Shown here: piece by piece, positions 1-64,000 of the stretch | Numbering within the stretch: position 1 is the first letter of the stretch | Layout: each line of letters begins with the position of its first letter | Source: a gamma proteobacterium symbiont of Stewartia floridana | GTDB taxonomy: Bacteria > Pseudomonadota > Gammaproteobacteria > Chromatiales > Chromatiaceae | DNA: 64,000 bases | Assembly: GCA_003676145.1 (NCBI GenBank) | Contig: NAUB01000019.1 | Location: 62,001 to 126,000, forward strand | Direction: 5' to 3' | The notes under the pieces: generated by a model | What the model was told of the DNA's origin: nothing | Database searches by the model: none | What the model saw: only the letters and a program-made list of their open reading frames with translations | Translations under genes and position numbers: made by a program

Positions 1-449
1 CCACCCCACCTCACTGAAGAGTAAACCACCGCAGATGGATCGATTGGTTCGGTCTGAAGAGTCGAAAGCCCACAACCCGGTCGATTGCAATTATCCATCC
101 ACAGCCATAGTATGTTCAGAGTGTTGTCTGCTTGTCGGCATGAACTATTTGGCATGGCCAGAACGTTGCTGCAATCGAGCTGAATCCCTGCGGAGTTTCA
201 TACAGGTGCTTGGTCAACGAGTTACAATCCAGCAAACCCTATCGATTTCATCGCGGAATCTTGGAATCTCAGAAAATGTCTTCCATCACCATCAACCTGG
301 CTTTTGTTTAAGGAACCGGTGAACAAGTCATGGACCAATACCCTGTTGAAAGAAAAAATTGTTTGTTGCCAGCGATCCCAGGCAGTAACCGGCCGTTTCA
401 TGATTTGACTAACGCCAAGCCTTTCCAGTTGAAACACAAACGGTGTGCT
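1..449. other. left-edge stretch without a supported gene
   Basis: I see no convincing gene here. Short open frames exist on both strands but their translations are low in complexity and rich in Cys, Arg and Ser, as expected of non-coding frames. The frame of the following gene stays open from an ATG at 330, but the 40 residues this would add look nothing like an export signal, so I regard 330-449 as probable leader. Confidence 0.4.
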
Positions 450-1097
450 ATGGGTTGGTTTAGGAGCAGTTTGGTCTGGTTGATGTTGCTGCTTCCGCTG
501 AGCATACCCCAAAGCCATGCAGCAAATTCAGCATCAAGCATCATGAGCAGCGCCATGCTCGCCATGATGGACACCATGGGTGACCTGGCGCATAGCTATA
601 AACGGGGAGACAACTGGTATAACGATCGCTATCGGATCAACCCCAATCCCTACTCCTACTGGGCCCCGCCAACCTATCCGGAGTACTATCCACCAAGCCA
701 ACCTTCCGGGCCATATCCCATGCCCCCCCACTACACAAGCCAGCCTCGCTCTGAAGTCGATGGCATCTGGATTGGTCAGGGTGGAGAGATCGTACTGGTG
801 ATGTATGGCTATTTTCGTGTCTATGCCGATACTGAGACATACCGGGACGGGCGTTACCAGATCGATGGCGACCTTTTGCACATGCACGACTTGACCAATG
901 GGTCGAGCCAGACCTACCAGTATGCACTCGATAGCGGCCGGATGATCATGCGTAACCGGGAGGGTGTATTGCTGCTTTTCAAACAGCTGCCAATACCGAT
1001 ACCTCCGCAAAACCTGATTCCACCCGCGCAACCACAAACCGAGCCGCCCAGTGATACGCAGTTGATCGAGGAGCCCACCGATATCCCGCAAGAGTAA
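450..1097 (+). CDS. exported Pro/Tyr-rich hypothetical protein
   Basis: I do not recognise this 215-residue protein. It begins with a clear signal peptide (hydrophobic WLMLLLPLSIP, then SHA-A as a probable cleavage site), so it is likely periplasmic or outer-membrane associated. A short helix with several Met residues follows, then a Pro/Tyr-rich linker (YSYWAPPTYPEYYPP) at about residues 70-100. A compact beta-rich domain from about 105 to 185 starts VDGIWIGQGGEIVLV, and the tail is Pro/Glu/Thr-rich. The start at 450 is chosen because it puts the hydrophobic segment at the N-terminus; the frame is also open from 330. The beta domain resembles small lipocalin-like folds, but no function can be assigned. 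Confidence 0.72.
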   Translation: MGWFRSSLVWLMLLLPLSIPQSHAANSASSIMSSAMLAMMDTMGDLAHSYKRGDNWYNDRYRINPNPYSYWAPPTYPEYYPPSQPSGPYPMPPHYTSQPRSEVDGIWIGQGGEIVLVMYGYFRVYADTETYRDGRYQIDGDLLHMHDLTNGSSQTYQYALDSGRMIMRNREGVLLLFKQLPIPIPPQNLIPPAQPQTEPPSDTQLIEEPTDIPQE

Positions 1098-1325
1098 TCG
1101 GCCAGGCAAGCATGCAGATGATCAAATCTTTTGATTTCAATCGGCTTGATTGGTCACCTGGGTATTGCCATCTTCCTCGATCTGGTTAATATTTCGCAGC
1201 CAGGCATAGGTTGTCTTGCCCTTCCTGACAAACTATTGCCCTGAATGCTAAAGCCTTCCCAGGCAGAGACAAAGAGTACAGGCTCTGGTGAATCAAGCCG
1301 CTATTCCGATAACAAGGAACAGACT

Positions 1326-2273
1326 ATGAATCGAATTTGTATACTTGGTGGTAGTGGTTTTGTCGGTCACCGACTGGTATCGGTATTGAGTAAGCGAGGT
1401 TACCCATGCCGCGTGCTTTCGCGCCATCCACAACGCCATGCCGGCTTGAAAGTCCACCCGGGGGTGGAACTGGTTAAAGTCACTCAATTCGACTCATCCA
1501 GCCTGCAGCAACACTTTGCCGGTTGTCACAGCATCATCAATCTCATCGGCATTCTCAACGAGACAAAGAGAGCCAGTTTCATGGATAGCCACGTGGCACT
1601 GGTGGATCAGATCGTTGAGGCTGCGATCAAGAGCGGGGCGAGCCGACTGCTGCATATGAGTGCACTCCACGCCGATGCAGGCAAGGGATCCAGTGAGTAT
1701 CTGCGCAGTAAGGGTGAGGGTGAAAACCGTGCTCATACCCATGGTGGTTCCGGATTGACCGTAACCAGTTTTCGACCGTCTGTGATCTTCGGCCCGGGAG
1801 ACGGGCTATTCAACCGCTTCGCCTCTCTGTTGAGCCTGTCACCCGGGATATTTCCTCTGGCCTGCCCTAACAGTCGATTTGCCCCTGTCTATGTCGGTGA
1901 TGTGGCGGAAGCTTTTGCCCGCGCACTTGAGGACGCTTCAACGGCCGGAGCCCACTACGACCTGTGCGGCCCGCAGGTCTACACCTTGAAACAGTTGGTC
2001 GCTTATTGTGCCAGACAGCTGGGACTCCAGCGTTTGATCCTACCGCTCAATCCAAGCCTCTCGCGCCTGCAGGCCAGGCTGCTTGGGCTGTTGCCCGGCA
2101 AGCCATTTACCATGGACAACTACCTCTCACTGCAGACAGACAGTGTCTGTACAGACAACGGCCTCCTGGCGTTGGGCATCTCGCCACAATCGATCGAGAG
2201 CCATGTACCCCGCTACCTGGCCGACCAGGGCTATCGCAAGCGCTTCGACCGCTACCGGCAAGTGATCGAGTAG
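1326..2273 (+). CDS. complex I NDUFA9-subunit-like NAD(P)-binding protein
   Basis: This 315-residue protein is an atypical (extended) short-chain dehydrogenase of the NDUFA9 / NmrA-like type, which binds NAD(P)H and in mitochondria is an accessory subunit of respiratory complex I. The N-terminus has the Rossmann glycine motif GGSGFVGHRL at residues 8-17. The INLIGILNE segment follows, then a Tyr-x3-Lys pair in EYLRSKGEGE near residue 122, and SFRPSVIFGPGD, typical of the family. The frame is open back to 1245, but the ATG at 1326 follows an AAGGAA ribosome site and begins directly at the Rossmann fold. Bacterial members are usually not proven complex I subunits; some act as UDP-sugar or quinone-linked dehydrogenases. 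It appears monocistronic. Confidence 0.85.
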   Translation: MNRICILGGSGFVGHRLVSVLSKRGYPCRVLSRHPQRHAGLKVHPGVELVKVTQFDSSSLQQHFAGCHSIINLIGILNETKRASFMDSHVALVDQIVEAAIKSGASRLLHMSALHADAGKGSSEYLRSKGEGENRAHTHGGSGLTVTSFRPSVIFGPGDGLFNRFASLLSLSPGIFPLACPNSRFAPVYVGDVAEAFARALEDASTAGAHYDLCGPQVYTLKQLVAYCARQLGLQRLILPLNPSLSRLQARLLGLLPGKPFTMDNYLSLQTDSVCTDNGLLALGISPQSIESHVPRYLADQGYRKRFDRYRQVIE

Positions 2274-2515
2274 AGCGCGGCGGATCGGCGGATCAGACCA
2301 GCCCAGCTCAAGACTTACAGCAGCTGCTTGCGTGAATCTAACAAAACGCTCGTCATATTTAGCATATTGCTCTATTTCCAAACCCGATTTCCGCTGAGAG
2401 TGAAACTCTTCACAGAAAGAATCAATACTGACTATAGATAAACCATACATATTGCAATATTAGAAAATTTATATATACTACCTTACCAAGTCATCAACCA
2501 TGCAGTTTAAATCTG

Positions 2516-2974
2516 ATGATAAAGAAGTATTTAATCTCGATGTTTCTTCTCTTCAGCAGTAGTCTGACTGTTGCTGAATCCCTCAACTCCAATACCAATT
2601 GGGCGGATGCCTCTGCACTGGCGCGACAAAACCATACGGTTATCATGGTCGTGTTCGAGTCTGAGGATTGCGGATATTGCGTCCGGTTGAAGCAGGAGGT
2701 TCTCAAACCCTTCTCCGATTCAACCGAACAAAATCCCCCGGTGATCAAGGAGATCGATATCTATGCCGGTGGTAAAATCACCGATTTCAACGGCGATGTG
2801 ATTCGCAGCCGTCAATTCAAGGATCGTTATCAGGTGTTTGCGGTACCGACTCTGCTGATTCTGGATCCGGATGGTAACCTGCTCGCCGATCCGATTGTTG
2901 GTTATAATTCCCAGGAAGAGTACGAGAGACTGTTGCAGGACACTCTGCTGGTATCCTACGACGCCCTCGACTGA
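2516..2974 (+). CDS. exported thioredoxin-fold protein (CGYC), copy 1
   Basis: This 152-residue protein has a signal peptide (KKYLISMFLLFSSSLTVAES) and a thioredoxin-like fold of the SoxW / DUF255-like type. The redox pair lies in FESEDCGYCVRLKQEVL near residue 50, and the cis-Pro loop is in FAVPTLLILDPDGN. It probably acts in the periplasm as a thiol-disulfide reductant or oxidant; the partner is unknown. The next gene is a paralogue with the same CGYC motif, the same K/R-Q-E-V-L context and a matching YxVFxxPTLL segment, so the two arose by tandem duplication. The region upstream is AT-rich and has no clear ribosome site. Proximity to soxB in the same window is too distant to prove a sulfur role. 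Confidence 0.85.
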   Translation: MIKKYLISMFLLFSSSLTVAESLNSNTNWADASALARQNHTVIMVVFESEDCGYCVRLKQEVLKPFSDSTEQNPPVIKEIDIYAGGKITDFNGDVIRSRQFKDRYQVFAVPTLLILDPDGNLLADPIVGYNSQEEYERLLQDTLLVSYDALD

Positions 2975-2979
2975 CTCGA

Positions 2980-2993
2980 GCCTGTTAACAGGC
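2980..2993. repeat. GCCTGTTAACAGGC palindrome
   Basis: This perfect 14-base palindrome sits six bases after the stop of the first thioredoxin-fold gene. The same core recurs at 19329-19346, where it forms a terminator, and in an interrupted form at 41449-41473. No T-run follows here on the plus strand, so termination is uncertain. Confidence 0.6.
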
Positions 2994-3119
2994 CCAGGTG
3001 CGCTCCTCCCCAAGCCTGCTATTTGGCATACGCAAGGACGCGGTGCGCCTACCAGCACTGGGTGGCTGAAAGCGGTATACTGAGATACCCGGCCTAAACG
3101 CCACAACAACCCTCAAGCC

Positions 3120-3608
3120 ATGCCAATCCGAGCCAATTTGCCTCTGCCGGTCACACTCCTGCTCTGTCTGCTGCTCCTCAGCCCAGCACATGCGGACCAA
3201 AGCGCTATTCCACAAGTCCACGATTTACAAAAACTCGCCATAGAGGCCAGCGAAAAAAAGTTACCCATCGTGTTACTGATCTCACAATACCACTGCGGAT
3301 ATTGTGACCGGATGAAACAGGAAGTGCTCTACCCGATGAGTATCAGTGGAGACTTTGAACAGAAGGCCCTGGTAAGAGAGCTGATGGTCGACGAGGGGGA
3401 GATGGTCAACGATTTTCAGGGAAAACGCGTCGCCGCCTCGGCTTTTTCGCAACGATACAGTGTATTTGTCACCCCTACCCTGTTGTTTCTCGACAACCGC
3501 GGGGAAGAGGCGGCTGAACGGATACTCGGCATCAACACCATGGATTACCTGCTGTTCTATATTCTCAACGCAGCAGAAACCGCGGCCGAAAAAGTCACTG
3601 ACATCTGA
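3120..3608 (+). CDS. exported thioredoxin-fold protein (CGYC), copy 2
   Basis: This 162-residue paralogue of the preceding gene has a signal peptide ending near HADQ (LLLCLLLLSPAHA) and the redox motif HCGYCDRMKQEVLYP near residue 60. The YSVFVTPTLLFLDNRGE segment carries the cis-proline. It is predicted to be a periplasmic thiol-disulfide protein. It differs from copy 1 in having a longer amphipathic helix before the first strand (LQKLAIEASEKKLPIVLLIS). The 145-base gap to copy 1 contains a palindrome, so the two may be separately transcribed. It converges with the anti-sigma-like gene, with only 22 bases between the two stops. Confidence 0.85.
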   Translation: MPIRANLPLPVTLLLCLLLLSPAHADQSAIPQVHDLQKLAIEASEKKLPIVLLISQYHCGYCDRMKQEVLYPMSISGDFEQKALVRELMVDEGEMVNDFQGKRVAASAFSQRYSVFVTPTLLFLDNRGEEAAERILGINTMDYLLFYILNAAETAAEKVTDI

Positions 3609-3630
3609 TCCAATCAGCCACATCACACCC

Positions 3631-4284
3631 CTATTGAGTGGATTGCCAGAGCTGCAGGGATTTCGGCAACGGATGGTCAGGATAGGTCGTCATGAAAAGC
3701 GTCAGTGACCGACTGGCTGCCTGATCCTGACCGGATTGGATCATCGCTTCAATCTCAGCCAGCCAGAGCTCCGGCGGCCTCTGGTAGGCCTCAGAATCTG
3801 TCGATTGCAAGCTTGCCTCCGGTGCTGCCCGCAGCTGTTTTCTCTCTGCTTCAACTGCCCGTGCTTTTGTCCTGGCGCGTTGCTCCATCAGGGGTGGTGC
3901 AGCCAGTTCGTACTGAGCAGCCGGTGCAGCCCGCTTTTGCATCTCGATCGGCTGACCGGCTGGTGCTTTAGCGGGTGCTGGTAAAGTCTGATCGCTTTCA
4001 GAGCGTGATTCAGCCTGTGGTGCCGGAGATGGCATAGAGTGCGGCGGCTGGTAAATATCATTGCGCAGATCGATCAATGGCAGGGACAAACCGACCCCCA
4101 GCAGAAGCAGAGCGGCTGATGAGAGGGGTAGGATCCAGCGACTCCTTCGCTTCGCTGCCACTCTGCGTGCCTCACTCAAAACGGCCTGATCAACTGTTTC
4201 ACTTGGCGCTTCATGCCGACCGGCCCGATAGAGTCTGTTGAGCCCCGGATCCTCCGGTAGCTTGTCTGATTCGCTCACAAGCAA
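3631..4284 (-). CDS. anti-sigma-factor-like membrane protein
   Basis: This 217-residue protein overlaps the end of the ECF sigma gene by 10 bases, so the two are translationally coupled and it is most likely the cognate anti-sigma factor. It has a cytoplasmic N-terminus of about 50 residues, one membrane segment (WILPLSSAALLLLGVGLSL), then a low-complexity Ala/Pro/Gln-rich periplasmic linker. The C-terminal helical segment (ELWLAEIEAMIQSGQDQAA...TTYPDHPLP) resembles the TPR-like ending of similar proteins next to ECF sigma genes. I see no zinc-binding HxxxCxxC motif, so it is not a ZAS-type anti-sigma. The function is inferred from position and topology; sequence similarity alone is weak. Confidence 0.68.
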   Translation of the reverse strand: MLVSESDKLPEDPGLNRLYRAGRHEAPSETVDQAVLSEARRVAAKRRSRWILPLSSAALLLLGVGLSLPLIDLRNDIYQPPHSMPSPAPQAESRSESDQTLPAPAKAPAGQPIEMQKRAAPAAQYELAAPPLMEQRARTKARAVEAERKQLRAAPEASLQSTDSEAYQRPPELWLAEIEAMIQSGQDQAASRSLTLFMTTYPDHPLPKSLQLWQSTQ

Positions 4285-4823
4285 TCCTCCAGCAGTTGGC
4301 GCAACTGTTTCAGGGCATATCGCATTCTGCTTTTAACCGTCTCGCGACCCGCATCGATCATTGCCGCAATCTGTACCAGCGTTAACCCCGCCTCCTCTTT
4401 CAACAGAAACACCTCCCGCTGTTCAAATGGAAGCTGACCGATATGACGTTTCAACCGTTCGCTGCACTCCTCATCCTGCATCTGCTCTTCCACAGACTTA
4501 CCCGGCTGGACCGGCTCATGCAGATCTCCCTGATCTGTGACCAATGTGAGATTTGCCCGACGATGTCGATCGATGATCAGGTTGCGGGCAACGCGAAACA
4601 CATAGGCCTTGAATGAACCCCCATCAAACGGTTTTGCGGCAGAGATGATTCTCGACCAGACATCCTGATAGAGCTCATCCGCATCACCCCTAGCCTGGGT
4701 GCTGCGTAACAGAAACAGATAGAGGGTTTGACGATAGCGCTGATAGAGTGTTTCGAAAGCCCGATCATCCCCCTTACGGAAGAGTCGAAACAGCGCTTCA
4801 TCACTCTGCTCCCCGTCATTCAT
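4275..4823 (-). CDS. ECF-type RNA polymerase sigma factor
   Basis: This 182-residue protein is a group 4 (extracytoplasmic function) sigma-70 factor. Region 2 (FETLYQRYRQTLYLFLLR...ADELYQDVWSRII...FKAYVFRVARNLIIDRHRR) spans about residues 18-85. Region 4 (LPFEQREVFLLKEEAGLTLVQIAAMIDAGRETVKSRMRYALKQLRQLL) spans about 127-178 and contains the helix-turn-helix for the -35 element. Regions 1 and 3 are absent, as usual for the group. It is followed by a coupled anti-sigma-like membrane protein, and a VWA lipoprotein gene reads in the same direction upstream, separated by a dispersed repeat. The stimulus is unknown; an envelope signal is likely from the partner's topology. Confidence 0.93.
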   Translation of the reverse strand: MNDGEQSDEALFRLFRKGDDRAFETLYQRYRQTLYLFLLRSTQARGDADELYQDVWSRIISAAKPFDGGSFKAYVFRVARNLIIDRHRRANLTLVTDQGDLHEPVQPGKSVEEQMQDEECSERLKRHIGQLPFEQREVFLLKEEAGLTLVQIAAMIDAGRETVKSRMRYALKQLRQLLEDCL

Positions 4824-4858
4824 GCCAATAAGACCTTATAGTTATTGGAATATTTTAT

Positions 4859-4990
4859 GTCCGCAAATGAACGCAAATCGATTATTACCTTAGCTTACCA
4901 AATATCGCTAGAGATAATTTAACGATGTCACAGGATCCCAACGCCTGTGGAAGATAATAAAATTTGCGTTTATTAGCGTTCATTTGCGGA
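4859..4990. repeat. dispersed inverted-repeat element, copy 1
   Basis: The left end reads GTCCGCAAATGAACGCAAAT and the right end is its reverse complement with small changes (TTTATTAGCGTTCATTTGCG), enclosing about 90 AT-rich bases. The same ends recur at 6804-6902, 32713-32894, 38492-38699 and in the tandem units before soxB. It has no coding capacity. It lies between the VWA gene and the sigma gene, both minus-strand, and could form a long hairpin in a read-through transcript. Confidence 0.85.
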
Positions 4991-5004
4991 TTGATATCAA
5001 ACAT

Positions 5005-6729
5005 TCACTCGTTCAGAGTCAGTGGCGCTGCAAGTGAACCCGCCAATCTGACCAGGCGGACAAACTCACCGCGATAGCCAAACCGATCCTCACCCCGGGC
5101 CGTATTGGCCAACGCCACTGCGTCATCGAAATCGAAAGCTTCCGTATAACGCCCACCCCTGAGCAGTTGCGCAAAACCGGCTACCGCGGCACTGAAGCGA
5201 TAGGCTTCACTGGTAGCCGCCAGTGGCGCTTGATTGGACAGCAGAATTGGCTGGGTGATCAGTTGTGACCGATGTTGATCGGGCTGTTTGTAGCGCAGCC
5301 TTAAAAAGGCCAGTTCAGCCTCCTTGTCACTACTTTTAATGGGAGCGGAGTGGTAGCGTCGTGGTGAAAGACGCTGGCCATCACTCTCATGCAAGGCAAT
5401 CTCATACAGGGCTGTCACCGTATGTCCGGCACCAATATCTCCCGCATCGACCTTATCGTTATTGAAATCCTCAGCGGCCAGCAAGCGGTTCTCATAGCCG
5501 ATCAGGCGATATTCAGCCACCCGTGCCGGATTCCATTCAACCTCGATCTTTACATCCTTGGCAATGGTTTCAAGGGTCGCACTCAACTCCTCCACCAGGA
5601 CTTTTCTGGCCTCGTTGATGTTGTCGATGTAGGCATAGTTGCCATTGCCTTTATCCGCCAGCTGCTCCATCAGATGGTCGTTGTAGTTACCCTGCCCAAA
5701 GCCCAAGGTGGTCAATGAGATGCCCCGTTGCCGTTGCTGTTCGATCATCTCCACAAGGCGCCGATGATCCACTGTCCCCACATTGAAATCCCCATCGGTT
5801 GCGAGAATAACCCGGTTGATGCCCCCTTCGATACGGGCCTGTTCCGCCATCTCGTAGGCGAGTTGAATACCGGCCGAGCCGTGGGTCGACCCACCAGCCT
5901 CCAGCTGCGCCAGAGCTGAGACGATCTTGCCCCGCTGATCCCCCGCTGTCGGCTCCAATACCACGCCGGATGCACCGGCATAGACCACCAGAGTGACCCG
6001 GTCTTCCGCGGTGAGCTGTTGCAGCAGCAGTTTAAAGGCGGTTTTGAGCAGAGGGAGTTTGTTTTGATCGCTCATCGAACCCGAGACATCGACCAGAAAC
6101 ACCAGATTGGCTGCCGGTCGCAGATCGGCTGCGGTGGTATTCCCCTGAATACCGATATGGACCAGACGGGTACCCTTGTTCCAGGGAGTTGGACCCATCT
6201 CGGTAGTCAGGCTGAATGGGTGCTCTGCCGAATCAGGATAGGCATAGTGATAGTTGAAATAGTTGATCAGCTCTTCCGCTCGCACCAGGTCACTGGGCGG
6301 CATCCGCCCCTGATTGAGGAACCGCCTGACCAGTGCATAGGCGCCACTGTCCACATCGACGCTGAAGGTGGAAACCGGTCGATCGACTACCGAATGAATG
6401 CCATTTTCAGCCAGCTCAGCATAGCGCTCCCGGTCCACTTCGGCAGTTGGCCGGTGCAGCGACGGCAGGGCTGCCATTTTCCTCATCGAGTAAGCCTGTC
6501 TGGTGTGGGATAGCCGGGCTGGGGTCTGAGCGGCCATCTCGGCTTGATCCTGCTGCGTGGAGTGAGGGGACACAGGACTCTCTACCGCTTCATTCAACGT
6601 CTGTTGATGCCGCTTCGCAGAGGCGTCGCTAATCCGCTCCCTTTCCACCTCCGGCGCAGAGCCACAGGCGGCCAACAACCCGCTCAACAGGGCGGCAGAG
6701 AGAGTTAGGCTCAATTGTCGTAATTTCAT
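5005..6729 (-). CDS. VWA-domain lipoprotein (YfbK-like, DUF3520 type)
   Basis: This 574-residue protein starts with a lipoprotein signal (SGLLAAC, lipid-bearing Cys near residue 22) and is probably anchored in the outer or inner membrane facing the periplasm. A disordered Gln/Pro region is followed by the conserved block FSVDVDSGAYALVRRFLNQG, and then a von Willebrand factor A domain at about residues 205-380. Its metal-ion adhesion site is DVSGSMSDQNK, with a later TDGDFNVG. The C-terminal part (TVTALYEIAL...AELAFLRLRYKQP...AAVAGFAQLLRGG) matches the YfbK family's C-terminal domain. The family's role is unknown; VWA domains bind protein ligands through Mg2+. It lies upstream of the ECF sigma gene and may belong to that regulon. 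Confidence 0.88.
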   Translation of the reverse strand: MKLRQLSLTLSAALLSGLLAACGSAPEVERERISDASAKRHQQTLNEAVESPVSPHSTQQDQAEMAAQTPARLSHTRQAYSMRKMAALPSLHRPTAEVDRERYAELAENGIHSVVDRPVSTFSVDVDSGAYALVRRFLNQGRMPPSDLVRAEELINYFNYHYAYPDSAEHPFSLTTEMGPTPWNKGTRLVHIGIQGNTTAADLRPAANLVFLVDVSGSMSDQNKLPLLKTAFKLLLQQLTAEDRVTLVVYAGASGVVLEPTAGDQRGKIVSALAQLEAGGSTHGSAGIQLAYEMAEQARIEGGINRVILATDGDFNVGTVDHRRLVEMIEQQRQRGISLTTLGFGQGNYNDHLMEQLADKGNGNYAYIDNINEARKVLVEELSATLETIAKDVKIEVEWNPARVAEYRLIGYENRLLAAEDFNNDKVDAGDIGAGHTVTALYEIALHESDGQRLSPRRYHSAPIKSSDKEAELAFLRLRYKQPDQHRSQLITQPILLSNQAPLAATSEAYRFSAAVAGFAQLLRGGRYTEAFDFDDAVALANTARGEDRFGYRGEFVRLVRLAGSLAAPLTLNE

Positions 6730-6803
6730 GGTTTGCTCCCGAATGAGTTGTGTTTCATTGGGGCTAACGCAGAGAAACCGACAGTGGGGTTAAATTTTTT
6801 TTA

Positions 6804-6902
6804 AGTCCGCAAATGAACGCTAATAAACGCAAATGGAATGCTGACACAGACCAAGTCCAGACCATGCCGTCACAAGAAACATTTGCGTTGATTTGCGGAC
6901 TA
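6804..6902. repeat. dispersed inverted-repeat element, copy 2
   Basis: This is a short copy of the family. The left end (AGTCCGCAAATGAACGCTAA) and right end (ATTTGCGTTGATTTGCGGAC) are reverse complements and enclose about 45 bases. It sits between the divergent-looking 5' region of the VWA gene and the 3' end of the methyltransferase gene. Confidence 0.85.
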
Positions 6903-6933
6903 AAAACCACAACAACAGCCAAACAGCTTGAGA

Positions 6934-8139
6934 CTAAAGGCGCTCGCACATATCCCGCATGGAGAAGCCCTGCAGATTGAGTTGCAGGCCTTTCAGCAGA
7001 CCCAGCACTTTGAAACGCTCACCCATTTCAGCCGGCAGTGTGAGCCGTTTGACCCCCTGCATCAGAGACATGTGTCGGGCCACATCCTCAGGATCGGAAT
7101 CCGCCAACAGGCTATCGAGTCCGTTGGCCAACAGAAAATGTGCCTGGGTGGTATAGCCCCCAAGGCTGAACCCCGATTCAACCGCCACTTTGGCAGCAGC
7201 GGTAAAATCGACCTGGCAGGTGATATCCTGAATACCGACCCAGCGGAATGGATCGCTATGGGCACGATGCCGGAAATGGCACATCAGAGTGCCCTGATCA
7301 CGTTGCGGATGGTAATACTCGGCGCTGCTGTAGCCATAGTCGATCAACAAGACCACGCCCTGAGTGACAGCGTTGGCCAGGCTTTTTATCCAGGCAGACT
7401 GACGCAGGTTCACCTCAGAGTGATAGATGGATTTGAAAGGTCCGTACTGTGCCTGCAGCTGCTTTACCGCACTCTCAAGCCCAGGCGTGACCGGTTCACG
7501 ATAGCTGGCCTTCAGCTGCTCCCCGTCCAGTGTGACGAAACACTCCTGTATGGCACCGTTCTCGATGCGAAAGCGGCTTACCGGGAGCGCATCCAGCAGC
7601 TCATTGGCAACCACACAGCCGGAGAACTGCTCAGGCATCCGTTCCAGCCAGACAACCCGCTCCAGCAGATCAGGCACCCTGGCTTCGAGAGTCTCTCTCT
7701 GACGACTCTTCAACTCCGGACTGACCTCCAGAATCTGGTAGCGATCCGGGAGTTGATCAAGCGCTGCCAGAGCCTGCAGCAGATCAGCAGCCAAAATGCC
7801 GGAACCCGCACCAAACTCCAGGATGTCCGCAGAGGGCAGTAGATCGAGTATCGGCGCCATTTGACGGGCCAGGCACTGAGCAAACAGGGGTGAGACTTCA
7901 GGTGCGGTTATGAAGTCCCCCTGGTCACCGAATTTACGGCTGCCGGCCACATAGTACCCCAGGCCCGGTGCATAGAGGGCCATATCCATGAATCGATCGA
8001 ATGGTATGGCGCCACCGGACTGCTCGATGGCGCGTACAATCTGTCGCATCAGGCGTTCACTGACAGCCTGCGCTTTGCTATCCGGCATGGGTAGTGTCCG
8101 CGGTGAATTTCCTGCTTGAGCGCTGAGACAGTCCGGCAT
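6934..8139 (-). CDS. MidA/NDUFAF7-family SAM-dependent methyltransferase
   Basis: This 401-residue protein belongs to the class I SAM-dependent methyltransferases related to mitochondrial MidA/NDUFAF7, which methylates an arginine of a complex I subunit during assembly. The hallmarks are visible: YYVAGSRKFGDQGDFITAPEVSPLFAQCLARQ at about residues 62-95, the SAM-binding LEFGAGSGILAADLLQAL at about 107-125, VVANELLDALPVSRF, and LLIDYGYSSAEYYHPQRDQGTLMCHFRHR in the second half. The first 18 residues before the in-frame MPDSKAQ may not be translated. The bacterial substrate is not established. It is divergent from the pteridine reductase-like gene with only 62 bases between starts, so both promoters must be compact. 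Confidence 0.9.
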   Translation of the reverse strand: MPDCLSAQAGNSPRTLPMPDSKAQAVSERLMRQIVRAIEQSGGAIPFDRFMDMALYAPGLGYYVAGSRKFGDQGDFITAPEVSPLFAQCLARQMAPILDLLPSADILEFGAGSGILAADLLQALAALDQLPDRYQILEVSPELKSRQRETLEARVPDLLERVVWLERMPEQFSGCVVANELLDALPVSRFRIENGAIQECFVTLDGEQLKASYREPVTPGLESAVKQLQAQYGPFKSIYHSEVNLRQSAWIKSLANAVTQGVVLLIDYGYSSAEYYHPQRDQGTLMCHFRHRAHSDPFRWVGIQDITCQVDFTAAAKVAVESGFSLGGYTTQAHFLLANGLDSLLADSDPEDVARHMSLMQGVKRLTLPAEMGERFKVLGLLKGLQLNLQGFSMRDMCERL

Positions 8140-8201
8140 AGTTCAGAAACCTATATGAATCCGTTAGAGTAGAGGACACCATTCAAACATGGAGTTACCA
8201 A

Positions 8202-8957
8202 ATGACGCAAAGTCATTCCTCTCTGTCGGGTCAAACCGCCCTGATCACCGGCGCGGCACACCGCATCGGTGCAGCCATTGCAACCGAGTTGCATAACCAG
8301 GGAATGAATATTCTGCTGCACTACAGGAATTCAAGAACAGGCGCGGAAAAACTCAAACAGCAGCTGGAACAGCAACGACCCGAATCGGTACGGCTGGCCC
8401 AGGCCGACCTGAATGACACGGCAAGTTTGGCCAAGCTGGTCAATCAGGCCTATCAGATCAACAAGCGTCTCGATCTGCTGGTCAACAACGCCTCCAGTTT
8501 CTATCCCACACCTTTGGACGAGGCCACGCAGAGTGATTGGGACGATCTGATCGGCAGCAACCTGAAAGCCCCCTTCTTTCTCTCCCAGGCTGCGGCGCCA
8601 CTGTTGCGCGAGCAACAGGGGTCGATTGTCAACCTGGTCGATATTCACGCCCTGAGACCCCTCAAGGCCCATCCGATCTACTCTGTGGCCAAGGCGGGTA
8701 ACGCCATGCTGATCAAATCATTGGCACGGGAATTAGGGCCAGATGTAAGAGTCAATGGTATCGCCCCAGGAGCGATTCTCTGGCCGGAACAGGGATTGAG
8801 CGAGTCAGAGCGTCTAACCATCCTGGAACGTACTGCATTGAAACGCCCGGGCAGTGAGATGGATATTGTCAAGACCCTGCTGTTTCTGCATCGGGATGCA
8901 GCCTATATCACCGGCCAGATCATCCCGGTTGATGGCGGCCGTACCCTACAACAATAA
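8202..8957 (+). CDS. pteridine reductase-like short-chain dehydrogenase
   Basis: This 251-residue classical SDR has the cofactor motif TGAAHRIGAAIA near residue 17; the Arg in this motif and the LLHYRNS segment after strand 2 favour NADPH, as in pteridine reductases (PTR1, FolM). The NNASSF motif and catalytic Tyr-x3-Lys (IYSVAKAGN) are present. PGAILWPEQG, near residue 190, is characteristic of bacterial pteridine reductases, and the C-terminus ends in TGQIIPVDGGRTLQQ. The likely reaction is NADPH-dependent reduction of dihydrofolate, dihydromonapterin or a biopterin. The dehydrogenase gene begins 20 bases downstream in the same direction, so the two probably share a transcript. Confidence 0.85.
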   Translation: MTQSHSSLSGQTALITGAAHRIGAAIATELHNQGMNILLHYRNSRTGAEKLKQQLEQQRPESVRLAQADLNDTASLAKLVNQAYQINKRLDLLVNNASSFYPTPLDEATQSDWDDLIGSNLKAPFFLSQAAAPLLREQQGSIVNLVDIHALRPLKAHPIYSVAKAGNAMLIKSLARELGPDVRVNGIAPGAILWPEQGLSESERLTILERTALKRPGSEMDIVKTLLFLHRDAAYITGQIIPVDGGRTLQQ

Positions 8958-8976
8958 CAATGCAAGAGGACCACTG

Positions 8977-10395
8977 ATGAATGAGCCAACCACAGGACTG
9001 ACTTTCAGGCAGAGTGTCGACCACATGGTGGACAGAGCCCTCGCCTACATGGATCTGGAGCCCGGTATCGCCAACGCCATCAAGAGTTGCACCTCCGTGT
9101 TACAAGTCAGTTTTCCGGTGGAGATCCGTGGCAAGATGGAGGTGTTCACCGGCTGGCGTGCAGTGCATAGCATCCACCGCTTGCCGGCCAAGGGGGGATT
9201 GCGTTATTCGGAATCGGTCGATCAGCAGGAGGTTGAGGCACTGGCGGCACTGATGACCTATAAGTGCGCCATTGTGGATGTACCCTTTGGTGGCTCCAAA
9301 GGCGGTCTCTATATCAATCCGGAAAATTACAGCCGCAGTGAACTGAAACTGATCACCCGGCGTTTCGCCCGTGAGTTGGCAAGTGCCGGTTTCCTCAGCC
9401 CCGCCACCAATGTGCCGGCACCGGACATGGGTACGGGACAACGGGAGATGGCCTGGATTGCCGATACCTACAAACATTTGAACCCGGAAGATGTCAATGC
9501 TCTGGCCTGTGTCACCGGCAAACCGGTCGCCCATGGGGGCGTGAATGGACGAACCGAGGCAACGGGGCGTGGCGTGCAATACTCCCTGCAGGAGTTTTTT
9601 CGCCATAAGGAGGAGTTGCGCGCCTGTGGTCTGGAGGGGGAACTGGAAGGCAAACGGATCATCATCCAGGGTCTGGGTAATGTGGGTTACCACGCGGCGA
9701 AATTCCTCTCCGAAGAGGATGGTGCAAAGATTATCGGTATCATTGTGCGTGACGGCGCCATCATCAACGAAGAGGGCATACATGTTGAAGAGGCCTACTA
9801 TCACCGCTGTTCCCATGGTGGTTTGAAAGGCTTTGCCGGTGGCCAGTTCATCGAAGATGGCGCCTCGGTACTGGAACATGAGTGCGATATCCTGATACCG
9901 GCCGCCATGGAGTCGGCAATCACCGAAAGCAATGCGCCCAATATCCATACCAATCTGATTGCGGAAGCGGCAAACGGCCCGATCACTTTCGAGGCGGATC
10001 GAATCCTTCGCAGTCGTGGCATCACAATCCTGCCGGACGCCTATGTGAATGCAGGTGGTGTCGTGGTCTCCTACTTCGAATGGATACGCAATCTGAGTCA
10101 CATGCGCTTCGGTCGTATTGAACGACGACTCGATGAATCCCGGGGACGACACATTCTTGCCGCCTTGGAGCATACCAGTGGAGAGAAGGTACCCGACTGG
10201 ATCAGCGACAATCTATCCAGAGGAGCAGACGAACTCGACCTGGTGCGTTCTGGCCTTGATGACAGCATGCGCCTTGCCCTACAAGAGATAATCGATGTTC
10301 GAAAACGCATGCCTGAAATTGAGGATTATCGAACCGCTGCCTATATCATCGCGCTCCAGAAACTGGCCCGTTCTTATATCGATATCGGTGTTTAA
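8977..10395 (+). CDS. Glu/Leu/Phe/Val-family amino acid dehydrogenase (glutamate type)
   Basis: This 472-residue enzyme is of the glutamate dehydrogenase family, catalysing NAD(P)-dependent interconversion of glutamate and 2-oxoglutarate plus ammonia. It contains GGLRYS at about residue 75 and the catalytic-lysine region ALMTYKCAIVDVPFGGSKGG at about residues 92-111. The PAPDMGTGQREMAWI segment follows, and the nucleotide-binding IIQGLGNVGYHAAKFL lies near residue 230. LIAEAANGPITFEA and LPDAYVNAGGVVVSYFEW complete the signature. The frame is open back to 8854, overlapping the upstream SDR, but the ATG at 8977 has a GAGGACC ribosome site and begins the family's normal N-terminus. Leucine or phenylalanine specificity cannot be fully excluded. 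Confidence 0.92.
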   Translation: MNEPTTGLTFRQSVDHMVDRALAYMDLEPGIANAIKSCTSVLQVSFPVEIRGKMEVFTGWRAVHSIHRLPAKGGLRYSESVDQQEVEALAALMTYKCAIVDVPFGGSKGGLYINPENYSRSELKLITRRFARELASAGFLSPATNVPAPDMGTGQREMAWIADTYKHLNPEDVNALACVTGKPVAHGGVNGRTEATGRGVQYSLQEFFRHKEELRACGLEGELEGKRIIIQGLGNVGYHAAKFLSEEDGAKIIGIIVRDGAIINEEGIHVEEAYYHRCSHGGLKGFAGGQFIEDGASVLEHECDILIPAAMESAITESNAPNIHTNLIAEAANGPITFEADRILRSRGITILPDAYVNAGGVVVSYFEWIRNLSHMRFGRIERRLDESRGRHILAALEHTSGEKVPDWISDNLSRGADELDLVRSGLDDSMRLALQEIIDVRKRMPEIEDYRTAAYIIALQKLARSYIDIGV

Positions 10396-10894
10396 AACAA
10401 GCGGTTTCAAGGCCCACTAAGCAACCTGCTACAGTGTAAAATTTAACTGCTTTACATGCACAGATTTTTAGTTAAGAATCTCATTCCCATCGCGATAGCG
10501 GACTGGATATAAAAGTTATCGTTCATTTAATCGTACGCAGATTACTTCATGGATTGTTATTTTAAAATGGAAACCCAATCTAACTATTCCCGTTATTCCA
10601 GTACCGCAAATCTTAGGGATTTCGTGGTTGACCCAGTTTCACTCAACACGACTACAACCACTCATTAATTGTCACTCTGAATAAACTGATCAGCAAAGCA
10701 CCAGGTAGTCGTGACACTCTAAACAAAAATTAACATGAGTGAATCGCCTTGCTGTTCTTTGAATGACGGTAGGGTCGGCTTCCGATCACTATTCCACAAA
10801 CGAAGCCACCTTTACAAAGCCGGCTGTAATAACAACAGAGATGTCCAGTTAATGAATCAACGATATGGAAATAACCTAAAAGAGGAAGTAAAGC
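10396..10894. other. AT-rich leader region upstream of bacteriohemerythrin
   Basis: About 500 bases without a supported gene. A 71-codon frame from 10735 has poor composition and overlaps the ribosome site of the next gene (AAGAGGAAGTAAAGC just before 10895). The region is AT-rich and presumably holds the promoter of the bacteriohemerythrin gene; I could not identify a convincing -35/-10 pair. Confidence 0.4.
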
Positions 10895-11290
10895 ATGGCT
10901 TTAATGCAATGGATAGACGAGAAGTACAGCACCAAAGTAGATGTTTGTGATACACAGCACAAGGAGCTCTTCAATCGTGTAAATGCCTTGAACGACGCGG
11001 TCTCCACCGGTGCCCGCCCGGAAATTGGTACCACTCTGGACAATCTGATCGATTACGTGGTGGTTCACTTTGAAACGGAGGAGCGCTTAATGGAGGAGCG
11101 CGGTTACAAAGGACTGGATGCTCATAAGGAGGAGCATAAGCAGTTGGTGCAAACCTGCGCCGATCTACAAAAAAAGTTTCATGCCGGTGAAGCTGAAATA
11201 GAAGATGGCACCATGGTTTTTATCAAGAACTGGCTGGACCACCATATCCCTGTGATCGACAAAAGCTACAGTTCCGCTTTGAGCAACTGA
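10895..11290 (+). CDS. bacteriohemerythrin
   Basis: This 131-residue protein is a single-domain hemerythrin, a cytoplasmic four-helix bundle binding O2 at a non-haem di-iron site. The iron ligands are visible in order: the His in VCDTQHKELF (about residue 22), the His and Glu of VVHFETEERLM (about 59-63), the paired His of DAHKEEHKQLV (about 75-79), and the terminal WLDHHIPVIDKSY with His and Asp (about 112-119). A strong ribosome site precedes the ATG. In sulfur-oxidising microaerophiles such proteins are thought to store or deliver oxygen; that role is an inference here. A terminator lies about 115 bases downstream. Confidence 0.95.
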   Translation: MALMQWIDEKYSTKVDVCDTQHKELFNRVNALNDAVSTGARPEIGTTLDNLIDYVVVHFETEERLMEERGYKGLDAHKEEHKQLVQTCADLQKKFHAGEAEIEDGTMVFIKNWLDHHIPVIDKSYSSALSN

Positions 11291-11406
11291 TTACGATAAG
11301 ATGCGTTGGGATACCTGAGCAGCATAACAAAATGATACTGGCATCGACTGAACAACCTGTCTCAGTCCTGCAGTGATTCAGGCTAATCCCTGTTTTATCG
11401 TTTTTC

Positions 11407-11441
11407 ATACCCTGGGGGATCCCCCGCCCAGGGTATTTTTT
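11407..11441 (+). terminator. Rho-independent terminator after bacteriohemerythrin
   Basis: ATACCCTGGG and CCCAGGGTAT form a perfect 10-base-pair stem around a GC-rich loop, and a T-run follows immediately. The distance from the stop at 11290 implies a 3' untranslated stretch of about 115 bases. Confidence 0.88.
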
Positions 11442-11562
11442 GGACGCTTGTCTGACTGAATTGATGTGACGTAGATCAGATCGATTGCCTGGAAGCAGGA
11501 TCTGAGTCTCTTCATCAATCACCAACAAATCTCGCTACTGTCTGTTGTGACAAGCGGCACGG

Positions 11563-11694
11563 CTACTTTTCGTAAATCCCTTCAAGCGCCCATACATCAT
11601 TCAGCACCTGCTCGGCATACAACCTGGGCAACAGATCACGACCAGTGCTTATGACCGTTAAGGCGAGCTCAGCGCGCTCGTTGCAAGGCAACAT
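11563..11694 (-). CDS. possible 43-residue small protein or gene remnant
   Basis: This short minus-strand frame reads MLPCNERAELALTVISTG, then RDLLPRLYAEQVL, and ends ALEGIYEK-stop. The composition and amphipathic helix pattern look protein-like rather than random, and the piece resembles the C-terminus of a larger helical protein. There is no good ribosome site before the ATG, although the frame continues to an earlier GTG. The reading frame is closed by stops further upstream. It may be a genuine small protein or the decayed end of a lost gene. I do not recognise it. Confidence 0.3.
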   Translation of the reverse strand: MLPCNERAELALTVISTGRDLLPRLYAEQVLNDVWALEGIYEK

Positions 11695-11847
11695 AAGAAT
11701 CTTGCAAGACACTGATATTCATGAAATTAATTAATCTTTCAGAATTCCCTGCCGCAGACGCTATCATTAAGACATAGTCGGAATATCCAGTTTTGAAATG
11801 GATTTCAGCATTTTTATATGGGCTCAACCACTCAGCGCTCTGATTTA

Positions 11848-14800
11848 ATGACTGATCTCTATTTTCCATCGGTACAGACACTACTCCTGATTGTCCTGTT
11901 GATATTACTGGGACTGATCGTCTACCTCTGGTTTTTCCATACCACCAGAGCCAATCTCAAAGACCTCAAACGCAACGAGAAGTACCGAAATCTGTTCGAG
12001 CAGGCAGGTGACGGCATCATCGTTCATGATCTGCAGGGAAAGATCCTCGACGTCAATCCCGCTGTCTGCAAACTGTTTGGCTACTCATACAAACAGTTCT
12101 GCCAACTGCACGTTTCACAACTGCACCCGGATAAACCTGAGGTTATGGAAAAAAGCCGGGCAGCATTCAAGATCATTGCCAGGGACACCGAGATCAAGTT
12201 TGAGAACGAATTCATCACCAGCAGCGGTGAAATCCTGATCGGTGAGGTAACTTCAACCATCATTCACGAACCGGATGGTAACTATGTCCATGCGGTCTTC
12301 CGCAACAGTACCGCACGCCAACGGGCCGAAAATGCGTTACGCAAGCAGAATCGTATCTATCTCTCCCTGCTGGAGAATGTGAATGCCATCACTTGGGAGC
12401 TGGATCTAAGCAGCGGCCAGTTCAACTATGTCTCTCCGAATGCGAAACGCATATTGGGATACCCTCTGACTGACTGGGTCGATATGCAGTCCTGGCTCAA
12501 CATGGTAGTCGATGAGGATCGTGACTTTGCCCAGACATACTGCTCCGCAGAAACCGATGCAGGCAGGGACCACACATTCCAATATCGAATGCATAAACAG
12601 AGTGGGGAGGTTATCTGGGTATTGGACCTGGTCAGAGTTATCAAGAACAATGCCGGCAACCCGATCAAACTGGCTGGTGTGATTTTTGACAACACTGAAC
12701 AGCACCATATGGCGAGTGCCCTGCAAGAGAGCCGTCGTGCCTACAAGGAAGCACAGGAAACAGCCAAACTCGGCTATTGGCAGATTGATATCAAGTCCGG
12801 GAAGGCGATCTGGTCTGACGATATCTTCAAAATGCTCGGTCTTGATCCTGGCCAGGAGGTGGGCCCTGAGTTCCTCTCCACCATCGTCAACCCTGAGGAT
12901 TGGCCCGCAGTATCCGACTCACTGAAAAAGGCCATCGACAGTGGTCAAAAGCATGAGATGGAGTATCGCGTAAAGAGCCAACTGCCTGAAAACAGTGAAC
13001 TCTGGCTCTACTGCAAAGCTGAACGTGTACTGGATGACAAAGGTCAACCGGAAAGGCTTACAGGAATCGTCCAGAACATTACCGAACGCAAGCAGACCGA
13101 ACTTGCACTACGTGACAGTGAAACATTTCTGCAGGACGTTTTTCATGCCATTCAGGATGGCATCATTGTGATGGATACCGACTTCAATGTCATCAGAACG
13201 AATCGCTGGGTGGAGCAGCACTATCCCCAGCATATGCCTCTTGCAGGCCGTAAATGTTACCAGATTTTACGTAACAGGGATGAGCTTTGCGACGCTTGTC
13301 CCAGCCATGAAGTGATCAGAGATGGACGACCCAAAACCGAAGTGATTCCGGTCACCCTGAACAACGGTGAGAGGGGCTGGTTCGAACTCTCGGTCTATCC
13401 GGTGAAGGATGATTCAGGCCAGGTAACCAACATCATCGAATACATCAAGGATATCAGCGACAGGAGAAAGGCCGAACAGAATCTGGAGCGCTTCAGGAAA
13501 CTGCTCGATCAGTCGAATGATGGTATCTATATCATCAATGCCGATGACGGCACCTACCTGGATGTCAATTCCGCCGCATACGAAAGCCTCGGATATCGGC
13601 TCACCGATTTGCATCAGATGCGGGTCTGGGAGATAGACGGAACAATCGGTGACAAAGCGAGTTGGCATGAAATGATCCAGCAGCTTGAAGCGAGCAGAAC
13701 ATCTGTCTATGAGAGCAACTACCGCCACCAAAATGGTGATCTGATCCCGATGGAGGTGAATGCACAACTGGTAGAACAGGACAATATCAAATACCTGATC
13801 GCCATCGCCCGGGATCTGACAGACATCGAAAGAGTACGTGAGCAGCTGATAGAAAGCGAACATGAGATGCGCACGATTCTCGACAATGTTGATGCCTTCA
13901 TCTATCTCAAAGATATGCAGGGTAACTATCTGTTTGCAAATCAGCGGGTACGTGATCTCTGGCATGCTGAGATGGACGAGATTATCGGTTATGGTGATGA
14001 GAAGTTCTTTGATGAGTGCAGCGCATCAGCCATACGCATCAATGACCAGAAGGTTTTGCGGCAGGGTGAGACGATACGCGCGGAGGAGACCAACACGGTA
14101 CCGCAAACCGGCCAGACAGCGATCTATCACTCCACCAAACTGCCTCTCAAGCATGAAGACGGAACCACCTATGCTCTGTGCGGCATCTCACTGGATATCA
14201 CGGAACAGAAACGGGCCGAAGACGCCTTGAAAGAGAGCGAACAGCGCTTCCGGATGGCAGGCCAGGCGGCCTATGATCTGATTTATGAGTGGGACGTCAA
14301 AACCGATGAGCTGAAGTGGTACGGGGATGTGGATCATTTTCTGGGGTATGAAAAAGGCTATCTTGCTGACGACCTGCAAATGTGGCTGCAACTGATTCAC
14401 CCGGAAGATGTGCAACTGATGCAGAACAGTGTGGAGTTACACCGGAGATCGACCAAGGAGATCAAGTACGAGTACCGGGTTCGGCATGCCGACGGCAGCT
14501 ATCGCTACTGGAAGGATCATGCCTTACCGTTACTGGACCAGGATAAAAAACCCTATCGTTGGGTCGGCGTCTGTACCGATATTACCCTGCAGAAACAGCA
14601 CCAACTGCAACTGGAACACCACGCCAACCACGATCTACTGACCGGCCTGCCGAATCGAGCACTGCTGAGTGACCGCTTGACCCAGGCCATGCATCAGGAG
14701 AAGCGTCGGGAACAGAGACTGGCGGTAATCTATATCGATCTGGATGGCTTCAAGGAGATCAATGACCGTTATGGCCACGATGTGGGTGACCTGGTACTGA

Positions 14801-16293
14801 TCGGCATGTCCAAACGATTTGCGAACGCGCTGCGACAGGGGGATACCATTGCCCGGTTTGGCGGCGATGAGTTTGTGGCCGTGCTCAGTGATATCGAAAG
14901 CCGTGAAGCCTGCTATCCCATGTTGCGGCGCCTGATGGAAGCTGCCATCCGGCCTATCCAGCAACAGAACCAGATGATACAGGTCAGTGCCAGCATCGGG
15001 GTGACCCTCTATCCCCAGGATGAAGAGGTGGGAGGGGATCAACTGTTACGCCAGGCAGACCAGGCGATGTATCAGGCAAAACTGGCGGGTAAAAACCGCT
15101 ACAGTTTTTTTGACACGGAATATGATCGGAGCCTGAGGGGACAGAAGGAGGACCTGCAACGTATAAGAGAAGGTCTATTCAACCGGGAGTTCGAGCTCTA
15201 CTACCAGCCGAAGGTCAGCATGAGAAGCGGCCAGGTGATTGGTGTGGAGGCGCTGATCCGATGGCAGCACCCGCAACAGGGCTTATTGATGCCGATCAGT
15301 TTTCTACCGATCATTGAAGACGACGAGCTGGCCGTGGAGATTGGTGAGTGGGTATTGGATAGTGCACTCGCCCAGTTGAGCCGATGGGATGAACTCGGAC
15401 TGAAGACCTCTGTCAGCGTCAACATCGGCGCCAGACAGCTGCAGAGAACCGATTTTGTCGATCAACTGAAAAAGATCGTGCAGCGCTATCCCGCTATTGC
15501 ATCCGAGCGATTGCAGCTTGAAATTCTTGAAACCAGTGCGCTGGACGATATGAATCATGTTTCCAAGATCATTCATGAGTGCCTGGAATTCGGCGTCAGC
15601 TTCGCACTCGACGATTTCGGCACCGGCTACTCCTCGCTCTCCTATCTCAAACATCTGCCCGCCACCACCATCAAGATCGACCGGTCGTTTGTGCGGGACA
15701 TGCTGATCGATCCTGATGACCTGGCGATTCTGGAGGGAATACTTGGCATGGCCACGGCGTTCCGCCGCAATATCATTGCCGAAGGTGTGGAGACGGCTGA
15801 ACATGGCGAGCTGCTGCTGAAACTGGGATGCGATCATGCTCAGGGTTATGGCATCGCCAAACCCATGCCGGCCGCTGAGTTTCCCGCTTGGGTTAAGGAG
15901 TGGCGACCCTTCGAATCCTGGCAGCATCAGCAAAGGTTGAACCGCGATGACCTGTCACTGCTGTTTGCCGCCAGTGAACACCGCGCCTGGATCAATACGC
16001 TGGAGGAGGCGGTGCGCAACGAGGAGATGGATTTTCCGGTGCTGGACCACCACCAGTGCCGCTTCGGCGACTGGCTCTACAGTGACGGAAGACGCTATGA
16101 TCATCTCACCGCCTATCAGCAGATTATCGAACTGCATAAGCAGATGCATGAGCAGGCAAATTGGCTGCAACAGCAAATGCAGCAGGGTAAAAAAGATGAT
16201 CTGGCAGATGGGCTGGAGATCATACGCGACAAGAAACAGCAACTGCTGCAAAAAATGGATCTACTGATGCGCCATCGTCATGATATGAATTGA
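11848..16293 (+). CDS. membrane-anchored 7-PAS GGDEF-EAL-CZB protein
   Basis: This 1481-residue c-di-GMP enzyme has one N-terminal membrane anchor (residues 9-32), then seven PAS domains starting near residues 45, 167, 294, 421, 545, 669 and 796. The GGDEF domain has an intact RFGGDEF (about 1003) and the EAL domain an intact GVEALIRW (about 1131) with DDFGTGYSSLSYL and a later AEGVET, so both synthase and phosphodiesterase activity are possible. The last 115 residues form a CZB zinc-binding domain (SEHRAWI, HHQCRFGDWLYSD, LHKQMHEQA), known from chemoreceptors and zinc-sensing diguanylate cyclases. PAS4 contains CYQILRNRDELCDACPSHEV, a Cys-rich segment that could bind a metal or respond to redox. 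The in-frame ATG at 11818 is an alternative start. It seems monocistronic. Confidence 0.93.
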   Translation: MTDLYFPSVQTLLLIVLLILLGLIVYLWFFHTTRANLKDLKRNEKYRNLFEQAGDGIIVHDLQGKILDVNPAVCKLFGYSYKQFCQLHVSQLHPDKPEVMEKSRAAFKIIARDTEIKFENEFITSSGEILIGEVTSTIIHEPDGNYVHAVFRNSTARQRAENALRKQNRIYLSLLENVNAITWELDLSSGQFNYVSPNAKRILGYPLTDWVDMQSWLNMVVDEDRDFAQTYCSAETDAGRDHTFQYRMHKQSGEVIWVLDLVRVIKNNAGNPIKLAGVIFDNTEQHHMASALQESRRAYKEAQETAKLGYWQIDIKSGKAIWSDDIFKMLGLDPGQEVGPEFLSTIVNPEDWPAVSDSLKKAIDSGQKHEMEYRVKSQLPENSELWLYCKAERVLDDKGQPERLTGIVQNITERKQTELALRDSETFLQDVFHAIQDGIIVMDTDFNVIRTNRWVEQHYPQHMPLAGRKCYQILRNRDELCDACPSHEVIRDGRPKTEVIPVTLNNGERGWFELSVYPVKDDSGQVTNIIEYIKDISDRRKAEQNLERFRKLLDQSNDGIYIINADDGTYLDVNSAAYESLGYRLTDLHQMRVWEIDGTIGDKASWHEMIQQLEASRTSVYESNYRHQNGDLIPMEVNAQLVEQDNIKYLIAIARDLTDIERVREQLIESEHEMRTILDNVDAFIYLKDMQGNYLFANQRVRDLWHAEMDEIIGYGDEKFFDECSASAIRINDQKVLRQGETIRAEETNTVPQTGQTAIYHSTKLPLKHEDGTTYALCGISLDITEQKRAEDALKESEQRFRMAGQAAYDLIYEWDVKTDELKWYGDVDHFLGYEKGYLADDLQMWLQLIHPEDVQLMQNSVELHRRSTKEIKYEYRVRHADGSYRYWKDHALPLLDQDKKPYRWVGVCTDITLQKQHQLQLEHHANHDLLTGLPNRALLSDRLTQAMHQEKRREQRLAVIYIDLDGFKEINDRYGHDVGDLVLIGMSKRFANALRQGDTIARFGGDEFVAVLSDIESREACYPMLRRLMEAAIRPIQQQNQMIQVSASIGVTLYPQDEEVGGDQLLRQADQAMYQAKLAGKNRYSFFDTEYDRSLRGQKEDLQRIREGLFNREFELYYQPKVSMRSGQVIGVEALIRWQHPQQGLLMPISFLPIIEDDELAVEIGEWVLDSALAQLSRWDELGLKTSVSVNIGARQLQRTDFVDQLKKIVQRYPAIASERLQLEILETSALDDMNHVSKIIHECLEFGVSFALDDFGTGYSSLSYLKHLPATTIKIDRSFVRDMLIDPDDLAILEGILGMATAFRRNIIAEGVETAEHGELLLKLGCDHAQGYGIAKPMPAAEFPAWVKEWRPFESWQHQQRLNRDDLSLLFAASEHRAWINTLEEAVRNEEMDFPVLDHHQCRFGDWLYSDGRRYDHLTAYQQIIELHKQMHEQANWLQQQMQQGKKDDLADGLEIIRDKKQQLLQKMDLLMRHRHDMN

Positions 16294-16306
16294 CGCCGTT
16301 GAACTC

Positions 16307-16459
16307 TCAGCCGCGCAGAATGAGAAACCTGGCAAAGATCATGATCGACAGAACAAGCAGTCCAAAGGGATAGGGAAAAATCCCGTACAGAAAAGCAGCC
16401 AGGGTAAGACCTAACAGGATGATCAGCAACAGTAGAAATTTGTCATCGAGCAGCTTCAT
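16307..16459 (-). CDS. 50-residue small membrane protein
   Basis: This minus-strand frame encodes a 50-residue protein beginning MKLLDDKFLLLLIILLG, with one or two hydrophobic segments (LLLLIILLGLTLAAFLYGIF and PFGLLVLSIMIFARFLIL) separated by a Pro/Tyr turn (FPYPF), and ending in a basic LRG. The clean hydrophobic pattern, charged N-terminus and lack of interruption argue that it is real. It converges with the GGDEF-EAL gene (13 bases apart) and reads in the same direction as the helicase gene, about 90 bases beyond that gene's stop. Its function is unknown; I do not recognise the family. Confidence 0.6.
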   Translation of the reverse strand: MKLLDDKFLLLLIILLGLTLAAFLYGIFPYPFGLLVLSIMIFARFLILRG

Positions 16460-16547
16460 GTCAACGATCTTCAAGGTTTGATCCTATAGACAACTCGAAG
16501 CGCTCGAGGTTTTAAGATCCCACAGGATCAATCCGCTGATCGATCTA

Positions 16548-18482
16548 CTACTCGGCCTGTTTCTGCAATACACCCATCAACGAGAAGAAACGCTGCACAA
16601 CACTCAGATCCCTGGTCTTGGTCATGGGGGGCAGACTGCGGATGAAGACTTTACCATAGGGCTTGTTCAACAAGCGTGGATCACAGATCACCAGCACACC
16701 CCGATCCGACTCATCCCGGATCAGACGCCCGGCCCCCTGTTTCAATGCAATTGCCGCCTGGGGCAGTTGAAAGGTCATAAAGGGATTCCCCCCCTTCTGT
16801 CGCAATGCATCGATGCGTGCCTGCAATACCGGGTCACCGGGAGAGGCAAAAGGCAACTTGTCGATAATCACACAGGAGAGCGCCTCACCACGCACATCGA
16901 TCCCTTCCCAGAAACTGGATGTACCCAACAGCACCGCATTGCCCAGTTCACGAAACTGTTCAACCAGTTCCGTGCGTGGTGCGGTACCCTGCACCAGCAT
17001 CGGATAATCGAGCTTGTCCTGCAGATATTCCGCCGCTTCCTGCAGGGCTCTGTGGCTGGTATAGAGGAGAAAGGCTCTGCCATTGCTCGCCTTGAGAATC
17101 GGCAGCGAGAGATCCGAAACTGTCCGATTGAAGTTGCGATCCGAAGGCTCCGGCAGACCCTGAGGCACATACCAGACGGCCTGGCGCGGATAGTCGAAGG
17201 GACTGTCCCAACAGTGGGTCGTCGCCTCCTGCAGACCCAGCTGGTTGGTAAAGTGATCAAAGCTGTCACCAACCGCCAGAGTCGCCGAGGTAAAGATCCA
17301 TGCCGCATGGTGGGCCTGCATCACCCCACGAAAGATATTCGCAATATCCAATGGGGTGCGATTCAGGCGAAAGCTCTGACGCTGGGTCTCATACCAGCGG
17401 ATCGACTCCTCGGCCTGATCATCCATCAGACCCTGTAAGCGCTGGATCTGAACTTCGCAACGCTCCTTGATACTGTCCAGGCCCTTGCCCCGACCTTCGA
17501 CCGCAGTGAGTGCTTCAAGCAGATCATCCAGCGCCTGTTGTAGGTTTTCCAACTGCACATTGACGGATGGGTTGTCAGAGAGTTCGGACCAGGCGCCACG
17601 TCGCACCTCCAGACCGAAAGCCAGTCGCAGATCCTGGGACGCCCGCTTCAGCGCTTCCGCACGATCCATCAGTTGCGGTGTGTCCTTGGCCTCCTTGTGA
17701 TATTCGGTGATGCAATCCTTGGCCAGTTCATTCAGCTGACGACCGCTGAGCGTAATACCGAAAAAGTTACCGGCCACCTCCGGCAGTTGATGAGCCTCAT
17801 CGAGAATGAAACAGTCGGCACTCGGCAGCAGTTCACCAAAGCCCTCCTCTTTGAGCGCCATGTCTGCACACAGCAGATGGTGGTTGATGACCACCAGGTC
17901 CGCCTCCTGGGCCCGTTTTCTTGCCTCGACCAGGTAGCATTTGCTGTAGGCGCTGCACTCCTGCCCCAGACAGTTGTCGGTGGTTGAGGTGACCACCGGC
18001 CAGATCGAGGCATCTTCCGGAATCTCAGACATGTCGCCGATATCACCGCTTTTGGTGGTGGTGGACCACTCGCGGATCTCCTGTAGCTGTCCGAGCTGCT
18101 GTTTGGTCAAACGGATCTCCTCCACCAGGGTGTTCTCCAGTCGATGGATACAGAGATAGTTGGAGCGCCCTTTCAACAGCGCCGTACTGACCGGACTGGA
18201 GAGGCTCTGCCGCACCTTCGGCAGGTCCCGGTGATAGAGCTGATCCTGCAGGTTTTTCGTGCCGGTGGAGATGATCACCTTGCGCCCGGACATGAGTGCC
18301 GGCACCAGATAGGCGAAGGTCTTGCCGGTGCCGGTTCCCGCTTCGCAGATCAGCACGCCGCCCTGCTGCATGATCTCGGCAACCTGCTGCGCCATCTCCT
18401 GCTGCTGCGGCCGATAGGAGAATCCCTCGATACGGCTGGCAAGCCAACCTTCAGGGGCGAAGATCTCGGCAATCTCTTTCAT
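16548..18482 (-). CDS. DinG-family ATP-dependent DNA helicase (YoaA-like)
   Basis: This 644-residue superfamily 2 helicase of the XPD/DinG group is similar in length and motifs to YoaA. Motif I is CEAGTGTGKTFAYL (about residues 43-56). Four cysteines spaced as in an Fe-S cluster domain appear in NCLGQECSAYSKCYL and an upstream NYLCIHR. Motif II is DEAH (about 229), and motif VI is QGAGRLIRDESDRG. It unwinds DNA 5' to 3', probably in repair and replication-fork rescue. It follows a 165-residue protein gene by 78 bases on the same strand. Confidence 0.92.
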   Translation of the reverse strand: MKEIAEIFAPEGWLASRIEGFSYRPQQQEMAQQVAEIMQQGGVLICEAGTGTGKTFAYLVPALMSGRKVIISTGTKNLQDQLYHRDLPKVRQSLSSPVSTALLKGRSNYLCIHRLENTLVEEIRLTKQQLGQLQEIREWSTTTKSGDIGDMSEIPEDASIWPVVTSTTDNCLGQECSAYSKCYLVEARKRAQEADLVVINHHLLCADMALKEEGFGELLPSADCFILDEAHQLPEVAGNFFGITLSGRQLNELAKDCITEYHKEAKDTPQLMDRAEALKRASQDLRLAFGLEVRRGAWSELSDNPSVNVQLENLQQALDDLLEALTAVEGRGKGLDSIKERCEVQIQRLQGLMDDQAEESIRWYETQRQSFRLNRTPLDIANIFRGVMQAHHAAWIFTSATLAVGDSFDHFTNQLGLQEATTHCWDSPFDYPRQAVWYVPQGLPEPSDRNFNRTVSDLSLPILKASNGRAFLLYTSHRALQEAAEYLQDKLDYPMLVQGTAPRTELVEQFRELGNAVLLGTSSFWEGIDVRGEALSCVIIDKLPFASPGDPVLQARIDALRQKGGNPFMTFQLPQAAIALKQGAGRLIRDESDRGVLVICDPRLLNKPYGKVFIRSLPPMTKTRDLSVVQRFFSLMGVLQKQAE

Positions 18483-18560
18483 GATTCAGTGGCCGGAGGA
18501 TGCATTGGATCGAATGGCTGGGTGTTGCTGAAACTGTCTCGGCCTGCCGGGTGGGAAAAC

Positions 18561-19058
18561 TCAGTCTGACTGGTTATCCCAGACTTCCTCTTCAAGACCG
18601 CTCTCTCTGGTCCAGGCGAGTCTTCCAATGATTTTGAATCTGGCCACTGACATGGCTCCCCGCTTCGCCCGGTTGCTACTGCTCTCCTCGATATATTCGA
18701 GAATCTCTTCCCGTTCCGCTTCATAGATCTCATAGGGTTCATATTCTTCATCCATGAGTACCAGCACCACACTGTCCCAGCTCTTATCCAGCTTCAGCTG
18801 ACCAATGCGCTGTCCCGATTTACTCTCATCGAAAATGGTGCGGGATTTTATCTGGATGCGTTTATCGTCACGCTCGGGATCAATTGCGTTAAAGCCCCCC
18901 TCCGCCGTATTGTTGGGCTCCAGCTGCAACAATTTGATCGCATCGAACTCGGCAATTTCATTGCTGATACCAGGCAGTGGCTTACCCATGGTACGCCGAT
19001 ACTCGGCGGCCAGCACCCTGGCCTGGCTGATCAACTTGTCGGCTTCGTATACGCTCAA
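18561..19058 (-). CDS. hypothetical protein with a possible PD-(D/E)XK-like core
   Basis: I do not recognise this 165-residue soluble protein with confidence. The first third is helical with a conserved-looking Glu/Asp segment (NEIAEFDAIKLLQL); a beta stretch GFNAID and then KRIQIKSRTI follow. The spacing of acidic residues before a Q-x-K strand resembles the PD-(D/E)XK nuclease-like fold, which is an inference from pattern only. The C-terminal half is acidic (DEEYEPYEIYEAEREEILEY) and ends ARFKIIGRLAW. It precedes the helicase gene by 78 bases and the pair may be co-transcribed, compatible with a DNA-related role. Confidence 0.75.
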   Translation of the reverse strand: MSVYEADKLISQARVLAAEYRRTMGKPLPGISNEIAEFDAIKLLQLEPNNTAEGGFNAIDPERDDKRIQIKSRTIFDESKSGQRIGQLKLDKSWDSVVLVLMDEEYEPYEIYEAEREEILEYIEESSSNRAKRGAMSVARFKIIGRLAWTRESGLEEEVWDNQSD

Positions 19059-19261
19059 GCCTTAACTCCCGGAACTGAGATTGAGGTCCAGGCGGGATTG
19101 TAGCCTATCTTCCACTGCTTTCGCATATCGCATCACTAAATCCGCCAAATGAAAACCCAAGGATGACCGCTTGAAAGAGTCATACACTACACTATCCGAG
19201 CGGGCCGACACACAGGCTAGTGGGCCACGCGGGCCGAATGCTACTTACTTAAGCCTTTGTT

Positions 19262-19278
19262 GGTGGGGCATGGCCCCA
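19262..19278. repeat. GGTGGGGC-ATG-GCCCCa palindrome, copy 1
   Basis: A degenerate copy of a small hairpin found twice more as a perfect 8-base-pair stem with a 3-base loop at 38813-38831 and 39133-39151. It lies in the approximately 290-base gap between the 165-residue protein gene and mrcB, next to the mrcB terminator. No coding capacity. Confidence 0.55.
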
Positions 19279-19322
19279 GTAAACTCTCTGACAAAACGAG
19301 ATGCCATGAGTTTTCGTGCTAA

Positions 19323-19350
19323 AAACTCGGGCCTGTTAACAGGCCCTGAG
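19323..19350 (-). terminator. Rho-independent terminator of mrcB
   Basis: On the minus strand, GGGCCTGTTAACAGGCCC forms a stem that is extended by CTC/GAG on its flanks and is followed by TTTTT. It begins within two bases of the mrcB stop. A second small hairpin (GAGTTTT/AAAACTC) overlaps the T-run. The palindrome belongs to the family also seen at 2980 and 41449. Confidence 0.85.
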
Positions 19351-19351
19351 A

Positions 19352-21676
19352 CTATCTGAACAGACCCTGCAACCACTCCACCCCGTCATCCATGAGTGAA
19401 TGGGTATTGGCACAGGGAGCGTTACCCAGTGTTATCGAGCCACTGATAACAGGATAGTCTACCGCATTCCGACACCCCTCACCCCGCAGCCCGGAAGCCG
19501 GATCTATGGCTACCATCTCAACCCCCCTGGGCAGATCCTCGAGCAGTGATTGGATACCGATGCTGTTCATCAGATCAGCCCAGACCCGCATCGCGCCGGA
19601 TGAACCGGTCAGTCCGGTTGGCGCATTGTCATCACGACCGATCCAGGCCACCGATACCCGCCGACGGTCAAAGCCGGCAAACCAACTGTCGCGTAACTTA
19701 TCGGTGGTACCGGTCTTGCCGGCGACTGCGGTGTCATCCGGCAACAGCCATTGCAGCGCCTTGCCGGTACCACTGCGGGTCACCTCCTGGAGCGCCTGCC
19801 GCAACAGATAGACCGCTTTGCTATCGGCTCTCGACTCGATCTCCAGAGGGTAGCGGGAGAGTGGTTCTCCCTGGCTGTCGGTAACCTCCCGAATCGACTT
19901 CAGCGTCGCACTGAAGCCTCCGTTCGCCAGTGTCTGGTACATCTGTGTCATCTCCAGAGGCGAGAGTGAGACCGCACCCAGCAACAGGGAGGGATAGGCG
20001 GAGATCGGCCGTCTGATACCGAGCTGGTAGAGGCTGTCGAGCACCGATTTCAAGCCGACAGAGAGCCCCAAATGCACCGTCGCCAGATTCAGCGACTCCA
20101 CCAAAGCCTGCTGCAGATTGACATCCTCATGGATCAGATTGTCGTAATTATCCGGCGCCCAGATCTCGCCATTGGCCCCTTTGATACGAATCGGTTTGTC
20201 TTCCAGGGGGGTAAACAGCTGATAGCGTCCCGGCTGGTCCAGGGCACTCAGGTAGACCGCTGGCTTGATCAGCGAGCCTACCGGGCGTACCGCATCGAGT
20301 GCCCGGTTGAAGCCAGCGAAGCGGGGATTACGGTCGCCAACCAGAGCCGTCACTTCGCCGGTCTCCACATCGGCCAGGGTTACCGCCCCCTGCAGCGTGC
20401 CTGCGGCTATCCCGCGCGCCTTTTCCAACCTCTTGAGCTGCTTCGACAGCGCCAGTTCGGCGCGCTCCTGAAGCCAGGGATCGAGGGTTGAAAAGACCCT
20501 TAACCCCCCCGCATTCAGATCCGCCTCCTTGTAGTCGCGACGCAGTTGGCGCTTGACCAGATCCATGAAGGCCGGGCTGCCGGAGCTGTGCAGGCTGCCC
20601 TGTTCAACACCCAGAGGAGCCTGTTGCGCCTTGGCCGCCTGCTGGGCATCGATCACCCCCTGATCGCGCATCAGCTGCAGCACCAGATGACGACGCTGTT
20701 TGGCCTGTTTGGGGTGACGTCTGGGATCGTAGGCCGAGGGTCCCCGTACCAGCGTCACCAGCATCGCCAAACGGGGCAGGTCGAGCTCCTGCAACGGCCG
20801 GTTGAAATAGAAACGGCTGGCCAGGGCAAAACCGTGGATCGCACGACCACCCTGCTGCCCCAGATAGATCTCATTGGCGTAGGCCTGCAGTATCTCATCC
20901 TTGCTGTATCGCCAATCGAGAATCAGCGCCATCAGGGCCTCGTTGAATTTTCGCCACAGGCTGCGCTGCGGATTGAGAAAAAAGTTCTTCACCAGTTGCT
21001 GGGTCAGAGTACTTCCCCCCTGCACCACCCGTTTGGCTCTCAGATTGGCCCACAGGGCCCTGGCGATGGCGATCGGATCGACACCGAAATGGTGATGGAA
21101 ATTTCGATCCTCCACAGCAATCAGAGCATCGACCAACAGTTCAGGCAGCTCATCCCGACTCAACAGGATACGATCCTCCCCGTGGGCAGAGCTGAGACTG
21201 CCGATCAGTCTGGGTTCGATGCGATAGTGGCCGACCGGCTCACCGCTCGATGCCCGCTTCAGGGACCTGACCCCCTGGCTGCCCAAAGTGACCTCCATAT
21301 AGTCGCTGGGGCGATCGATATCGGGAAAGTGGAATGCCCGGGTGCGCAGCAGGACCCGGCCTCGGTATCTGGAGTATTCACCGGGTCGATCCGGGTGTTT
21401 GACCTGACGGTAGCCGAGTCCCAGCAGGGTCTGTTCCAGATGCTCCAGAGTCACCGGTGCACCAGGATAGAGCGCGAGGGAACGGCCATAGACTTTGGCC
21501 GGTAGAGACCAGCGCTGCCCCTCGAAGCGGGCCTGAACCACCCGGTCCAGATAGAGGGTGTACAACAACATCGCCAGGCTCAGGGTGATCACCATCAGCC
21601 ACAGCCAGCGCCGCCAAGAGACACCCCGTTTCGGCTTGCGCTGTTTACGAACGGTTTTTTTTCGCGGCTTCGCCAT
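19352..21676 (-). CDS. mrcB: bifunctional penicillin-binding protein 1B
   Basis: This 774-residue class A PBP polymerises and cross-links peptidoglycan. A basic cytoplasmic tail precedes one membrane helix (LWLMVITLSLAMLLYTLYL, about residues 25-43). A UB2H-like regulatory domain covers about 60-150, as in PBP1B and not PBP1A. The glycosyltransferase domain has the catalytic Glu in VEDRNFHHHFGVDP and the GGSTLTQQLVKN motif. The transpeptidase domain has SLIK (SxxK), SLN (SxN) and KTGTTDKLRDSWFAGFD (KTG). All catalytic motifs are intact. It would normally be activated by the lipoprotein LpoB, which I do not see nearby. A strong terminator follows. Confidence 0.95.
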   Translation of the reverse strand: MAKPRKKTVRKQRKPKRGVSWRRWLWLMVITLSLAMLLYTLYLDRVVQARFEGQRWSLPAKVYGRSLALYPGAPVTLEHLEQTLLGLGYRQVKHPDRPGEYSRYRGRVLLRTRAFHFPDIDRPSDYMEVTLGSQGVRSLKRASSGEPVGHYRIEPRLIGSLSSAHGEDRILLSRDELPELLVDALIAVEDRNFHHHFGVDPIAIARALWANLRAKRVVQGGSTLTQQLVKNFFLNPQRSLWRKFNEALMALILDWRYSKDEILQAYANEIYLGQQGGRAIHGFALASRFYFNRPLQELDLPRLAMLVTLVRGPSAYDPRRHPKQAKQRRHLVLQLMRDQGVIDAQQAAKAQQAPLGVEQGSLHSSGSPAFMDLVKRQLRRDYKEADLNAGGLRVFSTLDPWLQERAELALSKQLKRLEKARGIAAGTLQGAVTLADVETGEVTALVGDRNPRFAGFNRALDAVRPVGSLIKPAVYLSALDQPGRYQLFTPLEDKPIRIKGANGEIWAPDNYDNLIHEDVNLQQALVESLNLATVHLGLSVGLKSVLDSLYQLGIRRPISAYPSLLLGAVSLSPLEMTQMYQTLANGGFSATLKSIREVTDSQGEPLSRYPLEIESRADSKAVYLLRQALQEVTRSGTGKALQWLLPDDTAVAGKTGTTDKLRDSWFAGFDRRRVSVAWIGRDDNAPTGLTGSSGAMRVWADLMNSIGIQSLLEDLPRGVEMVAIDPASGLRGEGCRNAVDYPVISGSITLGNAPCANTHSLMDDGVEWLQGLFR

Positions 21677-21931
21677 GGTTAATCAGAATTCCATAAAAAA
21701 CAGTCAATCTGTCACTGCAGGTAGTTTTTCCGCTGTGTACGCTTTCCAGGCGGCATGATACCCCAGCCGACCGCCAAAAGAGCCCTCCAGTTCCCATTCA
21801 CGGGTTTGCAAAAATGAATTAAATCGATGATTTCAGGCAATTAATGCCTAAAATTCAAAATCGTGAATCAAGTCTCAAAAACGATGGTCGCTAAATACAG
21901 GCATGGACACTGAACAGCGTTAGGAAAAAGT

Positions 21932-22615
21932 ATGCAAGCGATGTCTAGCTATTTTAAGCCGTTACTATCTATCCCCTTTCTGTTTCTGCTGTTGTCGGCA
22001 CAACCGGCGGCGAGCGCAGAGGTGGATGCCGATCAGGAGATGCAGCTGAGAAACATGCTCGAAAAGCGCATCTCAGAGATCGCCAACAATGAAAAACTGA
22101 AGCAGAGTATGGCCAAAGAGGGCCGCAACCGGACGGTATTGTGCAATACCTGTCATGGTACTGACGGTATGGCCACACAGCCTTTGACGCCCAATCTGGC
22201 GGGTCAGAATCCAGTCTATATCGTTGATCAGTTTCAGCGATTCGGTGATGGTCGTCGCAACGACTATCTGATGAGTAATCTGGCCAAGACCTTCACCCTT
22301 GAGGATAAGATCAAAATCGCCATCTACTACGCAGAGATGGATATGAAACTCTCAGGCGGTGGTAAACCGGAGCTGATGCAGAAAGGCAAGCAGATCTACA
22401 AAGAGGTCTGTGTGGAGTGTCACGGGGACAATGGCCGGGGTCAGGAGGGTTATGCCCGATTGGCCGGTCAGCGCTACGACTATGTGGTGAAGATGCTGAA
22501 AGAGTTCCGGGATCGTACCGGCAAACGGACCAATGTCTGGATGACAGGCGTTGCCATCCGCCTGAATGACCAGGATATGGAGGCTGTGGCGACCTATCTG
22601 GCCAATTTGAAGTAA
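21932..22615 (+). CDS. dihaem cytochrome c (c4-like)
   Basis: This 227-residue protein has a signal peptide (LSIPFLFLLLSAQPAASAE) and two haem c attachment motifs, CNTCHG near residue 71 and CVECHG near residue 160, each in its own domain of about 85 residues. Each domain is followed by typical motifs (NLAGQNPVYIVDQFQRFGDGRR; RLAGQRYDYVVKMLKEFRDRTGKR). This tandem arrangement is that of the cytochrome c4 / c553-like family of periplasmic electron carriers, which donate to terminal oxidases. Here it could carry electrons from sulfur oxidation, an inference from the presence of soxB. The ATG at 21932 follows TAGGAAAAAG. It has its own promoter region (250 bases from mrcB, divergent). Confidence 0.92.
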   Translation: MQAMSSYFKPLLSIPFLFLLLSAQPAASAEVDADQEMQLRNMLEKRISEIANNEKLKQSMAKEGRNRTVLCNTCHGTDGMATQPLTPNLAGQNPVYIVDQFQRFGDGRRNDYLMSNLAKTFTLEDKIKIAIYYAEMDMKLSGGGKPELMQKGKQIYKEVCVECHGDNGRGQEGYARLAGQRYDYVVKMLKEFRDRTGKRTNVWMTGVAIRLNDQDMEAVATYLANLK

Positions 22616-22701
22616 TCGGCAGCCCAGCTATCCAGCCAGCTCAAAGCCACACCCAATGAGAATGCCTGTGGCGAGTTTTATCAACCAATCAGGAGATTGG
22701 C

Positions 22702-23433
22702 TCAATTGGGGGCCAATTGCCGCCCATAGCCGACTCTGGCGCAACCCAGACCACAGCCCAAACGCTTCTCCGACAGCGGAAACTTGGCCAGGCGCAGTTT
22801 CAGATAGCGGTAGAGTTCATCCAGCCAGACCGGCTCTTCTGTGGCGGTGATCGCCCGGCTGCGGAAATCATAGGGGACGATCAGCACAGCGGCCTTCTCC
22901 ACACCCAGCCTGGCCACCAGGTAGAAAAGCTCCTCGATATAGTGATTACCGATCGCCAGGCAACCGGCTGACCAGGCGCTGCCGTGGATGTAGATGTGGT
23001 TGCCGGGTGAATGGCGATCCTCACGACCGGCCTGAACCCAATCGAAGGCGTTGGGATAGTTGAGCCTCATCGACAGATGAAAATGGCTGTTGGGGTTGAG
23101 ACCGACGATGCGGTAGAAACCTTCCGGCACCTGTTTGTCGCCCTCCCTCAGCTTGGGCCCAGCCTCGCCACTGGCGGCAAAGACCGCGTAGTCGTGGATG
23201 AACCACCAACGCTGCTGTGAATAGGCCCAGAGCTCCAAACGGCGGCTCTCCTTGAGTGCAATCAGCTGCACCCGCTGGGGTGGAAAATCGACACCAGCCT
23301 GTTCGAAACGAGCGGCGATACGTTGCCCGGCATCCCCATCCAATTGCTGCATGACAGCCTCGAGTGGCGCATTGGGAGAGGCCTGGGCGGTCAGCACCCA
23401 GCCGGAAACCAGTAGTAGAATCCAAAACCTCAT
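22702..23433 (-). CDS. L,D-transpeptidase (YkuD-fold) family protein
   Basis: This 243-residue exported protein (signal peptide MRFWILLLVSGWVLTAQA) has the YkuD catalytic signature in IYIHGSAWSAGCLAIGNHYIEELF at about residues 175-198, with the nucleophile Cys, its His and the Ser-x-Gly-Cys motif intact. Such enzymes form 3-3 cross-links, attach lipoproteins, or, in the YafK/DpaA subgroup, cleave the lipoprotein from peptidoglycan. The overall length and the FYRIVGLNPNSHFHLSMRLNYPN segment resemble YafK-type proteins. The ATG at 23433 is preferred over that at 23442 because it overlaps the stop of the upstream amidotransferase gene as ATGA, showing translational coupling. Confidence 0.87.
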   Translation of the reverse strand: MRFWILLLVSGWVLTAQASPNAPLEAVMQQLDGDAGQRIAARFEQAGVDFPPQRVQLIALKESRRLELWAYSQQRWWFIHDYAVFAASGEAGPKLREGDKQVPEGFYRIVGLNPNSHFHLSMRLNYPNAFDWVQAGREDRHSPGNHIYIHGSAWSAGCLAIGNHYIEELFYLVARLGVEKAAVLIVPYDFRSRAITATEEPVWLDELYRYLKLRLAKFPLSEKRLGCGLGCARVGYGRQLAPN

Positions 23434-24140
23434 ACCCTGCATAGCACCCTGTTCAGCCAGTTACCGTAGATAATAGCGGAGATCTCATGCAGCTGGGCAA
23501 TCTGCCGATCCAGGTTCTGCAAGATGGTCTCGACCGATTGGCGACAGCTCGAGTGCGTCTCCAGATCGCTGCCATAGCGTTCGATCCAGTTCCTGATCAT
23601 CGACTCGGTCATCTCCAGATGAAACTGCAGACCCAGATGATCCCCCAGCGCAAACCCCTGGTGGGGGTAGCAGTCACTCTCCATTATCCATCGGCTGCCG
23701 GCAGGTAAAGTGAAGGTATCCGCATGCCAGTGAAAGGCCATGAACTGTTCCGGCAGGCCCTGCAGCCAATCGGCCGGATCATGCTGCGGAATCCCCCGCA
23801 CCGGATGCCAGCCGATCTCCATGTCGTCCCCCCGGGTCACCTCTCCGCCCAGGGCCCGACTGATCATCTGGGCACCGAAACAGATCCCCAGAATCGGCAG
23901 ATCCTGATCGATCGCCTTGCGGATCAGTGCCAGTTCACCCTCCATCCAGGAGAGTTGGTCATTGACACTCACACCAGCCCCCATAAAAACCAGTGCCGAG
24001 ACATCATCGGTGCTCTGGGGAACCGGATTGGCCTCATCCACACAGACCATCTCCCAGGGTACGGATCGTTGATGCAGATAGTCCCCCAGATAGCCCGGAG
24101 GTTTACAGACCATATGACGGAAGATTCGGATCGGCTTCAT
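23430..24140 (-). CDS. class I glutamine amidotransferase (GMP synthase-like)
   Basis: This 236-residue stand-alone class I glutamine amidotransferase hydrolyses glutamine with the catalytic triad Cys in LGICFGAQMISRALGG (about residue 85) and His in LGLQFHLEMTESMI (about 173), followed by Glu. It resembles the YfeJ/GuaA-like group whose ammonia acceptor is usually unknown, and no synthase partner is encoded next to it. The gene is coupled by an ATGA overlap to the L,D-transpeptidase gene. The pairing could suggest amidation or release of a cell-wall component, which is only an inference. Confidence 0.9.
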   Translation of the reverse strand: MKPIRIFRHMVCKPPGYLGDYLHQRSVPWEMVCVDEANPVPQSTDDVSALVFMGAGVSVNDQLSWMEGELALIRKAIDQDLPILGICFGAQMISRALGGEVTRGDDMEIGWHPVRGIPQHDPADWLQGLPEQFMAFHWHADTFTLPAGSRWIMESDCYPHQGFALGDHLGLQFHLEMTESMIRNWIERYGSDLETHSSCRQSVETILQNLDRQIAQLHEISAIIYGNWLNRVLCRV

Positions 24141-24249
24141 CTACAATTTTTTATACGTTTGACGATTCCAGTGCGCCGCCATCGAGGCGAAAACTGCCCC
24201 GATGGAAGCGGATAATTGATTCTAACCTGAAACGGTCACGAATGTGGAT

Positions 24250-24822
24250 TCAGCTGGTGATTTCAGCACGCACGATGTAGCGAAGAGGCCCCCCAGGCAT
24301 CAGGGCATCAAAAGGGAAGCAGGTGATCAGCAACAGCTCCTGAGGGCCTGTCAGGGGGATCTGCCAACCGGCCCGCTGATCCACCACCAGATGTTCAACC
24401 ACCCGATAATCCATCTCTCTGCCATCCCCCCCCTGAAGCTTGAGAATATCGCCGATCTGCAGATCCTTGAGAAAGCGAAAATGGGTATCCCGATGGCCGG
24501 AGACGAAACTGCGCCCCACCCCACCGGGCAGAGTACTCTGTTCCGCCCAGCCTGGGCCAAACGCCAGGGTTGCGCCACTGTCGCCACTCAGCACCAGACG
24601 ACTCACCCCGAGGCGGGGTGAGACGAGCCGGGCTACCGGCCAGGTGTCGGCCCAGGGCCAGGGAGTGACCTGGCTCTGGCCGTTCAGCGTGCGCTGCCAG
24701 GCAACAGTGATCAACCCTTCGGCAAGCCAGGCCTTGGCCTCGATCCATAGCCCGTTTGCCAGCATCCCGCCACCGAGCAGCGCCATCAGCAAGGCCAATG
24801 TCTGAGCCACTCTCAAACCCAT
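24250..24822 (-). CDS. class GN sortase
   Basis: This 190-residue transpeptidase of the Gram-negative (class GN) sortase group cuts an LPxT-like signal and joins the protein to an envelope acceptor. It has an N-terminal membrane anchor (LALLMALLGGGMLANGLW). The sortase catalytic His lies in SFVSGHRDTHFRFL (about residue 111), the Cys in LLLITCFPFDAL (about 169) and the Arg in GGPLRYIVRAE. It overlaps the end of the preceding target-protein gene by 10 bases. Together with PdsO, target, PdsR and PdsS it forms the known proteobacterial dedicated sortase system, in which one sortase serves one substrate. Confidence 0.95.
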   Translation of the reverse strand: MGLRVAQTLALLMALLGGGMLANGLWIEAKAWLAEGLITVAWQRTLNGQSQVTPWPWADTWPVARLVSPRLGVSRLVLSGDSGATLAFGPGWAEQSTLPGGVGRSFVSGHRDTHFRFLKDLQIGDILKLQGGDGREMDYRVVEHLVVDQRAGWQIPLTGPQELLLITCFPFDALMPGGPLRYIVRAEITS

Positions 24823-26900
24823 CGGCCAGTGATCCTCGGAGCGAATCGCAGGGTTATCCAGGCCAGACCCAACAGAGCGATACCGAGCAACAGATTGAGT
24901 GGTGCCCCGGTAGCCGTCCTGGGCAGTTGCCCGAATACCGCCTGAGCAGACCAGCCAGCCGGCAGACTGACCGGTAGATCGCCACCCTTCAACGACTCAT
25001 GCAGAGGACGCGTGGGGGTCTTCTCAACGGCCACCAGGCTGGTATAGGGTGAGATCAGTTGATGCTCCAAGGCGATTCTCAGAACCGCTTCACGCCGCTG
25101 TTGAGGCGTGGTGGTGCTGGTCGAGGCCATGATCGATTTGATCCGTTGCCTGGCCCACAGGGCGTGAACGCCGGTACGCTGAGTCTCTCCCTGATTAAGA
25201 TCGACCAGCCGTTTCCAGAGCGCACCATCCCGCTCACCGACAACCCGCAGTTGACCATCCAGGTCGCTCCCTTTGAGCGCCAGTAGCAGTGGCTCACCAA
25301 GATAGAGATCGGGAAGGCGTCCCGGCTCTACATCCAACTCTCCGCGACCCTGCCAGTCGAGCCGAATATCCCTCATGCTGGGGTTTTCAAGCTTTGCAAA
25401 GAGTGCCTGCATGGTGCTTGAGACCTCGGATATATCCCCAATGTAGCTGAACGAACCACGGCCAAAATCGGCGGCGCGTTGCATGAAGTGGCTGTTCGGC
25501 GCCGATCCGATACCGACAGTGAAGAGCCGGCTCTCACCCAGCTTCTGCTGAATCAGGCTAAACAGCTGCTGCTCATTGCCCACACTGCCATCGGTGAGAA
25601 AGACGATCTGGCGCAGGCGCTCCAGCTCTGCCTGCTGGTTCAGCGCCAGCTCGAGGGCCGGCATCATCTCGGTTCCACCATCGGCACGCAGCCGATCGAT
25701 GAAAGCCAACGCCCGCTGCTGATTGTTGTTGGTTGCGGATTGAGGGTTGGAGAAAAGGGATTCACTGCGATTGTTGAAGGCGATCAGATTGAACCGGTCA
25801 TTGGGCTGCAGACGGCTGACGGCCAGTCTCAGGGCGGCTTTGGCCTGCGCCATGGATGGCCCGCTCATCGACCCGGAGCGATCGATAATGAACACCAGCT
25901 CCCTGGAGAGCACTTCAGCGGCTGTCGCTGACGCCGGCGGCATCAGCATCAACAGGGCGTAGTCCTGACCCTGCCACTGCTCACGAAACAGGGCCAGTTC
26001 CGGCTCGCTACCGACCTTCGGTCGCCAGTTGATTACGATATCCCGATCGGCCTGCACCTCACCATCCGCCAGTTGCAGATGAACCACGCCCGGCTGTTTC
26101 CGCTCCTGCACCATCCGGTGGTAACGGCTGACCACCTGAGAAAGCGGCATACCCGCATCGATCCGTACCTCCATCGACAGGGGATTGATCAATCCGGCGC
26201 CTTCAGCAATCACCGGCGGTGATATGGAAGCCGCCTCATCCAACGACAGCTGTTTCGGGATATAACGAGGGGCAACCACCATCGGGAAACGCAGCTCGAA
26301 CTCCTCTCCGGAGTAGTGCACGGTTTGCTGAAATTCGATCGTTACCCTGACCTGCTCACCCGGTGCAATATTGGTTGCCGAGAGGGTGAAGATATTCGGC
26401 CTCTGCTGAGACAGCAGACTGGCCTTTTTGCCAGCCTCTCTGGCCTGCTTGAAGATCCGTTTGGCGGCCGCCTTCTCCTCGATCACCCCTTCGATGCGCC
26501 GGTCACCGATCTCCATCCTCATCCGCTCCACGGCACTCCCTTCGGCCAGGGGAAACTGGTAGTTCCCCTCCATCCAGTGCTGACTGGGGTTGCTGAACAC
26601 CTGCTCCACTTTGACCCAGGCGAGCATGCCGGCAACATCGATCTCAACTCGGGTATTGAGCAGTGGTGCCATCTCGATTCGATGGCCATTCAGGCTCCTC
26701 AGTTGCAGCCCGGCAGCGGTTTCACCGGTCGGAACCGCCTGTGCACTACTCCAGCCGAACACCATCAGGATCAGTAGCACACCACCGGAGAGTCCGGTCA
26801 TCACCGCTGCCAGCAGGGTAAACAGCATATCGATGATAAAGGCGCGGCTGAATTGAGCCCTGAGCGGGGTTTTAAGATCAGTTTCTGTGTTTACACCCAT
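24813..26900 (-). CDS. marine-proteobacterial sortase target protein (VIT + VWA)
   Basis: This 695-residue exported protein is the dedicated substrate of the adjacent class GN sortase. It begins with a basic stretch and a membrane/signal segment (about residues 25-55). A vault inter-alpha-trypsin (VIT) domain follows at about 65-195 (NTRVEIDVAGMLAWVKVEQVFSN), then a VWA domain at about 335-500 with metal site DRSGSMSGPS. The C-terminus carries the sorting signal: LPRTATG, a hydrophobic helix (LLLGIALLGLAWITL) and a basic end. The motif is LPRTA rather than the commoner LPxTG, with Gly two residues later. Inter-alpha-trypsin-like proteins bind ligands through the VWA metal site, so an adhesive role at the surface is plausible. 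Confidence 0.93.
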   Translation of the reverse strand: MGVNTETDLKTPLRAQFSRAFIIDMLFTLLAAVMTGLSGGVLLILMVFGWSSAQAVPTGETAAGLQLRSLNGHRIEMAPLLNTRVEIDVAGMLAWVKVEQVFSNPSQHWMEGNYQFPLAEGSAVERMRMEIGDRRIEGVIEEKAAAKRIFKQAREAGKKASLLSQQRPNIFTLSATNIAPGEQVRVTIEFQQTVHYSGEEFELRFPMVVAPRYIPKQLSLDEAASISPPVIAEGAGLINPLSMEVRIDAGMPLSQVVSRYHRMVQERKQPGVVHLQLADGEVQADRDIVINWRPKVGSEPELALFREQWQGQDYALLMLMPPASATAAEVLSRELVFIIDRSGSMSGPSMAQAKAALRLAVSRLQPNDRFNLIAFNNRSESLFSNPQSATNNNQQRALAFIDRLRADGGTEMMPALELALNQQAELERLRQIVFLTDGSVGNEQQLFSLIQQKLGESRLFTVGIGSAPNSHFMQRAADFGRGSFSYIGDISEVSSTMQALFAKLENPSMRDIRLDWQGRGELDVEPGRLPDLYLGEPLLLALKGSDLDGQLRVVGERDGALWKRLVDLNQGETQRTGVHALWARQRIKSIMASTSTTTPQQRREAVLRIALEHQLISPYTSLVAVEKTPTRPLHESLKGGDLPVSLPAGWSAQAVFGQLPRTATGAPLNLLLGIALLGLAWITLRFAPRITGRWV

Positions 26901-27039
26901 TGCGACCTCCCATTGGCACTTTTCTCCCCTTCGCGGCCCGCCGGGGAGCCGCTGCTACCCGGCGATAGCTGAAGCTCAGGATCTGTTCCGGCGAGCCATA
27001 GACAAAGGCTTCGCTGATTGGCTGAAGCCTGCCTTTCAT
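26878..27039 (-). CDS. possible 53-residue protein between pdsO and the sortase target
   Basis: An ATG at 27039 overlaps the pdsO stop as ATGA, and the frame runs 53 codons to a stop inside the start of the target gene (26878). The product starts MKGRLQPISEAFVYGSPEQI, is strongly basic in its second half (SYRRVAAAPRRAAKGRK) and has no membrane segment. The overlap geometry at both ends is what a translationally coupled gene would show, but composition in the second half is poor and the ribosome site for the target gene (GGGAGGTCGC) lies inside it. It could instead be an accident of a 136-base spacer. I do not recognise a family. Confidence 0.3.
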   Translation of the reverse strand: MKGRLQPISEAFVYGSPEQILSFSYRRVAAAPRRAAKGRKVPMGGRNGCKHRN

Positions 27040-27722
27040 GAGGCATCTCCATGCAGCAGGGTGAGTTGCACCATGCGGTCAAAGGCGAGTCCTTCCACAT
27101 CGGTCAACGGATAGATTGCGGCCGACTCCCCCTGATAGCGCAGCTTGATGCGTTCGGATGAGAGACCCGCATCGATCAGCATGCCTGCCACGGCCTCGGC
27201 ACGCTCGCGGCTCAGCTGATGATTGAACGCCTCTGTACCTCGCTGGTCGGCACCGGCTTCAACCAGCAGTTGAAACTGGGGGAAGGCTTTGAGCATCTCT
27301 GCCAGGGAGTTCAGCTGTTCGACCATCTTCGGTTCAATCTGACTGCTGCCGGTACGGAATCCCAGACAGAAACTGAACCCCTCCTGCAGTGCAAGTAACG
27401 AGCTATCCTGCTGTTGCTGATGGAACTGTTGCTGATGGGAATGGGCCTGAGCGAGGAGGAAATCTGACTCAGAGTGGGGCTCAGGAGGGGCTTTTGCGGC
27501 CAACTCCAGGTTCTGATTCTCGGCATGTAGATCGCCGATTACCGCACCGCTGGTAAAACCGAGAACCGCGCCCGGCGGTCCAGCCAGCAGACCACCGGCC
27601 AGCATACCGAGCAGCGAGCCGTAGAAGCCCTCTTTCGCTGCCGTTTCAACCGCCTCCTGGGCAGACACAGGCGCCTGCAGCAGCAGACCGGCAAGGGATA
27701 CGATGATAAGATGTTTTTTCAT
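27036..27722 (-). CDS. pdsO: sortase-associated OmpA-family protein
   Basis: This 228-residue protein has a signal peptide ending VSA-QE, a glycine-rich segment (GFYGSLLGMLAGGLLAGPPGAVLGFTSGAVIGD, about residues 33-65) like the glycine zippers of outer-membrane lipoproteins, and a Gln-rich coiled region. A C-terminal OmpA/MotB peptidoglycan-binding domain spans about 130-225 (LVEAGADQRGTEAFNHQLSRERAEAV). It matches the PdsO component of the dedicated sortase system and is the first gene of the operon with the target and sortase. It may tether the system to the cell wall or form part of the acceptor site; the precise role is not known. Confidence 0.92.
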   Translation of the reverse strand: MKKHLIIVSLAGLLLQAPVSAQEAVETAAKEGFYGSLLGMLAGGLLAGPPGAVLGFTSGAVIGDLHAENQNLELAAKAPPEPHSESDFLLAQAHSHQQQFHQQQQDSSLLALQEGFSFCLGFRTGSSQIEPKMVEQLNSLAEMLKAFPQFQLLVEAGADQRGTEAFNHQLSRERAEAVAGMLIDAGLSSERIKLRYQGESAAIYPLTDVEGLAFDRMVQLTLLHGDAS

Positions 27723-28126
27723 TTTGCTAACTCCTGGTTATTGAACCAGCGCACCATCCATGGTGTTCATTGGCACTCCGTAGCGGCGCCGGAATTCTCT
27801 GTTTTCCGGGAGTAATTACACGCCAGAGAGATGGCCGGCATGCAGCCAAATTGGGGCGATCGCGTGGCGAAATGTGGCAGAAACATGGCAGCAGTGAAAA
27901 GCTTGCCTACAATAGACAGCGGAGCTGACAGCCATTACAAAGAGATTGGAGGGATCGACGCACAGCTTGCATGTCTGAGAAATGGCATGCAACTGCGCTC
28001 GCTGAAATCCACATTGGAACAACAGTTTCATTAGCTGTTTAAAAAACCATAAACTAATTATGGACTAAAGTTACAGAAGGAGAATGCCGACACGGAATGG
28101 CATATGCAAGGAACTGCCCTAAATAA
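27723..28126. other. divergent intergenic region between pdsO and the porin operon
   Basis: About 400 bases separating pdsO (minus) from the plus-strand three-gene operon. A small hairpin CCGGAA/TTCCGG lies at 27789-27809 in the pdsO leader. A 67-codon frame at 27831-28034 has mediocre composition and I do not call it. Promoters for both directions should lie here, possibly bound by PdsR; I could not find a convincing repeat pair. Confidence 0.45.
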
Positions 28127-28546
28127 ATGACAACCAACTATCGCGCATTTGCAGTCGGTTTGCTGCTCTGCCTATCGGGTTCAGCAAATTCCGTCGACCT
28201 GGTGATCAATCGGGACATCGATTACGAGAGTCTTTCCCGCAATACCCTGCGTTCCATTTTCAGTATGCGTATGACCCAGTGGCCGAATGGCAAGCCGATA
28301 CGGGTCTTCGTCATGGGGGACAAAACTTCACAACACGCCGACTTCAGTAAACATGTACTTGGGGTATTCCCCCACCAGCTGCGTCGAGCCTGGAATCGGC
28401 AGATCTTCTCCGGCATGGGGCAGGCCCCCATGAAGGTCAATACGGAAGCAGAGATGCTCGAGCAGATTGAAAACACACCTGGCGCTATCGGCTATCTATC
28501 CGAGGACAATATCAATGAGCGTGTACGGAAGCTCTCCGTTGAATAA
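28127..28546 (+). CDS. small PstS-like periplasmic substrate-binding protein
   Basis: This 139-residue protein has a signal peptide (AFAVGLLLCLSGSANS) and corresponds to one half of a PstS-like phosphate-binding domain. The VDLVINRDIDYESLSRNTLRSIFSMRMTQWPNGKPIRVFVMGD segment, the HADFSKHVLG motif and the terminal NTPGAIGYLSEDNIN are typical of short PstS-like proteins. These stand alone, without ABC permeases, often beside porins and signalling proteins. Phosphate binding is uncertain because only part of the usual fold is present. Its last 32 bases overlap the next gene, so the two are co-translated. It probably hands a signal or ligand to the downstream barrel and GGDEF-EAL protein. Confidence 0.82.
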   Translation: MTTNYRAFAVGLLLCLSGSANSVDLVINRDIDYESLSRNTLRSIFSMRMTQWPNGKPIRVFVMGDKTSQHADFSKHVLGVFPHQLRRAWNRQIFSGMGQAPMKVNTEAEMLEQIENTPGAIGYLSEDNINERVRKLSVE

Positions 28547-29723
28547 GTGCTGGGCCATCAGGCTGCTGGCACTGTTGCTGTTTTCAGCAAACGGATTATC
28601 GGCCTCTCAACTTGACCAGTTGGACGGGGCACTGCAGGTGCATGGCTTCCTGACCCAGGCTTACGTGAAGACGACAGAGAACAGCTTTTTCGGTGACAGC
28701 CAGGATGGCAGTTGGGATTTCCGCGAGCTTGGGATCAACAGCTCCTATCGGTTTACACCAAGCACCATGGCATCGATCCAACTCCTCTCCCGTCGTGCAG
28801 GAGAGATGTACGACGGTTCTCTGGACCTGGATTACGCCCAGCTCGACTCCACCATCTATACCGCGGATGCCAATCGTGTCGGCATCATCGTAGGACGTTA
28901 CAAGAACCCATTCGGCCTCTACAACGACACCCGGGATGTGGCGGCAACCCGCCCTGGTATCTTCATGCCACAAGCAATCTACTGGGACCGGGTGAGAAAC
29001 ATGGTGCTGTCGAATGACGGCGCTCAACTGTTTGGCGACTTGCAGGTCGATGAACACCGTTTTTCCATCCGCTTGATCGGAGGAAAAACCCCAATCGATG
29101 AAAATGTGGAAAAGTCCTATCTCAATCCCCTGCTCGATCCTGAAATGGAACAGGATGGACTGACCCTGGGTGGCCGTCTGCTCTACGAGTGGGATGGCGG
29201 GCGCTTCAATCTTGCCTACAGCAGCGCCCAGTTAACCCTCGATGCGGAAACCAGTCTGTTGCCGGACGGTGAGGTAGAGATCGATTACCGGGTCCTTTCG
29301 GCACAATACAACAGCGGTCGCTGGAGCCTGACCTTGGAGTATATGCAGGAGCCATTGAACTACTCCGGCTTTGGCGGATTGATGGATGCCGGCGACACGA
29401 CCCTGGACGGCTACTACCTGCAAGGCACCTATCGTTTGCGGGACGATCTGGAACTTTTTGCCCGCTATGAGGAGAGCCACTACGACAAGCAGGATAAACG
29501 GGGAGAAAAGACCGCTCAGCGCCTGGGCCTGGAAGCGCACAATTTCTATAGCAGGGTCTCCACGCTGGGGCTACTCTGGGAGGTAACGGAAGGATTGATC
29601 GTACGAAGTGAATTCAGTCAGGTGGATGGCACGATTTTTCTCTCCAACCTGGAGAACCCACCGCCTCAAATGCGCTCACGCAACTGGAACCTCTTCTCAC
29701 TGCTCGTCTCCTACAGTTTTTGA
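28515..29723 (+). CDS. outer-membrane beta-barrel (porin-like) protein
   Basis: This 402-residue protein has a signal peptide (WAIRLLALLLFSANGLSAS). Repeated amphipathic beta strands follow with alternating aromatic and polar residues (GFLTQAYVKTTENSFFGD, ELGINSSYRFTPSTMASIQLLSRRAGEMYDG, RVGIIVGRYKNPFGLYNDTRD), and the C-terminus ends in Phe (LFSLLVSYSF), as expected of an outer-membrane barrel. It resembles porin-like proteins of unknown specificity. The ATG at 28515 lies inside the end of the PstS-like gene; an earlier in-frame ATG at 28467 would add 16 residues before the signal. Its stop overlaps the start of the GGDEF-EAL gene. Confidence 0.85.
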   Translation: MSVYGSSPLNKCWAIRLLALLLFSANGLSASQLDQLDGALQVHGFLTQAYVKTTENSFFGDSQDGSWDFRELGINSSYRFTPSTMASIQLLSRRAGEMYDGSLDLDYAQLDSTIYTADANRVGIIVGRYKNPFGLYNDTRDVAATRPGIFMPQAIYWDRVRNMVLSNDGAQLFGDLQVDEHRFSIRLIGGKTPIDENVEKSYLNPLLDPEMEQDGLTLGGRLLYEWDGGRFNLAYSSAQLTLDAETSLLPDGEVEIDYRVLSAQYNSGRWSLTLEYMQEPLNYSGFGGLMDAGDTTLDGYYLQGTYRLRDDLELFARYEESHYDKQDKRGEKTAQRLGLEAHNFYSRVSTLGLLWEVTEGLIVRSEFSQVDGTIFLSNLENPPPQMRSRNWNLFSLLVSYSF

Positions 29724-32662
29724 GCAAGTCGATGCCGCAACAGCACCTGAATGGCATAGTTGAGGAACACCAGGAAGAGAAACAGCCCTACTTCCTCAGT
29801 CTGAAGTGGAAGGTCATGCTGCTGTTCAGTCTGGTGGTGCTGATCATGAATGCGGGCCTGGCAGGCATGGGCTATCTGCAGCAGCTGAAGTTGTTCGAGA
29901 CCTATCAACAACAGATCCATGAACAGCAGAACAGGCAGGTAAAGTCGTTACTCGATTCCAGCTTCTACCGTCTGGAACAGATTGCACTGATGATTCCCTC
30001 CCTGGCGGAAGCCGCCAGCCAGGATACAACCGCTCCACTGAGTGAAAAACTGCAGACCTTCTTTCTGTACAGTGCGGTCACCCTGGAGATGGAGTGGGGG
30101 CTTGAAGAGGCCGCCTTCTACAGTAAAGAAAACCGTTTGGAGTTTAATTGGCAGACCGGCAGCCTAGGCGCCCCCTTCACTGAGCTGGTCAACTCGGTCA
30201 ACCGGCTGGAGACGCCTCTGACCATGCTGCAATGTAATATCCGTTGCAGCCAGTATGTGGCCACCCCTCTGCTGTATAAGGGTGAGCACGCCGGAGTGAT
30301 CCTGGTGGGACGATCCATCGCCGACTTGATCATCGAATTCAATGAACTGGCAAAGACCGATATCGCGGTCATCAGCCATATCGATCAGCCCTCCCGAGTA
30401 GACCACCACTCCCGTTTTTTAGGCGATTGGCAACGTTACATCAGCGCCTCCAGCAATCTGAAGAGACTCCTGCCTCTGTTCCAGGATACGGCGGAAAAAG
30501 TTGATTTGAAGACCCTGATCGATGAGGGACACACCGCCAGTTACAACGGCAAGGAGTACACCTTCAATCTGGTTCCGGCCAGCAGTGATGCCTCTGTGCT
30601 ATCAGCGGATTTCATTCTGGTGAGTAATATCACGCCGGTGGTACAACAGATCCGTCAGGCAACCACCCAATCGGTCGTGATCGGCATCCTCGGCTTCATC
30701 CTCTCAGAACTGATGCTGGCTGCGGTCCTCTGGAATCCGATGAAACGTCTGCTGATGATCTCTGACAGCCTGCCTCTGCTGGCAAAAAACGCCTTCGAGC
30801 AGGTACGCCAAACTCTCAGCCTGAAACACCACGACTGGTATCAGGATGAGATCGACATTGCCAGTGACTCCGCGATTGAATTGACCTATACACTGGAGAG
30901 TCTCAACGAAGAGATCGCCCACAATACCAACAGCCTGATCAAACGCAGTGAAGAGCTGGCACGGGAGCGGGATTTCCTCAGTACCATCATGAACAGCGCA
31001 CAGGTGATTATCCTGACACAGGATATGGATGGCGCCATTCTGACCATGAATACCGAGGGGTGTAAGTTTATCGGGATCAACGATTATCGTCGGGGTAGCG
31101 GCTACTTCAGCGATCTCTACATGAATGCGGAGGTCGCCAATGAGATGTTACCGGTGATGAACGGGTTGAGGCAGGGCATGATCCATGTCTACCAGCATGA
31201 TGCATCAGCCTTCTCATCGGATGGGCAGAACAAAACCATATCCTGGGTCCACTCCAACCTGATCGAAAATCCGGTTGCCGGCATACCGGTGGTGCTCTCA
31301 ATCGGACTCGATATCACCGACCGGGAACTGGCGGAACAGCGCTTGGCCTGGCTGGCCAATCACGACCCACTCACCGAGCTCAACAACCGTCGTTACTTCC
31401 AGACGGAATTCGAAAAGATCATCACACTGGCAGAGCGCTACAACCACTCCAGCGCACTGCTGTTTTTCGATCTGGATCAGTTCAAGTACATCAACGACTC
31501 CAGCGGCCACCACACCGGTGATGCGATGTTGCAGATCGTGGCGCGCAAACTGCGTGAGATTACCCGCTCAACCGACCTCATTGCACGGCTTGGTGGGGAC
31601 GAGTTTGCGATCGTCATACCGGAAGCCGATATCCCTGCCGCCACCCGCTATGCGGACAAGATCCTCAGCGAACTGAAGAAGATCACGATCCCACTGAAGG
31701 GGCACAGCCACCGGGTCTCCGCCAGTATCGGTATCGTTGCCTATCCAAACCACGGCAGTAATGCCAACGATCTGCTCTCGAATGCGGATCTCGCCATGTA
31801 TCAGGCCAAGGAGTCGGGCCGCGACCAGTGGCATCTCTTCTCCAGCAGTGAACAGGCACGGGAACAGATGAGTGCCCGGGCCACCTGGAAGGACAAGATC
31901 GAACGGGCGCTCTCCGAGGATGGCTTCATACTCTACTTCCAACCGATCCTGGAGATCAGCAGCGGCATCATCTCCCACTACGAGGTACTGATCAGGATGG
32001 TGGAGAAGGATGGTTCGATTGCCATGCCCGGCGAGTTCATCCCGGTTGCCGAGCGAACCGGACTGATCCACCAGATCAATCGCTATGTGCTACGCGCATC
32101 CGTCGCCAAGCTGGCCAGCCTGAACGAACAGGATATCGATATCACCCTGTCGATCAACCTGTCCGGCCGGGTGATCGATGACCCGGAACTGCTGCCGCAA
32201 CTGACCCACCTGGTCAACAGCAGCGGTATCGATCCGACCAGACTGGTATTCGAATTGACCGAGACCGCTGCATTGGCGGACGTGAATGCCGCCGAGCGGC
32301 TGATGAAAGAGCTGCAAGCGATTGGCTGCCGCTTTGCATTGGACGATTTCGGCGTCGGCTTCTCATCCTTCTACTATCTGCGTGAACTGCCGTTGGACAT
32401 CGTCAAGATCGACGGCTCCTTCATCAGGCAACTACCCACCAATTCCATGGACCAGGTCTTCGTCAAGGCGCTGACCGAGATGGCCACCGCACTGGGCAAG
32501 GATACGGTCGCCGAATTTGTCGAAGATGAAGCAACCCTGACACAACTGAAAGAGATCGGTGTGATCTATGCGCAGGGGTACTACATCGGTAGACCATCTC
32601 CGGAAATCCCGGTCAAATCCCTCCCTATACAAAAACGACAGATAGAGACACTGCAAAGTTGA
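29720..32662 (+). CDS. membrane GGDEF-EAL protein with periplasmic sensor and PAS
   Basis: This 980-residue protein starts with TTG overlapping the barrel stop (TTGA); an ATG at 29732 is an alternative. Two membrane segments (about residues 32-52 and 317-337) enclose a periplasmic domain of about 265 residues that probably senses a ligand (cache-like layout). A coiled stretch, a PAS domain (about 415-535), a GGDEF domain with intact RLGGDEF (about 622) and an EAL domain follow. The EAL signature is EVL (HYEVLIRM, about 752), a variant seen in some active enzymes; DDFGVGFSSFYYL and the later acidic residues are kept. It is the last gene of a coupled trio, suggesting that the periplasmic binding protein and barrel feed a signal into c-di-GMP turnover. 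Confidence 0.92.
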   Translation: MSKSMPQQHLNGIVEEHQEEKQPYFLSLKWKVMLLFSLVVLIMNAGLAGMGYLQQLKLFETYQQQIHEQQNRQVKSLLDSSFYRLEQIALMIPSLAEAASQDTTAPLSEKLQTFFLYSAVTLEMEWGLEEAAFYSKENRLEFNWQTGSLGAPFTELVNSVNRLETPLTMLQCNIRCSQYVATPLLYKGEHAGVILVGRSIADLIIEFNELAKTDIAVISHIDQPSRVDHHSRFLGDWQRYISASSNLKRLLPLFQDTAEKVDLKTLIDEGHTASYNGKEYTFNLVPASSDASVLSADFILVSNITPVVQQIRQATTQSVVIGILGFILSELMLAAVLWNPMKRLLMISDSLPLLAKNAFEQVRQTLSLKHHDWYQDEIDIASDSAIELTYTLESLNEEIAHNTNSLIKRSEELARERDFLSTIMNSAQVIILTQDMDGAILTMNTEGCKFIGINDYRRGSGYFSDLYMNAEVANEMLPVMNGLRQGMIHVYQHDASAFSSDGQNKTISWVHSNLIENPVAGIPVVLSIGLDITDRELAEQRLAWLANHDPLTELNNRRYFQTEFEKIITLAERYNHSSALLFFDLDQFKYINDSSGHHTGDAMLQIVARKLREITRSTDLIARLGGDEFAIVIPEADIPAATRYADKILSELKKITIPLKGHSHRVSASIGIVAYPNHGSNANDLLSNADLAMYQAKESGRDQWHLFSSSEQAREQMSARATWKDKIERALSEDGFILYFQPILEISSGIISHYEVLIRMVEKDGSIAMPGEFIPVAERTGLIHQINRYVLRASVAKLASLNEQDIDITLSINLSGRVIDDPELLPQLTHLVNSSGIDPTRLVFELTETAALADVNAAERLMKELQAIGCRFALDDFGVGFSSFYYLRELPLDIVKIDGSFIRQLPTNSMDQVFVKALTEMATALGKDTVAEFVEDEATLTQLKEIGVIYAQGYYIGRPSPEIPVKSLPIQKRQIETLQS

Positions 32663-32712
32663 AGCCGCATTTTTTCAGGCGTGGATGGTGGCCAATGATC
32701 TTATTGGTTTTG

Positions 32713-32894
32713 AGTCCGCAAATGAACGCAAATAAACGCTAATGGTTTTGCGGATGGGAATCAGTCTGGCGCATTTCAACCAAGCCGCAAATGGATGCCA
32801 ACTACCGGGAATAACCACCAATTACTCAGCAGTATATGATTCACTAATCAATTCATCCGCATAATTTGCGTTCATTCGCGTTCATTTGCGGACT
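32713..32894. repeat. dispersed inverted-repeat element, copy 3
   Basis: The left end reads AGTCCGCAAATGAACGCAAA and the right end GCGTTCATTTGCGGACT, in inverted orientation, enclosing about 140 bases with further CCGCAAATGGATGCC-type internal motifs. It lies between the GGDEF-EAL gene and pdsR, exactly where the inserted operon joins the second half of the sortase locus. Confidence 0.87.
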
Positions 32895-32988
32895 TTTTAT
32901 AAAAACGATTGGCCACCAAACCAACCAGATGCCGGGTTTTGCAATTCACGAAACAGCTCAAGCAATAGTGAGAATCCCGCTCTGCAGG

Positions 32989-32994
32989 TATAAT
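32989..32994 (+). promoter_or_regulatory. possible -10 element of the pdsRS operon
   Basis: A consensus TATAAT stands 66 bases before the GTG start of pdsR. No good -35 hexamer is found at 16-18 bases upstream (TAGTGA is the nearest), so the promoter may need an activator, or the match may be fortuitous. Confidence 0.35.
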
Positions 32995-33060
32995 CAAACA
33001 CCTGAACCCGAGCGTGGATCGATAGATTCAACCTAACCCAATAAAGAACCAGACTGAACT

Positions 33061-33753
33061 GTGGCCAAAAGAGAAATTGCCATCATCGAGGACGAGCAGG
33101 CGATCCGTGACAACACGATCGATTTTCTGAACCGCCAGGGTTACAGCGTCAAGGGTTATGCCAGCCGGCCTGAGGCGTTAGCAGCCTTCAGCAGTAAACT
33201 TCCCGATCTGGTGATTCTGGACATCGGTCTGGAGGATGATGTGGATGGGGGATTTGAACTCTGCCGGGAGCTGCGCAGTCGCTCCAGCACTCTGCCGATC
33301 ATCTTTCTAACAGCCCGGGACAGCGATTTCGATAGCGTTGCCGGACTGCGCCTTGGTGCTGACGACTACATCAGCAAGGAGACCAGTCTGCCCCACCTGG
33401 TAGCTCGGATCGCCGCCCTGTTTCGACGCATCGAGGCGATGCAGCAACCCCAAACACCGCAACAACCACTGCAACGCAGTGATCTGCGAATCGACGTGGA
33501 CCGGTTGATGGCTGAGTGGCAGGGTACCCCACTCCATCTGACGGTTACCGAATTCTGGATGCTGCACGCCCTGGTTCGCCATCCGGGCCATGTACGCAGC
33601 CGGGACAAGCTGATGGAGGAGGCTCATATCTACGTCGACAGCAGCAGTGTCTCCACCCACATCAAACGCATTCGACGTAAATTCCTCGATGTCGATCCTG
33701 AGTTTGTCCATATCGATACGGTCTACGGTGCGGGATACCGCTGGAAACCCTGA
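33061..33753 (+). CDS. pdsR: dedicated sortase system response regulator
   Basis: This 230-residue OmpR-type regulator starts with GTG. The receiver domain has the acidic pocket (IIEDEQAIRDN), the phospho-acceptor Asp in LVILDIGLEDD (about residue 58), the Thr in IIFLTARDSD and the Lys in DDYISKETSL. A winged-helix DNA-binding domain follows (about 135-228), with VSTHIKRIRRKF as recognition helix and IDTVYGAGYRW at the end. Length and order match the regulator of the proteobacterial dedicated sortase system. Three bases separate it from the kinase gene. Likely targets are the pdsO-target-sortase operon about 5 kb away and its own operon. Confidence 0.93.
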   Translation: MAKREIAIIEDEQAIRDNTIDFLNRQGYSVKGYASRPEALAAFSSKLPDLVILDIGLEDDVDGGFELCRELRSRSSTLPIIFLTARDSDFDSVAGLRLGADDYISKETSLPHLVARIAALFRRIEAMQQPQTPQQPLQRSDLRIDVDRLMAEWQGTPLHLTVTEFWMLHALVRHPGHVRSRDKLMEEAHIYVDSSSVSTHIKRIRRKFLDVDPEFVHIDTVYGAGYRWKP

Positions 33754-33756
33754 ACA

Positions 33757-35856
33757 GTGCAGACGGCTCCCGGCTTCCTTCGCACTCTACGCTTCAAGCT
33801 GCTGCTGGCCTCACTCACGCTGTTGCTGATTCCCTGGGCCGGTTATCAATATCTGCAGGGGATGGAGCAGACATTGAGAGAGGCGCAACAAAGGTTGTTG
33901 ATGAACCGGGCTGAAATCATCGCCAATCTGCTGGCTGTACAATCGGTGAAATGGCTTTCGCAGCAACCGGTCAATACAGAGATCACCCCCTCACTCTACG
34001 CCTTCCCGCTGAACACCCCTCCGGTAATCGATGGCTATGCGGATGAGTGGCTCAGGCTGAAGCCTCAGGCCGAGCACTTCAACGCCACTGGCTCACAGAA
34101 TCGGCAACTCGGCTTGGATTGGCTGGCCGGTTTCCATGGCAACAACCTCTATCTGCTGCTGGAGGTCGAGGATCAGCAACTGAACTACCCTCCCAATGAG
34201 CAGAACCTGGCCGCAGGCGACCATTTGATCGTGGCACTACCCGGTGACGGGGCTGACACCAGACAACTGCGAGTCGGTACACCAGCACCGGGCTGGGTAC
34301 ATGTTCAGGAGCAGGATAACGCCCAACCAATTGCAGGATTGTCCGGTGAGTGGCAGGAGACAGACACGGGCTATCGTGTCGAGTTGCGCCTGCCCCGCGA
34401 CCTGGCGGCAGGGAGAATCTCCATAGCGGTGATCGACTATGATCAGGCGGCGCAAAAGCCCGCAGTGAAACTCAGTACCTCCGGCCTGCAGCGCAACACC
34501 ACGCTTGCCTATCTCACCCTGCCCACTCCCGAGGTGGAGGGATTACTCGCTGGCCTGGCCGACAACAACCATCGCTATACACTGCTCAACCCTCAACGCC
34601 AGGTGATTGGCCGTCACGGAGCAGTCCGCACCGCAAGCCACAAGCTGGAGAGTCTGCCACAGCGTCTGATCTCCCTGATCCTGGGCGAGGAGCAAGCTGA
34701 ACCGTTCAGAGAGCGTGAAAGACTGGGCCGCCTGGATGGACCGGAGATTCGGCAGGCGCTCTCCGGGGAAGGTGCTGTCTATCGCTATCAGGCCGCGGGG
34801 ACCAATCTGACGATGCTCTCCAGCGCCTATCCAATCAGAGTGGACGGCAAGATCATCGCTGCTTTGGTGGTCGAGCAGAGCAGCCAGGAGATCTTGATAC
34901 TCCAGCAGAGTGCAATTGAGAATCTGCTACTGATCAGCCTGGGATTGTTCATTGTGACCGGCGGTAGCCTGCTCCTGCTGGCCACATCGATCACCCGCCG
35001 CATCACCCGCCTGAGTGGCAAATACCAGCAGGCCGTCAGTCCGGATGGCCGCTTACTCAAACCGATAACCACCTCGCGACAGAGAGACGAACTGGGTCAG
35101 CTCGATGCCAGCCTGAGTGCCGTATTGAAGCGGACCAAGGAGTACAGCCACTATCTTGAATCCATGGCCTCACGATTGGCTCACGAGTTTCGTACCCCAC
35201 TGAGTGTGATTCGATCCTCTCTGGAAAACCTGGAGGCGGAGATCGACTCGAATCCGCTGAGCGATGGACAGACCTCAGCGGCATTGGTCTATGCAAAGCG
35301 TGCCCAGGAGGGGACCCACAGACTGAACCAGATTTTGACCCGCCTGCGGGAAGCCACACGACTGGAGCAATCCCTGCAGCAGACCGAAGTGGTGGAGACC
35401 GACCTGACCATGCTGCTGAAAGGACTCTCACAGGGATACGCAGACAGTCATCAAACCATCCGATTCGAGACCCAACTGCCTGACGGACCGGTTATCAGCC
35501 AGATCTCAGCGGAGTTGATCAGTCAGGCACTGGATAAACTGATCAGCAACGCAGTGGATTTTCATCAGCCTGATACCCCGATACGGATTGAACTGCATCG
35601 ACACGGAGAAGATCGGGTGCGCATCGATGTGGTCAATCAGGGAGCCCGGCTGGATGAGAGGACACAACAAAATCTGTTCAAATCGATGCATAGCCGTCGC
35701 GCCTCATCCAGCGACCAGCAGCCCCATCTCGGCCTTGGGCTCTATCTGGTACGTTTGATTGCGGAGTTCCATCAAGGCAGGGTATCGGCGGAAAACCTTG
35801 CGGATGGGGTGTGCTTCAGTATGCAACTCCCCCTCAATCAGAAAACTGCAAAATGA
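33757..35856 (+). CDS. pdsS: dedicated sortase system histidine kinase
   Basis: This 699-residue membrane kinase starts with GTG directly after pdsR. It has one membrane helix (LLLASLTLLLIPWAGYQYL), a periplasmic region of about 350 residues, a second helix (LLLISLGLFIVTGGSLLLLA, about 390), a HAMP linker, a HisKA domain with the phospho-His in ASRLAHEFRTPLSVIRSSL (about 477) and an ATPase domain with N-box ISNAVDFH and GLGLYLVRLI. The periplasmic part contains PPVIDGYADEW...NNLYLLLEVEDQQL, which resembles a family 9 carbohydrate-binding (CBM9-like) module. This suggests that the kinase senses a glycan or other envelope ligand. It pairs with PdsR. Confidence 0.92.
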   Translation: MQTAPGFLRTLRFKLLLASLTLLLIPWAGYQYLQGMEQTLREAQQRLLMNRAEIIANLLAVQSVKWLSQQPVNTEITPSLYAFPLNTPPVIDGYADEWLRLKPQAEHFNATGSQNRQLGLDWLAGFHGNNLYLLLEVEDQQLNYPPNEQNLAAGDHLIVALPGDGADTRQLRVGTPAPGWVHVQEQDNAQPIAGLSGEWQETDTGYRVELRLPRDLAAGRISIAVIDYDQAAQKPAVKLSTSGLQRNTTLAYLTLPTPEVEGLLAGLADNNHRYTLLNPQRQVIGRHGAVRTASHKLESLPQRLISLILGEEQAEPFRERERLGRLDGPEIRQALSGEGAVYRYQAAGTNLTMLSSAYPIRVDGKIIAALVVEQSSQEILILQQSAIENLLLISLGLFIVTGGSLLLLATSITRRITRLSGKYQQAVSPDGRLLKPITTSRQRDELGQLDASLSAVLKRTKEYSHYLESMASRLAHEFRTPLSVIRSSLENLEAEIDSNPLSDGQTSAALVYAKRAQEGTHRLNQILTRLREATRLEQSLQQTEVVETDLTMLLKGLSQGYADSHQTIRFETQLPDGPVISQISAELISQALDKLISNAVDFHQPDTPIRIELHRHGEDRVRIDVVNQGARLDERTQQNLFKSMHSRRASSSDQQPHLGLGLYLVRLIAEFHQGRVSAENLADGVCFSMQLPLNQKTAK

Positions 35857-35972
35857 TCAGGCGACGATTCCAGAATCGAAGTTATTGAATTTATATCCTA
35901 TGCAAGGTCGCACTCTCTTGCATCCCTTTCTTGCTCGATAGATGACCTCACCGGCCTGGTCGATCAAGCTAT

Positions 35973-37352
35973 TCAGTATTTCATTCGCACTTTGAAACGG
36001 CGTCCTTTGATCCTGTTCTCGGACAAAACACGAAGTGCGATTTTACGCACGCTGCGATCGACCGCCACATAGGCGAGTTGCTCGAAAATATCGATCTTGC
36101 CAACCAGACTTCCAGCCACCGCATTATTGGCCGTCAGCGCACCGAGAATGTCACCAGGACGGACTTTCTGTTTACGACCGCCATCGATAGAGAGCGTGAC
36201 ATTTGGCGCCGTCATGCTGAAACCCTCCGGTAGTTCAAGGCCCGGTGGCTGTTGCAGGCGCACTTCGTCGTCCAGATAGGCTTCAATGGCATTCACACGA
36301 TTGGCCTCTGATGGAATGAACAGATTGAGCGCCAGACCTTTGTTCCCAGCACGTCCTGTGCGGCCGATGCGGTGAACGTAGACCTCTGGATCCCTTGGCA
36401 GTTGGTAATTGATGACCGCCCCAAGCGCCTTAATGTCGAGGCCACGAGCCGCCACGTCGGTGGCCACCAGTACCGGGATACTGCCATTGGCGAAACGCAC
36501 CAGCACCAGATCACGATCCTTTTGCTCCAGATCCCCGTGCAGGGCGAGAGCCTGAATACCCCGTTGTTGTAACTCCTGAGCGACTTCCTGCGTTTGTAGT
36601 TTGGTATCACAGAAGACAACACTGGAGAGTGGTTTGTATTGCGCCAGCAGGGCGGCCAGGGTTTGATTGCGTTTGCCTTTTGCTACCTCATAGAAGCGCT
36701 GGCTGATCTTGAGATCGCTATGATCCGAGTCGACGGTCACTTCAACCGGATCGCGTTGAAAAGCACTGCTCAGCTCTCGTATGGTCTCCGGATAGGTGGC
36801 TGAGAAGAGCAGCGTCTGCCTCTGTGATGGGGTCACTGAGAGGATCTCGTTGATATCGTCATGAAAGCCCATGTCGAGCATTCTGTCTGCCTCATCGAGC
36901 ACCACGCTACGCACAGCGTCAAGGGAGAGGGTAGCCTTCGTCAGATGCTTGAGGATACGTCCCGGTGTACCAACCACGATATGCGCTCCATGTTCCAGTG
37001 AACCGATCTGCGGTCCAATCGGCGAACCACCACAGAGTGTGATGATTTTGGTATTCGCGCTGGTACGGGCCAGGCGACGCAGCTCCTTGGCTACCTGATC
37101 AGCCAGTTCCCGGGTTGGACATAGCACCAGTGCCTGTACCGAGAAGGATTGCTGCTTGAGATGGTTCAGCAGACCAAGTCCGAAGGCAACGGTTTTGCCA
37201 CTACCGGTCTTGGCACGGGCGATCAGATCCCTTCCTGCCAGCACATGGGGCAGACTCTCGGCCTGGATGGGTGTCATTTGAGAATAACCTAAGGATTCAA
37301 GATTATTCAGCAAGGCGGGTGCGAGTTTTAGTGAGGAGAACCGGGTAGTCAT
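35973..37352 (-). CDS. dbpA: ATP-dependent RNA helicase DbpA
   Basis: This 459-residue DEAD-box helicase has the Q motif (YSQMTPIQAESLP), motif I AKTGSGKT (about residue 50), DEAD (in VVLDEADRMLDMG), SAT, and HRIGRTGRAG. The C-terminal domain (about 385-459, ending KGRRFKVRMKY) is the DbpA RNA-binding domain that recognises hairpin 92 of 23S rRNA, so the role is in assembly of the large ribosomal subunit. The start at 37352 is chosen because it gives the family's usual N-terminus; the frame is open 18 codons further. Confidence 0.94.
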   Translation of the reverse strand: MTTRFSSLKLAPALLNNLESLGYSQMTPIQAESLPHVLAGRDLIARAKTGSGKTVAFGLGLLNHLKQQSFSVQALVLCPTRELADQVAKELRRLARTSANTKIITLCGGSPIGPQIGSLEHGAHIVVGTPGRILKHLTKATLSLDAVRSVVLDEADRMLDMGFHDDINEILSVTPSQRQTLLFSATYPETIRELSSAFQRDPVEVTVDSDHSDLKISQRFYEVAKGKRNQTLAALLAQYKPLSSVVFCDTKLQTQEVAQELQQRGIQALALHGDLEQKDRDLVLVRFANGSIPVLVATDVAARGLDIKALGAVINYQLPRDPEVYVHRIGRTGRAGNKGLALNLFIPSEANRVNAIEAYLDDEVRLQQPPGLELPEGFSMTAPNVTLSIDGGRKQKVRPGDILGALTANNAVAGSLVGKIDIFEQLAYVAVDRSVRKIALRVLSENRIKGRRFKVRMKY

Positions 37353-37513
37353 GGAGTGCCATTCAGACTGAAAAAAATGATCGAAATCTATCGGGAGTGG
37401 AAGCAATGATAGCAGCTTGTCACAACGATTGGTGCAATCAGCTTTTTAAAGAAAAAAGCTGCACTCATTGATTCAAACAAGCCGCGATTGCTTATTCAAC
37501 TTGAACCCTGACA

Positions 37514-37681
37514 TCAACCCTCTTTCAGTTCAATGGAGATACCCTTCTCCCTCAACCACTCCTTGAAGCGGGCGATCTTCATATCCAGGGAGCAGGTCGG
37601 AGGCAGTGTATCAAGATGGTGGCCAAACTCCTCTCTGAGTTTGATCTGTGCATCCCGGTCGAGAGATTCCCATTCGATCAT
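37514..37681 (-). CDS. 55-residue hypothetical protein
   Basis: This small, soluble, charged protein starts MIEWESLDRDAQIKLREEFG and continues HHLDTLPPTCSLDMKIARFKEWLREKGISIE, two helices around a Pro-Pro-Thr-Cys turn. The composition is that of a true protein and the helical pattern is regular. The frame extends nine codons upstream to another ATG. It lies in the 160-base-plus gap upstream of dbpA on the same strand. I do not recognise its function. Confidence 0.65.
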   Translation of the reverse strand: MIEWESLDRDAQIKLREEFGHHLDTLPPTCSLDMKIARFKEWLREKGISIELKEG

Positions 37682-37768
37682 CGATATTATCCCGTTAGCG
37701 ATTAACACTAATGTAACAGCACTGGGTTAAGATCTGTTTACAGATTCAAGTAGGATCGGGCAGTCGAT

Positions 37769-38425
37769 ATGATTAGATTTAAACAACAGCGCTTAGCCCT
37801 CAAAATCTGGCTACTCTCCCTGGTCGGTAGCCGTTTAAAGGCTGCCACAGATCGACCTGCCATCGATCGATTCGATATCTTTCTACTGGCTATCGCCTGG
37901 GGCAATATCGGCTACGCCGCCGGCATCTCCTATCTACGCCATGTTGGTGATCGGGTCGTGAATTCGAAAGGCCCTATCCTGGAGTGCGGATCTGGCGCCA
38001 CCACCCTGTTGATTGCCATGCTGACTCAGAACCAGAAGCGGGATTTCGTAGTCTTCGAACACAATCTGGCGTGGTACAGACACCTGCAACTGATCCTCAA
38101 ACGACTCGGCTTAAACCACGTGAAACTGATTCATGCGCCACTGATCGACTATGGCGATTTTCGTTGGTACACCCCCCCGGCGCTCGATCTCAAACACCCT
38201 TTCGAACTGGTCGTCTGTGACGGACCACCAGGCTCGATACCAGGTGGACGCTATGGCCTGTTGCCGATCATGGGCAAGCAGCTCTCGACCACCTGCCTGA
38301 TACTTCTCGACGACACGCACCGCAAAGCGGAACAACACATAATCACGAGCTGGCGCCAACAGCGCTGCCTGAGGTTCAACCGAATGGGCTATCTCGGCAG
38401 CTATTCAGAAGTGGAGTTTTGCTGA
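37769..38425 (+). CDS. class I SAM-dependent methyltransferase-like protein
   Basis: This 218-residue protein has a Rossmann-like core with the SAM motif GPILECGSGATTLLIAML (about residues 70-87), an acidic residue after strand 2 (FVVFEHNLAWYRHL) and a strand-4 FELVVCDGPPGSIPGGRYG. These features place it with class I methyltransferases acting on unknown substrates. The N-terminus is basic with a short hydrophobic stretch (LKIWLLSLVG), possibly membrane-associating. It is separated from soxB by about 1 kb of repeats and seems to stand alone. Confidence 0.78.
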   Translation: MIRFKQQRLALKIWLLSLVGSRLKAATDRPAIDRFDIFLLAIAWGNIGYAAGISYLRHVGDRVVNSKGPILECGSGATTLLIAMLTQNQKRDFVVFEHNLAWYRHLQLILKRLGLNHVKLIHAPLIDYGDFRWYTPPALDLKHPFELVVCDGPPGSIPGGRYGLLPIMGKQLSTTCLILLDDTHRKAEQHIITSWRQQRCLRFNRMGYLGSYSEVEFC

Positions 38426-38491
38426 GCGCCACAGATCGAGCTGCGAATAGCTGATGAAGGTTATAGAAAGAAGCAGTGTTTTTAAGAATTC

Positions 38492-38699
38492 AGTCCGCAA
38501 ATGAACGCGAATAAACGCTAATGGTTGGTGAGTTTCGGATAGGTCTGGAGTAGATAATTTAAACCGCGAATGGACGCCAATCACCGCAAATTGTCGCTAA
38601 CTAATCACTGGATAGGTTGAAGCGCAAGTTCAAACCAAACCCAGACACTAATTAATTTTGCGACACCTATTTGCGTTCATTCGCGTTCATTTGCGGACT
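38492..38699. repeat. dispersed inverted-repeat element, copy 4
   Basis: The ends AGTCCGCAAATGAACGCGAA and GCGTTCATTTGCGGACT are inverted. The interior of about 150 bases (from 38550) is almost identical to the interior at 38915-39066, so this copy and the next were duplicated recently. No coding capacity. Confidence 0.87.
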
Positions 38700-38802
38700 G
38701 ATATTAACAACCTCCAAAGGCTCTGCAGCCATCACCTCTGAATCCCGCCCTGCCAAGAACGCACTGCTGTCAGAAAAGAATCAGTGCGTCTGTGTTTAAT
38801 CA

Positions 38803-39123
38803 AAGCATATTTGGTGGGGCACGGCCCCACCGAATAGAATTAGAGTAAGCACCATTCGAGTCTTTCCATGAACGGATATAAACACGAATGGTTGTTGAGT
38901 GACGCACAGGTCTGGATCAGATGATTCAAACCGCGAATGGACGCCAATCACCGCAAATTGTCGCTAACTAATCACTGGATAGGTTGAAGCGCAAGTTCAA
39001 ACCAAACCCAGACACTAACTAATTTTGCGACACCTATTTGCGTTCATTAGCGTTCATTTGCGGACTAAATTATAAAACAGGGCGCGGCAAAGCCGCACAC
39101 TATAACAATCAGTAGGGATAGTC
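38803..39123. repeat. tandem duplication near the soxB end, distal unit
   Basis: This unit is the distal copy of a directly repeated block with a period of about 321 bases; the proximal copy is 39124-39444. Each contains, in order, a GGTGGGGC/GCCCCACC hairpin (here 38813-38831), a GTAAGCACC stretch, a degraded left end of the dispersed element, its interior and intact right end, and ATTATAAAACAGGGCGCGGC. The unit ends with 15 bases identical to the last codons of soxB (Asp-Tyr-Pro-Tyr-stop, 39109-39123). Confidence 0.85.
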
Positions 39124-39444
39124 TGGGTGTAGGGTGGGGCCATGCCCCACCAACTCGGTTTTGGGTAAGCACCTTTCAGTTCTTTTTATGAACTCGGATA
39201 AACGCGAATGGTTGTTGAGTGACGCACAGGTCTGGATCAGATGATTCAAGCCGAGAATGCAGGCCTATCAACGCCAACGGTAACAAAATAATCAGAGGTG
39301 CAGGTTGAAATGCAAGTTCAAACCAAACCCAGACACTAACTAAATTTGCGACACCTATTTGCGTTCATTTGCGTTCATTTGCGGACTAAATTATAAAACA
39401 GGGCGCGGCAAAGCCGCACCCTATAACAATCAGTAGGGATAGTC
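39124..39444. repeat. tandem duplication near the soxB end, proximal unit
   Basis: Proximal copy of the approximately 321-base direct repeat. It has its own hairpin at 39133-39151 and differs from the distal unit mainly in the interior (39240-39330). Its right end overlaps the true 3' end of soxB (39430-39444). Confidence 0.85.
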
Positions 39445-41205
39445 AGCCAACCCAGGATTGTCCTTTACACCAACCAGCTTCGGTGTATTGAGCTTCTTGA
39501 TCTTGACGGTCTTCTGGTCGCGCAGATATTTGGCCACCACATCCCAGATCGGTTCACCGGGGGCCTTCGATCCAACCGTCGCCCAGCCGGAAACGGTATA
39601 GCTCTTATTGGCCTCGACCTTGGTGCCATCATTGAGTGCCATATCGGTAATTCGTTTACCGAACTCCGCAGCCGGTTCACACGCGTAATCGAGACCACCC
39701 ACACGCACCATGTCGCCACCCTGCTGATAGTAGGGGTCCTTGTTGAACAGGTTGTCACAGACATCCTCCAGGATCGCCTTGATCTCTGAACCCTTCATCT
39801 CTCTGCGATAGGTTTCAGGGTAGGTGATACAGGTCTGATCCATCACGTTGTCCATGGTGATCTTCTGCCCGGGCAGAACACTGGTACCCCAACGGAAACC
39901 GGGCGAGAGGGAGATCTGGGCGTCATTCACCGTGGTCAGGGCATCACAGATGACCTGATCGAAGGTGCCGTTGAAGTTACCCCGACGATAGAGCGTCTCT
40001 TCCGCCACGGCCAACTCTTCATTGAGCTGTTTGGCATAGGGCGCGCGCACTTCATCGATGTAGGCCTGCATCTCTTTATCCGCCGGCAGAATATTGGAGA
40101 AGACCGGCAACAGACGATAGCGGAAGTCACGTACCTTGCCGCCCTTCACATCCAGATCCATGACACCGAGGAATTTGCCATTGGAACCCGCATTGGTCAC
40201 CAGGGTCTTTCCGCCGGAGTTTTTCACCACCGTCGGAGCCGGCATGCCATCATGGGTGTGACCGCCAAAGATTACATCGATACCGGAGACCCGCGAAGCC
40301 ATCTTCAGATCCACGTCCATACCGTTGTGGGAAAGCACTACCACCACATCCGGTTTTTCATTCTCCCGCACCATATCGACCACGCCCTGCATCAGGTCAT
40401 CCTGGATGCCGAATGTCCAATCGGGGATAAAGCGCTGGGGATTGGCAATCGGTGTGTAGGGAAAGGCTTGGCCGATGACCGCCACCCGGGCACCACCCAC
40501 CTGCTTCATCACGTAGGGTTTGAAGGCATTACCGGAATCTTCGTCAAAACCTTCAAAATCGGCAAAATTGTAGTCGAACAGCGCCTCGTCTCGAACCATC
40601 ACGTTCTGAGCAACGAAGTCGCCTTTGAAGGCATTGATGTTGTCAATCACCTCTTTATCGAGGTAGGTGAATTCCCAATGCCCGGTCATCACATCGACAC
40701 CCAGTCGGTTACAGGCGCCGACCATATCCTGACCGCGCGTCCAATAGGCGGTACCGGAACCCTGCCAGGTATCCCCACCATCCATCAACAGACTGTTACC
40801 CGGACCCCGATCGTCCCGGATCCGCTGCACCAGGGTTTTCAGGTGGGCGAAACCACCGACCCGGCCGTATTTGCCTGCAGCGCTGTCGAAATCGAGATAA
40901 CTGAACGCGTGGGATTCAATCGTCCCGGGTGTGATACCAAAATGTTTGAGCAGATTATCGCCGACCAGGTGCGGCGCCTTGTTGAAGGCGTAACCTATAC
41001 CCAGATTGACATTCGGCTCTCGAAAGTAGATCGGATTGAGTTGTGCGTGGGTATCGGTAATGTGAAGCAGAGAGACGTTACCAAACTTCGGTACCTCATA
41101 GAGATCCGCTGGCTGTTTGGCCGCGGCGAATACGGACGAAGGCATCATACCGGCGGCACCGGCAAAGCCCATCATTCGTAGGAATTCACGACGTGAAATA
41201 GTCAT
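39430..41205 (-). CDS. soxB: thiosulfohydrolase SoxB
   Basis: This 591-residue periplasmic enzyme of the Sox pathway hydrolyses the terminal sulfone of SoxYZ-bound cysteine S-thiosulfonate, releasing sulfate. A twin-arginine signal (SRREFLRMMGFAGAAGMM) fits export of a folded metalloenzyme. The 5'-nucleotidase-like metallophosphatase core shows LHITDTHAQLNP (about residue 50), MDGGDTWQGSGTAYWTRGQDM (about 142, the SoxB signature), TGHWEFTY (about 175) and FGGHTHDGMP (about 315), giving the dimanganese ligands. No other sox gene is in the window, as is common where soxB stands apart from soxXYZA. The gene is followed by repeats that have copied its last codons. A TtrSR-like two-component system lies upstream on the same strand. 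Confidence 0.96.
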   Translation of the reverse strand: MTISRREFLRMMGFAGAAGMMPSSVFAAAKQPADLYEVPKFGNVSLLHITDTHAQLNPIYFREPNVNLGIGYAFNKAPHLVGDNLLKHFGITPGTIESHAFSYLDFDSAAGKYGRVGGFAHLKTLVQRIRDDRGPGNSLLMDGGDTWQGSGTAYWTRGQDMVGACNRLGVDVMTGHWEFTYLDKEVIDNINAFKGDFVAQNVMVRDEALFDYNFADFEGFDEDSGNAFKPYVMKQVGGARVAVIGQAFPYTPIANPQRFIPDWTFGIQDDLMQGVVDMVRENEKPDVVVVLSHNGMDVDLKMASRVSGIDVIFGGHTHDGMPAPTVVKNSGGKTLVTNAGSNGKFLGVMDLDVKGGKVRDFRYRLLPVFSNILPADKEMQAYIDEVRAPYAKQLNEELAVAEETLYRRGNFNGTFDQVICDALTTVNDAQISLSPGFRWGTSVLPGQKITMDNVMDQTCITYPETYRREMKGSEIKAILEDVCDNLFNKDPYYQQGGDMVRVGGLDYACEPAAEFGKRITDMALNDGTKVEANKSYTVSGWATVGSKAPGEPIWDVVAKYLRDQKTVKIKKLNTPKLVGVKDNPGLADYPY

Positions 41206-41448
41206 TCTTGTATCACCCTCCGGTTATTGTCGCCTGTCTACAGGCCCTGGGGCTGGTCTACCCGGCGGCTGTCGATCTGCCGCATTGGGTTGCAACCCGT
41301 TCAGCGTTGGAGAAACCCGATATCACAGGTTCCCCGGCAAACACGCTGACACACCCTGATTTTCTGTTTTCTACTGCTTGTCCGGCAAACTAACGGATCG
41401 GACGCATTACTGCCGAGGCATCGGATCGATTAGGCTGCCGGAATCAGA

Positions 41449-41473
41449 GCCTGTTTGATTCATCTTAACAGGC
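41449..41473. repeat. interrupted GCCTGTT...AACAGGC hairpin
   Basis: The two 7-base arms match the palindrome at 2980 and 19329 but are separated by an 11-base loop, as though a sequence had entered the centre. A run of A follows the right arm on the plus strand. Confidence 0.5.
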
Positions 41474-41689
41474 CCTAAAAAAACCAGTTGAATCACCGGA
41501 AGGCGCCTGTCTATACCAGCCTCCCAGCCATCCAACTGGCGATGATCTCCCCGATATCCGCTCCGGACGTAAGTGGGGAGACGCTATTATCCAGCCCTTT
41601 GTGTGCTGTTGAAATTCCAAGATACGCGACCGGCGGTTGTGGTTTTCCATAACCCTGATATTCAGAAGCCTCAGTTCATTTGCTAGATC

Positions 41690-41723
41690 GCTAGGGGTAG
41701 CGCCGGATTTTCACCACTACCCC
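41690..41723. promoter_or_regulatory. CGCTAGGGGTAGCG / CTACCCC dyad, possible operator
   Basis: CGCTA-GGGG-TAGCG is an inverted repeat by itself, and its GGGGTAG core is repeated in inverse as CTACCCC 16 bases further on. It lies between the response regulator gene and soxB, where a FixJ/TtrR-type dimer could bind to control soxB. It might also be an RNA hairpin at the end of the regulator transcript, although no T-run follows. Confidence 0.4.
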
Positions 41724-41815
41724 CCGCCAGCGAGACCTACCGATACCATAGCCGGTGACTTTCTCCGCTTCAACACCAGGACGCTTTTGAAGCGATTAAG
41801 CCGGCGCAAGAATAA

Positions 41816-42430
41816 CTACTCATTTTCCAGGGTCAGCATCATCCGCATAAGATGAGAGAGTGAGTCGGCCTGCATCTTCTCCATTACCCGGGAGCGATGG
41901 GCTTCCACGGTCGACAGGGTAATCCCCAACTGTTCAGAGATATTCTTGTTGCGCATACCGCTGATGACCAGGTCGAGTACCTCCCGCTCCCTGGGTGTCA
42001 GCTGATTCAGATGATCACGGATCTCGGACAGCCTGGAGGCCTCACCCCGCTTCTCCGCATCCATTTCGATCGCCCGGTGGACACTGTCGAGCAGGATCTG
42101 GTCGCGAAACGGTTTTTCGATAAAATCCACAGCACCCGCCTGAACCGCACGTACCGCCATTGGCACATCACCATGCCCGGTAATGATGATCACCGGAGGA
42201 TGCAGTGGCAGCTCATTCAACTTCTCCTGCATATCCAGACCGCTCATACCCGGCATGCGGATATCCACCACCAGACAACCCGGCAGAGACTCATCGAAGC
42301 GATCGAGATACTCCAGCGCGGAGGCAAAGCAGACCACCGGCAAACCAACCGACTCGAACAACAACTTCAGAGCGCTACGCACCTCTTCGTCATCATCCAC
42401 TACATAGACTGTTGGCGTGGTCTGATCCAT
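41816..42430 (-). CDS. TtrR/FixJ-type response regulator
   Basis: This 204-residue regulator has a receiver domain (VYVVDDDEEVRSAL; phospho-Asp in GCLVVDIRMPGMSG, about residue 55; Thr/Lys in IITGHGDVPMAVRAVQAGAVDFIEKPF). A C-terminal LuxR/FixJ helix-turn-helix follows (LTPREREVLDLVISGMRNKNISEQLGITLSTVEAHRSRVMEKM, about 140-185). Its start is five bases after the stop of the kinase gene, so they form one operon. The family includes TtrR (tetrathionate), FixJ (oxygen) and DctR. The kinase's periplasmic domain and the neighbouring soxB favour a sulfur-compound signal. Confidence 0.93.
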   Translation of the reverse strand: MDQTTPTVYVVDDDEEVRSALKLLFESVGLPVVCFASALEYLDRFDESLPGCLVVDIRMPGMSGLDMQEKLNELPLHPPVIIITGHGDVPMAVRAVQAGAVDFIEKPFRDQILLDSVHRAIEMDAEKRGEASRLSEIRDHLNQLTPREREVLDLVISGMRNKNISEQLGITLSTVEAHRSRVMEKMQADSLSHLMRMMLTLENE

Positions 42431-42435
42431 GGTTT

Positions 42436-44598
42436 TTAAGCAACCTCCCCGATGGGTAAATTGAAACTGAACTCGGCACCGTCCTGATAGTCAGGGTTGA
42501 TCGACAGTTTACCACCGTGTGCCTCGATGATCCCGTAACTGATTGAGAGCCCCAGTCCCATGCCGTCCGACTTCCCGGTGACGAAGGGATCGAACAGGGT
42601 CGTTTCCAGCTCCGGTTTGATACCGGGCCCGTTGTCCCTCACCCAGAGATGGATTATCCCACCAGGTTGCTGCCGGGTTCCGATATGCAGCACCCGCTCC
42701 CGATCGTGCAGTTCGGAGAGCGCCTCGATGGCATTCCGCGCCAGATTGAGTATCACCTGTTCGATCTGAATCGGTTGAACCAGCACCTTTGGCAGCGGCT
42801 GCTGCATATCCAGTATCAACCGCACATCGGCACGGGTGATGTCGGGTCGGATCAACACCGCAACCGCATTCACCAGAACATTGACGTCCACCTGGGAGCT
42901 CTCCAGGGGCTCTTTGCGCACAAACCGCCTCAGTTGACGGATAATCTCACCGGCCCGATCGGCCTGGGCGGCAATCCGCTCCATGACATCCACACAGACA
43001 GTGGTATTTGACGGATCGGCCTCCAGGATACGCATACTCGCCTGGGCATTGGTCGAAATGGCCGTCAACGGCTGATTCAACTCATGGGCAATGCCGGATG
43101 CCATCTCACCAAGGGTACTGAGCCTACCGGCCCGCGCCAGTTCGATCTGATGTTGGCGCGCCTCCTCCTCAGCCCGTTTGCGCATCGTGATATCCCTGAA
43201 CACCACCACGCTACCGATGGTCTTGCCCCCTTCATCCCTGATCGGAGTACTGCTGTACTCCACCGGGAAACTGGTACTGTCCTTACGCCAGAAGACATCG
43301 TCCGAAATAAAGCGCGGCTGATTGTCACGAAAGGTCTGATAGACCGGGCAGTCGACCGCCCGATGGGGAGAGCCGTCTTCATGGGAATGATGCAGTATCT
43401 CATGCTGGTTATGGCCGATCACATCTTCCGCCCCCCAACCGGTAATCCGCTCTGCGGCCTTATTGAAAAAGGTGGAGCGCCCATTCATATCCACACCATA
43501 GATACCGTCCGCAACCGAATCAAGAATCAGCTCATGTTGCAGCTCGAGACGATCCTTGGCCTTTTTCAACTCCTGATTGAGGCGCATTACCTTGAGGGTC
43601 AGCACCACCATGAAGAGCAGCATCAGCAGACCACCCAGCAACCAGTAGCGGTAGCGGCTGATCGCGTCCACCAGGGTTATCTTGCCCAGATACTGATAGG
43701 GCGGCAGCTTTAAGGTCATGAACAGATCATGCACGGGTTGATAGTCGAGCGGGATGGTCCAACCCGCGTATTTACCGGCCAGCGCCGCATGGTGATCGTG
43801 TGGCATATTCAGCAGTGCAACCGCAACCTGCTGGGCGAGTGTGTCGGCTGTATGCGCCACTTTACTGAAGGGCCATTCAGGATAGAGCCGGGTACTGAGG
43901 GCAAAAGGAAACTCTTCGACCTGTTGGGGGTTGATGATGTGGAAATCCTTCAGCTCGATGGTACCGGCCGAAGCCATACGTTCGAGAATATCGGTACGCA
44001 CCGTACCCACATCGACCTCACCGTTCAGCACCGACATCACCACGTGATCATGGATGCCACCCCAGCGGAGCGCTTTCAAGTCAGTATAGGGATCTATACC
44101 CTGCTCGACCATCTCCCGCATGGCCATCTGGAAACCACCCAGCGAGGTATCGTCGACCGCCATCATGGTATGACCGCGAAGATCAGCCAGAGTGTTTATC
44201 TCGGCATGATCATGACGGGTGAAGATGACCCCGCCAAAGATTTTGTACGGGACATCGTTGCGCCGATTATAGAGAGTGGCTATGCGTGAGACCCGGTATT
44301 TCACCTCCAGGTTGACATAAATTCCAGGATTAACCAGCACAAAATCGATTTCGCCGGCTGATACCGCTGGATTCACATCATCGAATTTCAATGGCCGGAT
44401 GATGAAATCGTGTTCGGGAATGCTGCTATGGAGGTACTCTGCGGTTGGCCCCCAATTCCTCAGTGTTGCCTGGTCCCCACGATGACTCAATACACCGATA
44501 CGCACCATATCGGCATACAGCAGTGACGGGATTGTAAACTGCATCAGCAACAGCCCAGCAACGACCCACCAGCGTAATGATTCACCGGAATTGACCAT
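42436..44598 (-). CDS. TtrS-like sensor histidine kinase with PhnD-like periplasmic domain
   Basis: This 720-residue kinase has a signal/membrane segment, then a periplasmic PhnD/TtrS-like binding domain (about residues 32-270: VRIGVLSHRGDQATLRNWGPTAEYL, DFVLVNPGIYVNLEVKY, TSLGGFQMAMREM). A membrane helix follows (YWLLGGLLMLLFMVVLTL, about 313-331), then a PAS domain (about 350-470), a HisKA domain with phospho-His in ASGIAHELNQPLTAISTNAQ (about 500) and an ATPase domain (NLARNAIEAL, DNGPGI, GLGLSISYGI). The arrangement is that of TtrS, the tetrathionate sensor. Tetrathionate, thiosulfate or another sulfur oxyanion is the likely ligand, inferred from family and from soxB. Confidence 0.92.
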   Translation of the reverse strand: MVNSGESLRWWVVAGLLLMQFTIPSLLYADMVRIGVLSHRGDQATLRNWGPTAEYLHSSIPEHDFIIRPLKFDDVNPAVSAGEIDFVLVNPGIYVNLEVKYRVSRIATLYNRRNDVPYKIFGGVIFTRHDHAEINTLADLRGHTMMAVDDTSLGGFQMAMREMVEQGIDPYTDLKALRWGGIHDHVVMSVLNGEVDVGTVRTDILERMASAGTIELKDFHIINPQQVEEFPFALSTRLYPEWPFSKVAHTADTLAQQVAVALLNMPHDHHAALAGKYAGWTIPLDYQPVHDLFMTLKLPPYQYLGKITLVDAISRYRYWLLGGLLMLLFMVVLTLKVMRLNQELKKAKDRLELQHELILDSVADGIYGVDMNGRSTFFNKAAERITGWGAEDVIGHNQHEILHHSHEDGSPHRAVDCPVYQTFRDNQPRFISDDVFWRKDSTSFPVEYSSTPIRDEGGKTIGSVVVFRDITMRKRAEEEARQHQIELARAGRLSTLGEMASGIAHELNQPLTAISTNAQASMRILEADPSNTTVCVDVMERIAAQADRAGEIIRQLRRFVRKEPLESSQVDVNVLVNAVAVLIRPDITRADVRLILDMQQPLPKVLVQPIQIEQVILNLARNAIEALSELHDRERVLHIGTRQQPGGIIHLWVRDNGPGIKPELETTLFDPFVTGKSDGMGLGLSISYGIIEAHGGKLSINPDYQDGAEFSFNLPIGEVA

Positions 44599-44708
44599 TC
44601 CCTGAGCCTATGTGAAAAAGCGCTAGCTGACAAGTTGCCAGGGGAAGCCACAAAACTTCGGCAGAGGGTTGGCTGAAGGCAAAAATGCCCGATGAGTGCA
44701 GCCTGGCG

Positions 44709-45509
44709 TCAGAGCCTGTCGGTTAGGGATTTCAGTTTTCCCAGCAGCGATTTACTGGATTGCTGCTGCCGTTCCAGCTGCTCACGGGCAAGTGCCTGCT
44801 GTAGCTCCAGCTCCCGTTGCTGTTTAGCCTCCTGGAGACGTTGGCGAATCGCATCCTTGGCCGAATCAGCGATCTGCAGATCGTACATATCCGCCCGGTT
44901 GCGCAGGATATAGTGCCCCAGATTGTCGAGCCAGGCATCATCCACTTTGTGTGGCTGAATCAGGCTCTTTTCAACCTTGAAGCCTCTGAAATTGGAGATC
45001 AGGATTCGGATCGACCCCAGCTCCGGATCGGCTTGAAAAACAAAATTCACCTTGACCACGACCGGTAACTGCAGATTCAGCCCAACCACCTGTTGCTGAT
45101 GATCACGAATTGGCCACTCGGTATAACGCATGGTCTGGCTATCGAGGAAGGCACAGGCCTCATCCGCTTTGCTCTTGGGCGTAATGGCGAAGGTCTGTTC
45201 ACTGTCTGAAACACACTGGAAGCGTAAGCGGACAACCCGGGTGTTGTCTGAACTGTCCGCATTGACCACATACTCGCTATGGCGCAGACCGGCTACCGGA
45301 CCCAGTCCCGGCATCTCATACTGGTGGCGTACTTCATGATCGAGAATTTTCAGTTGATCGGTCAACTCGGAGAGATACTTCAGAATTGACTGCATCGAGG
45401 GTTTGAATTGTGACTGGTAGAGGGATTCCAGCCTGGTCGCCTCACAATCGGCGCTTTCGTCCTCTTGTCTTTTACGGGCTTCCTGTTTCAGATTTTCCAA
45501 CAGAGACAT
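44709..45509 (-). CDS. hypothetical coiled-coil protein
   Basis: This 266-residue soluble protein is not recognised. It starts MSLLENLKQEARKRQEDE, has a helical N-terminal quarter, then a mixed alpha/beta middle (VRLRFQCVSDSEQTFAITPKSKADEACAFL and LQLPVVVKVNFVFQADPELGSIRILISNFRGF). The Gln/Leu/Glu-rich coiled coil at about 220-255 (QRLQEAKQQRELELQQALAREQLERQQQ) precedes a basic end. No signal peptide or membrane segment is seen. It lies between the TtrS-like kinase and endonuclease IV genes on the same strand, with gaps of about 75-110 bases. A scaffold or regulatory role is possible but cannot be supported. Confidence 0.75.
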   Translation of the reverse strand: MSLLENLKQEARKRQEDESADCEATRLESLYQSQFKPSMQSILKYLSELTDQLKILDHEVRHQYEMPGLGPVAGLRHSEYVVNADSSDNTRVVRLRFQCVSDSEQTFAITPKSKADEACAFLDSQTMRYTEWPIRDHQQQVVGLNLQLPVVVKVNFVFQADPELGSIRILISNFRGFKVEKSLIQPHKVDDAWLDNLGHYILRNRADMYDLQIADSAKDAIRQRLQEAKQQRELELQQALAREQLERQQQSSKSLLGKLKSLTDRL

Positions 45510-45582
45510 CGCAACATCCTGTAACTTCCTTTAGTATCCAGGCGCGCAATTTTACCCATTTACAGTGAAGTGGCCAAATAAT

Positions 45583-46425
45583 TTACTTCTGAAACCCATA
45601 CAGGCTGGTGATCTCCTCGGCCCAGAGGCTGTCATCAATCGTCTCAAGAATCAGTGGAATATCACTAAACCGCTGATCCTGCATGATATAACGGAACACC
45701 TCCCAACCCAGCTTGCCCTGACCCAGGCTATGGTGGCGATCAACCCTTGCGCCCAGCTCCGGTTTACTGTCGTTCAGGTGCATTCCCCGTAGGTATTGGA
45801 ATCCCACCACTTTTTCGAATTCTGCGAAGGTTTTGTCACAGTCAGTGGCAGTCCGCATATCGTAACCCGCCACAAAGGTATGGCAGGTATCGAGACAGAC
45901 CCCGATCCGACTCTTGTCCTCAACCTGATCGATGATCTGGGCCAGGTGTTCAAACTTATAACCGAGGGTGCTTCCCTGTCCTGCGGTGTTTTCGATCACA
46001 GCGGTCACCCCCTGAGTCTGCTCCAGACACCAGTTGATCGAGTCGGCGACCCGCTGAAGACTCTCGCGCTCCTCGATTTTTCTCAGCGTCGCGCCAGGGT
46101 GAAAATTCAACAGCGACAAACCCAGCTGTTCGCAGCGCTGCAGCTCATCAAGGAAGGCATTTCTCGATTTCTCCAGGCCCTCACTTTCGGGATGCCCCAG
46201 ATTGATCAGATAGCTGTCATGAGGCAGTACATGCCGGCTCTCAATTCCAACCTCACTGAGGTTGCTCTGAAACATTTCGATGGCATCCTCAGTCAACGGT
46301 TTTGCACGCCATTGACGCTGATTCTTGGTGAACAGAGCGAATGCTTTGGCGCCGATCTCCCTGGCATTAAGCGGCGCGTTTTGTACCCCTCCGGAGGCAC
46401 TCACATGTGCACCTACATATTTCAT
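45583..46425 (-). CDS. nfo: deoxyribonuclease IV (endonuclease IV)
   Basis: This 280-residue AP endonuclease of the Nfo family cleaves DNA 5' of abasic sites in base-excision repair. It begins with the family's [17 protein letters not shown] and includes [86 protein letters not shown] and LILETID. These supply the His, Glu and Asp ligands of the trinuclear zinc site, all intact. Confidence 0.96.
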
Positions 46426-46541
46426 ATCAAAGCCCTATAAATGGATGGTGTAAACAGGAAGTCGAGGATTCAATGGGGCAACTACGTCAGCGCCTGAACC
46501 CCTCGATCCGATGAGTTTGGTCGAGTCGGAAACAAGCCGAC

Positions 46542-47675
46542 TCACTCGGAGCGTTTGGTTGGGGTCCAGATCTCCTGCCGGGTTCCAGAGAGGTACTTTA
46601 GCCAGGCCTTCAGAATCGAAACGTTCACCGAGACGAAGAACAGCGGCAGTTTCACCAGTGGCACTGCTTTCTGCAACGGTTCGCTGTATGCCGCCACGGC
46701 AGCAACCGCGTAAAACAGAAGCTGTAGCAACAGAAGCACCTGGTAGAAGGGGCTATCCAGCAAAAACAGATTGCTGACCAGCAGTGAGATAAGGAAGAAA
46801 GGCACCAGCCATCTGGCCAGTTTGTGTGAGATCAAATAGAGAGAGAAGCGTGGATAGTTGAACGGATTTAACAGCCTGGCTTTCTTGAACAGAGCGGTTA
46901 TGCCACGAATCAAGGTACGCACTTTGCGGTTGAACTCATCCTTATGGGATTCAGCCGCCTTCATATAACCAAATGACTCGGAGATCGAGATCGCCCGATA
47001 ACCCTGCTCTACGGTATTCAGAACCGAGTAGAAGTCGGGCGCGACACCCTCAATGAAAGGGGTCACAATCTCCTTTCTCTGCGCATAGAGCGAGCCACTC
47101 GCGCCGACGATCGAACCGGTGACCGACTCCTGTTTGCGTAAGAAGAGCTCATACTTTCCATACAACCCCTCACCACTGCCTCCCTCGATGAGGTCCTCAC
47201 CCGACACACAACCCATCTCCGGCAAGGCAAATGGACGAACGATCTCGGTGATTGCTTCGGCATCAAACATGATCGAGGCGTCCGAAAAGACGATGATATC
47301 GCCGCTGGCAGCCTGCAGCCCCGCATTCAGCGCATTCGCCTTGCCTTTTCGCTCCTCAAGTTCGATGAAGGTCAGGTTCTCGATTCCCTGAAACTCCTTG
47401 ACGATCTGTACGGTATTGTCCGAAGAGCCATCGGAGATGATCAGGACCTGCAGGTTACCGGAAAAGTTCAGCGCTTTTGTGTTCTCCAGCTTGCGCCCGA
47501 TTACCGCCTCTTCATTGTGCACCGGGATGATGAGAGTAACTGAGAGATTATCTGGGTATTGGAGAGATCTGTAATCGATGCCGCGACTGACTCTATTGAC
47601 CGCCATCAACAGAAACGGGTAGCCGAAATAGGCGTAAAAGACCAGCAAGAATGAGCCCCAAAGCACAAATTCCAT
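46542..47675 (-). CDS. membrane glycosyltransferase, family 2
   Basis: This 377-residue processive-type glycosyltransferase has an N-terminal membrane helix (LWGSFLLVFYAYFGYPFLLMAV) and a GT-A domain starting SVTLIIPVHNEEAVIGRKL. The nucleotide-binding IISDGSSDNT, the DxD-like FSDASIMFD and the GEDLIEGG acceptor region are present, and EQGYRAISI corresponds to the Q-x-x-R-W-like motif. Two or three C-terminal membrane helices follow. Such enzymes extend polysaccharide at the inner membrane. The frame is open 66 codons upstream, but the added residues do not look like protein and the ATG at 47675 begins the usual N-terminus. It is divergent from the next glycosyltransferase gene. Confidence 0.88.
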   Translation of the reverse strand: MEFVLWGSFLLVFYAYFGYPFLLMAVNRVSRGIDYRSLQYPDNLSVTLIIPVHNEEAVIGRKLENTKALNFSGNLQVLIISDGSSDNTVQIVKEFQGIENLTFIELEERKGKANALNAGLQAASGDIIVFSDASIMFDAEAITEIVRPFALPEMGCVSGEDLIEGGSGEGLYGKYELFLRKQESVTGSIVGASGSLYAQRKEIVTPFIEGVAPDFYSVLNTVEQGYRAISISESFGYMKAAESHKDEFNRKVRTLIRGITALFKKARLLNPFNYPRFSLYLISHKLARWLVPFFLISLLVSNLFLLDSPFYQVLLLLQLLFYAVAAVAAYSEPLQKAVPLVKLPLFFVSVNVSILKAWLKYLSGTRQEIWTPTKRSE

Positions 47676-48062
47676 AGTATCTCTGCAAGTGAAGTGTGGT
47701 AATTCTATCTCGAAATCGCCAGCAATTATGCCATTTTCAGCGCTATTTTGTAATACTTGACTGAGTACGATGCCCAGCTTTCCTGCTGTCCCGGCAGAGT
47801 TCAGTGGTAGCAAAAACTGAATTACAGAGCACCCCCTTTGAAAGCCTTCTGGAGAGACATTTTCCACCCGCAAAGAGCGGCTCCAGGCATCACTGATCAG
47901 ACCTGAAAAGAGTCAATTACGGTCAGGATAAGTGGCTGGATCCAGGCAGAGACTCCGCCACCGACCATTGTTTTGGAATCTGCCGGCTGCATACGATATA
48001 TTGCCCTATAATCTCCGCACCCTTTTTCGGAAGTAATCGCTAAGCTTGAGTGAATAGCACCG
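47676..48062. other. divergent promoter region between two glycosyltransferase genes
   Basis: About 390 bases without a supported gene. Frames extending from the left gene into this region have poor composition. Promoters for both divergent genes should be here; the sequence TTGCCCTATAATCTCC at about 48001 contains a TATAAT that could serve the plus-strand gene. Confidence 0.4.
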
Positions 48063-49010
48063 ATGGAATCGACATCAGAAGCCAACAATCCCGATATTGC
48101 ACTCTCATTCATCATTCCGACGATGAATGAAGCAGACAATATTGGCAGATTGATCGACTCCATCCAGCGGCACAATGAACAAGGTAGCTATGAAATCATT
48201 GTGGTGGACAACGGATCCGAAGATCAAACCCGCTCAATTGCTGAGACCAAAGGAGCCACCGTCCTGCTTGAGCCTGAACTGAATGTTTCCGCTTTGCGTA
48301 ACACGGGGGTGGCAGCCAGTCGAGGCACCATCTACATATTCCTTGATGGGGATATTGAGCTGACCGAGGCCTGGGCAGAGGAGTTTCCCAAAACACGCAA
48401 ACTGCTGGAGGAGAACAACAACATTCTGACCGGATCAAAATGCAGTATCGCCAATCCGGATAACTACTTGGAGAGATACTGGTTTGCCGACAGTGCGGGA
48501 CACTCCAGCAACTATGTCAACAGTGGTCACCTGATTATCCATAAGCAGCTGTTTTCAAAGTTGCAGGGGTTCGACCCTGAACTTGTTACCGGTGAAGACA
48601 CGGATCTTTCCGTTCGAGCCAAGACGGAACATAACGCTTCAATCGTCAACAATCCGAAACTGAAGGTTCTGCATCACGGCTACCCGAACGATCTGTTTAC
48701 CTTTGTAAAAAGGGAAGCCTGGCATGGTACCAGAACGAGCCGATTCATCGATGTCATCTGCTGTTCCAACATTCAGCTGGCCACCAATGTTTTTCTGATT
48801 CTGCACCTGGTGCTTATCGTTGCCCTTGTCTTACAGGCGTATCAGATTACCCAACTCTCTGCTCTGCTGATTGTGTTGCTGCTATTCTCATCAGCGCTCT
48901 ACAAATATGGAGCCAACATGCTGCTGGTCACGGTCAATAGCGGTATCTTCTACTTCTACTACCTTGGCAGAAGCATTTCGATTCTTAAGTGTCTGTTCAG
49001 GCTCTGTTGA
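48063..49010 (+). CDS. glycosyltransferase, family 2
   Basis: This 315-residue GT-A enzyme has LSFIIPTMNEADNIGRLIDSI at the N-terminus, the nucleotide-binding IIVVDNGSEDQT (about residue 45) and the DxD metal motif in IYIFLDGDIELTEAW (about 98). A catalytic-loop TGEDTDLSVRAK follows at about 180. Two C-terminal membrane helices (VFLILHLVLIVALVLQAY and ALLIVLLLFSSALYKYGANMLLV) anchor it in the inner membrane. It is read towards the GT4 gene, with about 40 bases between the two stops. It belongs to the polysaccharide locus although it lies on the opposite strand. No clear ribosome site precedes the ATG. Confidence 0.9.
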   Translation: MESTSEANNPDIALSFIIPTMNEADNIGRLIDSIQRHNEQGSYEIIVVDNGSEDQTRSIAETKGATVLLEPELNVSALRNTGVAASRGTIYIFLDGDIELTEAWAEEFPKTRKLLEENNNILTGSKCSIANPDNYLERYWFADSAGHSSNYVNSGHLIIHKQLFSKLQGFDPELVTGEDTDLSVRAKTEHNASIVNNPKLKVLHHGYPNDLFTFVKREAWHGTRTSRFIDVICCSNIQLATNVFLILHLVLIVALVLQAYQITQLSALLIVLLLFSSALYKYGANMLLVTVNSGIFYFYYLGRSISILKCLFRLC

Positions 49011-49050
49011 GCCGCTGACTGTTGAGGCTGCATCGACACCGGATGAATCA

Positions 49051-50181
49051 CTACAGAATGCTGTTATAGACCTCCGCCATTCTGGCCAGTCGGATATTTG
49101 AATCGAACTCCTCTCTTATCCTCTGCTCTGCCTTGTCAGTCTTATCGAGGTAGTGCTGCGGAGAATCGAGAAAGGATCGGATCGAATCGGTCATCTGCTG
49201 ACGATTATCCGCTTCAATAAGTGTACCAACCAGATCGCTATCGATGATCTCTGACGTACCGCCAACGTCTGTGGCGATAATCGGTACCCGCATCAACATC
49301 GACTCAAGTACCACATTCGGCATACCTTCCGTTGATGAGGCCTGAATAACAAGATCCAGTTCGCTGTAGACCGGCTGCATATCCTTGATGAAACCAGCGA
49401 ATACGACAACATCCTGCAGGCCGAGGTTTTCAGTCAGCTGACGCAGGTTCTCCTCCTCAGGACCGATGCCGATCAAAAGCAGCTTCATTTTATAACCTTC
49501 ATCCACCAGCGGCTTGATTGAGTAGAGCAACTGATCCTGACGTTTCTCTGGACTCAATCTGCCAATTTTTCCAATCAGCGTGGTGTCACCGGAGGCGCCC
49601 AGACTCTGCCGCAGTTCGTTGCCCTCCTCGATACGATAGTGTTGCGTATCGAGTGCATTGCGAACCGTAATAAAGTGACTCGAAAATGGTTGGATTCTTT
49701 TAAGCTTCGACTGTGTTTTGTCGGAAACGGTAATAACAAGATCAAATAAGTAAGCCAGCATCAGTTTGTCGACAAACAGCAGAAGCCTTCTTTTCAAACT
49801 GTTCGCCACCCAGCCATGAGCTGTGGATACGATCGGAACTTTTAACTTTCGTGCCGCAATAAGCCCAAACAGATTCGAACGAAGATCATGCGTGTGTATA
49901 ACGTCAATCGGGGTGGTTTCGTTATATTTCAGAATCTGACCAATGATTGAGAAATCGAGCGTCTTGCTTTCTGTGATCTCAAAACAGTCCAAGCCTCTTT
50001 TTTTTGCCTGCACCAGGTAGTCGGAGTCACTTTTCTCTTCAGATTTGAAAGTCGCGATTTTGATCTCGATATTTTGTTGTCGGAGACCGGCGGCAACCTC
50101 GATAATGGTACGCCCTGGTCCGTCATACCAGGGAGAGTCCCGAATATCGAGAATAACCAGTTTATCTTTTCTCTCATCCAC
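49051..50181 (-). CDS. glycosyltransferase, family 4
   Basis: This 376-residue retaining GT-B enzyme has an N-terminal acceptor domain (DIRDSPWYDGPGRTIIEVAAGL; DVIHTHDLRSNLFGLIAARKL). The C-terminal donor-binding domain contains IGKIGRLSPEKRQDQLLYSI (about residue 205) and the E-x7-E motif in IQASSTEGMPNVVLESMLM (about 285), where the nucleotide-sugar ribose and phosphates bind. It is the last gene of the minus-strand operon that starts with the polysaccharide deacetylase. The first line matches proteins that act in capsule or exopolysaccharide assembly; the sugar is not predictable. Confidence 0.92.
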   Translation of the reverse strand: MDERKDKLVILDIRDSPWYDGPGRTIIEVAAGLRQQNIEIKIATFKSEEKSDSDYLVQAKKRGLDCFEITESKTLDFSIIGQILKYNETTPIDVIHTHDLRSNLFGLIAARKLKVPIVSTAHGWVANSLKRRLLLFVDKLMLAYLFDLVITVSDKTQSKLKRIQPFSSHFITVRNALDTQHYRIEEGNELRQSLGASGDTTLIGKIGRLSPEKRQDQLLYSIKPLVDEGYKMKLLLIGIGPEEENLRQLTENLGLQDVVVFAGFIKDMQPVYSELDLVIQASSTEGMPNVVLESMLMRVPIIATDVGGTSEIIDSDLVGTLIEADNRQQMTDSIRSFLDSPQHYLDKTDKAEQRIREEFDSNIRLARMAEVYNSIL

Positions 50182-50253
50182 AACCTTTCACCTGTTCATA
50201 TCGCCAAGTCCACCTCCTGAGTGAAGATGGCTTAGGATCTGTTATCACCAATA

Positions 50254-51795
50254 CTAATTAGATCTGTTTGCCAATAGAGGCTTGACCTTTTGATATATCT
50301 GTTGACGCTCACTGGCATTGAAGATAATCCAAAATGAGATTATGAGATAGACCATCGAAGCACCAATCACCAAGCCAAAAAACTGCGTCATACTTCCGAT
50401 TGTCACGTAGTGACTTATATACAGCACCATCAACAGAAATGGCACCGCTGCCAATGTGGGCCTGAGGTAACTCGACAGATAGTATTTGGTTAAATTCATG
50501 CCGATCACTCTGGTTGTATAGATAGGCAGAATAACCGCTGTCAGAATAATATGTGGTATAGCGGTACCCAGAGCCACACCAGCCACGCCATAGTAATGGA
50601 GCAACACGATACTCAATCCGAGATTGGTTATCGCCTCACCGATGCGGAAGAAAGCGAGCATTTTGTGCTTATCCAGACCATACAACACACTGGAGAGTGT
50701 TTGATGGGGTGCTGAAAAGATTTGTGTAACTGCCAGAATCAACAGCACCAAACCCGACAACTCACGAAACTGCTCGCCCATCCATAGAGCAATAAACTCT
50801 CCCCCAAGGAGAATGAACACCAACACCACAGGATAGGAGATGAACAGCGTCAGCTTGGAACCGTCAATCACGGTTTTATCGATCCGCTTATGATCTTCCA
50901 GAGCGCTGTAGCGTGCCACCATCGGCATCAGCACTCTGGCTGTAACCACCACCAGCTGTCTCAGGTACTCGACCAGAGTCCCGGCTATGGCGTAGAAGGT
51001 CACCGAGGCGACAGGCATGAAGATACCAATCACGATGGCATCTGTCATGAAAACGATTTTCTGCCCCAGGTTGTTGATCAATACGAAGGTACTGTAGTTG
51101 ACAATCTTTCTCGCCACTTTGCGAAAGGCGGCATCGATTTTCAGTCTGACTTTGAACCTGACACCATGATCAGCTGCAATCTTTTTTGCGGCATGCATCA
51201 GATAGAGACCACCAAGAAAGCCGAGCACCATTTGACTGGCAGCCATCGCGACGATGTCATAACCATTGCTCAACAGAAGCACAAATGCCGCCGCCTTCAG
51301 CAGCGTGGTCAGAATATTGACAACATTAAAGATATCATAGCGTTGCAGGCCCATTAGAACGCCGGAAAAGATATTGAAAATAAAGAACTGCGCTATGGTC
51401 ACACCAACCAGAAGAACGGTAATCGATGCCGCTTCAGCCACCTTCTCCTCCACGCCGAAGATCGAAGAGAAGTAGAGTGCGAGTACGATAGAGATCAGAA
51501 TGGTAATAACTGAGATAAAGAAATAGATGATAAACGAGGCACTCAAGACCTCTTCAAGCGCTTTCGGATCTTTCTTGGCAAGAGAGTGGGATGTGGACCT
51601 GATAACCGACTCACGAACGCCGAAATCAAACAGATACATATAGCCAGTAAACTGATTGATAATGGTCCAGACACCATACAGCTCATTTCCCAGATTGTGT
51701 ACGACAAAGGGGGCAAGAAAAAAAGATACGACGATGGAAACCAACAGGCCGGTCCAATTCGAGAAGAGATTTCTTATTATTCGGTTTTTTTCCAT
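50254..51795 (-). CDS. polysaccharide flippase (Wzx/MATE-like)
   Basis: This 513-residue integral membrane protein has about 12-14 hydrophobic segments, starting with LLVSIVVSFFLAPFVVHNLGNELYGVW, the conserved N-terminus of the polysaccharide biosynthesis (RfbX/Wzx-like) family. It probably moves lipid-linked repeat units across the inner membrane. It lies in the middle of the glycan operon between the aminotransferase and GT4 genes. No Wzy polymerase is evident in the window. Confidence 0.92.
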   Translation of the reverse strand: MEKNRIIRNLFSNWTGLLVSIVVSFFLAPFVVHNLGNELYGVWTIINQFTGYMYLFDFGVRESVIRSTSHSLAKKDPKALEEVLSASFIIYFFISVITILISIVLALYFSSIFGVEEKVAEAASITVLLVGVTIAQFFIFNIFSGVLMGLQRYDIFNVVNILTTLLKAAAFVLLLSNGYDIVAMAASQMVLGFLGGLYLMHAAKKIAADHGVRFKVRLKIDAAFRKVARKIVNYSTFVLINNLGQKIVFMTDAIVIGIFMPVASVTFYAIAGTLVEYLRQLVVVTARVLMPMVARYSALEDHKRIDKTVIDGSKLTLFISYPVVLVFILLGGEFIALWMGEQFRELSGLVLLILAVTQIFSAPHQTLSSVLYGLDKHKMLAFFRIGEAITNLGLSIVLLHYYGVAGVALGTAIPHIILTAVILPIYTTRVIGMNLTKYYLSSYLRPTLAAVPFLLMVLYISHYVTIGSMTQFFGLVIGASMVYLIISFWIIFNASERQQIYQKVKPLLANRSN

Positions 51796-51886
51796 TTTCA
51801 GGACCTGTTATCACTCAATCTATTTATCCCGTTTGTTAACATGCCGAACTCCAGATCGGAGCCTGATGAGAGCAAGCCAATCGGCG

Positions 51887-53083
51887 TTACAACCCTGCCA
51901 GGATCTCAATGATCCGATTCATATCGGTTTCACGCACATAGGCATGTGTAGGCAGTGTCACAATCTGCAGTGCTACTGTTTCTGCTGCAGGGCATCTCCG
52001 CTCACCAACCAGATGACCCTCTATTTCAGTAACAGAGCTCAATGACTTTGGATATGAAGCCGATATACCGTACTCACGAAACCCTTCAAGCAACTCACGA
52101 CGTTGATTCTCATCATGGACCAGCAGAGGGTATCTCAGATAGGCCGGTTCCGTTTGTGCCAGGCGATCTATTTTGGTTATCGACTGATTGGATTGCAGCG
52201 CCTCATCATAGTAGAAACCATGCCGGGCTCTTGACTGGGTGATCTGGTCGATCCTGTTGAACTGAGCTGTTGCTAATGATGAGAGAAAAGCTGGATACTG
52301 GCTGACCTCGACATGCGTCTCAAAGCGGGTCTCTCCCAAACCTGAAAAACTGATATTGGCAGGCAGTTTATAGGCGTAAGGGTTGAGAAAAAAATAGTAG
52401 ATCACCACTTTCACGAACTCGATCAGCTGGCGTTTGAAACTCAGCGGATCGAGCTTCTCCACCTCCTTGGATAGCAACTCAGCCAGACCAGGATGGCTTG
52501 TTACTGCCAACCCGCCCTGTATCGATGTCACATTTTTACCTTTATCGAGACTCAAAATACCGGCATCACCAAAACTGCCCAGATAGCGCCCATCAATCTT
52601 TGCATTGAGTGACTGAGCCGCATCATCGATTAGCAGAATACCTTCGCTTTTCGCCAGTTTTTCCAGCATCGGCAGGTCATTTGGCAAACCGTAGAGATTG
52701 GCACTAACGATGCCAACAACCCGGGATAAGTCTATCTGGCGAAGCTGCTGCTCATCATAGGAGAGCGTCCTGGGGTCGATATCACAGAGACGGATCTTGA
52801 GCCCTGCATTGATTACCGAACTGGCAACCGAGTAACAGGTGTAGGCGGGAATGATCACCTCATCACGATCATTGCCACTGTTTTGACGCTTTACAGCTGC
52901 CAGTAGCGCCGTCATCGCACCCCGCCCAGTGGAAAAGAGGAATCCGGCATCCATTCCAAGCACTCCTTTTGCGAGCTGCAGCAAGGCCTCGGTTTGATTT
53001 CTCCCTGTGGCGACGTTAGCCAACCAACCGGCAAATTCAGAAAATTTGATTGGCGAGCCAGTTGGTGAGAGGTGTCTCATCAT
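51887..53083 (-). CDS. DegT/DnrJ/EryC1/StrS-type aminotransferase
   Basis: This 398-residue PLP enzyme of the sugar aminotransferase family has the N-terminal GAMTALLAAVK region, VIIPAYTCYSVASSVINAGLKIRLCDID and the cofactor-binding LLIDDAAQSLNAKIDG (about residue 153). The Schiff-base lysine lies in SLDKGKNVTSIQGG (about 182), so catalysis is possible. It probably places an amino group on a nucleotide-linked keto-sugar destined for the surface glycan. It begins nine bases after the stop of the FemAB-like gene, in one operon. The unusual amino-terminal 40 residues and lack of an adjacent dehydratase leave the substrate open. Confidence 0.87.
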   Translation of the reverse strand: MMRHLSPTGSPIKFSEFAGWLANVATGRNQTEALLQLAKGVLGMDAGFLFSTGRGAMTALLAAVKRQNSGNDRDEVIIPAYTCYSVASSVINAGLKIRLCDIDPRTLSYDEQQLRQIDLSRVVGIVSANLYGLPNDLPMLEKLAKSEGILLIDDAAQSLNAKIDGRYLGSFGDAGILSLDKGKNVTSIQGGLAVTSHPGLAELLSKEVEKLDPLSFKRQLIEFVKVVIYYFFLNPYAYKLPANISFSGLGETRFETHVEVSQYPAFLSSLATAQFNRIDQITQSRARHGFYYDEALQSNQSITKIDRLAQTEPAYLRYPLLVHDENQRRELLEGFREYGISASYPKSLSSVTEIEGHLVGERRCPAAETVALQIVTLPTHAYVRETDMNRIIEILAGL

Positions 53084-53092
53084 ATCGGGGTC

Positions 53093-54133
53093 CTAGGGAA
53101 TGCTCTTGGAGATCAGAGGCCCGATAAACCCGACGATCGGCAATGGCAGTTTTTTCCAGACATCGATTGCCAGTTTGAACTTGGCGTTATCAACATTCAG
53201 TTGTGGCATCTCAGACCCGTCCGGCATGTAGTATTGCCAATAGAGCTGCCTGGTTTCTGCATTCCATTTCTTCTTGAAGGCCTCGCCGGTTGAGTCGGCG
53301 GTTGAGCGCCCAAGATGAAAATTTACGTATCCCCCTTCACAACTGTCTTTGATCATCTCCCAATAGAGAGCATAGGTTGGCTGAAGCCTGCGATACTCCT
53401 TGACAGTACCCATCCACATCCCTTCGACAGTCTGCTTGTTGTATCCATTCATCGCCACACTGATCGGTTGACCATCCATGTAAACCGCAAATATCTTCAG
53501 GTCCTGTGGTGAAAAGCGTTGAAGCAGCGATTGAAAGTAACTTTTCTTGTAGAAAGGCGTCCCCAGATCCCGCCAGGAGTGGCTCATAACGTGATAAAAA
53601 TCATCGAGCAGTTCTGCATGACCGGAACGGATCTCAATATCATTCTTGTAGACCCGCCTGATATTGGTACGGTGTTTTGACTTGAAACCGGACCAGATCT
53701 TTTCATGGTCATCCTCAAGCTTGATCACCAGCGAAACTTTTTTGGTCGACTCCTCAAGCCCCAAAGGTGAACTCTTACTGGCCCGCATCTCCAGGTAGTC
53801 CACTTTCGACTCGTTTGCCAACTGCATTGCATATTTGACCAGATCGTTCTCTATTTCGATGCTGTCGGCACAGACACCACCGAAGTTAACAAACGGCATC
53901 GAGCACATGATTCGACCAAACAGTCTGCTGTTGATCGATACGATGGGCAGGACACCGTTGATCCGGCCCGCCTGACTGGAGGCGATCGAATAGACCTGAT
54001 GGCCAAAGTGGCTTTCGTTCAACTCCTGCCACTCGAAGCGCTGGTAGAAATTCCCATCGGGCGCATCAGCAAGATACTGATTCCATAATTCCCTGCTCTT
54101 TGATGTACTCGATAATCGCTGAATATCCGACAT
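53093..54133 (-). CDS. FemAB/GNAT-like acyl or aminoacyl transferase
   Basis: This 346-residue protein has two GNAT-like halves as in FemA/FemX and related proteins. WNQYLADAPDGNFYQRFEWQEL opens the first, KSKHRTNIRRVYKND marks the conserved helix between them, and YALYWEMIKDSCEGGYVNFHLGRSTADSTGEAFKKKWNAE ends the second. In Gram-positive cells such enzymes transfer amino acids from tRNA to peptidoglycan; in glycan loci of proteobacteria the acceptor is probably an amino sugar. Here it directly precedes the sugar aminotransferase gene, consistent with modification of the new amino group. It has no membrane segment. Confidence 0.85.
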   Translation of the reverse strand: MSDIQRLSSTSKSRELWNQYLADAPDGNFYQRFEWQELNESHFGHQVYSIASSQAGRINGVLPIVSINSRLFGRIMCSMPFVNFGGVCADSIEIENDLVKYAMQLANESKVDYLEMRASKSSPLGLEESTKKVSLVIKLEDDHEKIWSGFKSKHRTNIRRVYKNDIEIRSGHAELLDDFYHVMSHSWRDLGTPFYKKSYFQSLLQRFSPQDLKIFAVYMDGQPISVAMNGYNKQTVEGMWMGTVKEYRRLQPTYALYWEMIKDSCEGGYVNFHLGRSTADSTGEAFKKKWNAETRQLYWQYYMPDGSEMPQLNVDNAKFKLAIDVWKKLPLPIVGFIGPLISKSIP

Positions 54134-54302
54134 TAAACCTGATCCGATAAAATAATACGCTGTGCCGGCATTTTACAATGAAATCACACCACAGGCGCTA
54201 AACAATTTACTGATTCAAACAAGTTCACTGGCACCACAACGACCACCTGCCATTGCAGTCGATGCCATCTTTCTCACCAGCTTACCCAAGCTCTGTTAAG
54301 AG

Positions 54303-55511
54303 CTAATCCAATCGATTCAGCAGATTGGTGTTTATCCACTTTCTGCTCTCATAAAACCAGGGCCCCATATCCTTGAAACGTAATATTTCAAAACGTTGAC
54401 CGCGGCTCCAGGGTAACAGAATGGAGAGAATGGCCCTGAATCTTCCTGGGTGTTGTTCAGGCAGTTTCAGTGCTTCGCGCTTCTTCAACAGATACATCAG
54501 CAACAGATCCATATCCCCCCAGAACCAGCGGGTTTTCACCCCGGTTTTATACTCCGGAGGATCTTTTGGATCATCGGCTGACACCATGGAGAGCAGTATC
54601 TCGGGAAAATCCACGCCCGCATCGATCGCCAGCTGCAGGGATCCCCAGTATCGGCCGTTTATCTCCATGATATAGGCATCCCCGGTCGCCTCATCGATCT
54701 TGAACTCAACCATTGCCACCCCATGCCATCCCAGCGCAGTCAACAACTTCTGGCTGTACTCATCGACCTTAGGGTCGATCAAGCGACTCTCCCTGAGCAC
54801 GCTGACACCCCCTGAAGGGGGTTTTTCACGTAAGCGGGAGTGGGCAAATTTGGCAATACACCGACCTTTATCGAAGCAGTAGAAGGCTCCAGAGCCCACA
54901 CCGCTTATACGCTGCTGAAGGATTACCGGATAGACCTCCGGAACATACGCTTGCAATTTCCCAAGCAGCTCATCACGGTCTGCAGCATAGTCGACCGCCG
55001 TGGAGATCCAGCCAGTCGCAGACTTGACTCTGGAGCGGACCGGTTTCAAGACAACCGGATATTCAAGCCCGGCAGCGCGCACGCCCTGCTCCACATCGTC
55101 AATGGCGTTGATCACCAGCGACTGGGGCACCGGCATGCCGATCGACTTTGCCAGCTCCAGGATATAATTCTTGTCAGCCGCCGCATTGATCGCTTCATCA
55201 TCAGCGATCGGCAGACTGCAGCTCGATGGAAATCTCGCCCTGTGTTTCGAAACCAGCAACAGACAGACATCTGTAACCGGCATCAACACCTCAATCCCAA
55301 ACTGCTCAACCCTATCGATGAGAAATTCGACGAACGCTTCCGGCTCCTCGGCTGGATTGGGGTAGCTTATGCCAAGGTGACAATATTTTGAGGAGGACGC
55401 CAGCGACCTCTCGGATTCGGACCCGACAAAAACCTGATGCCCTTTGGCGCCAAGTGAGCGGGTTACCGCCAAGGCTGCTCTTGCGTATCCGTCAGTAACA
55501 AAAACCTTCAT
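54303..55511 (-). CDS. ATP-grasp domain protein
   Basis: This 402-residue enzyme has a pre-ATP-grasp Rossmann-like domain (MKVFVTDGYARAALAVTRSLGAKGHQVFVGS) and the ATP-grasp core (about residues 115-310). The core contains ADKNYILELAKSIGMPVPQSL, YPVVLKPVRSR and a metal-binding end GDAYIMEINGRYWGSLQLAID. Such proteins ligate a carboxylate to an amine or thiol using ATP, as carboxylate-amine ligases do. It lies between the deacetylase and FemAB-like genes, so it could add an amino acid or acyl group to the glycan or its precursor. Substrates cannot be read from sequence. Confidence 0.88.
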   Translation of the reverse strand: MKVFVTDGYARAALAVTRSLGAKGHQVFVGSESERSLASSSKYCHLGISYPNPAEEPEAFVEFLIDRVEQFGIEVLMPVTDVCLLLVSKHRARFPSSCSLPIADDEAINAAADKNYILELAKSIGMPVPQSLVINAIDDVEQGVRAAGLEYPVVLKPVRSRVKSATGWISTAVDYAADRDELLGKLQAYVPEVYPVILQQRISGVGSGAFYCFDKGRCIAKFAHSRLREKPPSGGVSVLRESRLIDPKVDEYSQKLLTALGWHGVAMVEFKIDEATGDAYIMEINGRYWGSLQLAIDAGVDFPEILLSMVSADDPKDPPEYKTGVKTRWFWGDMDLLLMYLLKKREALKLPEQHPGRFRAILSILLPWSRGQRFEILRFKDMGPWFYESRKWINTNLLNRLD

Positions 55512-55533
55512 TGTGAGGGACTGTTTACACCAA

Positions 55534-56544
55534 TTAAAAAATATTCAGGACCGTGCAGAGAAACAGAGGTTTACTGCTCGAATTATTGGTATGGATATTA
55601 AATCTGGGTAGCGCCATTGGGTTTGAATCCCTGCCAACATAGCCTCTGCTGATCGTGAACCCAAGCCGGAATCCCGACTCATCGACAATCTTTTCGATGG
55701 CTGAATTGCAGTTGCCATTCGGATAAGCGATTGTATCGACCTCCTTGCCTGTCTTCTGCTTGATCAGAGTTCTGGATTCAACGATCTCATGCCTGGCCTC
55801 ATCCAACTCGATCTGGGTTAGAATCCGGTGACTCAAAGCATGAGAGCCAAAGCTGATGCCCTGTTTGCTTAGCTGATTGATCTGCTGCCAATCCATGTAG
55901 GCGTCCGACTTCATGTCAATGGCATTCTGTTGTTGATGCGCCCTCAATCGATCAAGGATCTGGTAGATCTCCGTGTAGGGTTTGGCCTTAAGCTGTGTTA
56001 CCGCACTGCGCAACAGTGCTTTACCGGCGCCCGCTTCAATACCGGCGAGTTCCATCAGTAACGATCTATCCGATTCCGCTTCACTCTCATTCAATTGAGT
56101 CAGTCTGGCAAGCATCTCCTCCTGCCAAAACACCTCACCACTGCCGATATAGTTATAGGGCAGAAAGATGGTTGCCGGCACACCCTCATCGGATAGCGCC
56201 GACCTGGCATGCTGAAAATTATCCTGCCAACCATCATCGAAAGTGACTAGCAGACTGTTGCCAGACATCGGTTGCTTATCCAGCAGGATTGCCTGTAACT
56301 CCTGCATATCGATGATGTGAAACTCATCCTTCAACCATTTCAGATGCTTCCGAAACAGCCCACTCTCAGTGATGATTGCATCTGCCGAGTTTGTTTTCGC
56401 CGCCTGGGCATCCGGCAGAATACGATGGTAGGCCAGCACACAGACACGATCACGAAGCCGGTTGTTCTTAATCAGTGACAACAGACCGGAATAGTGGAGC
56501 GAGTAGGCAATTAAGATCTTTATGGCATTCTTGATCAGTCGCAT
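55534..56544 (-). CDS. polysaccharide deacetylase family protein
   Basis: This 336-residue NodB-homology protein has VCVLAYHRILPDAQ near residue 31 and the metal-binding LLVTFDDGWQDNFQHAR near residue 99. The SFGSHALSHRILTQIELDEARHEI segment near 220 carries the two His ligands, and IAYPNGNCNS near 260 completes the barrel, so the deacetylase active site looks complete. It removes N-acetyl groups from amino sugars and could expose amines for the downstream FemAB/ATP-grasp enzymes. The frame is open 53 codons upstream to 56703, but the ATG at 56544 begins the family's usual N-terminus. The ATP-grasp gene starts 22 bases after its stop. Confidence 0.88.
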   Translation of the reverse strand: MRLIKNAIKILIAYSLHYSGLLSLIKNNRLRDRVCVLAYHRILPDAQAAKTNSADAIITESGLFRKHLKWLKDEFHIIDMQELQAILLDKQPMSGNSLLVTFDDGWQDNFQHARSALSDEGVPATIFLPYNYIGSGEVFWQEEMLARLTQLNESEAESDRSLLMELAGIEAGAGKALLRSAVTQLKAKPYTEIYQILDRLRAHQQQNAIDMKSDAYMDWQQINQLSKQGISFGSHALSHRILTQIELDEARHEIVESRTLIKQKTGKEVDTIAYPNGNCNSAIEKIVDESGFRLGFTISRGYVGRDSNPMALPRFNIHTNNSSSKPLFLCTVLNIF

Positions 56545-57313
56545 ATTATCTTGGTTTATACGTTGAGAGCCTTGTCCGGGCCGGTCTCCACCAAGCCCCG
56601 TTAAGACGAATTCAAGTGGCCCAAATAGTCTGGCCCGAAATGGTTGTATCAGCAATTCCAGCAACAGATCACAGCGAACCCCTCTTTCAATGCAAAGACT
56701 CATAATCAGAAACGCTCTGATTCGCCAGCATGGTGTCCGCTTTTGATTCGTTCAGGGCTTGCTTGAGCCCCTGAACACGAAATACTTAGTTGCCGGGTTG
56801 ATAACAACCCATACCCTAGCATTATCGGTTGCGCATTTATAATCCTTTAGGGTGTTTGAGAATAGGGAATATTACCCCTCGACGACAGATCCGTTTCAGC
56901 TGCCGCCCCGCCACACAAGGCTCCTGTTCCAGCAGAAACTCAATCGAACCAAGCAGCACTAATTTCCACATTTACAATAGGTTACTCTATATTCGACCGA
57001 CCAATGCCCGACTCTGGCAGAGAGACAAGCTCAACCCAACCCAATCAACCACCACAGGCTCTATCGGCTCATCGTGTGAGCAAACTGTGCAACAGCCGGT
57101 CCAGCTGCCTAAACTTTCTAAACAATCAACCTTCAGGACGATCCTTGGGCATCTCGCTCACTGTCGAACTCTCACCACAACGATATACATCGGGTTTATT
57201 CGTCAGAAACGTGACTGCCTGTCGGCCACGTGAGACAAACTCATATCGCTGATTCGCTGGATGCATGTATAATCAGCTGTTTTTTGGACCATTGAACAAT
57301 CGGCTTCCAGCGC
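56545..57313. other. 770-base gap with hairpins and the aroG leader
   Basis: No gene can be supported. Two hairpins lie side by side: AATCAGA/TCTGATT at 56704-56722 (perfect 7-base-pair stem) and GTTCAGGGCT/AGCCCCTGAAC at 56750-56776 (11-base arm with one bulge); neither is followed by a T-run on either strand. The rest is of mixed composition with a CA-rich strand from 57000 to 57180. It must hold the promoters of the glycan operon (minus) and aroG (plus). Confidence 0.5.
57268..57273 (+). promoter_or_regulatory. possible -10 element of aroG
   Basis: A consensus TATAAT stands about 40 bases before the aroG ATG. The -35 region at the right distance (ATCGCT) is a poor match, so confidence is limited. 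I see no TyrR-type or attenuator structure between it and the gene. Confidence 0.4.
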
Positions 57314-58378
57314 ATGAAACAAACTGACGATCTCCGCATCAAAGCCATCAAGGAACTCACTCCTCCGGCTCAGATACACCAGGAACTGCCCATCACTGAA
57401 AAGGCCTCGAATACCGTATTTGATGCCCGTCGGGAGATTCACCGGATTCTACATGGTGAGGATGACCGCCTGCTGGTGATCATCGGGCCCTGCTCGGTGC
57501 ACGACCCTGAGGCTGCCCTCGATTACGCCAGCAGACTGCAGCCACTGCGGGAATCCCTGAAGGATGACCTGGAGATCGTGATGCGGGTCTATTTCGAAAA
57601 ACCACGTACAACCGTGGGATGGAAGGGACTGATCAACGATCCGACCCTGGATGACCGCTTCGAAATCAACTCCGGACTGCGCCTGGCCAGAAAACTGCTT
57701 TTGAATATCAATGACCTCGGTGTTCCGGCTGGAACCGAGTATCTGGATCTGATAAGTCCCCAATATATTGCCGACCTGATCAGTTGGGGAGCGATCGGAG
57801 CGCGCACCACCGAGAGCCAGGCTCACAGGGAGCTGGCTTCAGGCCTCTCCTGCCCGGTAGGCTTCAAGAACGCCACCAACGGCAGCATGCGGGTGGCTAT
57901 GGATGCGATCCGCTCCTCATCCCGCCCACACCACTTTCTCTCGGTGACCAAAGAGGGTAATTCCGCCATCTTCTCCACCCACGGCAATCCCGACTGTCAT
58001 GTGATCCTGAGGGGCGGCAGCCGCCCGAACTACGATTCGGAGAGTATCAATATCGCCGCGGATGAGATGGAGAGCAATGGCTTGAAACCCCGCTTGATGG
58101 TCGATTTCAGCCATGCCAACAGCCGCAAACAACACCCCCGCCAACTGCTGGTTGGACGTGATGTGGCTAGCCAGATCGCCCGTGGCGACAATCGCATCAT
58201 GGGCGCAATGATTGAAAGTTTCCTGACCGCCGGTCGACAAGATAGAGTTGAAGGGGAAACCCTGACCTATGGTCAAAGCATTACCGACGCCTGCATCAGC
58301 TGGGATGACAGTGTGCCACTGCTGAATACACTGGCCGAAGCAGTCAGGCAGCGACGCCAGAGCGGCAAGGCCACATAG
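57314..58378 (+). CDS. aroG: 3-deoxy-7-phosphoheptulonate synthase (DAHP synthase)
   Basis: This 354-residue class I-alpha DAHP synthase condenses phosphoenolpyruvate and erythrose 4-phosphate, the first step of aromatic amino acid biosynthesis. It shows LLVIIGPCSVHDPEAALDYA (metal-binding Cys, about residue 61), MRVYFEKPRTTVGWKGLINDP (PEP site), SWGAIGARTTESQAHRELASGLSCPVGFKNATNG, and MVDFSHANSRK with the His and later EGETLTYGQSITDACI. The 40-residue N-terminal extension typical of feedback-regulated AroF/G/H is present; which amino acid inhibits it cannot be told. Confidence 0.95.
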   Translation: MKQTDDLRIKAIKELTPPAQIHQELPITEKASNTVFDARREIHRILHGEDDRLLVIIGPCSVHDPEAALDYASRLQPLRESLKDDLEIVMRVYFEKPRTTVGWKGLINDPTLDDRFEINSGLRLARKLLLNINDLGVPAGTEYLDLISPQYIADLISWGAIGARTTESQAHRELASGLSCPVGFKNATNGSMRVAMDAIRSSSRPHHFLSVTKEGNSAIFSTHGNPDCHVILRGGSRPNYDSESINIAADEMESNGLKPRLMVDFSHANSRKQHPRQLLVGRDVASQIARGDNRIMGAMIESFLTAGRQDRVEGETLTYGQSITDACISWDDSVPLLNTLAEAVRQRRQSGKAT

Positions 58379-58494
58379 AAACAGCGGGATTGCCTGCAGA
58401 AGTCGCTGTGGCGCTGAATATGGAACGGAGTTGACGGGCGGTAATCATACAGGCTATGAAACAGATAAACGCATTGGTATCAGGATAGTACGGT

Positions 58495-60576
58495 ATGCCC
58501 GAAGAAGCGATTGAGTTACTGGTTTTAGGAAATACAACCCCGGAAGTAGAAACCTGCCTGGACTCCCTGCGAAACAGTGGCACACCGGCCCATGCGATTC
58601 GCATCGATCACGATGCCGATCAGCTGGCCGAACAACTGAAGAAAAAACACCCGCTGGATCTGCTGATCTATACAGTCGAAGCCGACGCTCTGGAGGTCAA
58701 CCAACTGCTTGCCCTATTGGGCGTTACCAGCTCTGCCACCCCGGTGATCGGTGTCAGTGACGAAGCCAATGACGAGCTGCGAATCTCGCTGATGAAACAG
58801 GGCATTGCAGACCTGGTTGAACGTAAAAATTTCGACCACCTGGTTCAGGTCATCCTGCGAGAGTATAAATATCTCAATATCGCGCGGCGACTGCAGTCGA
58901 TTGAGCACCAACTGGAAGAGGCTGAGGAGCGCTGTGACGCTCTGACCGAGAGTTCCAGGGATGCGATCGCCTATGTCCACGAAGGGATGCATGTGACTGC
59001 CAATCGCGCCTATCTGGAGCTGTTCGGACTGGCCAGCGAGGAGGAGATCGAAGGGCTTCCAATCATGGATATGATCGCCCCTTCCGAACACGCCGGTTTC
59101 AAGAAAGTGCTGCGTAAACTCAGTGCTGACAGTGAACACTCCAGTGAAATGAAAACCACCTGCCTGCGCAGCGATGGTGCCGAGTTCAGTGCGGAACTCC
59201 ACTTCACACCCGCAAGCATCGATGGTGAGCCCTGCACCCAGGTGGTGTTTCGCGACCAATCGATCACTCGGGAGGTCGAAGAGAAACTGCGCCTGTTGAG
59301 TACCCAGGATGTTCAGACAGGACTCTACAACCGCCAATACTTCCTCAACCAGCTCGAAGAGGAGGTCAGACGCAGCCGACCCTCCGGCACGAAAGGCAAT
59401 ACCCTGTACTACGTCACGCTGGACAATTTCACAGAAATTCGCAGCAAGACAGGCATCAAAGCCAGCGATTCGTTACTTTTGGAGATTGCCGGTCTACTGC
59501 GTAAGACAGTTGCAAGCCAGGAGGTTCTGGCCAGGTTCGGGGATCACACTTTCACCATACTCTCTCAAGAGACTGAACCGGAAAGCGCCGAACAGAGCGC
59601 AAAAAGGATCTGTGATGCCATTGAGAGCAACAAACAGTCAGATCAGGAGATCCAGGCCACTTGCAGTATTGGTGTGGTGTTCTGCTCTGAAGAGTTCTCC
59701 ACGGGCAACGATTTCATCACCCATGCCTATCAAGCCTGTGAAGTGGCTCGTTCGAAAGGGGGTAACAGCTACTATATTGCCGAGGAGCCGATTCCGGCTG
59801 CCGAAAGCGGCACCTCGGGCGAGGCCGATCTCTCCGCACTGATTCGATTTGCCTTCGATAACGATAAATTCCAACTTGCCTATCAACCCATCGTCAGCCT
59901 GCATGGCGACACCCGGGAAAACTACGCGGTCACCCTGCGACTGCTCGACGAACAACAGGAGGAGATTCAACCGGACCACTTCCTGAGTAAGATCGAGGAG
60001 ATGGCTCGTATGCACGAGCTGGACAGATGGGTCATTAAAAATGCCATCGACGAACTGGCGAAACAGCGTAAGCAGGGTAAAAAGATCAATTTTCTGGTGA
60101 ATATCTCCGGCAGCTCTCTGGATGATGAGACCCTGCTGCTGTTTGTCTGCGATTGCCTGAGGGACTATGAAGCCAAGGGCTCATGGATAACTTTTCAGTT
60201 CGATGATGGTGAGGCAAGAAGTCATCTGCAGAAGCTGAAGAAGTTCGCTGAAGGATTGAAAAAGATCAAATGCAAAACCTGTATCGACCATTTCGGACTG
60301 GCGAAAAAGCCCGAAGCGATACTCAGCAGCTTTCCTCTCGATTTCGTGCAGTTCCACAGCTCATTTTTGAGTGATCTGTCTGAAAATCAGGATAAACAGG
60401 ACAAGCTGAATCATCTGAACGAACTGGTTCAAGCGGAAGATATCAAGACCATCGCCTCCGGGGTGGAGGAAGCAGGCAGCCTGGCGATACTCTGGTCGAT
60501 CGGAATCAACTATATTCGGGGATACTTCATCCAGGAGCCATCAGACTCCATCGACTACGATTTCAACAGTGACTGA
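58495..60576 (+). CDS. FimX-like protein with degenerate GGDEF and EAL domains
   Basis: This 693-residue protein has a receiver-like N-terminus (ELLVLGNTTPEVETCLDSL, about 1-125, without an obvious phospho-acceptor), a PAS domain (about 145-265), a GGDEF domain (about 275-430) and an EAL domain (about 445-690). Both enzymatic signatures are lost: GGDEF reads GDHTF (RFGDHTF, about 349) and EAL reads VTL (NYAVTLRLL, about 480). The architecture and degeneracy match FimX, a high-affinity c-di-GMP receptor that controls type IV pilus twitching in Pseudomonas and Xanthomonas. It should therefore be a receptor rather than an enzyme. It starts after GGATAGTACGGT. Confidence 0.87.
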   Translation: MPEEAIELLVLGNTTPEVETCLDSLRNSGTPAHAIRIDHDADQLAEQLKKKHPLDLLIYTVEADALEVNQLLALLGVTSSATPVIGVSDEANDELRISLMKQGIADLVERKNFDHLVQVILREYKYLNIARRLQSIEHQLEEAEERCDALTESSRDAIAYVHEGMHVTANRAYLELFGLASEEEIEGLPIMDMIAPSEHAGFKKVLRKLSADSEHSSEMKTTCLRSDGAEFSAELHFTPASIDGEPCTQVVFRDQSITREVEEKLRLLSTQDVQTGLYNRQYFLNQLEEEVRRSRPSGTKGNTLYYVTLDNFTEIRSKTGIKASDSLLLEIAGLLRKTVASQEVLARFGDHTFTILSQETEPESAEQSAKRICDAIESNKQSDQEIQATCSIGVVFCSEEFSTGNDFITHAYQACEVARSKGGNSYYIAEEPIPAAESGTSGEADLSALIRFAFDNDKFQLAYQPIVSLHGDTRENYAVTLRLLDEQQEEIQPDHFLSKIEEMARMHELDRWVIKNAIDELAKQRKQGKKINFLVNISGSSLDDETLLLFVCDCLRDYEAKGSWITFQFDDGEARSHLQKLKKFAEGLKKIKCKTCIDHFGLAKKPEAILSSFPLDFVQFHSSFLSDLSENQDKQDKLNHLNELVQAEDIKTIASGVEEAGSLAILWSIGINYIRGYFIQEPSDSIDYDFNSD

Positions 60577-60620
60577 GGTTGTCAGCGATCGCCCCTGATC
60601 CTCGCCAATCACAGGGCCAT

Positions 60621-60643
60621 TAAAAAAGGCGCCGCAGCGCCTT
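60621..60643 (-). terminator. Rho-independent terminator after the 173-residue protein gene
   Basis: On the minus strand AAGGCGC-TGCG-GCGCCTT is a perfect 7-base-pair stem with a tetraloop, followed by a T-run. It lies about 30 bases after the stop of the minus-strand gene and 45 bases beyond the stop of the convergent FimX-like gene. Confidence 0.88.
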
Positions 60644-60674
60644 CCTCAACCACTCGCCCAGACAGGCCGGACAT

Positions 60675-61196
60675 CTACCAGGGCATAAAATTGTTCCAAA
60701 AAGTCATCGGTCGGGAGACATCATGAATATTGTGATTCATGCTGTGCATTCCCCGCTGAATGCTGTAGGTGGAGTGGGTGATATTCTTCATCGACTCATT
60801 CATGTCGTTCATGCTGGTCAGCATCGGTTCAAGCGCTCTCACGTCATGAGCCATGGAATCGACACTCACAGCCATAGTGCGTACGTTCGCCGAGAGCTGG
60901 CCAACACTGTCAGTCATGGTCATCAGATTACTCGACATGACATTCATGTTCGAGTCAACGCTGAGCGCCAGAAAGTGAACATCCTTGGCCAAACTGAAGA
61001 TCAGGTAGAAGCCGTAGGCGGCCAGCAGAATGAAGGCGAAAAGAGATGGGTAGACGATCAGTTCCCAGCGCCTGGCACTGGTCTCAAACGCCTGAGAAAG
61101 ACGGTCCATCGAGGACTGATTTTCACTTACTTCCCGGTCAATATCCGTTTTAACAGAAGGGTCGTTAAGGGTTTTATCGTCATATTTATCTGTCAT
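60675..61196 (-). CDS. single-membrane-span coiled-coil hypothetical protein
   Basis: I do not recognise this 173-residue protein. A charged N-terminal region (about 40 residues) precedes one membrane helix (IVYPSLFAFILLAAYGFYLIFSLA, about 47-70). A long periplasmic or cytoplasmic helical stretch follows with regularly spaced Met, Ser and Asn (SSNLMTMTDSVGQLSANVRTMAVSVDSMAHDVRAL), like a methyl-accepting-type or tethering coiled coil. The end is MTFWNNFMPW. It is monocistronic with its own terminator. The pattern suggests a membrane-anchored rod, perhaps a scaffold; no function can be given. Confidence 0.78.
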   Translation of the reverse strand: MTDKYDDKTLNDPSVKTDIDREVSENQSSMDRLSQAFETSARRWELIVYPSLFAFILLAAYGFYLIFSLAKDVHFLALSVDSNMNVMSSNLMTMTDSVGQLSANVRTMAVSVDSMAHDVRALEPMLTSMNDMNESMKNITHSTYSIQRGMHSMNHNIHDVSRPMTFWNNFMPW

Positions 61197-61588
61197 GCTT
61201 CGCAGAACCTGACTGTTACCTTCTCATTACTTAGTTGGAAAATATTAGCATAACAATTATTTATCACAATAAAAGTCTCTTTATATGCTAATAGACTGAA
61301 CCAGCTTCAGGGTCGTTACAGAGAGTATTTGACCACGGATGTCAGGGACAGTGATCGGGCAATGCTATACCACGATTTAAATTATGGTTTTAGCCAGTTT
61401 GAGCAAGATTCCTTTCAAAACAAAGGGTTAATCTGTAACGGTTAGGAATCCTTAATTTCCGCCAAACAGATTTTTTGAAAAATCAGTGGATTGCTCGCGA
61501 TCAGGGGATGGAGAGTGAAAGATCCGCCCCATTACCACATATTTTACGTGGTAATGGCAAACGGATCCTCCCAATCAACTCGTGTTTG
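61197..61588. other. AT-rich gap with a long hairpin
   Basis: About 390 bases without a supported gene between two minus-strand genes. The left part is AT-rich and should hold the promoter of the 173-residue protein gene. The right part holds the hairpin at 61521-61567. Confidence 0.5.
61521..61567. other. long interrupted hairpin, 10-bp perfect inner stem
   Basis: CCATTACCAC and GTGGTAATGG pair perfectly around a 9-base loop, and outer arms GATCCG and CGGATC extend the stem after small internal loops. It starts 21 bases after the stop of the DUF302 gene (minus strand), so it is probably a transcript 3'-end structure; no T-run is seen on either strand. Confidence 0.6.
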
Positions 61589-62167
61589 TTAGAAATCGCC
61601 GGCTGCACCGCGATTCATGATATCCAGGATGTACTCTTTAACCTGAATGGCCTTCTCTTTCAGCGCTGGCGGCAGTGGCTCTCCGCCATAGATCATCATG
61701 TCCATGTTCAAGGTCATCAGCCACAATTTGCCCTGTTTGTCCTCGATCAGGGTAATCCGGCAAGGCAGATAGGCGGAATAGGCGTCGGAGTAATCCAACA
61801 TCTCTGCAGCAATCAAGGAGTTACAGAATAGATAGATCTTTACAAATCGATACTCGCTGCCAGATTTAGCCTCGATATCAAGCGACAGGGGCAGTTCACC
61901 CACATTGGACATGTTATGTTCGTTGGCAACGAACTTCATGGTCTCTTCCACGTCGTCAGCGCTCAGACCCTCCTCCACCTGCACCTTCCAGATGCTCGCT
62001 TCAGCAGCACTCTTGGTCTCCACCAATGCCTGGCCGAACTCTTTGAAGACATCCCCGGCTCCAGGATCAAAGCCATCGAGTGCACTATTGAATTTTGCAT
62101 ACAGGGCCGCAGCGCCGATTACCGCCAGCAGTCCAATCAAAGCAAATAGATTTCTTAACATCCCCAT
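61589..62167 (-). CDS. DUF302-domain membrane-anchored protein
   Basis: This 192-residue protein has an N-terminal membrane helix or uncleaved signal (LRNLFALIGLLAVIGAAALYAKF). A DUF302 domain follows at about residues 75-165 (VEEGLSADDVEETMKFVANEHNMSNVGELPLS, YLFCNSLIAAEMLDYSDAYSAYLPCRITLIEDKQGKLWLMTLNMDMMIYGG), and a short helical tail ends it. DUF302 proteins occur in sulfur-oxidisers and elsewhere; their function is unknown. The start at 62167 has GGAGAGAG just upstream, better than the ATG six codons earlier. The two Cys in the core could be redox-active, an inference. Confidence 0.88.
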   Translation of the reverse strand: MGMLRNLFALIGLLAVIGAAALYAKFNSALDGFDPGAGDVFKEFGQALVETKSAAEASIWKVQVEEGLSADDVEETMKFVANEHNMSNVGELPLSLDIEAKSGSEYRFVKIYLFCNSLIAAEMLDYSDAYSAYLPCRITLIEDKQGKLWLMTLNMDMMIYGGEPLPPALKEKAIQVKEYILDIMNRGAAGDF

Positions 62168-62346
62168 CTCTCTCTCCACAAACAATTTATCTTTCTAAAT
62201 GCAGTCTCCCGGTGGGTAATTACCGTTAGACCTAATGCGCTGTTACTCGCATTTGTACGCCCAGCACGACACACTCCCTGATAGGCGACTTACCAATTAT
62301 GACTCACAAATGATAACAGACCCCAATGAATTGACTGAGCAATTGG

Positions 62347-62982
62347 CTATTGTGAGACATATTTCGGGTAGAGGGCTGCCGTCAGAGCGTAGAACTCTTT
62401 ACTCCCCTTGCCCCTGGGATCGAGTTCATAGACCGCCAAACCCTCACTGAATGAGCGCCGGAACACCGTTCTCTGGCAGAGACGATGCTTTACAAAGCGA
62501 ACATCCGGCAGTGATACCAGAGCAGCCGCTGCCTCATCGGACTCCCGTATCGCATGGTGTGTATCGGCACGATTGATGAATGTCAGCAGTTCGGGACGCT
62601 CCCCATCCACCGCCTCATCGAGAAAATTGATAAAGCGCTGAGTGGACCAGATATCAGCCTGGGAGGGTGGTACCGGTATCACTACCCGATCGGCCAGCGC
62701 CAGTGCCAGCTTCATCGACTCGATGTCGGACGCCCCCACATCGATCAAAACCTCATCATAGCCTGCAAGTTTTTTTCGGCTCAGAGCAGAGCCGCTTTTT
62801 ATCTTCAGAAAGGGTTCAAATCCCTCTTCACTGCGGACTTCAGAAACATCACTCAATGTTGCCTGTGGATCTGCATCGATGACCAGTACATCAGCCTCAG
62901 CCATTTCCAACCAGACAGCCAGATTGAAGGTGACCGTACTCTTGCCGGACCCTCCTTTCAGACTACCGATTACAGTTATCAT
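62347..62982 (-). CDS. orphan ParA/MinD-type ATPase
   Basis: This 211-residue protein is a small ParA-type ATPase with the deviant Walker A box GSLKGGSGKSTVTFNLA (residues 7-23), Walker A' in LVIDADPQATLSDV and Walker B in VLIDVGASD. Later VVIPVPPSQADIWSTQRFINFLDEA and FINRADTH are typical of the family. No ParB or centromere-like repeats are seen, so it probably positions a protein cargo rather than DNA. The preceding gene on the same strand encodes a Tyr/Pro/Arg-rich repeat protein 90 bases away; the two may share a transcript. Confidence 0.9.
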   Translation of the reverse strand: MITVIGSLKGGSGKSTVTFNLAVWLEMAEADVLVIDADPQATLSDVSEVRSEEGFEPFLKIKSGSALSRKKLAGYDEVLIDVGASDIESMKLALALADRVVIPVPPSQADIWSTQRFINFLDEAVDGERPELLTFINRADTHHAIRESDEAAAALVSLPDVRFVKHRLCQRTVFRRSFSEGLAVYELDPRGKGSKEFYALTAALYPKYVSQ

Positions 62983-63072
62983 ACACTCCCCTTTATTATT
63001 GTGATTCGCCCCGTTACTAGACTGATCCGGTACCTGCTGCTGAATGGATTGCCGTTAAACTGTCAGTACCGT

Positions 63073-64000
63073 TTATCTAGGGCCCTGCGAGTAGACACTA
63101 TTCTCTCCAGACCAATTTTGCGAGACCTGAGGCCAGTTTTGCTGCTGTGTCAGTTTGTACCAGGCTCCCTCTCCATCAGAATGGCCATCATACCAGTTGA
63201 CCCGCTTGTTATCCGTGCCGGCATGACGCTCGGCTGGCATGCGCCAGCTTGGGTAGGCGTACGGCATAGGTGCTGCATAGCGCCCCCAGGGTGCTACCCC
63301 TGCCTGGTAGGGCTGGACCATTCCCGGATATCGATTGGCAGGTAGATAGGCATAAGCCGGCTGCGGCATACGCAACTGTGGAGCCGGTCTGAATCTGAAT
63401 GGTTCCGGCCTGCGGCTGTAGGCATAGCCGGGCATCCGATTCATCTGCATCGGCGGTCTGCGATAGTTGCCATACGCCACAGGGGCATAGCCTCTGTGGT
63501 CCGGCCTGAATTTATGTCCTGAATAGCGCCCATTGCCATAGACATAGCGCGCTGCCGGCGATGGTCTTTGAATCATTCTGGGATCTGCCCTGTAGGCAGG
63601 CTGCATTGCGGGCACAGGTTGATAAGCACCATATCCATACCGAGGCATCTGCGGATAGAACTGGGGAGTGTTGCTTGCATAGGCGCGGGGATTGGCTTTT
63701 TTCACCGGGTTCAGTGGGCGATAGACATAGTGGTCCGGTATGGTGATATTTGCCGGGCGGTAGGCTACCGCCGAAGTAGCTGCTACCTGCCGGGGAGCTT
63801 GCGCCGGCTTCATCGGTCTGAACCGATAGCCCTGATGGCTCTGCTGCATCTGATTGTAGGCAGCGTAGTGTGGAGCAGCACCTTGCGCTGTCCGTGGTCT
63901 CTCCCCTGACCAGGGTCTGAAGCGATAAGCGGATGGACTGGAGGTGAATCGGTTGCCCACATGGTTGGGTTGCCGATGCTGCCAGTTTGCTCCATAACCC
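63073..64000 (-). CDS. Tyr/Pro/Arg-rich repeat protein, 5' end outside the window
   Basis: The frame is open from the stop at 63073 to the right edge, so the protein starts beyond 64000; a GTG at 63960 is possible but not necessary. At least 308 residues are seen. The composition is extreme: Tyr, Pro, Arg, Gln, Ala and Met dominate, with recurring YRFRP or FRP units (AYRFRPWSG, YRFRPMKP, HKFRPDH, FRFRPAP) every 40-60 residues and many PxYxY motifs. Only the last 60 residues (VNWYDGHSDGEGAWYKLTQQQNWPQVSQNW) look globular. Such proteins are usually disordered and may act at the surface or phase-separate. I do not recognise a family. Confidence 0.7.
   Translation of the reverse strand, partial: GYGANWQHRQPNHVGNRFTSSPSAYRFRPWSGERPRTAQGAAPHYAAYNQMQQSHQGYRFRPMKPAQAPRQVAATSAVAYRPANITIPDHYVYRPLNPVKKANPRAYASNTPQFYPQMPRYGYGAYQPVPAMQPAYRADPRMIQRPSPAARYVYGNGRYSGHKFRPDHRGYAPVAYGNYRRPPMQMNRMPGYAYSRRPEPFRFRPAPQLRMPQPAYAYLPANRYPGMVQPYQAGVAPWGRYAAPMPYAYPSWRMPAERHAGTDNKRVNWYDGHSDGEGAWYKLTQQQNWPQVSQNWSGENSVYSQGPR

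Follow-up and report, generated by a model that had tools for sequence, protein, structure and literature searches.

A c-di-GMP signalling operon between a candidate PdsR operator and pdsR in the dedicated sortase locus of Candidatus Thiodiazotropha

Why do the genes of a dedicated sortase system (PDS) in Candidatus Thiodiazotropha enclose an operon for cyclic di-GMP signalling? The locus lies in the window, the whole 64,000-nucleotide stretch of DNA that we analysed, which belongs to a 4.55-Mb Ca. Thiodiazotropha genome in 36 contigs. As judged from PdsR relatives with their flanks, the named organisms closest to it are Candidatus Thiodiazotropha taylori and 'RUGA', which we take to be symbionts of lucinid clams. 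A preliminary description of the locus had left two readings side by side, namely that three genes were inserted into the sortase locus or that they had joined the system functionally. We address both by gene order in relatives and by a candidate regulatory site within the locus.

A sortase locus with an operon in its gap

The genes are as the preliminary description had them, with open reading frames at the coordinates given below and with agreeing NCBIfam and Pfam identities. On the minus strand, a class GN sortase gene (24250-24822; TIGR03784, 192.7 bits against a cut-off of 158.25; PF04203) is accompanied by a VIT/VWA sortase target gene (24813-26900; TIGR03788, 734.8 against 551.65), whose product, on inspection of its sequence, ends in LPRTAT followed by a hydrophobic stretch and a basic end, and by the OmpA-like pdsO (27036-27722), for which TIGR03789 is the best NCBIfam match at 98.5 bits, under its cut-off of 152.2. 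On the plus strand lie the response regulator gene pdsR (33061-33753; TIGR03787, 359.3 against 335.7), with CreB and PhoB as the next-best NCBIfam matches of its product, and the histidine kinase gene pdsS (33757-35856), best matched by TIGR03785 under the cut-off (535.3 against 612.2). The window therefore shares with the proteobacterial dedicated sortase system the same five gene types in the same orientations, with pdsO-target-sortase divergent from pdsRS and an LPxT-type target adjoining its sortase. Two features set it apart. PdsO and PdsS score under the curated cut-offs of the system's models and are in that sense divergent, and pdsO and pdsR are not contiguous, the 5,338 bp (5.3 kb) that separate them being taken up largely by a signalling operon. 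A passage in PMC12114352, which cites another study for it, describes the PdsS of Shewanella algae as a sensor kinase associated with PdsO.

The gap between pdsO and pdsR is occupied by three plus-strand genes, hereafter the trio. The first (28127-28546) encodes a PstS-like periplasmic protein of 139 aa that aligns to PF12849 (PBP_like_2) over profile positions 96-187 of 267. Its predicted structure (model pLDDT 61) matches PstS folds with a best E of 9e-6, and the PstS-type matches in the PDB are 241-375 aa long; at half that size, the protein is not a full two-lobed PstS phosphate-binding protein. The second gene overlaps the first and encodes an outer-membrane porin-like barrel (28515-29723), with its start probably at ATG 28515 rather than TTG 28467, since stops lie just before the corresponding start in the relative L036. 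Its Porin_4 match is weak in the window, and Porin_4 and Porin_O_P matches at E up to 0.1 are found by Pfam in 9/9 relatives; a PDB sequence search with the barrel gave nothing credible, and its structure model (pLDDT 38) was useless. The third gene (29720-32662) encodes a dCache_3-GGDEF-EAL protein of 980 aa, identified by Pfam and by conserved motifs in alignment. Bifunctional GGDEF-EAL proteins carry GGDEF, RxxD and ExL motifs together with metal and catalytic residues. GGDEF and EVL are invariant in the 10 aligned rows, RSTD is kept in seven and replaced by RSTE or RTSD in the remaining three, and the window protein has the motifs expected of a predicted bifunctional enzyme.

In YfiBNR-type control, periplasmic and outer-membrane proteins act on a GGDEF enzyme. 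The trio resembles this arrangement in layout, in that a single operon encodes a periplasmic protein, an outer-membrane protein and an inner-membrane c-di-GMP protein; its components differ, being half a PstS, a barrel of porin type and a GGDEF-EAL protein with a dCache domain. The trio might act as an envelope or anion (phosphate-like) sensor, in which the periplasmic and outer-membrane parts would feed the dCache domain.

Distribution of the trio and of other cargo in the gap

Among the best 80 of 249 PdsR relatives with flanks, 12 are Thiodiazotropha and 68 form the outgroup. A GGDEF-EAL gene lies upstream of pdsR in all 12 Thiodiazotropha loci, and the whole trio is present in all nine with enough sequence. 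In the 68 outgroup loci, some of them incomplete stretches, no PstS or barrel match is found at pdsR, and pdsO or the target, where detected, is no more than about 0.9 kb from pdsR, a Glaciecola metagenome-assembled genome (L077) being the exception.

A survey of 210 genomes of the order (PdsR model at E up to 1e-70, barrel profile at E up to 1e-10) gave PdsR matches in 59 and barrel matches in 91. Within the 22 Thiodiazotropha genomes, PdsR and the barrel were each found in 20, both within about 5 kb in 16, and the barrel, where found, is single-copy and located at the PDS. Five of the exceptions (G125, G132, G129, G138 and G139) are limited by contig ends and the sixth, G141, is without PDS; G138 and G139 have no barrel match at all, and the GGDEF-EAL gene of G138 nonetheless stands beside pdsR. 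Since the trio is beside pdsR in 16 of 22 genomes and contig ends or PDS loss account for the other six, its insertion would date to the ancestor of the genus. A recent insertion was rejected on the same genus-wide conservation.

Outside the genus, the 188 genomes include 71 with the barrel, 39 with PdsR and 14 with both, adjacent in none of the 14. The preliminary description had named the presence of the trio elsewhere in most relatives as an argument against its reading; this holds in part, in that the barrel is carried by 71 of the 188 and stands beside pdsR in 0/12 judgeable out-of-genus genomes with both (in G030 and G044, pdsR is near a contig end). Within the genus the trio is at the PDS. 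Of the out-of-genus pairs that share a contig, the closest have 15 kb (G190) and 43 kb (G193) between them. All 12 order loci inspected outside the genus carry the trio as a complete three-gene operon, in varied contexts. Across a sample of 274 genomes of the class, the barrel (E up to 1e-20) occurs in 21, the window genome counted. The nine class loci read all have PstS next to the barrel, and a GGDEF-EAL gene accompanies the two in 7/9, once inverted. Free-standing outside the genus, the trio does not belong to the core of the dedicated sortase system. In genus g55, a parE-like gene, recognized by eye, precedes the free-standing trio (L130, L131), which is 15-43 kb from the PDS.

The genus g36 is the sister of Thiodiazotropha in a PdsR plus PdsS tree (support 1.0; 34/35 taxa, with 6/10 Thiodiazotropha loci). 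There, orf246 and orf236 lie beyond the sortase in 4/6 loci, as they do in Thiodiazotropha, the PDS is without the trio, and the trio is found far from it, at 426 kb in G077 and 1.09 Mb in G076. The earlier proposal of an insertion into the PDS locus is supported, since the trio forms an operon of its own in other members of the order and class and since the PDS of g36, with the shared flanking genes in 4/6 loci, is without it. A barrel tree (6/10 Thiodiazotropha loci plus 12 others) does not settle the origin of the trio, being compatible with a move within the ancestor as well as with arrival from outside. That the trio was instead an ancestral part of the PDS, lost from the locus in most lineages, is extremely improbable: its retention across one genus would fit, whereas none of the 68 outgroup loci, some of them incomplete, gives a PstS or barrel match and the trio stands apart in varied contexts in the order.

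One genome has kept the trio and lost its neighbours. In G141, which is 99% complete, the target has no match at E up to 1e-30 and no PdsR scores above the cut-off; the PDS genes are lost, and orf246 directly adjoins an intact trio (L135, contig 135). Its gene content indicates that the dedicated sortase genes were lost naturally while the trio stayed where it was, so that the trio can persist without the PDS.

The gap is not confined to Thiodiazotropha. In the order, 24 of the 39 out-of-genus PDS loci show pdsR plus pdsO or target with measurable gaps between matches, which are <0.8 kb in 10 loci, 1.0-2.0 kb in six and at least 4 kb in eight, six of these eight belonging to genus g39. A split locus is accordingly nothing odd in the order, and with gaps of at least 4 kb in 8/24 measurable loci, pdsO-pdsR contiguity is not a strict criterion of the system. 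Pfam searches of one locus per genus identify an HNH gene as gap cargo in g36, an SMC/AAA protein in g12, and, in g39 (L158, 3687-9535), an HTH-PBP protein, an sCache kinase, a sigma-54 regulator and MobB between pdsO and pdsR. The pdsO-pdsR gap is a general cargo site. In the Glaciecola genome L077 (7135-9992), different GGDEF-EAL and AIM24-domain genes occupy a 3.2-kb pdsO-pdsR gap, apparently an independent case.

Of the order's 39 PDS loci outside the genus, 6 have genes for c-di-GMP signalling, which in five cases, all from g55, lie beside the sortase. These 6 loci in about 607 kb compare with about 12 expected from the density of GGDEF matches in the window genome, a rough figure from one genome and another detection threshold; no enrichment is seen around the 39 loci, and a general association of c-di-GMP genes with the PDS is unsupported. 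The window genome (G000) itself has 90 GGDEF-domain matches in 4.55 Mb, which seems high for a symbiont. In g55, the GGDEF gene is convergent beside the sortase in 5/7 loci (L168-L170, L173 and L174), and three PDS loci of Burkholderiales (L070, L072 and L086) have a GGDEF-EAL match after pdsS.

A candidate PdsR operator facing the trio

Between pdsO and the trio, on the plus strand at 27872-27894, lies a direct repeat with an 11-bp period that we propose as a candidate PdsR operator. In a matrix scan it scores 21.9, the best of the 64 kb, with the next position at 7.3. TGTGGCNNAAANATGGNA has its single exact match in the 4.55-Mb window genome here; a similar pattern with two mismatches allowed finds six genome sites against one for a reversed control, and a looser genus-wide pattern, which matches in 22/22 genomes with many chance sites, shows no uniqueness.

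Related repeats precede pdsR in distant relatives. Within the 400 bp before pdsR, exact hexamer repeats of 11-bp period occur in 23/68 outgroup loci against a mean of 5.6 in single-base shuffles, TGGCAA being the repeated hexamer in 10 of the 68 (among the best 80 of 249 relatives), and TGGCA pairs with at most one mismatch occur in 28/68, the corresponding figures being 3% for shuffles and, with a slight undercount, about 5% for other stretches. An iterated 23-bp matrix, trained on the same outgroup loci, scores at least 17 upstream of pdsR in 59/68 of them (again from the best 80 of 249), with a maximum of 14.1 in 533 random stretches. A second matrix, counted from 29 Alteromonadales sites only, themselves picked with the full matrix, gives 11 of the 19 loci held out a higher score than any of 1,000 background stretches (maximum 13.6), in one case barely; the held-out loci without a site above background by this matrix are those of Marinobacter, Mangrovitalea, Burkholderiales and L039.

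Thiodiazotropha is in neither training set. A plus-strand site nevertheless lies between pdsO and the trio in 11/12 of its loci, with scores of 8.6-24.9, and G141 is the one without. In 2,000 random 400-bp stretches of Thiodiazotropha loci, the 99% value is 9.2 and the maximum 15.1; six of the 11 sites score above all random stretches, four (two near-identical pairs) lie at 0.5-0.7% and one is marginal. In the deeper branches of the genus, outside the window's clade, the sites score lower (8.6-18.4), and the one between pdsO and the trio is outscored in L032 and L034 by an unrelated site in another part of the locus. The operator is found in 0/13 trio-pdsR gaps (scores at most 1.8) and upstream of PstS in 0/12 free-standing trios (maximum 3.1). 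Beyond the genus, a site of at least 17 is present in only 11 of the order's 39 PDS loci, several of which are incomplete, and the six g36 loci score at most 13.2. In 7/8 wide-gap out-of-genus loci, six of the seven from one genus, the operator stands at the pdsO/target end, so that the cargo sits between operator and pdsR.

Operators of the PhoB/CreB type are pairs of half-sites spaced 11 bp, one of which overlaps the -35 region. The candidate PdsR operator has the same spacing, likewise with one half-site in a -35 region, and differs in its half-site, TGGCA. The portions of the literature available to us contained nothing on what PdsR binds, and we found no paper on Thiodiazotropha with sortase or c-di-GMP; the upstream direct repeat would appear to be new as a candidate PdsR operator. 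Being common to distant Gammaproteobacteria and having one strict match in the genome, it makes the PdsR regulon testable.

The site also has a promoter-like context. A -10-like TACAAT (27908-27913, plus strand) follows the second half-site, ATGGCA (27885-27890), by 17 bp and points at the trio, which places this half-site in the -35 position on the trio strand; the region has two promoter-like sites in 500 bp against 0.8 in shuffles. Half-site, 17-bp spacing and -10 recur in all four window-clade loci examined. Under a looser criterion (4 of 6 letters), a -10 at that spacing is present in 5/11 Thiodiazotropha loci, and in 1/7 outside the window's clade. For the outgroup, a -10-like hexamer stands on the pdsR side of the box at an offset of 33 bp in 36% of the 44 loci listed (of 68), all other offsets reaching 11% at most; in g39 such a hexamer lies 24 bp after the box in 5/5.

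Because the operator faces the trio and the trio-pdsR gap is without one, the trio seems to occupy the promoter slot that faces PdsR. We propose that in the Thiodiazotropha ancestor an autonomous signalling module came to lie between the PdsR operator and pdsR, that PdsR would bind the direct repeat and control pdsO-target-sortase leftward and the trio rightward, in the window's clade through TACAAT, and that the sortase two-component system would thereby tune the c-di-GMP enzyme. The chances of this reading seem to us evenly balanced, our confidence having been lowered by the patchiness of the operator in the order and its weakness in g36. If the operator does drive the trio, the sorting system and c-di-GMP signalling would be wired together in animal symbionts. 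The preliminary suggestion that the trio had joined the system functionally gains from the candidate operator facing it and loses from G141, which keeps the trio without the PDS.

That same genome fits a different account, in which the trio, having landed in an intergenic region that tolerates cargo, sits there by inertia, works autonomously and escapes control by PdsR, and the operator acts on the leftward pdsO-target-sortase operon only. Such an account, which we regard as a serious possibility while leaning against it, would also agree with the unrelated cargo of the same gap elsewhere (HNH nuclease, SMC/AAA, HTH-PBP with kinase and MobB) and with the abundance of GGDEF matches in the window genome; it sits poorly with an operator that runs toward the trio and whose second half-site, in the window's clade, stands where the -35 element belonging to the -10-like TACAAT would be, and with a gene order kept across Thiodiazotropha species whose trio proteins are only 63-77% identical to those of the window. 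The repeat could alternatively be the site of another regulator or part of the pdsO promoter, which we consider unlikely. An 11-bp direct-repeat period is typical of the OmpR/PhoB-type regulator family; the repeat has this period, precedes the gene of such a regulator in most of the outgroup loci, as counted above, and is missing upstream of the trio in G141, where the PDS is lost. A site for another factor would accord with the PDS loci of Marinobacter/Mangrovitalea and Burkholderiales that have no repeat (two aligned PdsR are 60-61% identical to the window's) and with its patchy occurrence in the order (11/39 loci).

Control of the trio by PdsR could be one instance of a wider pattern, in which the PDS intergenic region would be a regulatory slot with the operator fixed at the pdsO end and different signalling modules captured before pdsR, such as the c-di-GMP sensor operon in Thiodiazotropha and the HTH-PBP and kinase/sigma-54 regulator pair in g39. 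We hold this generalization only tentatively and rather doubt it; were it true, surface-protein sorting would directly control a c-di-GMP switch in clam symbionts.

The repeat and the region before pdsR

The stretch between the trio and pdsR contains a dispersed repeat (32713-32894) with 31-bp inverted arms that are 90% complementary. The window genome has 128 matches to it, both arms and strands counted, and both ends are paired in 16/20 copies read, 127-215 bp apart. The end motif (at most two mismatches) occurs 96 times in the window genome, is present in 18/22 Thiodiazotropha genomes at 0 to 96 per genome, and gives a single two-mismatch match in 34 sampled other relatives; an Rfam search of 20000-42000 gave no match. 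Like MITEs and other short inverted-repeat elements, the repeat is short, has inverted ends and is multicopy, and on terminal inverted repeats, shortness and copy number it is MITE-like. At the orthologous gap, L026 shares the window's copy, L027 has one whose interior differs, L029 has a different sequence and L028 has no repeat, and in other Thiodiazotropha the trio-pdsR gap is 47-153 bp, shorter than any copy. The repeat was therefore rejected as the cause of the split locus, to which the preliminary description had tied it, and is an unrelated genus-specific element.

The RNA of the repeat has a predicted folding energy of -66.7 kcal/mol (z -6.2), and CTTTTTATAA comes directly after it; given this strong fold, the hairpin and the adjoining CTTTTTATAA could terminate trio transcripts before pdsR. 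Downstream, TATAAT at 32989-32994 (plus strand), kept in the window and its four closest relatives, is a possible separate pdsRS promoter; it has no -35 partner, and a consensus promoter scan lists no promoter here. Where the trio-pdsR gap is short (47-153 bp), pdsRS would probably form the distal end of the trio transcript, and in the window's clade the hairpin repeat and TATAAT may give pdsRS a transcript of its own. The ends of the repeat are built of units of about 10 bp (GCGTTCATTT).
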